The notes under the pieces: generated by a model
Database searches by the model: none
What the model was told of the DNA's origin: nothing
Seen by the model: only the letters and a program-made list of their open reading frames with translations
From: a virus
DNA length: 36,442 nucleotides
Direction: 5' to 3' (one strand)
Virus record (IMG/VR): IMGVR_UViG_3300032278_004267
Coordinates: 1-36,442 of that record
Position numbers and translations under genes: made by a program
In this document: positions 1 through 36,442 of the stretch, piece after piece
Layout: each line of letters begins with the position of its first letter
Position numbering within the stretch: the stretch's first letter is position 1

Positions 1-1017
1 ATGACCGCTCTGCGCATCTACTCGCCCGACTCTCCCACCTTTGCCACAACCCGAGTAACGCCGCCGGCCAACTGGCCGGCACCAACGCTGCGGCAAATCT
101 TCGACCAGCATGTGCGGCCGGAGCTGCAGCAGCACGCACCGAAAACGATCGAGGAATACGAGTCGCTTCTCAACGATTGGGAACGGCTCACCGGCAACCC
201 ACCAGCGAGCGAGCTCTCGCGGTCAACGCTGGTGGAATTCCGCGAGCAGCTGCGGCAGGAGAAGTTCCGCCGCAGCAAGATCTCGACGCCGCGACTGCGA
301 TCGCCGGCGACGATCAACAAGAAGTTTCGGACGCTCTTTCCGCTGATCCGGCTCTGCTGGCCGAAGGATTCGCACAATCCCGGCGGGCTCGGTCTCTGCG
401 ACTACTTCCCGCTACCGAAGCGGCTCAAGGAGGAGCAGAAACTGCCGTTCGTCTTCTCGCACGAGGAGCTCGATCGACTGTACGACGCCGCCGGCTCGGC
501 CAGCTGGCCGGCACGGAATGCGGCGATCATCTGGCGGACGATCTTTGTGCTCCACTATTCGACCGGACCGAGGACTTACGATCTGCTCGGCCTCGAGTGG
601 AGCGACATCGATCTCGAGTTCGGGCCGTTCGGTGCGGTCTCATTCCAGGCCAGCAAGACGGGCAAGCTGCAGCGAATTCCGTTGAATCGCAGCACGCGAG
701 CACACCTCGATCAGCTGCGAAAGAGCAGCCGCTCGAAACGTCTCTTTCCTCGGTTCGACTATTCGAACCGATCGACGATTCTGCGCAACTGGCGGCAGCT
801 GCGGGCGGCGGCTGCTCTGCCGGAGCGAGCACGCATGGAGGACTTTCGGAAGACCTGCAACACGGCCTACGAGGATCTAAGCCGGGGCGTCGGCGAGTGG
901 ATCCTCGGCCATCGGCTCGGCGGCGTCAACGCGCAGAACTACTACAACCCGACGAACAAAGTGCTCGACGCCGTGCTCGCGCTGCCGCTGCCGTCGCGGT
1001 TCCGGTCGCTCGACTGA
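1..1017 (+). CDS. int: Tyrosine recombinase (phage integrase)
   Basis: Site-specific recombinase expected to integrate and excise the prophage at a tRNA gene. The 338-residue protein has the usual two-domain layout: an N-terminal SAM-like DNA-binding region (about 28-125) and a C-terminal catalytic domain (about 150-335). Visible catalytic candidates are R191 in the GPRTYDLLGL segment, K219 in SKTGK, R283 in the DFRKT segment, H304 in LGHRLGG and Y314 or Y315 in QNYYNP. The box II motif, normally HxxR, reads E280-D-F-R283, so the first histidine is replaced by glutamate. The gene sits next to the inferred attL and reads away from it into the phage. A hairpin terminator follows at 1062. Upstream regulation lies outside the window. 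Confidence 0.93.
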   Translation: MTALRIYSPDSPTFATTRVTPPANWPAPTLRQIFDQHVRPELQQHAPKTIEEYESLLNDWERLTGNPPASELSRSTLVEFREQLRQEKFRRSKISTPRLRSPATINKKFRTLFPLIRLCWPKDSHNPGGLGLCDYFPLPKRLKEEQKLPFVFSHEELDRLYDAAGSASWPARNAAIIWRTIFVLHYSTGPRTYDLLGLEWSDIDLEFGPFGAVSFQASKTGKLQRIPLNRSTRAHLDQLRKSSRSKRLFPRFDYSNRSTILRNWRQLRAAAALPERARMEDFRKTCNTAYEDLSRGVGEWILGHRLGGVNAQNYYNPTNKVLDAVLALPLPSRFRSLD

Positions 1018-1033
1018 TCTCAACTCGACTTAC

Positions 1034-1055
1034 CGTTTCGCAGGATGGCGAAACG
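1034..1055 (+). repeat. Hairpin with 12-nt core repeated at 7860
   Basis: Perfect 8-bp inverted repeat CGTTTCGC (1034-1041) and GCGAAACG (1048-1055) with a 6-nt loop, just after the integrase stop. The preceding bases plus left arm, TTACCGTTTCGC (1030-1041), recur exactly at 7860-7871, again followed by a matching right arm. No T-tract follows, so it is not a simple terminator. Function unknown. Confidence 0.6.
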
Positions 1056-1061
1056 TTGCGC

Positions 1062-1098
1062 AAACGGGCTCGCCTAGTGTCAAGGCGGGTCCGTTTTT
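1062..1098 (+). terminator. Rho-independent terminator after int
   Basis: A 12-bp stem pairs 1064-1075 with 1083-1094, with two G-U wobbles and a 7-nt loop (AGTGTCA), flanked by A residues on the left and a T5 tract (1094-1098) on the right. It closes the integrase transcript before the tRNA gene. Confidence 0.8.
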
Positions 1099-1123
1099 CG
1101 TTGCGCCTGTGGCATGGACGTCT

Positions 1124-1197
1124 CGCGGGATGGAGCAGCCAGGTTAGCTCGCGGGGCTCATTACCCCGAGACGCCGGTTCAAATCCGGCTCCCGCCA
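1124..1197 (+). tRNA. tRNA-fMet(CAU), phage-borne initiator-type
   Basis: Full cloverleaf of 74 nt without encoded CCA. Acceptor stem 1124-1130 pairs with 1190-1196 except for a C1-C72 mismatch; the D-arm stem is GAGC/GCTC. The anticodon stem CGGGG/CCCCG encloses loop CTCATTA with anticodon CAT, and the T-arm is GCCGG-TTCAAAT-CCGGC; A73 is at 1197. The unpaired 1:72 position and three consecutive G-C pairs at the base of the anticodon stem are hallmarks of bacterial initiator tRNA, so this is fMet rather than elongator Met or Ile-lysidine tRNA. It lies inside the prophage between the integrase terminator and the first small gene. It is intact, so it is not an attachment-site fragment. It could supplement initiation or be captured host DNA. 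Confidence 0.93.
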
Positions 1198-1205
1198 TTT
1201 CTCAC

Positions 1206-1241
1206 CAGGCCGGCACGCTGCCGGTCGATTCTCTGTCTCTC
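1206..1241 (+). repeat. Upstream leader repeat, copy A
   Basis: A block made of CAGGCCGGCA (1206-1215) and a 22-nt segment (1220-1241) ending in CTCTGTCTCTC. The same two pieces, one base closer together, occur at 1736-1770. A short hairpin CCGGCA-CGC-TGCCGG (1210-1224) is included. Each copy lies immediately before the ribosome-binding site of a small gene, suggesting a shared leader or regulatory element. Confidence 0.6.
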
Positions 1242-1262
1242 GATTTTAAGGAGGTCGCTCCG

Positions 1263-1730
1263 ATGGCGTATCAACTGGAAGCCTTTCATTCTCCGAAGTG
1301 GTTTCTGCTCAAAAACGGTCAGAAGGTGATTCTGTACTACGCTCGCAGCGAGGACGACGAGTTTCACTGGGGCGGGCGGCTGAAAGACGGGCGGGTCGCC
1401 TATTGGGATCGGAACGGCCACCACTGGGAACGATACGCCGGATCGGTTTTAGACGAGCGGCTCGACATCATTCGCGAGCTCGGCGAGGCCGTGGAGCCGT
1501 CGGTGCGGCCGTTTCGGTTCTCCGATTTCGTCTCGGCTGATTATCTGCTTTCTTCGCTATACGACTCCCTCTCGGAACGCTGGGAAGAGGCCGACTCTTT
1601 CGCGTGGCATCGGATCGGCAACGACGAGCACGGTCGGGAACTGCTCGGCGAACTGATCGACCAGGCGTTCAATCAGTGGATGCAGGACGTCGGCAAGAAG
1701 CACCCGCCGGTCGAGCAGTTCTCGCACTGA
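1263..1730 (+). CDS. Hypothetical early phage protein (155 aa)
   Basis: The ATG at 1263 is chosen because a strong Shine-Dalgarno AAGGAGG lies at 1248-1254; the same frame is open far upstream through the integrase gene, but that part has no coding character. The protein is acidic and aromatic-rich, with a KNGQKVILYYARSEDDEF strand-like start and a helical C-terminal half containing many Glu/Asp residues. No family is recognised. It is the first gene after the phage tRNA and is preceded by a leader repeat shared with the next gene, so the two may be co-regulated. Its size, acidity and position in a variable left arm are typical of small accessory proteins, for example host-takeover or inhibitor proteins; that is only a guess. 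Confidence 0.75.
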   Translation: MAYQLEAFHSPKWFLLKNGQKVILYYARSEDDEFHWGGRLKDGRVAYWDRNGHHWERYAGSVLDERLDIIRELGEAVEPSVRPFRFSDFVSADYLLSSLYDSLSERWEEADSFAWHRIGNDEHGRELLGELIDQAFNQWMQDVGKKHPPVEQFSH

Positions 1731-1735
1731 TTCAT

Positions 1736-1770
1736 CAGGCCGGCAGCGGCCGGTCGATTCTCTGTCTCTC
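1736..1770 (+). repeat. Upstream leader repeat, copy B
   Basis: Second copy of the element at 1206-1241: CAGGCCGGCA at 1736-1745 and an identical 22-nt segment at 1749-1770. It lies between two small genes and directly before the ribosome-binding region (GAAAGGA) of the gene at 1789. The duplication may have come with gene duplication or be a binding site for a common regulator. Confidence 0.6.
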
Positions 1771-1788
1771 TCGAAAGGATCAACGCCG

Positions 1789-2124
1789 ATGGCATCGACC
1801 ACAATGCTTGCCGTTCCAGGCGAGCCGATTGATATCCGGAGTGCACCGCAGCTCGTACTGCTGCCGGATCCGGCCGACCACTGCAACGCGTACCTACGCT
1901 CTCTGCAGCTCTCCGGCGACGTGCAGGTCGTCGACCGTGGCAGCTCAACGCGACTGCCGCGCTACGCCGCATCATGGACGCCGAGCCGCGAGAACGCCGC
2001 GCGCGGCTATCGGGTCGCAACCGACGCCGGCGACACGATGTTCGACGCACTGCGGCGGGTTTTTCTGCATCGATCCCGCCAGGTGATCAAGCTCGCCGAA
2101 GTCGCCACCAGTCGCGACCGTTAA
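1789..2124 (+). CDS. Hypothetical phage protein (111 aa)
   Basis: The ATG at 1789 follows GAAAGGATC (1773-1781) at suitable spacing. The predicted protein is soluble, with no signal peptide or membrane segment. An N-terminal segment has strand-like alternation (residues 18-55) and a basic helix sits at the C-terminus (RRVFLHRSRQVIKLAEVA). No conserved motif is recognised. It belongs to the run of small unknown genes between the phage tRNA and csrA and shares its upstream leader repeat with the gene at 1263. Codon use (G/C third positions) matches the phage core genes, which supports real coding. Confidence 0.7.
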   Translation: MASTTMLAVPGEPIDIRSAPQLVLLPDPADHCNAYLRSLQLSGDVQVVDRGSSTRLPRYAASWTPSRENAARGYRVATDAGDTMFDALRRVFLHRSRQVIKLAEVATSRDR

Positions 2125-2200
2125 CCCGTTTCTCTCAACCCAAGGTGATCACTCAACGCTGATTCATTTCATCACCTCATTTGACCGGAAAGCAAAAACC

Positions 2201-2455
2201 ATGATGGAAACAATCGAACAAGCCGCCGATCGGCATATCGGTGAATCGATCGAGCAACTGCAGGCGAGCAGTCGAGGGCGCAAGGCGCTCGCCAATCTGC
2301 GGGCCTGGCTCGAAGACGACTGCCTGATCGGCCTCGACTGCCGCAACCAGGAGGCCGTTAGCTTCCTGCTCGTGCAACTGTGGGGAGGCCGGACCGGAGC
2401 GGCGAGCGAGGCCATCCGCAATGCGACGGGCGAGCCGGAAGCGGTGCCGCGATGA
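2201..2455 (+). CDS. Hypothetical small acidic phage protein (84 aa)
   Basis: The start may be ATG 2201 or the adjacent ATG 2204. A purine-rich GGAAAG lies about 13-19 nt upstream. The product is predominantly alpha-helical and acidic, with a leucine/alanine-rich middle (QLQASSRGRKALANLRAWLEDD). It could be a small DNA- or protein-binding accessory factor, but no family is recognised. Its stop at 2455 overlaps an ATG at 2452 that opens an in-frame N-terminal extension of csrA; that extension is judged non-coding. The 76-nt gap upstream contains a GGTGAT/ATCACC inverted repeat that might be an operator. Confidence 0.65.
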   Translation: MMETIEQAADRHIGESIEQLQASSRGRKALANLRAWLEDDCLIGLDCRNQEAVSFLLVQLWGGRTGAASEAIRNATGEPEAVPR

Positions 2456-2464
2456 CGCAGACAA

Positions 2465-2488
2465 CCCTGCGGCAGTGGAGCCGCAGGG
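2465..2488 (+). promoter_or_regulatory. Hairpin presenting GGA in its loop, upstream of csrA
   Basis: Perfect 9-bp stem CCCTGCGGC (2465-2473) / GCCGCAGGG (2480-2488) closing a 6-nt loop AGTGGA. CsrA/RsmA proteins prefer GGA exposed in a hairpin loop. Two more GGA triplets (2565-2567, 2569-2571) lie in and next to the csrA Shine-Dalgarno. The set resembles a CsrA autoregulatory leader, in which a dimer bridges an upstream hairpin and the ribosome-binding site. No binding has been shown. Confidence 0.5.
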
Positions 2489-2577
2489 CGTCGGCCGACC
2501 TGGTGCGAATGCCCATCGACGCCAGGTCGAGCCGACAAACTTTCAAGAATGAAAACTCGATCAAGGAAGGAGCAGAA

Positions 2578-2826
2578 ATGCTCGTTTTATCACGGAAGCA
2601 ACACGAACGGATTTCGGTCACACTCGGCGGTCAACTGCTGTGGGTCTCGATCGTCGCGATACGCGGCGACAAGGTCCGTCTCGGCTTCGAAGCGCCGGCC
2701 GATGCTCTGATTCACCGCGAGGAAATCTGGATCCAGATCCAGGACGCCGCCGCAGCAGCTGCGGCGGTTCCCGCTGATCCAGAAACGACACCGACCACGA
2801 CACCAGACGCGAAAGCGATCGCATGA
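2578..2826 (+). CDS. csrA: CsrA-family RNA-binding translational regulator
   Basis: Phage homologue of the carbon storage regulator, a small dimeric protein that binds GGA motifs near ribosome-binding sites and represses or stabilises mRNAs. Residues 1-56 match the family: an MLVLSRK start, then a GDKVRLGFEAPADALIHREEI segment containing the conserved V-R-L-G-F-x-A-P core. A 26-residue Ala/Pro/Thr tail follows, giving 82 aa against about 60-75 in typical CsrA. The start at 2578 is set by AAGGAG (2567-2572) and by the universal CsrA N-terminus; a longer in-frame start at 2452 is unlikely. The stop overlaps the start of the replication gene (ATGA), so the two are translationally coupled. Autoregulation is suggested by upstream GGA sites. 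Targets could be phage or host mRNAs. Confidence 0.92.
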   Translation: MLVLSRKQHERISVTLGGQLLWVSIVAIRGDKVRLGFEAPADALIHREEIWIQIQDAAAAAAAVPADPETTPTTTPDAKAIA

Positions 2827-4004
2827 TTCAGCAACGGCAGTTCGCATTCGAACTGTCGACGCTTGAGTCGATTGTTTCTCGAATTGCGGACATACACGAG
2901 GCCGAACGCGATCTGCTGCGAGCTCTGGTGCGGATCTTCCACCAGTCTCGCCAGCGGGGCGCAGGATGGCTCCAGGGCGACGACGGCGAGATTCTGCTCG
3001 AGCCGTCGAAACGCGAGCTCGCCGACGCTCTCGGCGTCGGGTTCGCGACGATCAAGCGGCGGCTCCGCACGATCCGCGACGAGGGCGCTCGATATGTATC
3101 GGTCGAGCTCTCCGAATGGCGGACGCATCTTTACTCGATCGACTTTCGCGGGATCTATTCGGCTCCGCTGCTCGATCGAGTTCCGGAGTCGGCCGCCGCT
3201 CCTATCGTCTCCGAACCTCGGCGGCGACTTGATCCTGGCTCACCTCTCACGAGGGGGATCACGAACCGGGATCAGGGGGATCACCGAGGGGGATCAGGGG
3301 GATCACGTTCGACGGCAGGGGGATCAGGCGAAAACGCTGTAAATAAAGGGGTTTGCGCACCGTCGAGGGGGGATCAGGGGGATCATGTTCGCGCCACTAT
3401 AGAACCAACCAAGAACCAACCCGACCAAATGAAAAGAAAACCATTTAGTGCGGATGGTTCTTTGAATTTGTTTCGGTTCCGGGGGGAAGTGGAGCGACGC
3501 GAGTTTCGGGATCCGCACGCCGTCGAGCTACGGTTTCGGGAATGCGTCGCGGGGCGAGTGCTCGAGGACACCGAGACGCACCGGCTCGCGTTCTTCTCGC
3601 TGATGGTCAGTCTCGGCCGCAAGGGGCCACGGAATCCCGGCGGGATGCTTCTGAAGCTGATCAGGGGCGAGCAGGATCCGTTCGGCAAGACCTGGCTCAC
3701 CAGGCCGGCCAACTGCGACGAGGACGAGGCGCGGGCGTGGATCCGCCAGCTCGACAAAGAGCAGCGGGAACGCGAGCAGGCCGCCGCCGGCCATCCGCTC
3801 GACGAATGGACCGACGAGGATCTGTACGCCGACGAGCTCGACGAGCCGCTCGACACGACATCGGCCGGCGATCAACCGCAGTCGACCAAGGTCGACCAGG
3901 ACGACGCTGGCGGACTTCTGACGGCCGCCGAATTGGAGCAGCTGCAACGGAGCAGCGAGCGACACCGGGGTCGAGTACTTCAACTAGGGAGTGGCAACAA
4001 ATGA
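2823..4004 (+). CDS. Replication initiator-like protein with HTH domain and internal iterons
   Basis: A 393-aa protein whose start overlaps csrA by 4 nt. Residues 62-90 (SKRELADALGVGFATIKRRLRTIRDEG) form a helix-turn-helix, as in winged-helix phage replication proteins of the lambda O type. The central linker (about 144-188) is low-complexity, because the DNA there consists of direct repeats. The C-terminal part (about 215-320) is helical and basic/acidic, and the last 70 residues are acidic and probably disordered. By position (early arm, before a no-helicase region) and by repeat architecture it is the best candidate for initiator and origin. No helicase-loader gene is seen beside it. The initiator role is inferred; HTH plus iterons is what is observed. 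Confidence 0.65.
   Translation: MIQQRQFAFELSTLESIVSRIADIHEAERDLLRALVRIFHQSRQRGAGWLQGDDGEILLEPSKRELADALGVGFATIKRRLRTIRDEGARYVSVELSEWRTHLYSIDFRGIYSAPLLDRVPESAAAPIVSEPRRRLDPGSPLTRGITNRDQGDHRGGSGGSRSTAGGSGENAVNKGVCAPSRGDQGDHVRATIEPTKNQPDQMKRKPFSADGSLNLFRFRGEVERREFRDPHAVELRFRECVAGRVLEDTETHRLAFFSLMVSLGRKGPRNPGGMLLKLIRGEQDPFGKTWLTRPANCDEDEARAWIRQLDKEQREREQAAAGHPLDEWTDEDLYADELDEPLDTTSAGDQPQSTKVDQDDAGGLLTAAELEQLQRSSERHRGRVLQLGSGNK
3253..3385 (+). repeat. Iteron array (7 x GGGGGATCA), candidate replication origin
   Basis: Exact copies of GGGGGATCA at 3253, 3275, 3288, 3297, 3318, 3368 and 3377 (start positions), plus a truncated copy GGGATCA at 3268. Adjacent pairs (3288/3297 and 3368/3377) are head-to-tail with 9-bp period. 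All copies are on the same strand inside the initiator-like gene. They are read in all three codon frames (RGI-T, QGDH and GGS), so conservation acts on DNA rather than on protein. This resembles the iterons within lambda O. AT-rich DNA follows. A single further copy at 14728 coincides with a ribosome-binding site. Confidence 0.75.
3394..3476 (+). other. AT-rich segment beside iterons (candidate unwinding element)
   Basis: Directly right of the iteron array, base composition drops sharply relative to the GC-rich surroundings. It contains two direct AGAACCAACC copies (3411 and 3401 region) and A/T-rich runs around 3425-3475. In iteron origins the duplex-unwinding region sits next to the initiator sites. 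The segment stays open in the initiator gene frame. Confidence 0.5.
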
Positions 4005-4468
4005 AGACAAACAGAAATAGACACTACCGCCAACTGCTCGAGCGCGAGGGGATTCGGGCTGAGGTGTTCGACGAGGTCGAGCTCGAGCTGATGGGGAATC
4101 GGATCGACGAGATCGCGGCCAGGATCGACGCGCCGGTGCTGAGTGTGATCAGCGCGATCGGAGCTCTGCACGCCGCCGGCCGGCGGTCCGGATTCGGATC
4201 CGCCGAGGAACTGCAGGACATCGCGACGCAGATCGCCGACACCGTGTTCAAGTACGAGGCCGGCGAGAACGGAGCGCTCACGCAGGCCAACGAGACCAAG
4301 GCCTGGTTAGAGCAGCGGATCCGCGAGGCGATCACAACGGCAGCGCAGCGAGTCGTCGAAAGCCTGTTCGTCGATGGGGCGGGGCGACGGGCCGCTCGGG
4401 ACAAGGTCGAGAAGATCCTGCAGCTCGAGCTGCTCAAGCCGCTACGGGAACGGGGGGCGTATGAGTGA
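4001..4468 (+). CDS. Hypothetical phage protein (155 aa), helical
   Basis: The ATG at 4001 overlaps the stop of the initiator-like gene (ATGA), with AGGGAG at 3986-3991 as ribosome-binding site. The product is almost entirely alpha-helical by composition, rich in Glu, Arg, Ala and Leu, with a heptad-like C-terminal half (about 85-150), so it may form a coiled coil or oligomer. No catalytic motif is visible. It lies between the replication gene and a small membrane protein in the same operon, so a role in early functions (replication accessory) is possible but unproven. It was not matched to a known family. Confidence 0.75.
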   Translation: MKTNRNRHYRQLLEREGIRAEVFDEVELELMGNRIDEIAARIDAPVLSVISAIGALHAAGRRSGFGSAEELQDIATQIADTVFKYEAGENGALTQANETKAWLEQRIREAITTAAQRVVESLFVDGAGRRAARDKVEKILQLELLKPLRERGAYE

Positions 4469-4667
4469 CGAACCACGGCAGCGGGCGGCGAAGCTCGGCC
4501 GGCTCGCTCTGCTGCTCGTCGCGCTGGTCTATGCCGGCGTCGTCGCCGGCTCGTTTGTCTATCAGAACGGCTACGCCGACGGCCAGTTCGACGCGAAACG
4601 AATGTATGAAAACGCAGTCGATGAACTGCGCGAAACCTACGAAAGGAAACTCGCCGACCATGAATAA
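4461..4667 (+). CDS. Small single-pass membrane protein (68 aa)
   Basis: Starts at ATG 4461, overlapping the previous stop by 8 nt; there is a G-rich stretch upstream as ribosome-binding site. Residues 1-14 are polar and positively charged, residues about 15-34 form one hydrophobic transmembrane helix (LALLLVALVYAGVVAGSFVY), and the remainder is an acidic, helical tail. The positive-inside pattern predicts N-in, C-out topology. It ends inside the methyltransferase start region. Being in one operon with a methyltransferase and glycosyltransferases, it could anchor or help that pathway at the membrane. A superinfection-exclusion or lysis role cannot be excluded. Confidence 0.7.
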   Translation: MSDEPRQRAAKLGRLALLLVALVYAGVVAGSFVYQNGYADGQFDAKRMYENAVDELRETYERKLADHE

Positions 4668-5211
4668 GCACAACATTCTCACGAGGGCCGAACGCTACAA
4701 CGGCTATATGTCACGCGACGAACTCGAGTGGCTCGTCGATCGAGCAACCGAGACGACGGCCGGCTGCCGCTGGTGCGAGATCGGCGTGCTGCACGGTCGC
4801 TCCCTGGTGGCCGTCGGTCTGGCGATGCTCGGTCGCTCGACGCTGGTCTCGATCGATCTGCGGTGGGGATCTCAGGAGTCGGCCGGCCTGACGGCTCACA
4901 ACGCGTTCGCCGAGATCGCCTGGCAGAATCCGCACCTGCAGCTCGTCGCGCAGAAAGCCGACTCGGCCGCCGCCGCCGGCCTGTATGCCGACGAGCTGTT
5001 CGACGTCGTGTTCATCGACGGAGCGCACGAGCTCGAGGCGGTGCGGCGGGATCTCGCAGCGTGGATGCCGAAACTCAAGCCGGGCGGACTGCTCGCCGGG
5101 CACGACTTCAAGACCTGGCCGGGCGTGACGCAGGCCGTAAAGGAGATCGTGCCGGCGGCCGAGAATCCGGCCGGCTCGATCTGGTGCTGGCGGAAAGGGG
5201 AGTCGCATTGA
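4660..5211 (+). CDS. SAM-dependent methyltransferase (class I, Methyltransf_24-like)
   Basis: Predicted to move a methyl group from S-adenosylmethionine to an unknown acceptor, probably a sugar or small molecule in view of its neighbours. The 183-aa protein shows the class I Rossmann pattern: motif I CEIGVLHG (39-46), acidic residue D66 after strand 2, D101 in the third segment, and DVVFIDGAHE (115-124) as the strand-4 motif, followed by a PGGLLAGHDF segment (141-150). It lacks the target-recognition features of DNA methyltransferases. Its start overlaps the previous gene by 8 nt and its stop overlaps the TTG start of the next glycosyltransferase, which implies coupled expression. The combination suggests methylated glycan synthesis. 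Confidence 0.82.
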   Translation: MNKHNILTRAERYNGYMSRDELEWLVDRATETTAGCRWCEIGVLHGRSLVAVGLAMLGRSTLVSIDLRWGSQESAGLTAHNAFAEIAWQNPHLQLVAQKADSAAAAGLYADELFDVVFIDGAHELEAVRRDLAAWMPKLKPGGLLAGHDFKTWPGVTQAVKEIVPAAENPAGSIWCWRKGESH

Positions 5212-6092
5212 AACTGGCTCTCGTGACCTGTCATTTCAACCCGCAGAACTATCAGCAGCAGCGGGTCAATTATTTCCGATTCCGCGAGCAGCTCGGCCGG
5301 CCACTGACGACGGTCGAGCTCTCATTCTCCGGCGACTTCGCGATCGACGACTCGATCCGGATCCGGGGATTCCGCAACCTGCACGCGCTCTGGCAGAAGG
5401 AGCGGCTGCTCAATATCGCGATCGGTGCTCTGCCGGATCGGTTCGACGCCGTCGCTTGGCTCGACGCCGACCTGGTGTTTCTCAATCCCAACTGGTACCG
5501 CGACACGATCGCGGCGCTCGAGCAGTATCCGATCGTCCAAATGGCCGAGCGGATCCATCACACCGACCGCAGTTTCGCGATCGAGGCCGACCGCACGCTT
5601 GAGACGTTCGGCTGGTCGCAGGTGCACGCCGACAAAGTGCCGGCGGGAAAGTGGTATCACACTGGGTTCGCGTGGGCAGCAACTCGAGACGCGATCAGCG
5701 AGGGGCTGTGGGATCTCGACATCCTCGGCGGCGGCGATGCGGCGATGGCGTTCGCCTGGACCGGATCGCCGGACAAATGGACCACTCGCTATCGATCGCC
5801 AGGGCAACCCGACTGCCCACTGCGGCGGACGTTCATCCGCTGGGCAGAACGCAACGGACCGCGAGCCGGCCGTCGAGTCGGCTACGTTCCCGGCGAGATC
5901 GTGCACCTGTGGCACGGCGACAAAGCAAACCGAAAATACGTCGAGCGGACGCAGCTGCTGATCGATCAGCAGTTCGATCCCGAAACTGATCTGCAGGCCA
6001 GCTCGGCGGGCCTGTGGGAATGGACCGGCAGCAAGCCGCAGCTGCAGGCCGATGTGCTCGAGTACTTCGCGGCGCGACGGGAGGATGGTTGA
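5208..6092 (+). CDS. Glycosyltransferase, GT-A type with DxD (294 aa)
   Basis: The TTG at 5208 is taken as start: a good purine-rich site (GAAAGGGGAG, 5192-5201) precedes it, and the resulting N-terminus (KLALVTCHFNP) aligns with that of the gene at 6926. The nucleotide-sugar site DxD is D86-A-D88 within AWLDADLVFLNP. A C-terminal IVHLWHGDKANRKY segment, with a histidine probably contributing to metal or substrate binding, is also shared with the 6926 product. The two enzymes are therefore paralogues flanking a different transferase. No membrane segment is seen. It may glycosylate a host surface polymer, a virion protein or modified bases; acceptor unknown. The frame is open further upstream, but that part only shadows the methyltransferase. 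Confidence 0.82.
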   Translation: MKLALVTCHFNPQNYQQQRVNYFRFREQLGRPLTTVELSFSGDFAIDDSIRIRGFRNLHALWQKERLLNIAIGALPDRFDAVAWLDADLVFLNPNWYRDTIAALEQYPIVQMAERIHHTDRSFAIEADRTLETFGWSQVHADKVPAGKWYHTGFAWAATRDAISEGLWDLDILGGGDAAMAFAWTGSPDKWTTRYRSPGQPDCPLRRTFIRWAERNGPRAGRRVGYVPGEIVHLWHGDKANRKYVERTQLLIDQQFDPETDLQASSAGLWEWTGSKPQLQADVLEYFAARREDG

Positions 6093-6095
6093 ACC

Positions 6096-6929
6096 ATGAC
6101 GAAAATTGATTGCGTGCTGCCGCTGGCGGTGGTCTCACACGACGGCGACGAGATCGCTCGAGCCGAGATTCTGATCGAGTCACTCGAGAAGTTTTTCGAC
6201 CGCGACTCGCTCGGCCGGCTGCTGATCGTCTGCGAGGCCGGCAAGGCTAAAGAAATCCTAGATCGGCTGCTGCCTGGCCGGTCGATTCCGGTCGAGGTGA
6301 TCGACGAGCGGTTCTGGATCGGCCGCGTCGCAACGCCGAAGGGCGTCGTCACCAGCTCGCCGGGATGGTGGCGGCAGCAGCTCGTTAAGCTGGCGGCGGC
6401 CGATCACGTCGCGACCGACTTTTACCTGGTGCTCGACGCCGACGTCGTGCTGCGGAAAGCGGTCTCGTCGGCCGATCTGATACCAGGCGGCCGGGGGCTC
6501 GTGAGTGTGGCACCAAAGTCGATCCATCCGTACTGGTGGAGCGACTCGGCCGCGACGTTGCAACTGCCGCTCGAGTGGACTCAATCAGGGATCAGCGTAA
6601 CGCCGCAGATTCTTTGTCGCGAGATCGTGTGGGCGATCCGTCACCGGCTTCACAAGGTCCACGGCGGCGAATGGCTCGATGTGCTCGCCGCGACGCATCG
6701 CTGGACCGAGTTCACGTTGTACGATCTGACGGCTCGGCATTCCGGACTGTTCGATCGCCGACACGAGGTCGGCTGGATGACGGATCCGGCTTGCAATCTG
6801 TACCGGAACGGCGATCGCGAGCGGTGGGCGTTCCGACGCAATGCGAACGGGTTTTTCACGATCATTCAAAGCAACTCCGGAATCACGCCGGCCGAGGTCC
6901 GTCGAAAGATCGGGGGGCTGCTCGCATGA
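6096..6929 (+). CDS. Glycosyltransferase-like protein, DUF6492 type (277 aa)
   Basis: Starts at ATG 6096 with GGGAGGATGG (from 6079) upstream and only 3 nt after the previous stop. The sequence contains a GWWRQQLVKLAAADHVATDF segment (90-109) followed by LVLDADVVL with D114 and D116. That arrangement is typical of DUF6492-like GT-A proteins, where the DxD binds metal and nucleotide sugar. An ILCREI-VHGGEW region and a C-terminal SNSGITPAEVR segment follow. It is not a close paralogue of the flanking transferases, so the operon probably builds a glycan of more than one linkage. The stop overlaps the next start by 4 nt. Confidence 0.75.
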   Translation: MTKIDCVLPLAVVSHDGDEIARAEILIESLEKFFDRDSLGRLLIVCEAGKAKEILDRLLPGRSIPVEVIDERFWIGRVATPKGVVTSSPGWWRQQLVKLAAADHVATDFYLVLDADVVLRKAVSSADLIPGGRGLVSVAPKSIHPYWWSDSAATLQLPLEWTQSGISVTPQILCREIVWAIRHRLHKVHGGEWLDVLAATHRWTEFTLYDLTARHSGLFDRRHEVGWMTDPACNLYRNGDRERWAFRRNANGFFTIIQSNSGITPAEVRRKIGGLLA

Positions 6930-7642
6930 AACTCGCAGTCGTTTCTTGTGTGTTCGATCTCGAGCGGGATCCGCGACGCCTGGCGAACTACCAGGCGTTC
7001 GCGCGGCAGCTCGAGCAGCTGCCGTTCTTTCTGATCGAGGGCCGCCGCAGCGAGTCACACGACTGGCCGAAGGAGCGACTGCTCAACGAGCAGCTCGAGC
7101 AGCTGCCGGCCGAGTTCGACGCGGTCGCCTGGATCGACGCCGACGTGCTGTTTCTCAATCCGGACTGGTACCAGGCGACCGTCGAGCAGCTGCAGCGGTT
7201 TCCGGTCGTGCAGATGTTCGAGCTCGCTCACTGGATCAACCAGGCCGGCCAGATCGAACGCCAGTTCGATAGCTCGGCCAGGGTCGGCGGATGTTTCGAG
7301 GCGGGCGATCGATTCGGGCACTGCGGTTTCGCGTGGGCAGCTCGTCGCGAGATCCTCGAACAATGCGGCGGGCTGTTCGACCAGGATCAAACCGGGTTCG
7401 GCGATGCGTGGATGGCTCACGCGTTTTACAACGAGCGCCGCACGCGGATCATGCGGGCGGCCGCTCCGGAGCTCCGGACCGCGGCGCTCGCCTGGTGCGA
7501 TCGCTATCGGCGAGCCGTCGGCCAGGGATCCGTCGGCTGCACGCCGGGGCACCTGGTGCACCTGTGGCACGGCGACTACCGAGACCGGCGATATTTCGAG
7601 CGGTTTCTCGACGAGCAGCGGCGGCGGATGCGTAGCTCTTGA
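6926..7642 (+). CDS. Glycosyltransferase, GT-A type, paralogue of the 5208 gene (238 aa)
   Basis: ATG 6926 overlaps the previous stop (ATGA). The protein begins MKLAVVSCVFD and has DAVAWIDADVLFLNP with the DxD at D71/D73. It contains a HCGFAWAARREI segment matching HTGFAWAATRDA of the 5208 product, and a closing LVHLWHGDYRDRRY. It is shorter than its paralogue because of a shorter middle and C-terminus. It is the last gene of the early operon: GC content falls right after it and about 320 nt without a gene follow, marking the boundary to the IetAS-like cargo. Likely partner with the methyltransferase and two other transferases in making or attaching a glycan. Confidence 0.82.
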   Translation: MKLAVVSCVFDLERDPRRLANYQAFARQLEQLPFFLIEGRRSESHDWPKERLLNEQLEQLPAEFDAVAWIDADVLFLNPDWYQATVEQLQRFPVVQMFELAHWINQAGQIERQFDSSARVGGCFEAGDRFGHCGFAWAARREILEQCGGLFDQDQTGFGDAWMAHAFYNERRTRIMRAAAPELRTAALAWCDRYRRAVGQGSVGCTPGHLVHLWHGDYRDRRYFERFLDEQRRRMRSS

Positions 7643-7965
7643 ATCAGGTTCCACAGCTTATTCGGAGTGAAACCGAACCACCACAAACAACGTTTCCCAC
7701 CATGAACAGATTTGCCGTACGGACTCCAGTCGGCAATGTCAGAAACTACACAACTCACTTCAGTCAATGTATTTGCGACAATATTTTTCGGAAAATACGA
7801 AACGCAATCTCAAGTTCCTTCAATGTTGGGGGGGCTCGGTTCTATGATGAAATGAAGAGTTACCGTTTCGCTCAGGGCGAAACCGGCGATCATTTTTTGG
7901 CCAATGGCAGGCCAGAATGCCGAAATTCGTAATGGGACGTAATTGGATCTCCCAGTGGGCCAAGG
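7643..7965. other. Lower-GC intergenic segment at the cargo boundary
   Basis: No convincing gene. GC content drops compared with the glycosyltransferase operon. It holds the repeated hairpin at 7860-7883, a second hairpin TGGCC-AATGGCA-GGCCA near 7898-7914, and a weak promoter-like pair TTGCGA (7773) and TACGAA (7796) with 17-bp spacing. The AAA ATPase promoter must lie here or the module reads through from upstream. A 97-codon open frame from a TTG at 7639 lacks coding character. Confidence 0.55.
7860..7883 (+). repeat. Hairpin repeat, second copy of the 1030 element
   Basis: TTACCGTTTCGC (7860-7871) is identical to 1030-1041. The arm GTTTCGC (7865-7871) pairs with GCGAAAC (7877-7883) around a 5-nt loop. 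It lies about 100 nt before the AAA ATPase gene. The loop sequence differs from copy one while the stem is kept, which suggests the structure matters or that both derive from a small mobile or regulatory module. Confidence 0.55.
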
Positions 7966-8979
7966 ATGGCAGGGCAGGGTAAGCAGATGAACGCCGATAT
8001 TTTAAAGCGACTCGTTCGAGCCATTGGAGAGGGCTCCCCCGAAGACCTTGACTCGCTTGCTCGTAAAATCGTCGAAGCCGAGAGGAAAGTTGGGCACACG
8101 AAACTCGCGGGTCAGTTGGAGTCGATTCTTCACAGAGCGAAGGATTCGAGATCTCCAAATTCAGCCTCTTCAACTCGTTCGCTTGAAAGCCTGCCGACCA
8201 GTCGACGTCACGGCGAATCCTTACTTACCTTGGTGCCGCGTGAATCTCTCGAGCACCACATGGTTCTGCCTAAGGATGTCGAAGCTCGTTTCTTGCGAAT
8301 CGAAAGGGAATACGCCGCGCGTGAGAGGCTCGGAGCCTACGGACTTCATCCTCGAAAGACCGTTTTGCTTTACGGCCCTCCTGGTTGCGGTAAGTCTTTA
8401 GGAGCGAAACGCCTAGCGTGGAATGTTGGTCTGCCATTGCTCAAAGTCCGTTTTGACGCTCTCGTCTCATCGTTTTTCGGTGAATCTGCGAGCAACCTCA
8501 GATCTGTGTTTGATGCGGCACGGGAACGGCCTTGTGTGTTGTTACTCGACGAATGCGACTTCATCGCACGTTCCAGGGTGAATTCGAAAGACATTGGAGA
8601 GGTTGCTCGTATCGTCAACTCTCTGCTCACCCTGATGGAGGAATACGACGCCCCGGGCCTGCTCGTCGCCACCACAAATATCGAAGACTCGCTTGACCCA
8701 GCTTTATTTCGTCGCTTTGATGACGTGTTCATGGTGCCACCTCCGGGGCCTACTGAGATTGCTCAACTGTTGAAGGTACGGCTCTCGGCACTATCTGTCT
8801 CTAAAGACGTGAGATGGGAATCGATCGTCGCATCCTTAGAAGGGTATTCCGCAGCCATGGTTGTGAAGGCTGCCGAAGATGCGGCGAAAGAGGCTGTACT
8901 TGCTGGAGACAAAACAATCACAGAATCGTCGCTTCGACGGGCCGTTGACGAACTCAAAGGGGCTGGAGAGGCACAATAG
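7966..8979 (+). CDS. AAA ATPase, IetA-like component of a two-gene defence module
   Basis: Single-domain AAA+ ATPase of 337 aa (330 aa if ATG 7987 is the true start; neither has a strong ribosome-binding site). Residues 1-110 are a helical, charged N-terminal region. The core has Walker A GPPGCGKS (137-144), Walker B VLLLDECD with D195/E196, sensor 1 ATTN, and an RRFD segment with candidate arginine fingers. It resembles the FtsH/ClpX-like AAA proteins paired with subtilisin-like proteases in IetAS. The protease gene begins 11 nt after its stop. By analogy the ATPase would sense or remodel a target and gate the protease. Codon use is less GC-rich than in phage core genes, a sign of separate acquisition. 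Confidence 0.87.
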   Translation: MAGQGKQMNADILKRLVRAIGEGSPEDLDSLARKIVEAERKVGHTKLAGQLESILHRAKDSRSPNSASSTRSLESLPTSRRHGESLLTLVPRESLEHHMVLPKDVEARFLRIEREYAARERLGAYGLHPRKTVLLYGPPGCGKSLGAKRLAWNVGLPLLKVRFDALVSSFFGESASNLRSVFDAARERPCVLLLDECDFIARSRVNSKDIGEVARIVNSLLTLMEEYDAPGLLVATTNIEDSLDPALFRRFDDVFMVPPPGPTEIAQLLKVRLSALSVSKDVRWESIVASLEGYSAAMVVKAAEDAAKEAVLAGDKTITESSLRRAVDELKGAGEAQ

Positions 8980-8990
8980 AAAGTTCTTCG

Positions 8991-11591
8991 ATGGCCTCTC
9001 ACGGATTCGAGCACCTTCCTCTAGTTAGACGTCAACTAGGCGAGGCGAGGCTACACGGTCGCAGTAAGCTCAGCGAGCAGACGTTAAAGAATCGAGCTGA
9101 TCGAGGCGGGCACAGTTCACGACTCCGCAATCAGGCGAATACGGTAAGTCGCGTTTGGCAATCCACTCAGGCTGAACGTAAGGCCGCAAATCTTCCCTCG
9201 CTCGGTAGTGGCATACCCCTCTTGCTTGAGATCGATCCCAAGCTCTCCATTGACAGTCTTCGTCATCACTTTCAGTTTGAGATTGTCTCGGAGCAGGAAG
9301 ATGGTTACGTGATCGTAGCATCGGAAGACCGATCGCTATCTTTCTTCCAAAAAAAGCTTCGGAACTTCGTCGACGAAATCCGAGGTTCCGCGGGGATCGC
9401 TTCCATTCACAGCATTCAGGAAGACCTTTCCCACACGGAACGACTTCGACGAATACTGAGTCCCCGTCTTTTCGAAGAGTTGCCTTCTCTCAATACCACT
9501 CAACCATACATTGTCGATCTGAGTGTGAATTGCGAAGGATGTATTGAAATCCCTCCGGTGCCTAAACGAGGAAAGAGATCAAGTGATCGAGAATGGGCGA
9601 AAAAGCTCGATGTCTGGAATCGGGCCCGTAGTTCCGCATACGAACAGTGGGACCAACTTTGGGAGGACCGAAAGGACACGGTGCGGGAATTCCTTCGGCA
9701 TTATAAGGGCGAGATCCTTAATGACTCGTTCGGCTACAATGAAGATGGCACACTGCCCAACGATTTCCAGATTCGCATCAGGATCTCAGCAATCGGATTG
9801 AAAGATTTAATCTTCAATCATCCGTACATTTTTGAAGTATCAGAACCTGAAGATGTCGAGTTGCCGCAGGCCCACGCGAGACAGCTTCGAGAAGTCGCAG
9901 CTTCGGTTCGAGTTGTTGCACCCGATGCTAATGCCCCCGCTGTTTGCGTCATTGACAGTGGAATTCAAGAAGAGCATATCTTACTCGGTCCCGCGATTGA
10001 TAAGAGCTCATCATTCTGTTTCTTACCAAAGGTTTCGAACAGCGATGTAGCGGATTACGTCGCAAACGGGGGACACGGAACACGTGTTGCGGGTGCCATT
10101 CTCTACGGAGAGTCCATTCCAGAATCAGGCCAATTCATGCCAGAAGCCTGGATTCAGAACGCGAGAATCCTCGATCGCAGAAATCGTCTGCCGCGTACCG
10201 TTCTCCCGTCAGCGTTGCTTCGACGAGTGGTTCTGAAATTTCATACTGGCTCTCGAAGGACGCGGATTTTCAATCATTCGGTGAATTCATCAGACGCCTG
10301 CCGAACTCGGCACATGTCTGGCTGGGCAGCTGAAATCGACAGACTTTGCAATCAATACGATGTTCTGATAATTCAGAGTGTCGGGAACTTGCAACCAAGT
10401 CAACAAGCGCCCTTGCTGGGTATAACTGAGTTGGTAAGCAGTGGTAAGGACTATCCTGATTACTTGAACGAGAGTTGTTGTAGGCTGGCGAATCCATCGC
10501 AAAGCCTGCAGGCTATCACCGTTGGATCCGTCGCATCTGGAGTATTTGAGGACATCGGTTGGAAGAGTTTTGCTCGACAGACAGAGGATATCTCAGCTTT
10601 CAGCCGCAGCGGGTTCGGGATGTGGAACTCGATCAAACCGGATGTCGTCGAGTTCGGGGGCGACTTCCTTCGGACAAGTGGGAATCCACCTAGCGTCGCA
10701 CTTCCACCTCACGCCAGCGATTGTTATCCGAACTTGATTCGTTCTACGATGAATGGAGGTCCGCCCTTTGCTCGCGACATTGTCGGAACGTCGTTCGCAG
10801 CACCAAAGGTGACACGAATCGCAGTCCGATTGCAAAACGTTCTTCCGACTGCTTCGTGCTTATTATACCGTGCGTTGATCATTCAGTCCGCAAGGTGGCC
10901 CGACTGGGCGAGAGGGCTGTCGACTCAGGAAAATGCGGTCGTTATGAGTCGACTCGGTTATGGACGGCCAGACATCGCGCGTGCAACCACGAACGACGAA
11001 TTTAGAACGACTTTCATCTCCGATGATGAACTACAAATTAGGAAGGGAGAGTGCCACATCTTTCAGGTTCCGATTCCACCGCAAGTTCGCCGTGCTGGGT
11101 CGGAATTCGTCATTCTCGTGGAAGTGACTCTTTCCTATTCCGCAGAGACTCGCCGTTCACGTCGATCTCATAGAGGGTATCTTTCTGTTTGGATGGACTG
11201 GACGAGTAATAGGACCGACGAACCACTCGACGCATTCATCTCCCGTGCTATTAAGAGTGACAGTGAAGTTCGAAAGGAAGGAACAACGCTTCCATGGACG
11301 ATCGGTGAACAAGGAAACTCTGGGCAGGTGTCCGGAGTTCGGCGAGGAATAGGTACGGTTCAAAAAGACTGGGCTTATGTACCTTCATCGGCGTTGCCTA
11401 AAGACTTTTGCGTCGCGGTCAGAGGACGTCAAGGTTGGAGCAAAGACCCGGACAGCACAGCGTCCTATGCACTTACCGTATCCTTTGAAATCGTCGGAAA
11501 AGAAATCCCGATCTACGATGCTTTCCGCGTTGAACTCGATGAACTTCAAGAAAGTTTAGAACTCGAAGCTGAGGCGGAGATCGACGACTAA
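8991..11591 (+). CDS. Subtilisin-like S8 serine protease, IetS-like partner
   Basis: 866-aa protein with a central S8 peptidase domain. Catalytic triad: D322 in CVIDSGIQ, H362 in GGHGTRVAG, S601 in GTSFAAP; N428 in FNHSVN is the probable oxyanion residue. The N-terminal ~300 residues are a charged, helical/mixed region without a signal peptide, so the protease should stay in the cytoplasm. A long C-terminal beta-rich part (about 670-850) follows the catalytic serine. This length and layout match IetS-type proteases that are encoded next to an AAA ATPase. IetAS was described as a plasmid stability/incompatibility pair and later as phage defence. Here it would protect the lysogen from competing phages. 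GC content is clearly lower than in flanking phage genes. Confidence 0.88.
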   Translation: MASHGFEHLPLVRRQLGEARLHGRSKLSEQTLKNRADRGGHSSRLRNQANTVSRVWQSTQAERKAANLPSLGSGIPLLLEIDPKLSIDSLRHHFQFEIVSEQEDGYVIVASEDRSLSFFQKKLRNFVDEIRGSAGIASIHSIQEDLSHTERLRRILSPRLFEELPSLNTTQPYIVDLSVNCEGCIEIPPVPKRGKRSSDREWAKKLDVWNRARSSAYEQWDQLWEDRKDTVREFLRHYKGEILNDSFGYNEDGTLPNDFQIRIRISAIGLKDLIFNHPYIFEVSEPEDVELPQAHARQLREVAASVRVVAPDANAPAVCVIDSGIQEEHILLGPAIDKSSSFCFLPKVSNSDVADYVANGGHGTRVAGAILYGESIPESGQFMPEAWIQNARILDRRNRLPRTVLPSALLRRVVLKFHTGSRRTRIFNHSVNSSDACRTRHMSGWAAEIDRLCNQYDVLIIQSVGNLQPSQQAPLLGITELVSSGKDYPDYLNESCCRLANPSQSLQAITVGSVASGVFEDIGWKSFARQTEDISAFSRSGFGMWNSIKPDVVEFGGDFLRTSGNPPSVALPPHASDCYPNLIRSTMNGGPPFARDIVGTSFAAPKVTRIAVRLQNVLPTASCLLYRALIIQSARWPDWARGLSTQENAVVMSRLGYGRPDIARATTNDEFRTTFISDDELQIRKGECHIFQVPIPPQVRRAGSEFVILVEVTLSYSAETRRSRRSHRGYLSVWMDWTSNRTDEPLDAFISRAIKSDSEVRKEGTTLPWTIGEQGNSGQVSGVRRGIGTVQKDWAYVPSSALPKDFCVAVRGRQGWSKDPDSTASYALTVSFEIVGKEIPIYDAFRVELDELQESLELEAEAEIDD

Positions 11592-11627
11592 GGAAGTGTT
11601 CTTCTGCACGCCTAGTTATCGAAATCG

Positions 11628-11659
11628 CTTACGGTGGCTCAAGGATTCTTGAGCGTAAG
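11628..11659. other. Hairpin between convergent gene ends
   Basis: GCTCAAG (11637-11643) pairs with CTTGAGC (11648-11654) around a GATT loop, extended by CTTAC (11628-11632) and GTAAG (11655-11659). It lies where the rightward protease gene and the leftward HTH operon converge and overlaps the last codons of the leftward gene. No T-tract is present on either strand, so termination would be weak or factor-dependent. Confidence 0.45.
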
Positions 11660-11877
11660 AGTCGACCGCCCTTCGTGATGTCAAACCGACCAGGCTCGAG
11701 GCGGTCGGCCAGATCGACCGACCGCAGTCGGGCGATCGCTTTCCGGACTGCTCTCCGGGGCTGTCGGCAATGCTCGGCCACCTGGTCGACGCTGCAGGGG
11801 CCGACGGCGTGCAGCACGCAGAGAACGTGCCGCTGAAAACGGGTCAGAGTCAAGCCGGCCGGCGGTGCGGTGCTCAT
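11629..11877 (-). CDS. Winged-helix DNA-binding protein (82 aa)
   Basis: Small leftward gene, second of a two-gene operon; its ATG directly follows the stop of the upstream HTH gene. Residues about 13-70 form a winged helix: FQRHVLCVLHAVGPCSVDQVAEHC, then RRAVRKAIARLRSVDLADRL as recognition helix, then a short wing (RFDITKGGRLL). This layout resembles MarR/ROK-type or phage wHTH regulators. It is in the only leftward operon of the prophage, next to a divergent control region, so it is a candidate lysogeny or antirepressor regulator. No dimerisation domain is seen beyond the wHTH. The target is not known. Confidence 0.7.
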   Translation of the reverse strand: MSTAPPAGLTLTRFQRHVLCVLHAVGPCSVDQVAEHCRQPRRAVRKAIARLRSVDLADRLEPGRFDITKGGRLLRSRILEPP

Positions 11878-12159
11878 TCAATTTCGCTCCGGATCCAGAA
11901 GCAGGCCGCGTTCGTCGGCGAATTGCCGAATACTGCGGCGGGCTCGTTTAATGCTAGTGCCGAGGTTTTTCCGGTCGCACCCCAAAGCGCGAGCGATCTC
12001 GGCCTGGCTCCAACCGTCGCCGATCGCCTGCAGGATCAGCAGCTGCCGGAGGCGGACGGGGTTCTGGCCGGCCCACTCCTGATAGATCTCGAGAATGATC
12101 CGGGGGCGATTTGTCGGCAGCTCAACCGGTGCGCCTGACAACGTAGAAACCGATTGCAT
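11878..12159 (-). CDS. HTH regulator, sigma-70 region 4-like (93 aa)
   Basis: First gene of the leftward operon, starting at complement of 12157-12159. Residues about 36-80 (LRQLLILQAIGDGWSQAEIARALGCDRKNLGTSIKRARRSIRQF) form a helix-turn-helix like sigma factor region 4 or phage RinA/ArpU-type activators. The last residues (LLLDPER) are short and polar. Such proteins commonly act as transcriptional activators or repressors in phages. The location beside an 18-bp palindrome at 12224 suggests control of the divergent promoters, including its own. No CI-like repressor with a LexA-type peptidase domain was found elsewhere, so this pair may hold that function in another form. Confidence 0.65.
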   Translation of the reverse strand: MQSVSTLSGAPVELPTNRPRIILEIYQEWAGQNPVRLRQLLILQAIGDGWSQAEIARALGCDRKNLGTSIKRARRSIRQFADERGLLLDPERN

Positions 12160-12223
12160 TCGGCGGAAATCCCTTCCGAAGTTGTCGCGGTGGTACGTCG
12201 TGCACCACTCAATCGCGTTTATC

Positions 12224-12241
12224 AGCGACGTCGACGTCGCT
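12224..12241. promoter_or_regulatory. 18-bp perfect palindrome, candidate operator
   Basis: AGCGACGTC at 12224-12232 is followed without spacer by its reverse complement GACGTCGCT (12233-12241). It lies in the 190-nt divergent region between the leftward HTH operon and the rightward gam gene, where an operator is expected. A looser GTGGT/ACCAC inverted repeat lies at about 12190-12208. A dimeric regulator encoded at 11,629-12,159 is the natural candidate ligand. Confidence 0.55.
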
Positions 12242-12247
12242 CAATGG

Positions 12248-12284
12248 CCGGCCGGAATCATGGATGATTCCGTGCCGGTTTTTT
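12248..12284 (+). terminator. Strong rightward terminator in the divergent control region (possible attenuator)
   Basis: CCGGC plus CGGAATCAT (12248-12261) pairs with ATGATTCCG and GCCGG (12264-12278) with a single bulged T and a GG loop, followed by T6 (12279-12284). It is an excellent rightward intrinsic terminator, yet no rightward gene lies immediately upstream: the nearest genes are leftward. It may end a short leader RNA or late-operon attenuator, or block read-through from the IetAS module. Confidence 0.75.
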
Positions 12285-12349
12285 CCGCACCGCATCAGCG
12301 GCCGCGACATTGTGCACGATTCTCGACCTGCAGACAACGGGGAAACGCG

Positions 12350-12994
12350 ATGGACCGCAAAACCAAACCGACGGCGAGCTGGCTCCCGAAACGCCGGCTC
12401 AAGGCTGCTCCGCAGATCACCAGTCGCCAGGAGCTCGACGACGCACTGGCCGAACTGTCGGCCATCGACACGCGAAAACGCAAGCTCGCCGCCGAGCTCA
12501 AGAAGTCGATCGAGCACGCGAAAAACGGCTGCGAGGCGCTGCAGCTGGTCAAGGTCGGCCGCTCGACCGTGTCGTTTTCCGATCGCTCGAAAGAGCTGCA
12601 GGCGGCCGTCGAGGCCTACTGCAACGCTCACCGCGACGAGCTGCTCGAGGCCGGCAAGAAGTCGCTCGAGTTGACGCACGCGACGATCAGCTGGCGGCAG
12701 CTGCCGAAGTCGATCGGGTTCGTCGACGGCGTCGACGAGGCGGCCGTGCTCGCGAAGTTCGAGCAGCGATCGCTGTCGAAGATCGTCCGGGCGTGCCTGG
12801 CGACGATCGCCTGGATCTCGACGAACCTCGGCCAGTTCCTCTCGGTTAGCTTCTCGCTCGACAAGAAGCGGATTCTGCAGGGCGTGACCGACGGCACGAT
12901 CACGGACGAAGATCTCGCCGAGGCGGGACTCGTGATCAGCGGCGGCGACGACAAGTTCGGTCTGAAGCTGTCGGAATACTCGGTCGCCGGCTGA
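12350..12994 (+). CDS. gam: Host-nuclease inhibitor Gam-family protein (Mu Gam-like)
   Basis: Mu Gam-type proteins bind the ends of double-stranded DNA, similar to Ku, and protect them from exonucleases such as RecBCD. The 214-aa protein shows the family features: a long helical N-terminal part (about 27-60, LDDALAELSAIDTRKRKLAAELKKSIEHAK), then an EAYCNAHRDELLEAGKKSLE segment, then an ISWRQLPKSIGFVDGVDEAAVLAKF segment with the W-R-x-x-P strand. It continues about 30-40 residues beyond a typical Gam. The start at 12350 follows GGGGAAA. The gene is first in the rightward operon after the divergent control region. In a phage with a tyrosine integrase, it would protect replicating or linear DNA. 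Confidence 0.82.
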   Translation: MDRKTKPTASWLPKRRLKAAPQITSRQELDDALAELSAIDTRKRKLAAELKKSIEHAKNGCEALQLVKVGRSTVSFSDRSKELQAAVEAYCNAHRDELLEAGKKSLELTHATISWRQLPKSIGFVDGVDEAAVLAKFEQRSLSKIVRACLATIAWISTNLGQFLSVSFSLDKKRILQGVTDGTITDEDLAEAGLVISGGDDKFGLKLSEYSVAG

Positions 12995-13015
12995 AGCGCG
13001 CACTCCGTTAGTTTG

Positions 13016-13054
13016 GGAGCCGGGGCCGGTCATGGCGACAACGGCCTCGGCTCC
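13016..13054 (+). other. GC-rich hairpin before the papain-like gene
   Basis: GGAGCCG and GGCCG (13016-13028) pair with CGGCC and CGGCTCC (13042-13054) around a 13-nt loop, with a single G-T wobble between the two blocks. No T-tract follows. It occupies most of the 93-nt gap between gam and the next gene and could act as an RNA stability or processing element. Confidence 0.45.
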
Positions 13055-13087
13055 GCATCGGTTCCAATTCCAAAGCAGGGAGGCGTA

Positions 13088-13729
13088 ATGGACGGTTACG
13101 AACCGCAGGCCGGCGACGTCGTCGCATGTTGGGGCCGCGACTTCGCTTCGCTCTGGATTTCTTTCTGGACGTCGATTTTATTCTGGCCGTTCGCTCCGCG
13201 CGGGCTCCGCTGGTCGCCGTCGCACGTTGCGATCATTGCCGACGGCTTCCAGGAGCGGCCGGAGCTGCTGTGGTATGAGTCGACGACGATGTGCGCGCAT
13301 CACTGCCTGTTCGATGGCCGGCCTCGGTCCGGCGTGCAGGTGCACCGGATCGCGACGCGCGTCGACGACTACAAACAAGCCGGCGGCCGGGTCGAGGTCT
13401 ATCGGCTCACTCCGGGCCATCGGCTCTCACGACGCAAGCGGCAGCAGCTGCGCGACTTTCTGGTCGAGTACCTCGAGAACGATACGCAATACGACATGCG
13501 AGGCGCTCTCGGTTCCGGTCTGCAGATCTTCTATCGGCTGCCGGTGACGCGGCTGATTCTCGCGGCCGTTTGCCGAGGGGCGGATCTGTTTTGCTCCGAC
13601 CTGGTCGCACGTCTGCAGATGCGGCTCGAGCTGCTCAAAGAGTTCAGAGATACCGACGAAATCAACCCGGGCGGACTGATGCGGCTCAACGTTCGCGAGG
13701 GGCTCTATCAGAGGCACCGCAAACTATGA
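13088..13729 (+). CDS. Permuted papain-like hydrolase (YiiX/NlpC-P60 type), candidate lysin
   Basis: 213-aa protein starting at ATG 13088 with GGGAGG just upstream. It has the circularly permuted NlpC/P60 pattern: GDVVACWG (9-16), a histidine in SPSHVAII (H46), an acidic residue in LLWYEST (E64), and the cysteine late in the chain in DLFCSDLV (C169). Such enzymes cut amide bonds in peptidoglycan or lipid substrates. A hydrophobic aromatic stretch (22-36) might associate with membrane. Because it lies in a cluster with a signal-peptide membrane protein, a secreted protein and a small TM protein upstream of terminase, it is the best lysis-enzyme candidate; no lysozyme or classic amidase is visible elsewhere. 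Its stop overlaps the next start (ATGA). Confidence 0.7.
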   Translation: MDGYEPQAGDVVACWGRDFASLWISFWTSILFWPFAPRGLRWSPSHVAIIADGFQERPELLWYESTTMCAHHCLFDGRPRSGVQVHRIATRVDDYKQAGGRVEVYRLTPGHRLSRRKRQQLRDFLVEYLENDTQYDMRGALGSGLQIFYRLPVTRLILAAVCRGADLFCSDLVARLQMRLELLKEFRDTDEINPGGLMRLNVREGLYQRHRKL

Positions 13730-14727
13730 TCCGACGTCTCGCTCTGGCCGCTCTGCTGATCGGCCTGTTTAACCTGATTCACTCGGCCGACGGTCAACCG
13801 CTCCAGACTCAACGGCCGCCGAGCTGTGCGGCTCCGCGAGGGTACGCGCAACCTCGGCCGGCCGATCCTGGCTCGCTCTATGCTGACATGCACGCTCTGC
13901 GAGCCGACGTCGAGACGATCCGGTTTCAGCTCCGCCAGGTCCGCCAGTCTCTGGCGGATCTTTCGCGCGTTCCGGGGCCGCCGGGACCACCAGGGCCGTC
14001 GGGCGTCGAGGGTCGACCAGGACCACCAGGGCCGGAGGGGCCAGAAGGGCCGCCGGGCGTCTCGGCCGGCGGCGTCAACCTGCAACCGTTCGACCGGCGA
14101 CTGCTCGAGCTCGAGCGGATCGTCGGCGAGGTCGCAGGCGGTTTGAAGGTGCTCAACGAGCGGCAGCGATCGATCGCTGCCCAAATCGCTCACGAGGACG
14201 CCGGAGCGGCACCAGAAACGCGACCGGCGGCCAGTTCCGTAGATCAGCCAGGGGAGCCGGAGAAGACCGCAGAAGCGACCAGGGGCGACGTTGGCGACCA
14301 GAACGCCGAACCATGGATCGCGAAGCTGCTGCGGCCGCTGGTCGGCATGGTCGGCACGGCCTACGCCGGTCCGGTCGCCGGAGCGATCGCGGCGGCCGGC
14401 TGCGGTCTGATCCTCTCGCTGATTTCACGCAAACCGAAAACGCCGCCGGCTCGGCCGACGGCCTCGATTCCGTCGACGGCTCCGGAGCTGCCGGCGGTCG
14501 TTTCGCATCCGCCGCGAGCCGCAGCTCCGGCGGCCAACTATTCCGGAGACGTCGTGCAGGCGGACGGCTCGTCTGTGCGGTGCGAACCACCGGAGCCGGA
14601 TTTGTATCGGCAGGCGGTGCTAAAGGCCGCCGCCGGCGATCTAAACACGCTCGGCGATCGAACCGTCGGGCGTGCGATGTTGCAGTGGGTGGCCGAGCAG
14701 TTCGCCACCAAGTCGAAACAAATTTAA
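13726..14727 (+). CDS. Collagen-like membrane protein with signal peptide (333 aa)
   Basis: Residues 1-23 form a signal peptide (MIRRLALAALLIGLFNLIHS, then AxG). A helical segment (about 50-80) follows. Residues 83-111 are about nine Gly-X-Y triplets rich in Pro, which can form a collagen triple helix. Then come a helix (about 115-150), an Ala/Pro-rich linker, a hydrophobic segment (about 203-232; LVGMVGTAYAGPVAGAIAAAGCGLILSLIS), and a Pro/Ala-rich region. The last ~45 residues are helical. A trimeric, membrane-anchored envelope protein is likely. Collagen motifs are common in tail fibres, but this gene is in the lysis-like cluster and has an export signal, which argues against a simple fibre. 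Spanin-like or superinfection-exclusion roles are possible. Confidence 0.72.
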   Translation: MIRRLALAALLIGLFNLIHSADGQPLQTQRPPSCAAPRGYAQPRPADPGSLYADMHALRADVETIRFQLRQVRQSLADLSRVPGPPGPPGPSGVEGRPGPPGPEGPEGPPGVSAGGVNLQPFDRRLLELERIVGEVAGGLKVLNERQRSIAAQIAHEDAGAAPETRPAASSVDQPGEPEKTAEATRGDVGDQNAEPWIAKLLRPLVGMVGTAYAGPVAGAIAAAGCGLILSLISRKPKTPPARPTASIPSTAPELPAVVSHPPRAAAPAANYSGDVVQADGSSVRCEPPEPDLYRQAVLKAAAGDLNTLGDRTVGRAMLQWVAEQFATKSKQI

Positions 14728-14739
14728 GGGGGATCAACC

Positions 14740-15417
14740 TTGAACAACTCATTCGCGGGATTGAGAAAGAACGTCCGGAACTGGGGCTGCCGGCAGGTCA
14801 TTTCCGAACTGATGGCATTGCGGCAGCAGCTGTGCCTGCGCGGGGAATGGGATTCGTCGAGCGGGTGGGACGATCCGTTGAACCTGTGGCTCGCCGACGA
14901 GCTCGGCCGGATCCGCAAGTCGGTCGCCGTGCTGACGACCGAGAAGTCGCAGGCCGACACGGATCTGCTCAAGAAGCTGCGCGAACTGCAGGCCGCCGAC
15001 GAGACGCAAACGCTGCTCGAGCGATACAACGGCGGCGCGCCGATCACCGAGGATGATCAGCTGATGCCGTCGAGTCGTGTCGTCGAGCACGATCTTTCTT
15101 ACGACTTCTCCGGAGCTGATCCGAATGTTCCTCAGATCCAGGGCCGCAAGAACGGGGCGCTCGTCTCATTTGTGACGCAGCTCGACCGAACCGTGATGGA
15201 GATCACGAACCTCGATTGCCAGGGGGCCGGCACCACGATTCCGAAGTCGCAGGCCGCGATGGTCGTTTCCTGGCTCGATTCGATGTTTACGATCCTGCAG
15301 CTGAAGGGCGGCGAGGCCAACCGCCGCACGATCGCCCAAGGCTCGACGGCCACCGAGTCGAAGGCCGACGACGTTGTCGGAACGGAGATCGCCGCACCGG
15401 CCGACGCTGCAAAATAA
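14740..15417 (+). CDS. Hypothetical phage protein (225 aa), TTG start
   Basis: TTG at 14740 is chosen because AAGGGGGATC (14726-14735) lies at the correct spacing; there is no closer ATG. The N-terminal ~95 residues are helical, the region 75-110 includes a QADTDLLKKLRELQAADETQTLLERY helix, and the C-terminal half has mixed strands (VSFVTQLDRTVMEITNLDC). No signal peptide or membrane segment is present, in contrast with both neighbours. It is not recognised. Because it precedes the terminase region it might be a small terminase or late structural protein, but no DNA-binding motif is evident. A terminator-like hairpin follows its stop. Confidence 0.68.
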   Translation: MNNSFAGLRKNVRNWGCRQVISELMALRQQLCLRGEWDSSSGWDDPLNLWLADELGRIRKSVAVLTTEKSQADTDLLKKLRELQAADETQTLLERYNGGAPITEDDQLMPSSRVVEHDLSYDFSGADPNVPQIQGRKNGALVSFVTQLDRTVMEITNLDCQGAGTTIPKSQAAMVVSWLDSMFTILQLKGGEANRRTIAQGSTATESKADDVVGTEIAAPADAAK

Positions 15418-15433
15418 TCTCGTCTCTCGTCTC

Positions 15434-15470
15434 GCCAGGCGTAGCCGATTCTCGGTCGCGCCTGGCTCTT
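15434..15470 (+). terminator. Terminator-like hairpin
   Basis: GCCAGGCG (15434-15441) pairs with CGCCTGGC (15459-15466), with an inner CCGA/TCGG stem, followed by TCTTTGTCGTTT. The T-rich tail is interrupted, so termination may be partial. It separates the 14740 gene from the secreted-protein gene at 15529. Confidence 0.55.
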
Positions 15471-15528
15471 TGTCGTTTGTCGCAAGTCGACAAACTCTCA
15501 TTTCAGGTTTTGCCAAGGAGGGCAACAC

Positions 15529-16128
15529 ATGCGAGGTCTACTGCTGCTGATCTGTTTTCTGATGCTGCCGGGGATGGCGTTCGGCCAGGTGCCGATCGAC
15601 CAGGCTCCCGGCTTTGAACTGAAGCGCGGTTTCTCGACGGTCGGGATCGAGAACGCGGCCGACTTCGACGAGAACGCCTGGTCGGATTGGATCGTCGAGC
15701 AGCTGCGGCTCGACCGCAAGAAATGCCGCGAGCATTACACCAGGGCAGGGAAGCGGGTCGACATCCTGACGCCGGTCGAGGCGTGCGAGGTCGAGTGGGT
15801 CGCGAAGTGGTACCAGGCAATCGGGCAGTCGACGCTGTACTCGCTGCAGACCAACCGGCCGGCGGCGATCGTGCTGCTCAGTCGGGATACTGAGTGGGAG
15901 CGGACCGAGATCGGATTCTGCGAGTCGGTCTGCGCGAGACATGGGATCCGGCTGTATGTGCAGATCGTGCCGGCCATCAGCGCACCGGATCCACGGCCGC
16001 CGAAAGCAAAACCGATCGCACCGGCACCAGGTCGACCAGGCGAGACGCTGATCGCCAGTCTGCGAGAACGGCCGATTCATCGCAGAAGCAAACGAGATCC
16101 GGCCGAGCTCGTGCAGGTCCGGGTCTAA
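15529..16128 (+). CDS. Secreted/periplasmic hypothetical protein (199 aa)
   Basis: ATG 15529 has a strong AAGGAGG (15515-15521). Residues 1-19 are a clear signal peptide (MRGLLLLICFLMLPGMAFG, cleavage before Q20). The mature part contains four cysteines (in KKCREH, EACEVEW, GFCESVCARHG) that could form disulfides. The last ~50 residues are Pro/Lys/Arg-rich. No enzymatic motif is recognised. It is followed with 1-nt overlap by a small membrane protein, a pairing reminiscent of lysis or envelope-modifying gene pairs (for example outer and inner spanin subunits), but no lipobox is present, so that is speculative. Confidence 0.7.
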   Translation: MRGLLLLICFLMLPGMAFGQVPIDQAPGFELKRGFSTVGIENAADFDENAWSDWIVEQLRLDRKKCREHYTRAGKRVDILTPVEACEVEWVAKWYQAIGQSTLYSLQTNRPAAIVLLSRDTEWERTEIGFCESVCARHGIRLYVQIVPAISAPDPRPPKAKPIAPAPGRPGETLIASLRERPIHRRSKRDPAELVQVRV

Positions 16129-16406
16129 TGTTCGGGCTCTCGACTTACGAGCTGCTGACCGTGCTGCTCACGGTCGCCGGCGTTCTCGGCGGCGGCGTGT
16201 TCTGGTGCGGCAAGGTCTATCAACGATTGTGCGACATGGTCGCATTGAATCGCGTGACCGTGCTGCGCCAAGACTTCCAGGAGAAGCGGCTCGCACGAGT
16301 CGAGCGAGTGGCAAAGCTCCGGCCGCTACCAACGCCGCCGGAGCTCGCCGCCGCGATCGCTCACGCGGCGACGACGATCGGCCGATTCTCGGCCGGCGGC
16401 GAGTAG
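16128..16406 (+). CDS. Small one-TM membrane protein (92 aa), possible holin or spanin-like
   Basis: ATG 16128 overlaps the preceding stop by 1 nt (TAATG). Residues about 6-28 (TYELLTVLLTVAGVLGGGVFWCG) form one transmembrane helix near the N-terminus, followed by a basic helical domain (RVTVLRQDFQEKRLARVERVAKLR) and an Ala-rich tail. The short size, N-terminal anchor and charged tail are compatible with a holin/pinholin or spanin partner located with the papain-like hydrolase and secreted protein. None of these is diagnostic. It is followed by an 85-nt gap and then the terminase. Confidence 0.62.
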   Translation: MFGLSTYELLTVLLTVAGVLGGGVFWCGKVYQRLCDMVALNRVTVLRQDFQEKRLARVERVAKLRPLPTPPELAAAIAHAATTIGRFSAGGE

Positions 16407-16491
16407 GTACTTTCCCGACCGATCGATTCGAAGCTGCTGCCATAGGGAACAGCCGCAATATCGAGCAGACTTTCTTTCGCGCGGGGGCCGA

Positions 16492-18546
16492 GTGTCGGAC
16501 GCATACGATGATCACAAGAAACGAGCCGCAGCGCGGCAGGCCGAGCAGTCGGCGCAGGGCCGCGATATCGGATCGGTTCCACCGATCAAAAACAAGCGGC
16601 GACGCAATCGTGGAAAGAAGTCTCTGCGGAAGTTCCTCGAGACGTATTTCCCGCGAGCATTTCCGATCGCCTGGAGCGACGATCACCTGCAGGTGATCAA
16701 GCTGATCGAGTCGGCCGTCGTCGACGGCGGACTGCAGGCGGTCGCGATGCCGCGAGGATCCGGAAAGTCGACGGTCTGCGCGCGGGCGATTCTGTGGGCG
16801 CTGCTCTATGGGTTCCATAAGTACGCGATGCTAATCGCGGCGGACGGTCCGAAGGCGACGAAACTTCTCAACGCGATCAAGCTCGAGCTCGAGAAGAATT
16901 CGCTGCTGCTCGAGGACTTCCCGGAAGTCTGCTATCCGATCCGCAAGCTCGAGCGGATCGCCAACCGAGCGGCCGGCCAGACCTGCGAGGGCGTCGCGAC
17001 CGATATCGTCTGGAACAAAGACGTCGTTGTTTTGCCGACGATCGAGGGCTCGGCCGCATCCGGTGCCGTGCTCGAGGTCGGCGGGATCACCTCGGCAGTC
17101 CGCGGCGGCCAGTACACCAGGCCGGATGGATCCGTGATCCGGCCGTCGATCGTACTGATCGACGATCCGCAGACGCGCGAGTCGGCCGGATCCGAAAAGC
17201 AGATCCTCGATCGCGAGCAGATTATCTCGGCCGATCTGCTCGGCATGGTCGGACCGGGCGAAAGTCTCTCAGCTCTTTGCACCTGCACGGTCGTTTGTCG
17301 CGACGACATGGCCGACCGATTGCTCTCCCGCAAATTGCATCCGGAGTGGCACGGGATCCGGGTTTCGATGGTAAAAGCAATGCCGGCCGATCTCCGGCTC
17401 TGGGAGCAGTATTGGGAGATCCGGACGTCGGAAATGATCGACGATCGGCCGCATTCAGAATCGAATGCGTTTTACAAAAAGCACCGGGCCAAGATGGACG
17501 CCGGAGCCGAGGTCTACTGGCCGCAGCGATTCCGCAAGGATGAGCTCTCCGCGATTCAGTCGGCCATGAATATCTATTTCCGGGATCCGGAGGCATTCGC
17601 CAGCGAATACCAGAACGAACCGCTCGAGGATGACCAGGCGACCGAGGTTTACTGGCCGGCCGTCGAGATCGCTCGCAAGGTCTCCGGCTACGATCGCCGG
17701 CACGTTCCCGACGATGCGCAGTTCCTGACGGCGTTCGTGGATGTGCAGCAGCGGTTGCTCTATTGGATGGTCTGCGCGTGGGCTGAAGAGTTTACCGGGT
17801 GGATCCTGGACTACGGCACGTTTCCGGAGCAACGCGCGAAGACGTTCCGGGCCCAACACGTCTCGACGACGCTCGAAAAGCGATACAAGGCGAAACTCGA
17901 CGTCGCGATCCGGAAAGGGCTGCAGGAGCTCGTCGAGCAGCTGCTCGGCCGAGGGTTCTCGCGCGATGACGGATCGGCCGCACGGATCGACCGGCTCGCG
18001 ATCGATGCGGCGTGGGGAAACTCAACCGCGATCATTCGCTCGTTTATCCGCACCTCGCCGCATGGCGGGCTGATGCTGCCGAGTTTCGGCAAGGCTCGCG
18101 GCGCGAAAGATTCGCCGATCTCGACCTGGCAGAAGAAACGCGGCGAGTGGCGCGGGCTCGAATGCCAGATCCCGCCGGCCAAGGGTCGCGAGATCCGTCA
18201 CCTGATGTATGACACGCATTTCTGGAAGACGCAGGCGATGCGCCGTCTCTCGACCGACATCGGCGAGGCCGGAGCCGTCTCGATCTACGGCGGCAAGAGT
18301 CACCGGCACGACTTTCTCGCCGAGCAGCTGACGGCCGAAAAGCCGCGAGACATCACCGACGAGAAAAGCGGCCGGACCGTCACCGAGTGGACGCTGCCGC
18401 CGGGAGTTACAGAGAACCATTGGTTCGACACGTTCGTCGGCTGCAATGTGCTCGCGAATACGCTCGGCATCTATCCGCCAGGCTTCGAACGTATCGGCCG
18501 CTCCGTCAAACCGAAGCGCAAGAAAGGAAAGGTTAAATACCTATGA
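16492..18546 (+). CDS. terL: Terminase large subunit (lambda gpA-like)
   Basis: DNA-packaging motor: an ATPase that translocates DNA into the prohead plus a nuclease that cuts concatemers. GTG 16492 is used as start. Walker A is PRGSGKST (87-94) and Walker B is IVLIDDP with D224/D225. The RNase H-like nuclease domain shows D417 in FVDVQQ and D505 in LAIDAAWGNS, typical of the gpA group. Length is 684 aa against 641 in lambda. The short extra N-terminus is charged (KNKRRRNRGKKS). No cognate small terminase is recognisable immediately upstream, so that role may be taken by an unassigned gene. The stop overlaps the next start by 4 nt. Lambda-type relatives usually cut at cos sites, but none was identified here. 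Confidence 0.93.
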   Translation: MSDAYDDHKKRAAARQAEQSAQGRDIGSVPPIKNKRRRNRGKKSLRKFLETYFPRAFPIAWSDDHLQVIKLIESAVVDGGLQAVAMPRGSGKSTVCARAILWALLYGFHKYAMLIAADGPKATKLLNAIKLELEKNSLLLEDFPEVCYPIRKLERIANRAAGQTCEGVATDIVWNKDVVVLPTIEGSAASGAVLEVGGITSAVRGGQYTRPDGSVIRPSIVLIDDPQTRESAGSEKQILDREQIISADLLGMVGPGESLSALCTCTVVCRDDMADRLLSRKLHPEWHGIRVSMVKAMPADLRLWEQYWEIRTSEMIDDRPHSESNAFYKKHRAKMDAGAEVYWPQRFRKDELSAIQSAMNIYFRDPEAFASEYQNEPLEDDQATEVYWPAVEIARKVSGYDRRHVPDDAQFLTAFVDVQQRLLYWMVCAWAEEFTGWILDYGTFPEQRAKTFRAQHVSTTLEKRYKAKLDVAIRKGLQELVEQLLGRGFSRDDGSAARIDRLAIDAAWGNSTAIIRSFIRTSPHGGLMLPSFGKARGAKDSPISTWQKKRGEWRGLECQIPPAKGREIRHLMYDTHFWKTQAMRRLSTDIGEAGAVSIYGGKSHRHDFLAEQLTAEKPRDITDEKSGRTVTEWTLPPGVTENHWFDTFVGCNVLANTLGIYPPGFERIGRSVKPKRKKGKVKYL

Positions 18547-18839
18547 GCACCACAAAAACGAAGGCCGGCAAGACCACCAGCAACGCCAAGAAACCGAAGC
18601 GATCGAGCAGCTCGAAACGATCGTCGACCAGGGCGAGCCGAACCGCACCGGCCAAGAGTACGACGACGGAGGCCTCGGCGACGCGGTGCACCAGCTGCGG
18701 ATCGACCAACCGTTCGGAGTACTTCCGGACGCAGGAGCTGCCGACCGGCAGCAGTCCGTCGCACGTTCGGCTCCAGTGGACCAAGTGCACCGACTGCGAT
18801 CAGCACCGCATCGACCGCACGTTTTTCGATCGAGACTGA
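18543..18839 (+). CDS. Basic-tailed zinc-ribbon protein (98 aa)
   Basis: Starts at ATG 18543 inside the terminase stop. Residues 1-45 are Lys/Ser/Thr/Ala-rich and strongly basic, resembling a histone H1-like tail. Residues 49-85 carry two CxxC knuckles (C49-x2-C52 and C82-x2-C85), a treble-clef or zinc-ribbon arrangement. Such a protein could bind nucleic acid, perhaps during packaging, since it lies exactly between terminase and the head-tail connector. This is not one of the standard lambda-order genes. It could also be a late transcription factor; no further motif decides this. Confidence 0.72.
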   Translation: MSTTKTKAGKTTSNAKKPKRSSSSKRSSTRASRTAPAKSTTTEASATRCTSCGSTNRSEYFRTQELPTGSSPSHVRLQWTKCTDCDQHRIDRTFFDRD

Positions 18840-18840
18840 C

Positions 18841-19035
18841 ATGCCTGCAGACCATTCCGCCGAGATCGCCGAGATCGAAGCGATCCTAAATTCGGGCGTT
18901 ACCGAGACCAGCGAGGACGGCCAGACGATCAAGTTTGATCACGACCAGCTGCGGCGACGCCTGGCGGAATTGAAACGGCAAGACCGGAAAACGAAGCGGC
19001 GGCCGCGCTGGGGCTCAATCAATCTGGGGGACTGA
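18841..19035 (+). CDS. Head-tail connector, gpW-like (64 aa)
   Basis: Very short protein with the gpW layout: an N-terminal helix (EIAEIEAILNSG), a beta-hairpin (VTETSEDGQTIKFD) and a C-terminal helix (HDQLRRRLAELKRQDRK). gpW of lambda is 68 aa, completes filled heads and provides the surface for tail attachment. It is encoded between terminase and portal exactly as in lambda (A-W-B). The basic C-terminus matches the DNA-contacting end of the family. The stop overlaps the portal start by 1 nt. Confidence 0.78.
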   Translation: MPADHSAEIAEIEAILNSGVTETSEDGQTIKFDHDQLRRRLAELKRQDRKTKRRPRWGSINLGD

Positions 19036-20591
19036 TGCACGATCTCATTTTCAGCGGCTGCACGTCGGACGCATTGACGCCGGAGCCGGCTCGCTCGACG
19101 CAGCTGCGATACACGGCCGCCGAGTCGTCGAACAAACGCAAGTCGGCTCCGGTCGATCTCGGAACCGAGGATCGCGTGCTCGATCGGCAGAAGCGAAAGC
19201 AGCTGCTCTCGAATACGCGAGACCTGCGGCGAAACTTCACGCTCGCGGCGTGGATCATTCGCAAGCACCTCGACTACGTCGCATCGTTTACGTTTCAGAT
19301 GCAGACGCCGAACAAAGAGTTCAACGATCACGTCGAGAAGCTCGTTAGAACGTGGAGCCGGCCGAAAGGCTGCGATATCTCCGGCCGTTTCTCGCTGCGG
19401 CGGCTGATGCGCATGATCGAAGCGAAAGCGATCCAGGACGGCGACGCCGGGTTCCTGAAGATCGTCAACCGCAGAGGATCGCGGCTCTCGGCTCACCTGC
19501 AGGGGATCGAGGGCGACCGGGTCGCAAATCCGGCCGACGCGACGATCGACGACGGCACGGGCTCGCGCTGGGTTCATGGGATCCGGGTCGACGCCGCTTA
19601 CCGGCACCTAAGCTATTCGATCCACCGGCGGACGCGACGCGGGACCGAGCCGGAGCGGGTCGTGCCGGCCTCGTCGATGATCTGGCATAGCGGCTACGTT
19701 GAAAACTTCGACCAGGTGCGAGGGATCTCGCCGCTCGCGTCCGGTCTCAACTCAATGCGGGATCTGTACGAAAACTTCGACTACGCGCTCGGCCGCATGA
19801 AAATCTCGCAGCTGTTCGCGTTCGCGCTCACTAAGAATCTGAAGGCGCTCGAGGATGATCTCGACGAGCTGCCGTACAACTACAAAAACGCGAGCACCGG
19901 CCAGGCGTACGACGACGAGACGGTCGAGGATCAGGAGGCAACCGAGCCGGAATATGACATCGATTTCGGCAAGGGGCACGTGTTGCTCGATCTCAAGCCG
20001 GGGCACGATGCGAAGTTCCTCGAGTCGAACCAACCGAGCGATCAGTTCCAGTCGTTCACCCTGTCGATGATTCAGCTCACGCTGAAAGCGCTCGATATCC
20101 CGTACTCGTTTTACAGCGAAAACTTTACCAACTTTTTCGGGAGCCGGGGCGCGGTCCAGCATTACGAGAGGTCGTGCCAGGACCGCCGCGAGTACCTGCA
20201 GCAGCTCAAGCGCGAGATCACGTTTTTCGTTCTCCGGATCTTCCTGCTCAATAACGTACTGACGCTGCCGAAGGGCTGGCGGCTCGACGAGCTCGAGTAT
20301 GAGTGGGTTCCCGACGGCATTCCCTGGTGGGATCCCGCGAAGGAAATCCGGGGCGATCTGATGGCGATCGCCGCCGGCCTCGATACGCCGCAACGGATCT
20401 GCAAAGAACGCAACCGGGGCGACTTCTACACAAATATCGACCAGATCGCCGAGGCGCAGGCCTACGCACGCGAGAAGGGCGTTCCGATCTCATTTGCACC
20501 TCAACCGGCGGCCGATCCGGCCGCAGCTCAGAAAGGCGGCCAGGATGACGACAACGGCGACTCCGACGACTCCGATCAATCCGACGAGTGA
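19035..20591 (+). CDS. Portal protein, lambda gpB family
   Basis: Forms the dodecameric portal through which DNA enters and leaves the head. 518 aa against 533 in lambda. Typical family features are a DRVLDRQKRKQLLSNTRDLRRNFTLAAWIIRKHLDYV segment near residues 50-90, an EGDRVANP segment (about 160-167), and an IWHSGYVENFDQVRGISPLA segment (about 215-235; cf. H-x-F-x2-x-R-G-x-S-P-L/W). The family C-terminal helix region ends in an acidic, low-complexity tail of Asp/Ser/Gln. ATG 19035 overlaps the gpW stop. The downstream protease gene starts inside its 3' end (47-nt overlap). Confidence 0.92.
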   Translation: MHDLIFSGCTSDALTPEPARSTQLRYTAAESSNKRKSAPVDLGTEDRVLDRQKRKQLLSNTRDLRRNFTLAAWIIRKHLDYVASFTFQMQTPNKEFNDHVEKLVRTWSRPKGCDISGRFSLRRLMRMIEAKAIQDGDAGFLKIVNRRGSRLSAHLQGIEGDRVANPADATIDDGTGSRWVHGIRVDAAYRHLSYSIHRRTRRGTEPERVVPASSMIWHSGYVENFDQVRGISPLASGLNSMRDLYENFDYALGRMKISQLFAFALTKNLKALEDDLDELPYNYKNASTGQAYDDETVEDQEATEPEYDIDFGKGHVLLDLKPGHDAKFLESNQPSDQFQSFTLSMIQLTLKALDIPYSFYSENFTNFFGSRGAVQHYERSCQDRREYLQQLKREITFFVLRIFLLNNVLTLPKGWRLDELEYEWVPDGIPWWDPAKEIRGDLMAIAAGLDTPQRICKERNRGDFYTNIDQIAEAQAYAREKGVPISFAPQPAADPAAAQKGGQDDDNGDSDDSDQSDE

Positions 20592-21666
20592 TCTGCAGCA
20601 AGTACCGCTGACGGCGCTCTCGGCTCCCGTAACGCTGCTGATGAAGTCGGAGCAGTCGGCCGAGAACGAATGGCCGTTGCACCTCAAAGCACGCTCCGGC
20701 GACGTGCTGAACCATTGGTTCTGGGGGCCGATGGTGCACGACTTCGCCGGCATGACGCACAAGGACCGGATCAAGGTCGATTATCTGCACGATCCCGGCC
20801 AGATTCTCGGCTATGTCGATGATTTCGACGTGACCGACTACGGGCTCGAGCTCGGCGGCAAGGTGATCAGCGCCGCACCAGGCGATCGCAGTTCCGAAGT
20901 CGCGCACAAGGCGAAAGCCGGCGTACCGTACGAGGCCTCGATCGAATTCTCTCACGTCGGCCTCAAAGCCGAGTGGATCCCGGAGGGGCGGTCAACTGAA
21001 GTGAACGGCCAGACCTACGAGGGGCCGTTGACCGTGTTTCGGGAATGGTCATTGATCGGCGTCGCGATCTGTCCCAACGGATACGACGCCAACACGGCGA
21101 CGGAGCTGCACCGCGACTCCGGGTTTTTCGAGTTCCAATTATCGAAAGGGGATGACATGCCGAACGGCAAGACGACCAACAAACCAGACGCCAGCGCCGG
21201 CGACGGCCAGGGCAAGACGACCGAGCTGCAGTCGACCGACGGCGGCCAGACGCCGAGCAAGCCGGCCACGAAACCGGCCAGCAAGCCGGACGCGGGATCC
21301 GCGAACGGCGACGACTCCGGCGACGGATCCTCGACCGAGCTCTCGGCCAGCGACAAGCCGGCCACCGGCCAGGATGACGGCCGGACGCAGCTGCAGGCGT
21401 TCGTCGAGCGATTCGGCAGTGAAGCCGGCACCGAGTACTTTCTCGGCCAGCTGTCACTCGAGCAGGCTCTCGACAAGCACAACCGCAAAATGATCACCGA
21501 GCTGAAAGCTAAGGACGATCAGATCGCGGAACTGCAGGAGAAACTCGGCCAGCTCTCACTCGGCGAAGATGATCCGGTTTCGGCCGGCAAGACCGAGCCG
21601 GAGGGCAGCGCCGGCAAGAAGTCGACCGGCCTGGTCGGAGCGATCCGGATCGCCGGCCGCCGCTAA
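20545..21666 (+). CDS. Prohead protease-scaffold fusion
   Basis: ATG 20545, overlapping the portal gene by 47 nt, is the best start (GAAAGG and CCAGG upstream). Residues about 35-195 form a prohead-protease-like domain: VDYLHDPGQILGY with a conserved histidine and GVPYEASIEF with a candidate serine, followed by FREWSLIGVAICPNGYD. The remainder is hydrophilic Ser/Thr/Asp/Lys-rich and ends in a coiled-coil helix (about 300-345), which resembles scaffold proteins. Proteolytic maturation plus scaffold in one polypeptide matches the lambda C/Nu3 scheme. It is directly followed by the major capsid gene. Catalytic residue assignment is tentative because several protease families use this context. 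Confidence 0.78.
   Translation: MTTTATPTTPINPTSDLQQVPLTALSAPVTLLMKSEQSAENEWPLHLKARSGDVLNHWFWGPMVHDFAGMTHKDRIKVDYLHDPGQILGYVDDFDVTDYGLELGGKVISAAPGDRSSEVAHKAKAGVPYEASIEFSHVGLKAEWIPEGRSTEVNGQTYEGPLTVFREWSLIGVAICPNGYDANTATELHRDSGFFEFQLSKGDDMPNGKTTNKPDASAGDGQGKTTELQSTDGGQTPSKPATKPASKPDAGSANGDDSGDGSSTELSASDKPATGQDDGRTQLQAFVERFGSEAGTEYFLGQLSLEQALDKHNRKMITELKAKDDQIAELQEKLGQLSLGEDDPVSAGKTEPEGSAGKKSTGLVGAIRIAGRR
21157..21666 (+). CDS. Nested in-frame scaffold protein (169 aa), alternative start within the protease gene
   Basis: Inside the protease gene, an in-frame ATG at 21157 is preceded by GAAAGGGG (21144-21151) with 5-nt spacing, unusually good for an internal codon. Translation from it would yield only the hydrophilic, coiled-coil C-terminal region, i.e. 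the scaffold without the protease domain, as Nu3 in lambda. Protein positions 205-373 of the larger product correspond to it. Expression is inferred. Confidence 0.6.
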   Translation: MPNGKTTNKPDASAGDGQGKTTELQSTDGGQTPSKPATKPASKPDAGSANGDDSGDGSSTELSASDKPATGQDDGRTQLQAFVERFGSEAGTEYFLGQLSLEQALDKHNRKMITELKAKDDQIAELQEKLGQLSLGEDDPVSAGKTEPEGSAGKKSTGLVGAIRIAGRR

Positions 21667-21749
21667 TTGAACCGCTCGAAAGAGCACCGCGACGTCGACG
21701 CTGATTTTTCCCTGGATGGATCCATTTTCTCTCGCAAGGAGTCGAGGCT

Positions 21750-22700
21750 GTGGCAAACAATTTTCAAACGCTCGCCGATCTTCTGAAGATCGACACCGCT
21801 GGTACGTCGGATATCGAAGTGTCCGACCTGCTCAATAGGGCGCGAATTCTGATGGCGCTTGCCGCAACGGAGGCCAGCGACGGCACCGTGCACAAGTACC
21901 TCAAAGAAACCGGCGCTCCCGTCGTTGGCTTCCGCGAGCCGAACGCCGGCCGCGATATCAGCAAGTCGACCGACGAGCTGGTCACGATCACGCTCAAGAT
22001 TTTGAGCGCGAACACGGCCTGCGATAAGGCGGTCGCCGACGCTCACAAGAAGGGGGCGGAAACGTTCATCGCTCGCGAAGCAAAGCGGCATCTGCGCGAG
22101 GCGTTTTTCCAGGCCGAGAAGCAGCTGCTGTACGGCGTCGGGGCTCACGCCGGCGGGTTCCAGGGGCTCGCCGACAATGACGTCGTCAAGTTCGCCGATA
22201 GCGAGATGGTGATCGACGCCGGCGGCACCACGGCCGGCACTGGCTCGAGTGTCTGGTTCATCGTCACCAATGACGAGGAAACCGACGTCACGGCCGTGGC
22301 CGGCCAGGACGGAATGATCGACATCGGCGAAACGGTCGTGCAGATGCTGCTCGACGGCGACGGCAAGCAATATCCCGGTTACTACACGCCGATCGAGGGC
22401 TGGCTCGGCCTGCAGATCGGCTCGAAGTACTCGGTCGGCCGGATCGTCAATCTGACCGAAGACGCCGGCAAGGGCTTAACCGACGGTCTGCTCTCGCAGA
22501 TGCTCGAGCGGTTCCCGGATCACAAACGGCCGTCGTTTATCGCGATGAGCCGTCGCAGCCGAGGCCAGCTGCAGCGATCCCGCACGACCTACTCGCCGAC
22601 CGGGGCACCGGCTCCGGTGCCGGTCGATTACGAAGAGATTCCGATCCTCGCGGCCGAGTCGATCTCGAATACCGAGACGCTCGTCGCCGACGCGGTCTAA
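21750..22700 (+). CDS. Major capsid protein
   Basis: GTG 21750 with AAGGAG (21736-21741) upstream. 316 aa, immediately after protease/scaffold, which is the expected place for the capsid gene. The N-terminal ~50 residues are helical, the FFQAEKQLLYG segment (about 116-126) resembles the spine helix of HK97-type capsid proteins, and the sequence ends with a beta-rich domain (VPVDYEEIPILAAESI). GVGAHAGGFQGLAD (about 127-140) is a typical glycine-rich loop of major capsid proteins of this type. It is followed by a perfect inverted repeat that may set high mRNA stability. No decoration protein gene is recognised beside it. Confidence 0.85.
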   Translation: MANNFQTLADLLKIDTAGTSDIEVSDLLNRARILMALAATEASDGTVHKYLKETGAPVVGFREPNAGRDISKSTDELVTITLKILSANTACDKAVADAHKKGAETFIAREAKRHLREAFFQAEKQLLYGVGAHAGGFQGLADNDVVKFADSEMVIDAGGTTAGTGSSVWFIVTNDEETDVTAVAGQDGMIDIGETVVQMLLDGDGKQYPGYYTPIEGWLGLQIGSKYSVGRIVNLTEDAGKGLTDGLLSQMLERFPDHKRPSFIAMSRRSRGQLQRSRTTYSPTGAPAPVPVDYEEIPILAAESISNTETLVADAV

Positions 22701-22703
22701 TCG

Positions 22704-22725
22704 AACCGGATCCGGTTCCGGATCC
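22704..22725. repeat. Nested perfect palindromes after the capsid gene
   Basis: AACCGGATCCGGTT (22704-22717) is a perfect palindrome, and GGATCCGG-TT-CCGGATCC (22708-22725) is a perfect 8-bp inverted repeat sharing its right half. No T-tract follows. Position right after the most highly expressed structural gene suggests a 3'-end stabilising hairpin or partial terminator. Confidence 0.5.
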
Positions 22726-22745
22726 ACTGAGGGAGATCGTCACCG

Positions 22746-23132
22746 ATGACGGCTGGGAAACTCGCGGCGCGTACGTCTCGTGCGGCACGCAAACGCCTGA
22801 ACGGGCTCGAGGTGCTCTATAAGCGGGGCGCTTTCACCTGTTCGCCGATCGCCACGATCGGGACGACGCGCCGCGACCAGCAATCGGCCGACGGTCTCAT
22901 TTCCAAAAAACAAGTTCGCGATTTTCTGATCGACGTTGCCGACCTGGTGCTCGACGGCGCTGCCGTGGAGCCGCAGCGCGACGACGTGATCGAGGAAACC
23001 GACGGCGAGACGGTTTTTGTGTATTGGGTGCAATCACCAGGCGGCAGCGAGCCGGCCTGGCGTTATTCCGACCGACATCGGATCACCTGGCGGATTCATG
23101 GGCAGCTGATCGAGGAAAGGCCGGCAGAGTGA
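22746..23132 (+). CDS. Putative head-tail completion protein (128 aa)
   Basis: Position between capsid and tail genes, small size and alpha/beta composition fit head completion or neck proteins. Residues 1-35 are a basic helical stretch (KLAARTSRAARKRLNG), and the C-terminal half is strand-rich (VFVYWVQS; RITWRIHGQLIE). No family is recognised from motif alone. It overlaps the next gene's GTG start by 4 nt, so expression is coupled to the neck/tail operon. Confidence 0.62.
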   Translation: MTAGKLAARTSRAARKRLNGLEVLYKRGAFTCSPIATIGTTRRDQQSADGLISKKQVRDFLIDVADLVLDGAAVEPQRDDVIEETDGETVFVYWVQSPGGSEPAWRYSDRHRITWRIHGQLIEERPAE

Positions 23133-23599
23133 TCGACGAGCTCGACGACATCCCGGTGCAACTGGCCGACCAGATCGCGGTCTCGCTGAACGCGCAGTTC
23201 GCCGGCGAGTTCTCGGCCGTGCGTTCGTTCATTCCGGAGCACGAGCTGCAGCAGCTCGCCGCGCTCAAGGTCTCGATCATTCCCGGAGGCCTCGAGGCCT
23301 CGGAGCTGCTCGACGACGATTTCACGCAGGACGACAACCAGGTCGGGGTCGCATTCCAGAAACGAGTCAACCGCAGCAGCGACGAGGAAGCTCGCGAGGT
23401 GCTGCGGCTCGTGCGGCGGGTCCGCAAATGGATCAGCCGCAACCGACTGATCGAGATCGGCGACGAGCAGTTCGCGATCATCGACATGCGGCAGGAACCA
23501 TACGTCGACGCCGAGCTGCTCGAGTCGGGGCACCTGTTTTCCGGGCTGGTGCTGACGATCCGGCACCTCGAGGACTTGTCGGAGGATGATCCGGCATGA
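23129..23599 (+). CDS. Putative neck/tail-completion protein (156 aa)
   Basis: GTG 23129 overlaps the previous stop (GTGA) and has GAGGAAAGG about 10-18 nt upstream. The product contains alternating helix and strand segments: ELQQLAALKVSIIPGG early, a charged middle, VLRLVRRVRKWISRNRLIEIG, and a hydrophobic VLTIRHLE near the end. It matches the type of small protein often encoded between head completion and gp10-like proteins, but no diagnostic motif is visible. Assignment rests on gene order. Confidence 0.6.
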   Translation: MIDELDDIPVQLADQIAVSLNAQFAGEFSAVRSFIPEHELQQLAALKVSIIPGGLEASELLDDDFTQDDNQVGVAFQKRVNRSSDEEAREVLRLVRRVRKWISRNRLIEIGDEQFAIIDMRQEPYVDAELLESGHLFSGLVLTIRHLEDLSEDDPA

Positions 23600-24036
23600 C
23601 GCTATCCGGAAACATGCTGCCGACGGTCAAGCTCTCGCAGTTCTTCGACCGACGGGCCGTCGAGTCGATGCTCTCGCGGAAAGATCTCCGCTTTCTCCGG
23701 CGAGCCGGGGGGACGGTCCGTATCACCGCGAAACGCTCGATTCGGAAACGCAAATCGATCAGCAAACCAGGCTCGCCGCCGGTCTCGCACGCGGGCGACT
23801 TGCGCAACGGGATTTTCTACGGACTCGACTCCGCTCGCGGTTCCGTCGTGATCGGGCCGAGTCCACTCCGGCGACGCAAGTATGGCGAGGGCTTGATCCG
23901 CGGCGCGACGCTGCTCGAGTTCGGCGGAATGACCAGTCGCCGAGGCAAGCAGTATCTGTACCGGGCTCGGCCGTTCATGCGGCCGGCTCTCCGAACCACC
24001 GAACCACGGCTGCCGCAAATGTTCGCGGACGCCTGA
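23596..24036 (+). CDS. HK97 gp10 / lambda gpZ-like minor tail (tail-terminator region) protein
   Basis: 146-aa basic protein; ATG 23596 overlaps the preceding stop. It shows features of the gp10-like family: an early basic helix (KDLRFLRRAGGTVRITAKRSI), GSPPVSHAGDLRNGIFYG, and a conserved closing block RARPFMRPAL near residues 125-134. The family stabilises the head-tail joint or finishes tails. It directly precedes the tail tube gene, as expected. Confidence 0.72.
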   Translation: MTLSGNMLPTVKLSQFFDRRAVESMLSRKDLRFLRRAGGTVRITAKRSIRKRKSISKPGSPPVSHAGDLRNGIFYGLDSARGSVVIGPSPLRRRKYGEGLIRGATLLEFGGMTSRRGKQYLYRARPFMRPALRTTEPRLPQMFADA

Positions 24037-24064
24037 CCACTCCCACTCGAAAGGATTCGAAACA

Positions 24065-24496
24065 ATGGCTCGAGCTCGTATCGGCTTAAAGTGCAAGGCG
24101 TATCTCGGCGAGTCTGAACTGTCCATCGTGCGCGACACCGTCAATCTGACTTTGAACAAAAACGAGGCCGACGTTTCGCGACGCGGCAACGATTGGGATT
24201 TGGCTCGCGGCACGAGCAAAGTTCTGTCGGCCGACTTCCAGGTGCTCGACATCGAGGACGACGCCGACGTTGCAACGCTAATGGACTCGTTTCTCAACGG
24301 GACTCCGATCGAGATGTATTTCCTCAACGGTCCGAAGGACACGGCCGGCAGCGAGGGGCCGCACGCTGAATTTGAAGTGATGCAGATGAACCGCAACGAA
24401 GCTCGAAAAGACGCCGTAGTTTATGACGTCGTCGTGAAGCCGACCGACGGACCGACGTCCGGGCTGCCGGAATGGTTCGTCGCTCCGGCGGCGTAA
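24065..24496 (+). CDS. Tail tube (major tail) protein
   Basis: 143 aa, ATG 24065 with AAAGGA upstream. The sequence is beta-rich with typical tube protein features: VRDTVNLTLNKNEADVSRRGNDWDLARGTSKVLSADFQVLD, then a short helix (DVATLMDSFLNGTPIEMYFLNG), and a strand-rich C-terminus (AVVYDVVVKPTDGPTSGLPEWF). The pattern of R-G-N-x-W followed by a substituted loop and V-D/E-F-V is seen in Phage_tail_2-like tube proteins. It is followed by the tail assembly chaperone, the usual order in siphoviruses. Confidence 0.78.
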   Translation: MARARIGLKCKAYLGESELSIVRDTVNLTLNKNEADVSRRGNDWDLARGTSKVLSADFQVLDIEDDADVATLMDSFLNGTPIEMYFLNGPKDTAGSEGPHAEFEVMQMNRNEARKDAVVYDVVVKPTDGPTSGLPEWFVAPAA

Positions 24497-24587
24497 CGAG
24501 ACACGCGGTCCGGGAATCGTCGTGCCGCCAAGCTCTGGCGATCCCGCGACCGCTGTTTTTCTTTATTCGACTTCGGAAAGGAATCCG

Positions 24588-25034
24588 ATGCACGCATTCA
24601 CCGACGACCAGGGCCGCCGCTGGCAGCTCTCGATCAACGTCGCCGTTCTCAAGCGCTGCCGCCGGATCTTCGGCACCAAAGAGCAGGATTTCGATCTGAT
24701 GGATCCGCAGCTGCCGCAGCGGCTCGCGATGGATCCGGCGCTCTTTGTCGATCTGCTGTGGGAGCTCGTCGACAAGTCGCAGCACCAGGGCGTCGAGCCG
24801 GAGAAGTTCGCCGAGGGCCTCGGCGGCGATGCAATCGAACGGGCGAGCGAGGCGTTTCTCGAGGAGCTGTTTGATTTTTTCCCGAAAGGCCGGCGGGAAC
24901 TGCAGCGGGCGACCTACCGGCGGATTCGGCAGATTCAGGACGAGCAGATCGACAAGACCGTTTCGGCGATCAGCAAATTATCGACCGAGCATATGAGCTC
25001 GCCGGAATCGTCGGCGTCAATCCCGACGAGCTGA
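24588..25034 (+). CDS. Tail assembly chaperone (G-like)
   Basis: 148-aa protein; ATG 24588 with AAGGA (24578-24582) upstream. Located between the tail tube and tape measure genes, it corresponds to lambda G. Helical, with KEQDFDLMDPQ and FLEELFDFFPKGRRELQRATYRRIRQIQ segments. The 3' end overlaps a second open frame at -1 that continues to 25258. The last ~25 residues after QIDKTVSAISK look noncoding in this frame (Ser/Thr-rich end), while the -1 frame becomes codon-typical there. This suggests that a fraction of ribosomes switches frames to make a longer G-T product. Confidence 0.72.
   Translation: MHAFTDDQGRRWQLSINVAVLKRCRRIFGTKEQDFDLMDPQLPQRLAMDPALFVDLLWELVDKSQHQGVEPEKFAEGLGGDAIERASEAFLEELFDFFPKGRRELQRATYRRIRQIQDEQIDKTVSAISKLSTEHMSSPESSASIPTS
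24875..24881 (+). other. Candidate -1 frameshift slippery heptamer T-TTT-TTC
   Basis: In the G frame the heptamer is split as T TTT TTC (third base of GAT, then Phe-Phe), a canonical X-XXY-YYZ slippery sequence. After a -1 slip, the frame is open without a stop to 25258. However, codon quality in the -1 frame is poor until about 24,980, so the true switch may be further downstream (for example near CAAATTA at 24974-24980, which is not canonical). Confidence 0.45.
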
Positions 25035-25258
25035 CGCTCCGCGAGCTCGACGCGATGGTCGACGGCCGCCGGCGAGACCAGTGGACGCACACGGCCGACC
25101 TGATGGCTCTGCTCGCCAACTGTCACCGCTCGGCCGACGTGGATCCGTTCCGACGTGCCGATTTCGATCCGTACGCCGACGAGGCCGACCGGCGGCGCGA
25201 GCCGGATTTCGTGACTGATGATATCTCGATTTTGAGACCGTTGTACGAGGCGAAGTAA
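24881..25258 (+). CDS. T-like -1 frame extension of the tail chaperone (GT fusion)
   Basis: Open -1 frame following the G gene. From about 24,983 the codons are typical of phage genes and the translation reads like known T-region sequences: YELAGIVGVNPDELTLRELD followed by AMVDGRRRDQWTHTADLMALL and ANCHR. An independent ATG exists at 25055, but it would lose the conserved ELTLRELD block, so fusion with G by frameshifting is the better model. Together with G it would form a GT product of roughly 180-225 aa, depending on the slip point. The stop TAA overlaps the tape measure start (TAATG). Confidence 0.65.
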   Translation, partial: PERPAGTAAGDLPADSADSGRADRQDRFGDQQIIDRAYELAGIVGVNPDELTLRELDAMVDGRRRDQWTHTADLMALLANCHRSADVDPFRRADFDPYADEADRRREPDFVTDDISILRPLYEAK

Positions 25259-27690
25259 TGTCTGCACGCGACACCAGGGCCGGCGGCGCTTACGTCGAGG
25301 TCTACTCGAAAACCGACGCCGCCGAGCGGTCACTCAAGCGCGTCGGGACGCAGCTGCAGGCGCTCGGCAATCATGCGATGCAGATCGGGCGGCAGATGGT
25401 GCTCGGCGGTGCGATGGCCGCCGCCGCACTGGTGCCGGTGATCACGACGCTCTCGAGTTTCGAGGATCAGATCGCGGCCGTCGGTGCGGTGAGTGGAGCG
25501 ACGGCCGACGAGCTCGAGATGCTCCGCAACAAAGCGAAGCAGCTCGGCGCGACAACCAGTTTCACCGCGACGCAGGTCGGCCAGATTATGACCGAGCTCG
25601 GCCGCGCCGGTTTCACGGCGCAGCAGATCGACAAAATGACCGAGTCGGTTCTGGCGCTCTCCCGGGCCACCGGCACCGACGCCGCGATCTCGGCCGGAAT
25701 CATGGCCTCGACGATTCGGCAGTTCGGTCTCGAGGCCGAGGACGCGGCCAGGGTGGCCGATGTGCTCACGCTCGCGGCGAATAGCACGTTCAACACGGTT
25801 GAAGGCCTCGGCGAGTCGCTCAAGTATGCCGGGCCGGTCGCGAAGTCTCTGAACATGAGTTTCGAGGACACGGTCGCTCTGCTCGGCGTGCTCGGCAACG
25901 TCGGGATCCAGGGCAGCGAGGCGGGGACGGCATTGCGTCGCCTGTCGGTGATCTCGGCCGGAGCTGGCAAGGAGCTGAAAGATATCTTCGGCGTGTCCAA
26001 CGTCGACGCCGTCGGCCAGCTCAAGCCGCTTGTGCAGATCCTCGACGAGATCAACGAAGCGACGGCCGATCTCTCGGTCGAGCAGCGCACGTCGAAGATG
26101 AACCAGGCGTTCGGCCTGTTGGGGATCACCTCGGCGAACGTGCTGTCGGAATCGGCGGACGGCGTGTCCGGCCTGGCCGATCGACTCCGCGACGCGAGCG
26201 GCGTCGCCGACGAGATGGCTCGCAAGATGGACGACAATATCGGCGGCTCGATTCGGGTCATGCTCTCAGCTCTCGAAGGGGCGATGATTCGGCTCGGCGA
26301 GGCGCTGGTGCCGGTGCTGCGACCGTTCATCGAAGATCTGACCGAGCTGCTCGGCGAGTCGATCGAGTGGATCGGGCAAAACGAGGAACTGCTGCAGCAG
26401 ATCCTGCAGATCACGACGTTCACGTCGGCGGCCGGTGGGGCGCTGATGGCGGCCGGCCTGGCGATCCAGACGACCGGCGTCGCCGTCTCCGGATTGTCCA
26501 AAGGTCTCGGCGTGCTCCGGGCGACCGCGATCTCGACGACGGCCGCGCTGACCGGCTTCTCGATCGTGCTCGGCGCGGTCGCGATCGCCGGTCTCGTGCT
26601 CGCCGTCGGCGAGCTCACGCACGAGCTCTCCGGCCTGAATGACGAGCTCGAGCGATCCGACGAGGCGTCGCGGAAACTGGCGCAAAACAAATCCGACAAG
26701 CAGACCGGGGTCCTCGAGCACGCGAACACGATTTCGACGCCGGTCGGCAAAGAGGCGTTTTTGAAACGCGAGCTCGAGAAGGCAAAGCAGGAGATGCAAG
26801 GTCTCTGGGCTCGAAAGCAGATGGCGCAGCAGCAGTTCGACGACAAGAATTCCGTGCTCGGCTGGGGGGTCGACAAGTTCGCGACGCTGGGAGCCGGACA
26901 CAAGGCCGCCGAGTCGGAGCTGGCGACGGCGCACAACCAGCTTGAGCAGCAGGTCGCGTTTATCCAAGAGCTCGAGCAGAAGCTGGCCGAAGTGCAGAAG
27001 CTCAAGCCAGGCGAAACCGCTCCCGCCGCACCAGGGGCCGAGGTCGCCGAGGCTACGGATCCGGAGGTCGACCAGGCCGCGATCGACGAGCAGAAGCTCG
27101 CGCAGCAGGCGTTCGTCGACCAGCTCCGGAGCGAGATCCAGACGCCGGCCGAGCGGTTCGAGAAGTTCCGCGACGAGCTCGCCGACGCATTCGACCGGGG
27201 CGAGATCTCCGGCGAGGAATACGATCGGGCCTACGCGCTCAAGAAGACGCAGCTGCTCGGCGGCGGCGAGGACCAGGAGCTGCAGGCGTTCGCCGAGCAG
27301 GTGAAACGCCAGGTAATGACACCGGCCGAGCAATTCGAGGCGAGTATGCAGCGGCTCAACGAGGCAGTCGCCGCCGGCGTCGTCGACAAAGAGACGGCCG
27401 ACCGCTACCGCAAAAGCGAAGAGGAGGCGCTCGCCAAGTCGGGCCAGCTCGGCGAGGCCGGACGGGCGGCCGCCGCTCCGCTCAACCGGGCCGTCGACAT
27501 CGGCAGCAGCGATGCCTTGAACACGGTTCTCGCTGCCGCGTTCGGCGGTCCGAAGATCGACGAGAAGCAACTGCAAACGCTGCAGCAGGTCGCTAATCAT
27601 CTGGCGACGTCGAACACGACGCTCGGCCAGATCAAGACCGAGCTGCAGAAGGAGGGGCCGCAGACGACCAACTGGAGCGGGGGGAATTAA
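25258..27690 (+). CDS. Tail tape measure protein (TP901-like)
   Basis: Sets tail length and is ejected during infection. 810 aa; at about 0.15 nm per residue this would give a tail of roughly 120 nm, within the siphovirus range. The N-terminal segment 42-70 is hydrophobic, followed by a conserved helical domain (FEDQIAAVGAVSGATADELE and downstream, about 72-330). A second hydrophobic block lies at about 386-455, then a Gln/Glu-rich coiled-coil region (about 470-600). Two ~35-residue repeats beginning RSEIQTPAERFE and KRQVMTPAEQFE (about 624-725) precede the C-terminus. It overlaps the chaperone frame by 1 nt. This gene marks the phage as long-tailed with a non-contractile tail, since no sheath gene is seen. 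Confidence 0.92.
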   Translation: MSARDTRAGGAYVEVYSKTDAAERSLKRVGTQLQALGNHAMQIGRQMVLGGAMAAAALVPVITTLSSFEDQIAAVGAVSGATADELEMLRNKAKQLGATTSFTATQVGQIMTELGRAGFTAQQIDKMTESVLALSRATGTDAAISAGIMASTIRQFGLEAEDAARVADVLTLAANSTFNTVEGLGESLKYAGPVAKSLNMSFEDTVALLGVLGNVGIQGSEAGTALRRLSVISAGAGKELKDIFGVSNVDAVGQLKPLVQILDEINEATADLSVEQRTSKMNQAFGLLGITSANVLSESADGVSGLADRLRDASGVADEMARKMDDNIGGSIRVMLSALEGAMIRLGEALVPVLRPFIEDLTELLGESIEWIGQNEELLQQILQITTFTSAAGGALMAAGLAIQTTGVAVSGLSKGLGVLRATAISTTAALTGFSIVLGAVAIAGLVLAVGELTHELSGLNDELERSDEASRKLAQNKSDKQTGVLEHANTISTPVGKEAFLKRELEKAKQEMQGLWARKQMAQQQFDDKNSVLGWGVDKFATLGAGHKAAESELATAHNQLEQQVAFIQELEQKLAEVQKLKPGETAPAAPGAEVAEATDPEVDQAAIDEQKLAQQAFVDQLRSEIQTPAERFEKFRDELADAFDRGEISGEEYDRAYALKKTQLLGGGEDQELQAFAEQVKRQVMTPAEQFEASMQRLNEAVAAGVVDKETADRYRKSEEEALAKSGQLGEAGRAAAAPLNRAVDIGSSDALNTVLAAAFGGPKIDEKQLQTLQQVANHLATSNTTLGQIKTELQKEGPQTTNWSGGN

Positions 27691-27693
27691 CTG

Positions 27694-28599
27694 ATGAGTG
27701 TGATCAGCTGGCGCGAGGTGAACGGCGAGGAATACGACGAGGGCAAGGACGGCGTGCGGGAATATCGCAAGCTGTACCGCGCCGAGTGCTCGACCGGGTG
27801 GGATACGCCGGACACCGTCAAGAGTTATTTTGCCTGTCCGCAGCGGTGGGAGCCGTATCCGGACGATCCGCTCGCGCGATGCGTGTCGCGACGCGCGACG
27901 CAGGACAAGAAAGGCGGCCGATTCTGGGACGTCGAGTGTTTCTGGACGACCGATCTCGTGAGTGATGCCGAGAATCCGCTCGAGCGGCCGGCCGAGATCG
28001 AGTGGAGCACCGTCGAATATGCGATCGCATTTCCGATCGATCTCGACGGCAAACCGTTCACCACGACGACCGGCGAGCCGCTCACCGACATCGTCGTCGA
28101 GTCTCCCGGGCTGGTGGCCGATATCTCGGTCGCCGTTCCGGAAAAACCGGACTGGTTTCGCGGCATGGTCAACGCTGTGAACAAAGGCGCGTTCGCGTTC
28201 GATGGCGAGACGTTCGCCGAGGGCGAGCTGCGGTGCAAGTCGCTCGCGTGCTCGAAACACATTTTCGAGCAGGGGTTTCGCTATCGCAACCTGCGGTTTC
28301 AGCTGCAAAGCCGGGCCGGCGGCTGGCAGAAGCGCGTGCTCAATCGCGGCTTCTATGAGCTCGTCGAGCGCGAGGTCGTCGATCCGAAAACCGACAAGAA
28401 GGTTAAGAAGTACGACCGCAAGCAGATCATGATCGACGGCGTGCCGGCCGTCGAACCGCAGCTGCTCGATCGCGACGGGAAGTTTCTCGAGCTGCTCAAA
28501 GAGGGCAAGCTCGACCAGGAGAAACTCGCCGAGGTCGTCGTGCTCGACTTCAAGGTGCGAGCCGAAGTCGACTATTCCGTTTTTCCGCTCAAGTCATAA
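27694..28599 (+). CDS. Unassigned tail protein following tape measure (301 aa)
   Basis: ATG 27694, 3 nt after the tape measure stop with a G-rich site upstream. No signal peptide or membrane segment. Predicted mixed alpha/beta, with hydrophobic strands in the middle (IVVESPGLVADISVAVPEKPDWF) and a C-terminal segment KFLELLKEGKLDQEKLAEVVVLDFKVRAE. Position equals that of distal tail or minor tail proteins (lambda M/L or Dit). It is not similar to a known family by eye. Four Cys in the central part are unusual for such proteins. Confidence 0.6.
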   Translation: MSVISWREVNGEEYDEGKDGVREYRKLYRAECSTGWDTPDTVKSYFACPQRWEPYPDDPLARCVSRRATQDKKGGRFWDVECFWTTDLVSDAENPLERPAEIEWSTVEYAIAFPIDLDGKPFTTTTGEPLTDIVVESPGLVADISVAVPEKPDWFRGMVNAVNKGAFAFDGETFAEGELRCKSLACSKHIFEQGFRYRNLRFQLQSRAGGWQKRVLNRGFYELVEREVVDPKTDKKVKKYDRKQIMIDGVPAVEPQLLDRDGKFLELLKEGKLDQEKLAEVVVLDFKVRAEVDYSVFPLKS

Positions 28600-28611
28600 A
28601 GGGTTTTCGCT

Positions 28612-31600
28612 ATGTCTCGACTCACCTATCGCGGCGACGCTCCCGACGTCGCGCAGCAGACGCTGCTGCCGCATCCGCCGGCCGGCTTCTCCGGCTCGAT
28701 CACGATCGGGATCAGCAACAAGTCGATCGAGCTCGACGCCTGGGATCCGGCGGCGGTCGTTTCGGCCTGGCAGTCGGCCGGGTTCGCCGAGTTCAACGCC
28801 GCGACGGCCGCGACGCACGCCGACGGCGTGCTTCTGACGGCGAGCGCGCCGGGGATCCCGTTCGCGGTCTGGATCAGCTACGGCGGCACCTCGACGTTTA
28901 ACGAGACGCTGCTGCTCTCGCGGGTCAATTTCGGATCGGTTTCGGGGCAGCTCGAGTTCTCGTTTCTTGGCGACTCCGTGCTCGTCGATCACGATTTCGA
29001 CGCGGCCGAGCTCAAGACGGCTCTCGAGTCGCTCGACGGTTTCGAGGCCGGCGAGATCACGGTTTCGGTCTACTCGCCGACGCAGTTCCGGATCGAGTTC
29101 GGCGGCCAGTGGGCAGGGCGGGACGTGCCGGAATTGTCGATCGATGATTCCGCACTGCGCGGCGGCACCGCGGCGGCCGTGGTTTCGAAACTTCGCGACC
29201 ACTCCGACGGCCAGAATGAGATTCAGCGCGTCGTGATCGGAGGCGCACCGACCGGCGGCTCGCTCACGTTCGGGCTCGACCGCTCGCAGGTCGACGAGGC
29301 CGCCGCGACGATCGGGCCGATCGCCTGGAATGCCGACGAGGCGGCATGGCAGTCCGCGTTCGACACGGGCCTCGGCGTCGGCAATGCCGACGTGACGTTC
29401 GTCGAGGACACCGAGGGCGAGACGGGGCCACTGCAGAAGATCTATCTGCAGACGCAGCAGAAAGAGGACGACGGTTTCGTGCTGCACGACGGCACCGGCT
29501 TTACCAATGAAGGAAAGAACGCGCTCGGCCTGGTCGATGGCAAACGGTCGACGATGTTCGTCCGGTTCTCGCATCCGGAGCAGCTCGTGCCGGCCGGCGT
29601 CGCGATCGAGTTCGTCTCGCTGGTGCTCAAGACGTCGACGGCAACGCCGGGCGCATCGATCTCTGTCTCGTGCCGAGCTGCGAAGTCTTCGGAACCGCCG
29701 GCTCCGACGTCATTCGCCGCCCTGCAGGCAATGACGCTGACCACGGCCGCCGCTGTCGCGCAGCCGGCGATCGTGAACGGGCAGGCCGCGCTCGTGTTTC
29801 GCTATGCCGATCTGATTCCGGTGATCCAGGAAGTCGTCGACGCCGAGGGACCGCTCGGCTCGATTCTGCTCGTGTTCGAAACGCAGGCCGGCTCGACCGG
29901 CACAATCTGGTTCTATCCGCATAGCGAGGCCGGATACGACGAGAACGCAACCAATCAACCCAGGCTCGAGCTGCACTATCGCGACGCACCAGGCGGCGCG
30001 CAGGTGATCGACGTCGAGTTCCTGGCCGATCTCGGTCTGCTCGACTTGCCGCTGATGACGTGCGACGCATCGCAGCTCGAGCCGGTGCGAGGTAATACGA
30101 CCTGGCGGATCCGACTCGCCAGCGATACCGGGGCACCAGGCGCGACGCCGGGCGTGCTGCAGCTGTACGACGATGCAACGCTGATTCAGCAGGAAGGCAG
30201 CAACGATTCGCCGGTCGTGTTCGAAGCGGCGGCCGTTGCGATCTGCGACGCCTATTTCGGCGAGGGGAACTACGAGCTCACGATCGCCAGCAATTACGAC
30301 GTCGAGATCGAGCTGGTCGGCGAGCTGGCCGGCGTGATCGACTTGCCGATCGCAGATCTGCAACTGTACTGGACTCCGATTCTCGACCAGGAGCCGGTCG
30401 GCGATCCGGTCGCACGGATCGAGCTGATCAATGACGGCTCCGGAGCGATCGGCGAGCAGCAGCGACTGCGGCTCTCGACGACGCCGCGCGGCGGCACGCT
30501 GGCCGTTCGGCTCGGCAGCCAGGTCACGAGCGAGCTCTCGCACGATTTCGACGCCGACGACCTGCAGGCCGCTCTCGAGGCTCTGGGGGCCGTCGGAGCG
30601 GGGAACGTGGTTTGTTCCGGATCACCGACCGGGGGCGTGCTGTGCGAGTTCTCCGCAGCTCTGGGCAACGTTGCCGAGCTGCAGGTCGTGAACAACCTGC
30701 GCGTCGTCGGCGTTCGCCTGGCGAGTCAACAGATCACCGAGCACACGACGACCGGCACGCATTGGGAGACCGAGTGGGTGTTTCAGCGCGAAATGAGCTC
30801 GCCGAGTATGTCGATCACCCTCAACGGCCAGACGCGGACAATCACCGCGCCGACGCTCGCCGGGGCCGAGGTCGAGCTCGAGGCCAGACTCCGCGAGCTG
30901 CTGCCGAGTGTGTTTGATGTGCTGATCTATTCCACCGAGCATACCAGGCCGTACACCGGCGAGGTCTATCAGCGGTTCGGGATCATTCTGCAGTCGATCG
31001 GAAATCAGCTGCCGACGCCGACGCTCAACGCACCGCACCGGGTCGACCTGGACCGCGACCAGCCGATCGGCCAGGTCACGCAGACGACGATCACGACGAC
31101 GATCGGCGTCGAGATCCAGGGCACGCCGACGTCGGGATCCTGGCAGCTCGCCCTACGGGCCGACGGAGTTCTGGCCGATGTGATCACCGTTCCGGCCAAC
31201 GCGACGGCCGCCGCGCTGCAGCAGCAGCTCGCCGCTGCGCTGCCGAATTCGAGCTGCTCGGTCACGCTCTCCGGATCGGCTTACTCGATCACGATCGCCG
31301 GGCCGCAGGGCTACACGGCCGAGACGTCACTCGGCACGCTCGCCGGCTCCGGCGTCTCGGTCACGGTCGAGACGGTTCGCCCATACGAGGCGATCGCCAA
31401 CGAACGGCAGAGGCTGATCGTCGACGATGGCGGCTACGCGTCGCACGGGCACGTCGTGCTCCGCTATGGCAGCAAGTCGCGTTCGCTCTATTGGCCGTGG
31501 GCGGCCGAGGACGTGCAGACCGCTCTCGAGCGGCTCGACGGCCTCAATGGCAACGTGCGCGTTCAACAGGTCAACGGCTCGGCCTGGAGCTGGCAGATCG

Positions 31601-32934
31601 AGTTTATCAACGCGCGAGCCGGCGAGAATGTCGAGCTGATCGGGATCGAGTCGCACCTCGAGCCGTACGACGAGACCGGCTACCAGACGGCGGTCTGGTC
31701 TCTCATTCGCACCGGGGGCAACGGCGGTTCCGTGATCGTCACCGAGCGGCAGAAGGGCTCGCCGGCGGTCGGCGTGCGTTATCACCTGCAGATCACCGGC
31801 TCGCCGCATTTCGGGACGTATCGTCTCACCGTCGGCGGCGAGCAGACCGCAGCGCTCGCCTACAACGCCAACGCCGCGACCAACCGTTCGGCCGTCGAGG
31901 CGCTGACGCTCGTCGATCCGGACGAGCTGATCACCACCGGCACCACGGCCGAGGGGATGCTGTTCGAATTCGATCACGCCGTCGGCGCGGTCGTGATGAC
32001 GGCGCAGAATGTCGACCTGACGAACGCACGCTGCACGCTGATCGAGTTCATCCGGGGCGGGCGGCGACTGCCGCGCGAGCTGGTGCGATCGAGCGGCCGG
32101 CTACACTTCGACGATCCGCTCAACTGGAAAGTTGTCGAGACCGGCGAAAGCCGCATTCCCAACTCGAGCGAGTTCCCGATTTTCGAGTCGGGCCGGGTTC
32201 CGTGTCTGTACGGCCTGCGGCAGCGGACGACGTTCGTCGTCGACCTGGACGCCGGCGAGCTGGTGCTCGACGAGCTGGCCGACTTTCGCGAGGGGCAGAC
32301 GCTGATGCTCACCAGCTCCGGCACGCTGCCAGCCGGCCTGGTGGCCGACCAGGCTTACACGGTCGCGAGCTACGATCGCGACACGCAACGCCTGCAGCTC
32401 GACGGCGTCGCGATCGCCGATCTCGGCACCGGGCAGCATACGATCCGACTCGCCGTCGATGCGATCACGCATTATTCGCGATTCACGGCCGCGATCGGAC
32501 TGCCGCGAACCAATGCCGCCGGTTATCGCGAGTATCTGCCGACGGCGCTACTGATCGGCCTCGATCCGGCCGGGCAGAAGCTGATCACGATCGGCGAGGG
32601 GAACGGCTCGAGCTCCGGGCAGCTGCGGTTCGACGTCGGCGACGACGAGGTGCTCTGCGAGGTCCACAAAACCGGCGGCGCGACTGAGGTCGGCGTGCCG
32701 GCGTTCACGCTGCAGGGGTCCAACCAGGGGAACGCATTCGAGCAGTTCAACGGCGACACCGCGCTCGGCTTTTTCGAGGGCGAGGAATTCCGGTTTTCCT
32801 CGATCCGGGTCCACTCCGGCCGGCTGTTCTACGGTCGCATCGTATCGGCGGCCGACTGCGAGTTTCGAAACCTCGGCGGCACGATCGACGGCCGCAGCGG
32901 CACGATCTCCGGAAAGATTGCGAGCAAACCATAA
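28612..32934 (+). CDS. Large repeat-rich tail protein, probable receptor-binding/tail-tip component (1440 aa)
   Basis: The largest gene of the window; ATG 28612 with AAAGGG (28598-28603). At least six copies of an ~75-residue beta-rich unit are visible. They have the shape (GT)F/L-beta strand, then a D-(D/E)-x-x-A-L-x-x-L helix, then a G-N-V-x-V strand and a final (I/F)-x-F strand. Approximate positions: 105-175, 205-285, 602-690, 831-905, 934-1012 and 1057-1135. Residues about 300-456 form a separate beta-sandwich (DNRLRE-like) ending in PRLELHYRD. Such arrays are typical of adhesive or carbohydrate-binding proteins, so host-surface recognition is the likely role. No signal peptide. Copies differ, so slipped-strand errors are unlikely. 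It is followed with overlap by two further tail genes. Confidence 0.75.
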   Translation: MSRLTYRGDAPDVAQQTLLPHPPAGFSGSITIGISNKSIELDAWDPAAVVSAWQSAGFAEFNAATAATHADGVLLTASAPGIPFAVWISYGGTSTFNETLLLSRVNFGSVSGQLEFSFLGDSVLVDHDFDAAELKTALESLDGFEAGEITVSVYSPTQFRIEFGGQWAGRDVPELSIDDSALRGGTAAAVVSKLRDHSDGQNEIQRVVIGGAPTGGSLTFGLDRSQVDEAAATIGPIAWNADEAAWQSAFDTGLGVGNADVTFVEDTEGETGPLQKIYLQTQQKEDDGFVLHDGTGFTNEGKNALGLVDGKRSTMFVRFSHPEQLVPAGVAIEFVSLVLKTSTATPGASISVSCRAAKSSEPPAPTSFAALQAMTLTTAAAVAQPAIVNGQAALVFRYADLIPVIQEVVDAEGPLGSILLVFETQAGSTGTIWFYPHSEAGYDENATNQPRLELHYRDAPGGAQVIDVEFLADLGLLDLPLMTCDASQLEPVRGNTTWRIRLASDTGAPGATPGVLQLYDDATLIQQEGSNDSPVVFEAAAVAICDAYFGEGNYELTIASNYDVEIELVGELAGVIDLPIADLQLYWTPILDQEPVGDPVARIELINDGSGAIGEQQRLRLSTTPRGGTLAVRLGSQVTSELSHDFDADDLQAALEALGAVGAGNVVCSGSPTGGVLCEFSAALGNVAELQVVNNLRVVGVRLASQQITEHTTTGTHWETEWVFQREMSSPSMSITLNGQTRTITAPTLAGAEVELEARLRELLPSVFDVLIYSTEHTRPYTGEVYQRFGIILQSIGNQLPTPTLNAPHRVDLDRDQPIGQVTQTTITTTIGVEIQGTPTSGSWQLALRADGVLADVITVPANATAAALQQQLAAALPNSSCSVTLSGSAYSITIAGPQGYTAETSLGTLAGSGVSVTVETVRPYEAIANERQRLIVDDGGYASHGHVVLRYGSKSRSLYWPWAAEDVQTALERLDGLNGNVRVQQVNGSAWSWQIEFINARAGENVELIGIESHLEPYDETGYQTAVWSLIRTGGNGGSVIVTERQKGSPAVGVRYHLQITGSPHFGTYRLTVGGEQTAALAYNANAATNRSAVEALTLVDPDELITTGTTAEGMLFEFDHAVGAVVMTAQNVDLTNARCTLIEFIRGGRRLPRELVRSSGRLHFDDPLNWKVVETGESRIPNSSEFPIFESGRVPCLYGLRQRTTFVVDLDAGELVLDELADFREGQTLMLTSSGTLPAGLVADQAYTVASYDRDTQRLQLDGVAIADLGTGQHTIRLAVDAITHYSRFTAAIGLPRTNAAGYREYLPTALLIGLDPAGQKLITIGEGNGSSSGQLRFDVGDDEVLCEVHKTGGATEVGVPAFTLQGSNQGNAFEQFNGDTALGFFEGEEFRFSSIRVHSGRLFYGRIVSAADCEFRNLGGTIDGRSGTISGKIASKP

Positions 32935-33647
32935 TGAGCGACGGCGTCATTCTCTCGGCACGCGACGCGGCACGCACGCGACGATCGGTCGAGCATTTCG
33001 AGAACCAGGTGCTCGGCCAGCAACCGACCGACGACAAGCGGCGGCAGTTCTTTCAGCAGGTGCCGTTCCGGCAGTTCCAGCTGCTCGAGTCGGCCGCGCC
33101 GCCGGAGTCGGTCAACTCGCCGCGATCGGTCGCCGCGCAACCGTTCGAAGGGATCCCGCCGGAGCTCACCTACGAGAACGGCGAGCCAAAGCGGGAAACG
33201 GTCGAGCACGCGATCCCGGGGCTCTGGCTCTGCGACCGGACGCTCGTCTGGTGCATCTGGGCGTATGGTGCCTGGCGGATCCTGCACGCCGAGCAGTGGC
33301 CGGTGATGGTGCAGCAGATCGATCCGACCGGGTTCCCGTCGGGATCCGCACGCTGCACGCTCACGATCGACGAGCAGTCGCTCGAGTTCGATCTGCCGGC
33401 CGACGCTTCGAAGTCGCAGCTGCTCGAGCTGGTGCGAACGCATCCGGCAATTAAGAGCAAGCCGCAGCAGGTCCAGGCGGTCGGCGGTCCGCTCACATTC
33501 TGCGCGCTGAATCTGATGTTCGGTCCGCAGTTCACCGGCCGCCGGATCGAGCCGCTCGCGATCGACAATTCCGGAATGACACCAGGGCAGGCCGGTCTGC
33601 GGCTGCGGCTGCTCGCTCCGCTGTGGACCGAGGAGCCGGCCGGATGA
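32934..33647 (+). CDS. Unassigned tail-associated protein (237 aa)
   Basis: ATG 32934 overlaps the stop of the large tail protein by 1 nt (TAATG). N-terminal half is helical and charged; the middle is Trp-rich (IPGLWLCDRTLVWCIWAYGAWRI). A small alpha/beta domain (about 135-165, CTLTIDEQSLEFDLPADASKSQLLELV) follows. No family is recognised. Conserved order with the repeat-rich protein and the beta-propeller protein suggests a tail-tip complex. The product has no signal peptide. Confidence 0.6.
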   Translation: MSDGVILSARDAARTRRSVEHFENQVLGQQPTDDKRRQFFQQVPFRQFQLLESAAPPESVNSPRSVAAQPFEGIPPELTYENGEPKRETVEHAIPGLWLCDRTLVWCIWAYGAWRILHAEQWPVMVQQIDPTGFPSGSARCTLTIDEQSLEFDLPADASKSQLLELVRTHPAIKSKPQQVQAVGGPLTFCALNLMFGPQFTGRRIEPLAIDNSGMTPGQAGLRLRLLAPLWTEEPAG

Positions 33648-34819
33648 CAACGCTACAGACTCGGCAGCCGCCGCTGCTCTCGCCGGCGGTGCTGCCGGAT
33701 CCGGTTTTGATCTGCCGGAGTCTCGCGACGGGCGAGCTGCTCTGGTATCGAACGCTCGATCGCCAGCTGGTCGCACGAGCCGAGCCGGTGCGGTTCTCCG
33801 GAGTCTGCGGCCGGCACCAGCTCGAGACGCTGGCCGGTCCGTCGCAACGCTCGGCACGGTTCGCTCACGAGCACCAGGGGCGGATCGCGATCATCACCGA
33901 CGACGGCGAGCTGCAGACGTTCAACGATTCCGGCGAGCTGCTGTTTCGTCGCCGGCTCGATCCGGCCGGCGGACTGATCGCGGCTCGCGGTCCGGCGATC
34001 TGGTGGGGGGCGGTCGATCTCTGGTACCAGGCAATCGACCTGCAATCGAACACGACGGCGACCGTCTCGGCGTCGCTCGGCAGTCCGTCGCCAGATTCGG
34101 CGGCGAGCTGGATCCAGGCCGACGGCTCGCTCGTGCTGCACGGCCTCGAGCGGCTGCACGTCGTGCGGCCGGCCGGCTCGATCAAATGGTCGATTCCGCT
34201 CGGCATCAACTACCCGAGGGCGTTCTACCCTGGCGACGACGTGCTCGTCGATGACGGCCAGGCGAAACGCTACTCGGCCGCCGGGCAGCTGCTCGCCGAT
34301 CGCAATAACGAGATCTTTTCTCTGATGAACGTTTACGCGTTCGGCGACAATCTGCACGGGCAGGCCGCTTTCAGCGATCGGCCGAACTGGATTCTCGGTC
34401 CGGATCTGGAGCTCGTCGAGGAACGGGATCCAACGCCGCACGTTTTCCCGTGGTACCGCTCGCCGCTGTCGGCCGGGCCGGCCGGTCTGCTCTTTCGGCT
34501 GTCGACCGATTATCTCGTCGGCAGCTGGACGTCGGATCTCTCGCTCGACGATCCGCTGGTGCTGCCGGCCTCGAATAGCCAGGCCGCCGCGCTGCAGAAA
34601 CATCCGCAGGGAGCCGTCGACGTGTTGCACGATTCGATCATACGCACCACGGGCGGCGGTTTTGTGTATCACACGCGCGAGTCGGGCAAGCTGCGGCTGC
34701 TCGCCGTCAACTCGAGTGGGTCGATCATCTGGGCACGCACGTTGCCAGATGGACCGCACCGAGCGACGAGCGGTTTCACGATCAGCGACGACGGCTCGCG
34801 CGTGTATTGCATTTTGTAA
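33644..34819 (+). CDS. Beta-propeller (PQQ-repeat-like) tail protein (391 aa)
   Basis: ATG 33644 overlaps the preceding stop (ATGA). The sequence has several blade-like units with a G-x-L/I-x-W/F-x-(R)-x-L ending: GELLWYRTLD (about 26-35), GELLFRRRLD, GSIKWSIPLG and GSIIWARTLP (about 367-376), separated by strand-rich DDG/DG turns. Such repeats build PQQ-like or WD-type beta-propellers. No signal peptide. At the end of the tail cluster, it is probably a receptor-binding or tail-tip protein that recognises a carbohydrate. It ends with GSRVYCIL, the characteristic last strand of PQQ blades. It is the last structural gene. Confidence 0.7.
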   Translation: MTTLQTRQPPLLSPAVLPDPVLICRSLATGELLWYRTLDRQLVARAEPVRFSGVCGRHQLETLAGPSQRSARFAHEHQGRIAIITDDGELQTFNDSGELLFRRRLDPAGGLIAARGPAIWWGAVDLWYQAIDLQSNTTATVSASLGSPSPDSAASWIQADGSLVLHGLERLHVVRPAGSIKWSIPLGINYPRAFYPGDDVLVDDGQAKRYSAAGQLLADRNNEIFSLMNVYAFGDNLHGQAAFSDRPNWILGPDLELVEERDPTPHVFPWYRSPLSAGPAGLLFRLSTDYLVGSWTSDLSLDDPLVLPASNSQAAALQKHPQGAVDVLHDSIIRTTGGGFVYHTRESGKLRLLAVNSSGSIIWARTLPDGPHRATSGFTISDDGSRVYCIL

Positions 34820-34823
34820 GGTC

Positions 34824-34859
34824 GGCAACGCCGGGAGAGTGAAGGCTCCCGACGCTGCC
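34824..34859 (+). other. Imperfect hairpin after the tail operon
   Basis: GGCA-CG-CGGGAG (34824-34836 with two mismatched bases) pairs with CTCCCG-CG-TGCC (34846-34859). No T-tract follows, so it is at most a factor-dependent terminator or mRNA-protecting structure for the tail transcript. It sits 5 nt after the propeller gene stop. Confidence 0.45.
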
Positions 34860-34913
34860 TCAACGTCAACCCGACCGATCGAGCGGCCGAGCTGAGTTGT
34901 AAGGATTGGAATC

Positions 34914-35825
34914 GTGCAGGGACGCACCAAGGAGAATCGGCAGGGCGTACGCGGGGAATTTGTGAAAGGGGGGCCGAAACCGTATTTCGCGAGCGACTCG
35001 GTCCGGTTGTATCGGGGGGATTGCGTGCAGCTGCTCCAGGAGCTGCAGGAGCTGTACGCGGGGCAGATCGCGGCCGCGATCACGAGCCCACCATACGCGC
35101 AGCAGCGGGCGAGCACGTACGGCGGAATTCCGGAGGAGGACTATCCGGCCTGGACGGTCGGCTGGATGCAGGCGCTCCGGCCGCTGCTGACGCCGGCCGG
35201 CTCGGTGATGGTCAATATCCGCGAGCACCGGCGGAAGAAAACCGGAATGTCGGACTACGTGCACCGGACGCGACTCGCCGTTCGCGAGTCGGGTTTCTTC
35301 GAAGTCGACGAGATCCCTTGGATCAAACCGAATTCATTCCCGGGCGGCGTGAAGACACTGCCGCGCGTGTCGTGGGAGCGCGTGCTCTGGTTCTCTCCGG
35401 CCTCGATTCCGGATTGCCAGCCGCGAGACATGAGCAAGAAGCCGCTGCCGGCCGATCGCACCTATGCGTCGGCTCAACGCTATTCGAAGCGGATCGGCAG
35501 CAGTGGTACCGGCTCCGGTCCAGGCTACGTGCACAAGCCGCCGCGGCGGCCGAATTGGATTCTGCAGGCGATCGCGACGAAGTTAAAGCAGGGCTATCAC
35601 CCGGCACGCTTCCCGGTCGGCCTCGCGCGGCAGCTGCTGACGTTCTTCGACGGCGAGCTGCTGCTCGATCCGTTCGGCGGATCCGGCACGACCGGCGTCG
35701 CCGCGATGCAGGAGGGCCGCCGGGCGATTCTGATCGAGCAGTCGGAGGAATACTGCGAGCTCGCCGCACGCCGACTCGAGGACACCGAGAAGGAGCTCAC
35801 ACAAGGGATAAAGCGGGCGGCGTAG
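34914..35825 (+). CDS. Solitary beta-class DNA methyltransferase
   Basis: 303-aa DNA methyltransferase starting at GTG 34914 with AAGGATTGG upstream. It has motif IV TSPPY (57-61) in the N-terminal half and motif I DPFGGSGTT (252-260) near the C-terminus, which is the beta-class order. TSPPY is found mainly in N4-cytosine enzymes but also in some N6-adenine ones, so the base cannot be decided. A target-recognition segment lies between (about 85-240), with basic patches. No restriction endonuclease is adjacent, so it is solitary, probably protecting phage DNA against host restriction or changing gene expression. It is the last gene before attR. Confidence 0.9.
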   Translation: MQGRTKENRQGVRGEFVKGGPKPYFASDSVRLYRGDCVQLLQELQELYAGQIAAAITSPPYAQQRASTYGGIPEEDYPAWTVGWMQALRPLLTPAGSVMVNIREHRRKKTGMSDYVHRTRLAVRESGFFEVDEIPWIKPNSFPGGVKTLPRVSWERVLWFSPASIPDCQPRDMSKKPLPADRTYASAQRYSKRIGSSGTGSGPGYVHKPPRRPNWILQAIATKLKQGYHPARFPVGLARQLLTFFDGELLLDPFGGSGTTGVAAMQEGRRAILIEQSEEYCELAARRLEDTEKELTQGIKRAA

Positions 35826-35892
35826 CAGAAACCGATCTTCCCGTCGGCTCGACGCACGTACAATACGATCAACCCGGGTGGACGGAATTCTA

Positions 35893-35939
<47 letters not shown>

Positions 35940-35941
35940 AG

Positions 35942-35995
35942 GTCACCTGGTGACTTTTTTCAGAAAGCCTCTGGATTTTTCCAGAGGCTTTTTCT
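35942..35995 (+). terminator. Tandem rho-independent terminators of the host tRNA
   Basis: First hairpin: GTCAC (35942-35946) and GTGAC (35950-35954) followed by T6. Second, stronger: GCCTCTGG (35967-35974) and CCAGAGGC (35981-35988), extended by AAA/TTT, followed by T5 (35989-35993). They sit just past the tRNA 3' end at attR, consistent with the original host tRNA terminator now separated from its gene. Confidence 0.85.
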
Positions 35996-36089
35996 GTGCG
36001 CTGAGGGGACGGCTTCTTCGATCTTCGGCGGGGGCTTCCACCCGCCCGACGTCCGCGAAATTCTACGGGTACGCTCTTCACCCTGGTCG

Positions 36090-36098
36090 TGTTAAAAT
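36090..36098 (+). promoter_or_regulatory. Extended -10 promoter element for the host gene
   Basis: TGTTAAAAT fits an extended -10 (TGn-TAnAAT). No clear -35 is seen 17 bp upstream. It lies about 70 nt before the host membrane gene. Confidence 0.4.
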
Positions 36099-36169
36099 CG
36101 ACGTCGAGGATGAGCCGATGAGCGATGGCTTCGATTTTTACCGGGTCCCCGTAGTCGAGAGTCTCTGAA

Positions 36170-36442
36170 ATGACAGCGGCGAGAGCAGTTCAGGAGTCGG
36201 AACGCCGCGGCTGGGCCGACGATCTGCCGCTTCGCTTTTTCTACGGAGCGGTCTCGCTGGCGATCTACGTGTTGTCCGAGCCGTTGGCCCGAGCCGTGGT
36301 CAGTCAGACTCGCTGGACCTTTCCAGCTGCCGTCTACCAGACGCTCTACTTCCCCGTCATCAAGATCTCCGAGAACTGGCTCTTCCTTCGCATCTTTCGG
36401 GCGATTCTCCGCGACTGGTGGCGCGACGTTTTCTTTGGCTGA
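36170..36442 (+). CDS. Host membrane protein, hypothetical (90 aa)
   Basis: Lies right of attR and so belongs to the chromosome, not the phage. ATG 36170, TGA at the very end of the window. The product has a polar N-terminus, one hydrophobic segment (about 22-45; LRFFYGAVSLAIYVLSEPLARAVV) and a second aromatic hydrophobic stretch (about 50-70), then a basic-aromatic tail (RIFRAILRDWWRDVFFG). Probably a small integral membrane protein; no family is recognised. The 230-nt region upstream contains the tRNA terminators, a promoter-like element and a possible 16-codon leader ORF (36118-36168). Confidence 0.65.
   Translation: MTAARAVQESERRGWADDLPLRFFYGAVSLAIYVLSEPLARAVVSQTRWTFPAAVYQTLYFPVIKISENWLFLRIFRAILRDWWRDVFFG

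What the first reader, a model, noticed from the sequence alone, without database searches (positions are those of the whole stretch)
7966..11591. IetAS-like AAA ATPase + S8 protease defence module carried as prophage cargo
A single-domain AAA ATPase (GPPGCGKS, LLLDECD) is followed after 11 nt by an 866-aa cytoplasmic subtilisin-like protease with intact D322/H362/S601. This organisation is that of IetAS, known as a Ti-plasmid stability/incompatibility pair and reported as an anti-phage system. Here it is a lower-GC insert between the glycosyltransferase operon and the regulator operon of an otherwise intact phage, suggesting a swappable defence locus. Seen: motifs, adjacency, composition shift. 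Inferred: defence role and recent acquisition.
Basis: partly seen in the sequence, partly recalled or inferred. Interest (0 to 1): 0.72.

Follow-up and report, generated by a model that had tools for sequence, protein, structure and literature searches.

The report
Phage-borne IetAS ATPase-protease defence pair
A bacterial virus integrated in its host carries a known two-gene ATPase-protease module (IetAS) that probably protects the host cell from rival phages or stops the virus being lost; the module is an ordinary new member of a known kind, though relatives of this virus seem to swap such modules at preferred spots.

Summary
An AAA ATPase (start more likely 7987 than 7966; end 8979) is followed after 11 nt by an 866-aa subtilase (8991-11591) with intact D322/H362/S601. 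Both are hit specifically by PADLOC IetA and IetS models (6.8e-71, 2.9e-64) and score far below NCBI's equivalog cut-offs, so this is a divergent branch. IetA adjoins IetS in nearly every homologue, and their distance matrices match (r=0.97).

The pair is foreign by composition: GC3 0.50-0.52 against 0.80 in the phage genes, z about -6 to -7. But 21 of 26 IetAS loci are below their flanks, so only part of that argues for recent arrival. In the closest phage found (L008, terminase 75% identical) the same slot between glycosyltransferase and the two regulators holds other small genes and no IetAS.

The same IetAS branch recurs on seven other IMG/VR contigs. In three it lies between terminase and portal, an interval that in relatives also carries AbiE, a TIR-like protein or methyltransferases.

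Phage-carried IetAS is already published. Verdict: correctly read, new member of a known kind. Defence or addiction is inferred, not shown.

The parts
7987..8979 (+). ietA: single AAA+ ATPase domain with an N-terminal three-helix region; putative antitoxin/regulator (annotated start 7966 possible)
   Evidence: PADLOC IetA PDLC02196 6.8e-71; Pfam AAA 2.8e-30; conserved start; fold like PAN/FtsH/p97
8991..11591 (+). ietS: subtilisin-family serine protease, triad D322/H362/S601, no signal peptide evident; putative toxin/effector
   Evidence: PADLOC IetS PDLC02198 2.9e-64; Pfam S8 1.5e-28; conserved triad
7643..11628 (.). variable cargo segment between conserved flanking genes; about 4.0 kb here, about 1.6 kb of other genes in relative L008
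6926..7642 (+). left flank: glycosyltransferase-like gene, 50% identical to the L008 gene at the same position
11629..11877 (-). right flank: small winged-helix-like regulator, 52% identical in L008
11878..12159 (-). right flank: small sigma-70 region 4-like HTH protein, 48% identical in L008
16492..18546 (+). large terminase (shows the phage context); 75% identical in L008
   Evidence: phrog_38 8.9e-35
1..1017 (+). tyrosine integrase (temperate phage)
   Evidence: PF00589 9.3e-11, phrog_1 6.2e-24

Best explanation
An IetAS module carried as accessory cargo by a temperate siphovirus-type prophage, probably of a planctomycete host. IetS is a cytoplasmic subtilase that is harmful when free; IetA is an AAA unfoldase-type ATPase that holds it in check or directs it. 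When a rival phage disturbs IetA, or when the prophage is lost, IetS becomes unrestrained and cleaves cell proteins, halting growth. The result is superinfection immunity by abortive infection and/or addiction to the prophage. Shown here: gene identity, intact catalytic and Walker motifs, near-obligate pairing, foreign composition, absence from the same slot in the nearest relative. Known from close systems: protease as toxin, ATPase as antitoxin (SgiAT; pTiC58). Inferred: the trigger, the substrates and that this copy is expressed.
For: PADLOC matches to IetA and IetS. IetA next to IetS in 15 of 17 planctomycete loci, the two exceptions being a 110-aa remnant and a contig-end fragment. Mirror correlation of distances r=0.966, permutation p<=0.0005, over 26 pairs. 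Catalytic D/H/N/S conserved. GC3 z -6.4/-7.0. L008 lacks the pair at the same slot and in its whole 28.6-kb record. The same branch is found on other phage contigs and on plasmids. Chromosomal homologues lie beside a cas4-cas1 fusion (L166) and a reverse-transcriptase gene (L156). SgiAT: protease toxic, ATPase antitoxic, stabilises SGI1 (PMC5006074). Pf phage PfAC08 carries IetAS, and carriers were phage resistant (PMC11878078).
Against: NCBIfam equivalog models match well below their cut-offs (208 vs 510 bits; 97 vs 900), so function transfer is across a long distance. No promoter signal above chance. No defence or toxicity data for this branch. One plasmid relative (SH-PL62) has IetS without IetA, and three viral contigs have IetA without IetS, which a strict toxin-antitoxin model does not predict. 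The IetS structure model was too poor to use.
Confidence: 0.62

Rival explanations
1. It is mainly an addiction/stability module: IetS kills cells that lose the prophage, as proposed for pTiC58 and SGI1, and anti-phage protection is incidental.
For: SgiAT keeps SGI1 in the population when an IncA/C plasmid is present and acts as toxin-antitoxin in E. coli. Close relatives lie on plasmids, one directly after repA-parA-parB.
Against: SgiAT gave no post-segregational killing from its own promoter. An integrated prophage has little need of it. Some chromosomal copies sit beside defence genes.
Confidence: 0.27
2. IetA is an activator, not an inhibitor: it unfolds substrates, perhaps phage proteins, and feeds them to IetS, like a split FtsH- or proteasome-type machine.
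For: IetA folds like PAN, Rpt and FtsH AAA rings; strict co-inheritance; protease and ATPase encoded as a pair with intact motifs.
Against: In SgiAT the ATPase neutralises protease toxicity. Orphan IetA and orphan IetS exist. The IetA model is only moderate (pLDDT 71).
Confidence: 0.25
3. It serves the phage's own life cycle (head maturation or packaging), since related copies lie between terminase and portal.
For: TerL-IetAS-portal order in L137, L138 and L141.
Against: Here the pair is nearly 5 kb away from terminase. L138 and the window already have a prohead protease. Most relatives lack IetAS. The pair also occurs on plasmids and chromosomes.
Confidence: 0.04

Closest known systems
IetAS as modelled in PADLOC (IetA PDLC02196, IetS PDLC02198) and NCBIfam IteA/IteS
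   Same: AAA ATPase followed directly by S8 protease; specific HMM matches to both; intact motifs
   Different: Equivalog cut-offs not reached; IetS 866 aa with about 300 residues before the catalytic domain that the PADLOC match does not cover (starts at residue 307)
SgiAT of Salmonella genomic island 1 (PMC5006074) and ietA/ietS of pTiC58 (Yamamoto 2009, cited there)
   Same: Same gene order, domains and mobile-element setting
   Different: On an integrative island or plasmid; function tested there, not here; the pTi and SGI1 proteins were not aligned here
IetAS of Pseudomonas phage PfAC08 (PMC11878078; OR818368)
   Same: IetAS carried by a prophage beside its regulator/repressor region
   Different: Filamentous phage; IetA about 30%, IetS about 16% identical to the window
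Burkholderia plantarii plasmid bpln_1p pair (L003) and viral contig L136
   Same: Closest relatives: IetA 69-73%, IetS 50-60% identical
   Different: L003 has an upstream XRE-type HTH gene that the window lacks; no composition shift in L003 or L136
Prophage defence hotspots of P2/P4-like phages (PMC9122126)
   Same: Small variable slot between conserved phage genes holding defence systems
   Different: Other phage family and other slot

Membership tests
IetAS | AAA ATPase matching IetA models | tested here: met
   PDLC02196 6.8e-71; the next non-Iet model (TRIP13) only 3.5e-14
IetAS | S8 protease matching IetS models | tested here: met
   PDLC02198 2.9e-64; generic subtilase model only 6.9e-7
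IetAS | ietA immediately upstream of ietS, same strand | tested here: met
   11-nt gap; in the 25 homologous pairs compared the gap is -8 to 33 nt in all but one (212 nt)
IetAS | Intact Walker A/B and protease triad | tested here: met
IetAS | NCBIfam IteA/IteS equivalog cut-offs | tested here: not met
   208.5 of 510 and 97.1 of 900 bits: a divergent branch of IetAS, not the same equivalog; the cut-offs define that equivalog, not the wider family
IetAS | Anti-phage activity | not testable with these tools
   needs phage challenge
Toxin-antitoxin of SgiAT/pTiC58 type | Protease toxic alone, neutralised by ATPase | not testable with these tools
   known for SgiAT
Prophage defence hotspot | Same slot holds different cargo in related phages | tested here: inconclusive
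   one close relative, L008, has different genes in the slot; no second close relative found

The most novel reading that the evidence does not exclude
In the phage group with this terminase, found in planctomycetes and in uncultured hosts, the terminase-portal interval is a hotspot for defence cargo. Its typical length is 0.44 kb; it expands to 1.1-6.8 kb with IetAS, AbiE, a TIR-like protein or methyltransferases. IetAS moves into it repeatedly and, as in this window, into other slots of the same phage group.
Probability: 0.5. Interest if true: 0.42.

Novelty: new member of a known kind. Interest (0 to 1): 0.3.

Why it matters
It adds a divergent, virus-recurrent branch of IetAS in a poorly studied host range, with plasmid, phage and chromosome copies suited to testing whether IetAS is a defence system or an addiction module. 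It also points to phage slots (terminase-portal, and glycosyltransferase-regulator) where unknown defence genes could be sought.

Tried and rejected
Scan of IMG/VR with window IetS alone found nothing; alignments were needed. Scan with the DUF6492 gene found nothing. Scan with the g14740 alignment returned only the same relative. Promoter/terminator scans gave fewer sites than shuffles. Repeats at the module edges are chance-level, and no flanking repeats mark an insertion. No copy of the tRNA-Met end was found elsewhere in the window to define an att site. The IetS structure model (pLDDT 51) and its Foldseek matches (no E<=0.001; viral capsid jelly rolls) were discarded. The secondary-structure order in IetS 73-143 resembles a subtilase propeptide, but Pfam I9 did not hit, so it is not claimed. 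Housekeeping FtsH/PAN/Cdc48 membership was rejected: their NCBIfam cut-offs are missed by far. The Ti plasmid and SGI1 sequences were not fetched. The key Gao 2020 and Yamamoto 2009 papers are not in the library.

Full report
OBSERVATION. Gene 1 is a single AAA domain (PF00004, 2.8e-30) and gene 2 a Peptidase_S8 (PF00082, 1.5e-28). The annotated start of gene 1 is probably 21 nt too far upstream, since all ten viral homologues begin at the residue equal to window 7987. D322, H362, N466 and S601 of the protease are the conserved catalytic residues in every homologue that covers them. This cannot be chance.

SETTING. The window is a complete IMG/VR virus record of 36,442 bases. It begins at an ATG and ends at a stop codon and has no end repeats, which fits a provirus region trimmed at gene borders. 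Integrase, Gam, terminase, portal, head protease, major capsid, tape measure and DNA methyltransferase genes are recognisable. No host is named. Relatives of its terminase occur in planctomycete genomes, among others, and close IetS relatives occur in planctomycetes, so a planctomycete host is likely but not shown.

IDENTITY. PADLOC identifies both proteins as IetA (6.8e-71) and IetS (2.9e-64), with non-Iet models far behind. NCBI's IteA and IteS models hit too but at 41% and 11% of their cut-off scores, so this is a divergent branch. Best relatives are a viral contig (L136: IetA 73%, IetS 60%), a Burkholderia plantarii plasmid (IetA 69-70%, IetS 50-51%) and planctomycete loci. IetA and IetS are inherited as a unit: across 26 pairs their distance matrices correlate at r=0.966 (permutation p<=0.0005). 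In 15 of 17 planctomycete loci IetA directly adjoins IetS, the exceptions being a remnant and a contig-end fragment. 16 of 392 sampled genomes of that phylum have an IetS at E<=1e-20.

CARGO. GC3 of IetA and IetS is 0.523 and 0.497 against a mean of 0.801 (sd 0.043) for 24 other genes, z -6.4 and -7.0. However, IetAS is below its flanks in 21 of 26 loci (median -0.05), so a lower GC is partly typical of the family; the window's -0.12 is among the two largest. Pair GC ranges from 0.34 to 0.68 across loci, so it is not fixed by the proteins, and a lower-GC previous host remains a fair inference. The best comparison is L008 (IMGVR_UViG_3300032255_000018): terminase 75%, capsid 74%, portal 62% identical and the same gene order. 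Between the glycosyltransferase gene and the two minus-strand regulators it carries about 1.6 kb of other small genes and no IetAS, and its whole 28.6-kb record has no IetA. It also lacks Gam between the regulators and the next conserved gene. The slot is thus variable, but from one comparison; further scans with capsid and g14740 alignments found no second close relative.

OTHER PHAGES. The same IetAS branch is on IMG/VR contigs L136-L142, and an IetA fragment at the end of L149. Where terminase and portal are both in the DNA held, the pair lies between them in L137, L138 and L141; the window is the fourth case and differs. L138's terminase is 45% identical to the window's. In 84 terminase-portal pairs measured (duplicates included) the gap is about 0.44 kb at the median; IetAS carriers have 4.5-6.8 kb. 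Other long gaps hold AbiEi-AbiEii (L034/L021; PADLOC 5e-80 and 4e-102), a 1TM-TIR-like protein (L009; 1e-14), a C5-cytosine methyltransferase (L018/L019), an N6-type methyltransferase (L093) or a phosphoesterase (L057). The three IetAS cases were retrieved because they carry IetAS, so their frequency says nothing about the interval as a whole; the AbiE, TIR and methyltransferase cases were retrieved by terminase or capsid and are not biased that way.

MECHANISM. From SgiAT, the protease is toxic and the ATPase its antitoxin, stabilising the element (PMC5006074). In Pseudomonas, Pf phages with IetAS were associated with phage resistance, mechanism unknown (PMC11878078). IetA's predicted fold (pLDDT 71) matches PAN, Rpt, FtsH and p97 AAA domains. 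I therefore favour: IetA restrains or gates the cytoplasmic protease IetS; a competing phage, or loss of the prophage, breaks the restraint; IetS then arrests the cell. Shown: identity, pairing, motifs, mobility. Inferred: trigger, substrates, expression, and the balance of defence against addiction. Chromosomal homologues beside cas4-cas1 (L166) and beside a reverse-transcriptase gene (L156) favour defence; plasmid copies, one beside repA-parA-parB, favour stability.

NOVELTY. IetAS in phages is published and visible in deposited phages such as phiT5282H, Yyerffej and vB_EcoS-683R6. Prophage defence slots are published (PMC9122126). This is a new, divergent member of a known kind. The one thread that may be new is the terminase-portal interval as a defence slot in this phage group; two literature searches did not turn up a description, which is weak evidence.

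Noticed in passing
L137 5661-14627; L138 1890-10243; L141 6797-16852: IetAS sits between large terminase and portal/adaptor genes in three different phages; the interval in relatives also carries AbiE, a TIR-like protein or methyltransferases.
   Followed up: partly
L004 5989-8544 (NZ_CP011275.1): An intact IetS on Planctomyces sp. SH-PL62 plasmid pPL62-2 directly after repA-parA-parB, with no IetA anywhere on the plasmid: a toxin without its antitoxin, or an antitoxin supplied from elsewhere.
   Followed up: partly
L146 9222-10244; L148 10004-11026; L150 10007-11011: IetA-like ATPases (PADLOC IetA 1.3e-79 for L146) with no IetS downstream on three viral contigs: possible solitary antitoxins that could counter a host IetS.
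   Followed up: no
window 2380-2826: A CsrA-type RNA-binding regulator (PF02599, 1.5e-14) encoded by the phage near its left end.
   Followed up: no
window 4465-7642: A run of sugar-modification-type genes: a Methyltransf_24 methyltransferase, two glycosyltransferase-like proteins and a DUF6492 protein; perhaps surface or DNA modification by the prophage.
   Followed up: no
window 1123-1198: A tRNA-Met gene just downstream of the integrase; no second copy of its 3' end in the window, so it is unclear whether it is an attachment site or phage cargo. A direct repeat of about 22 nt lies at 1220 and 1749.
   Followed up: partly
L008 1815-2362: Two small adjacent genes at the slot that IetAS occupies in the window, preceded by an AT-rich palindrome; the first looks by eye like a HicA-type toxin, but no Pfam hit.
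   Followed up: partly
L003 4542-4856; L139 168-482; L138 4213-4674; L140 8656-8925: A small HTH regulator gene directly upstream of ietA in four relatives (XRE type in two, HTH_11 type in two); none was recognised upstream of ietA in the window.
   Followed up: partly
L155 216-3526 (OR818368.1): The GenBank notes of phage PfAC08 swap the names: the ATPase is called IetS and the peptidase IetA.
   Followed up: no
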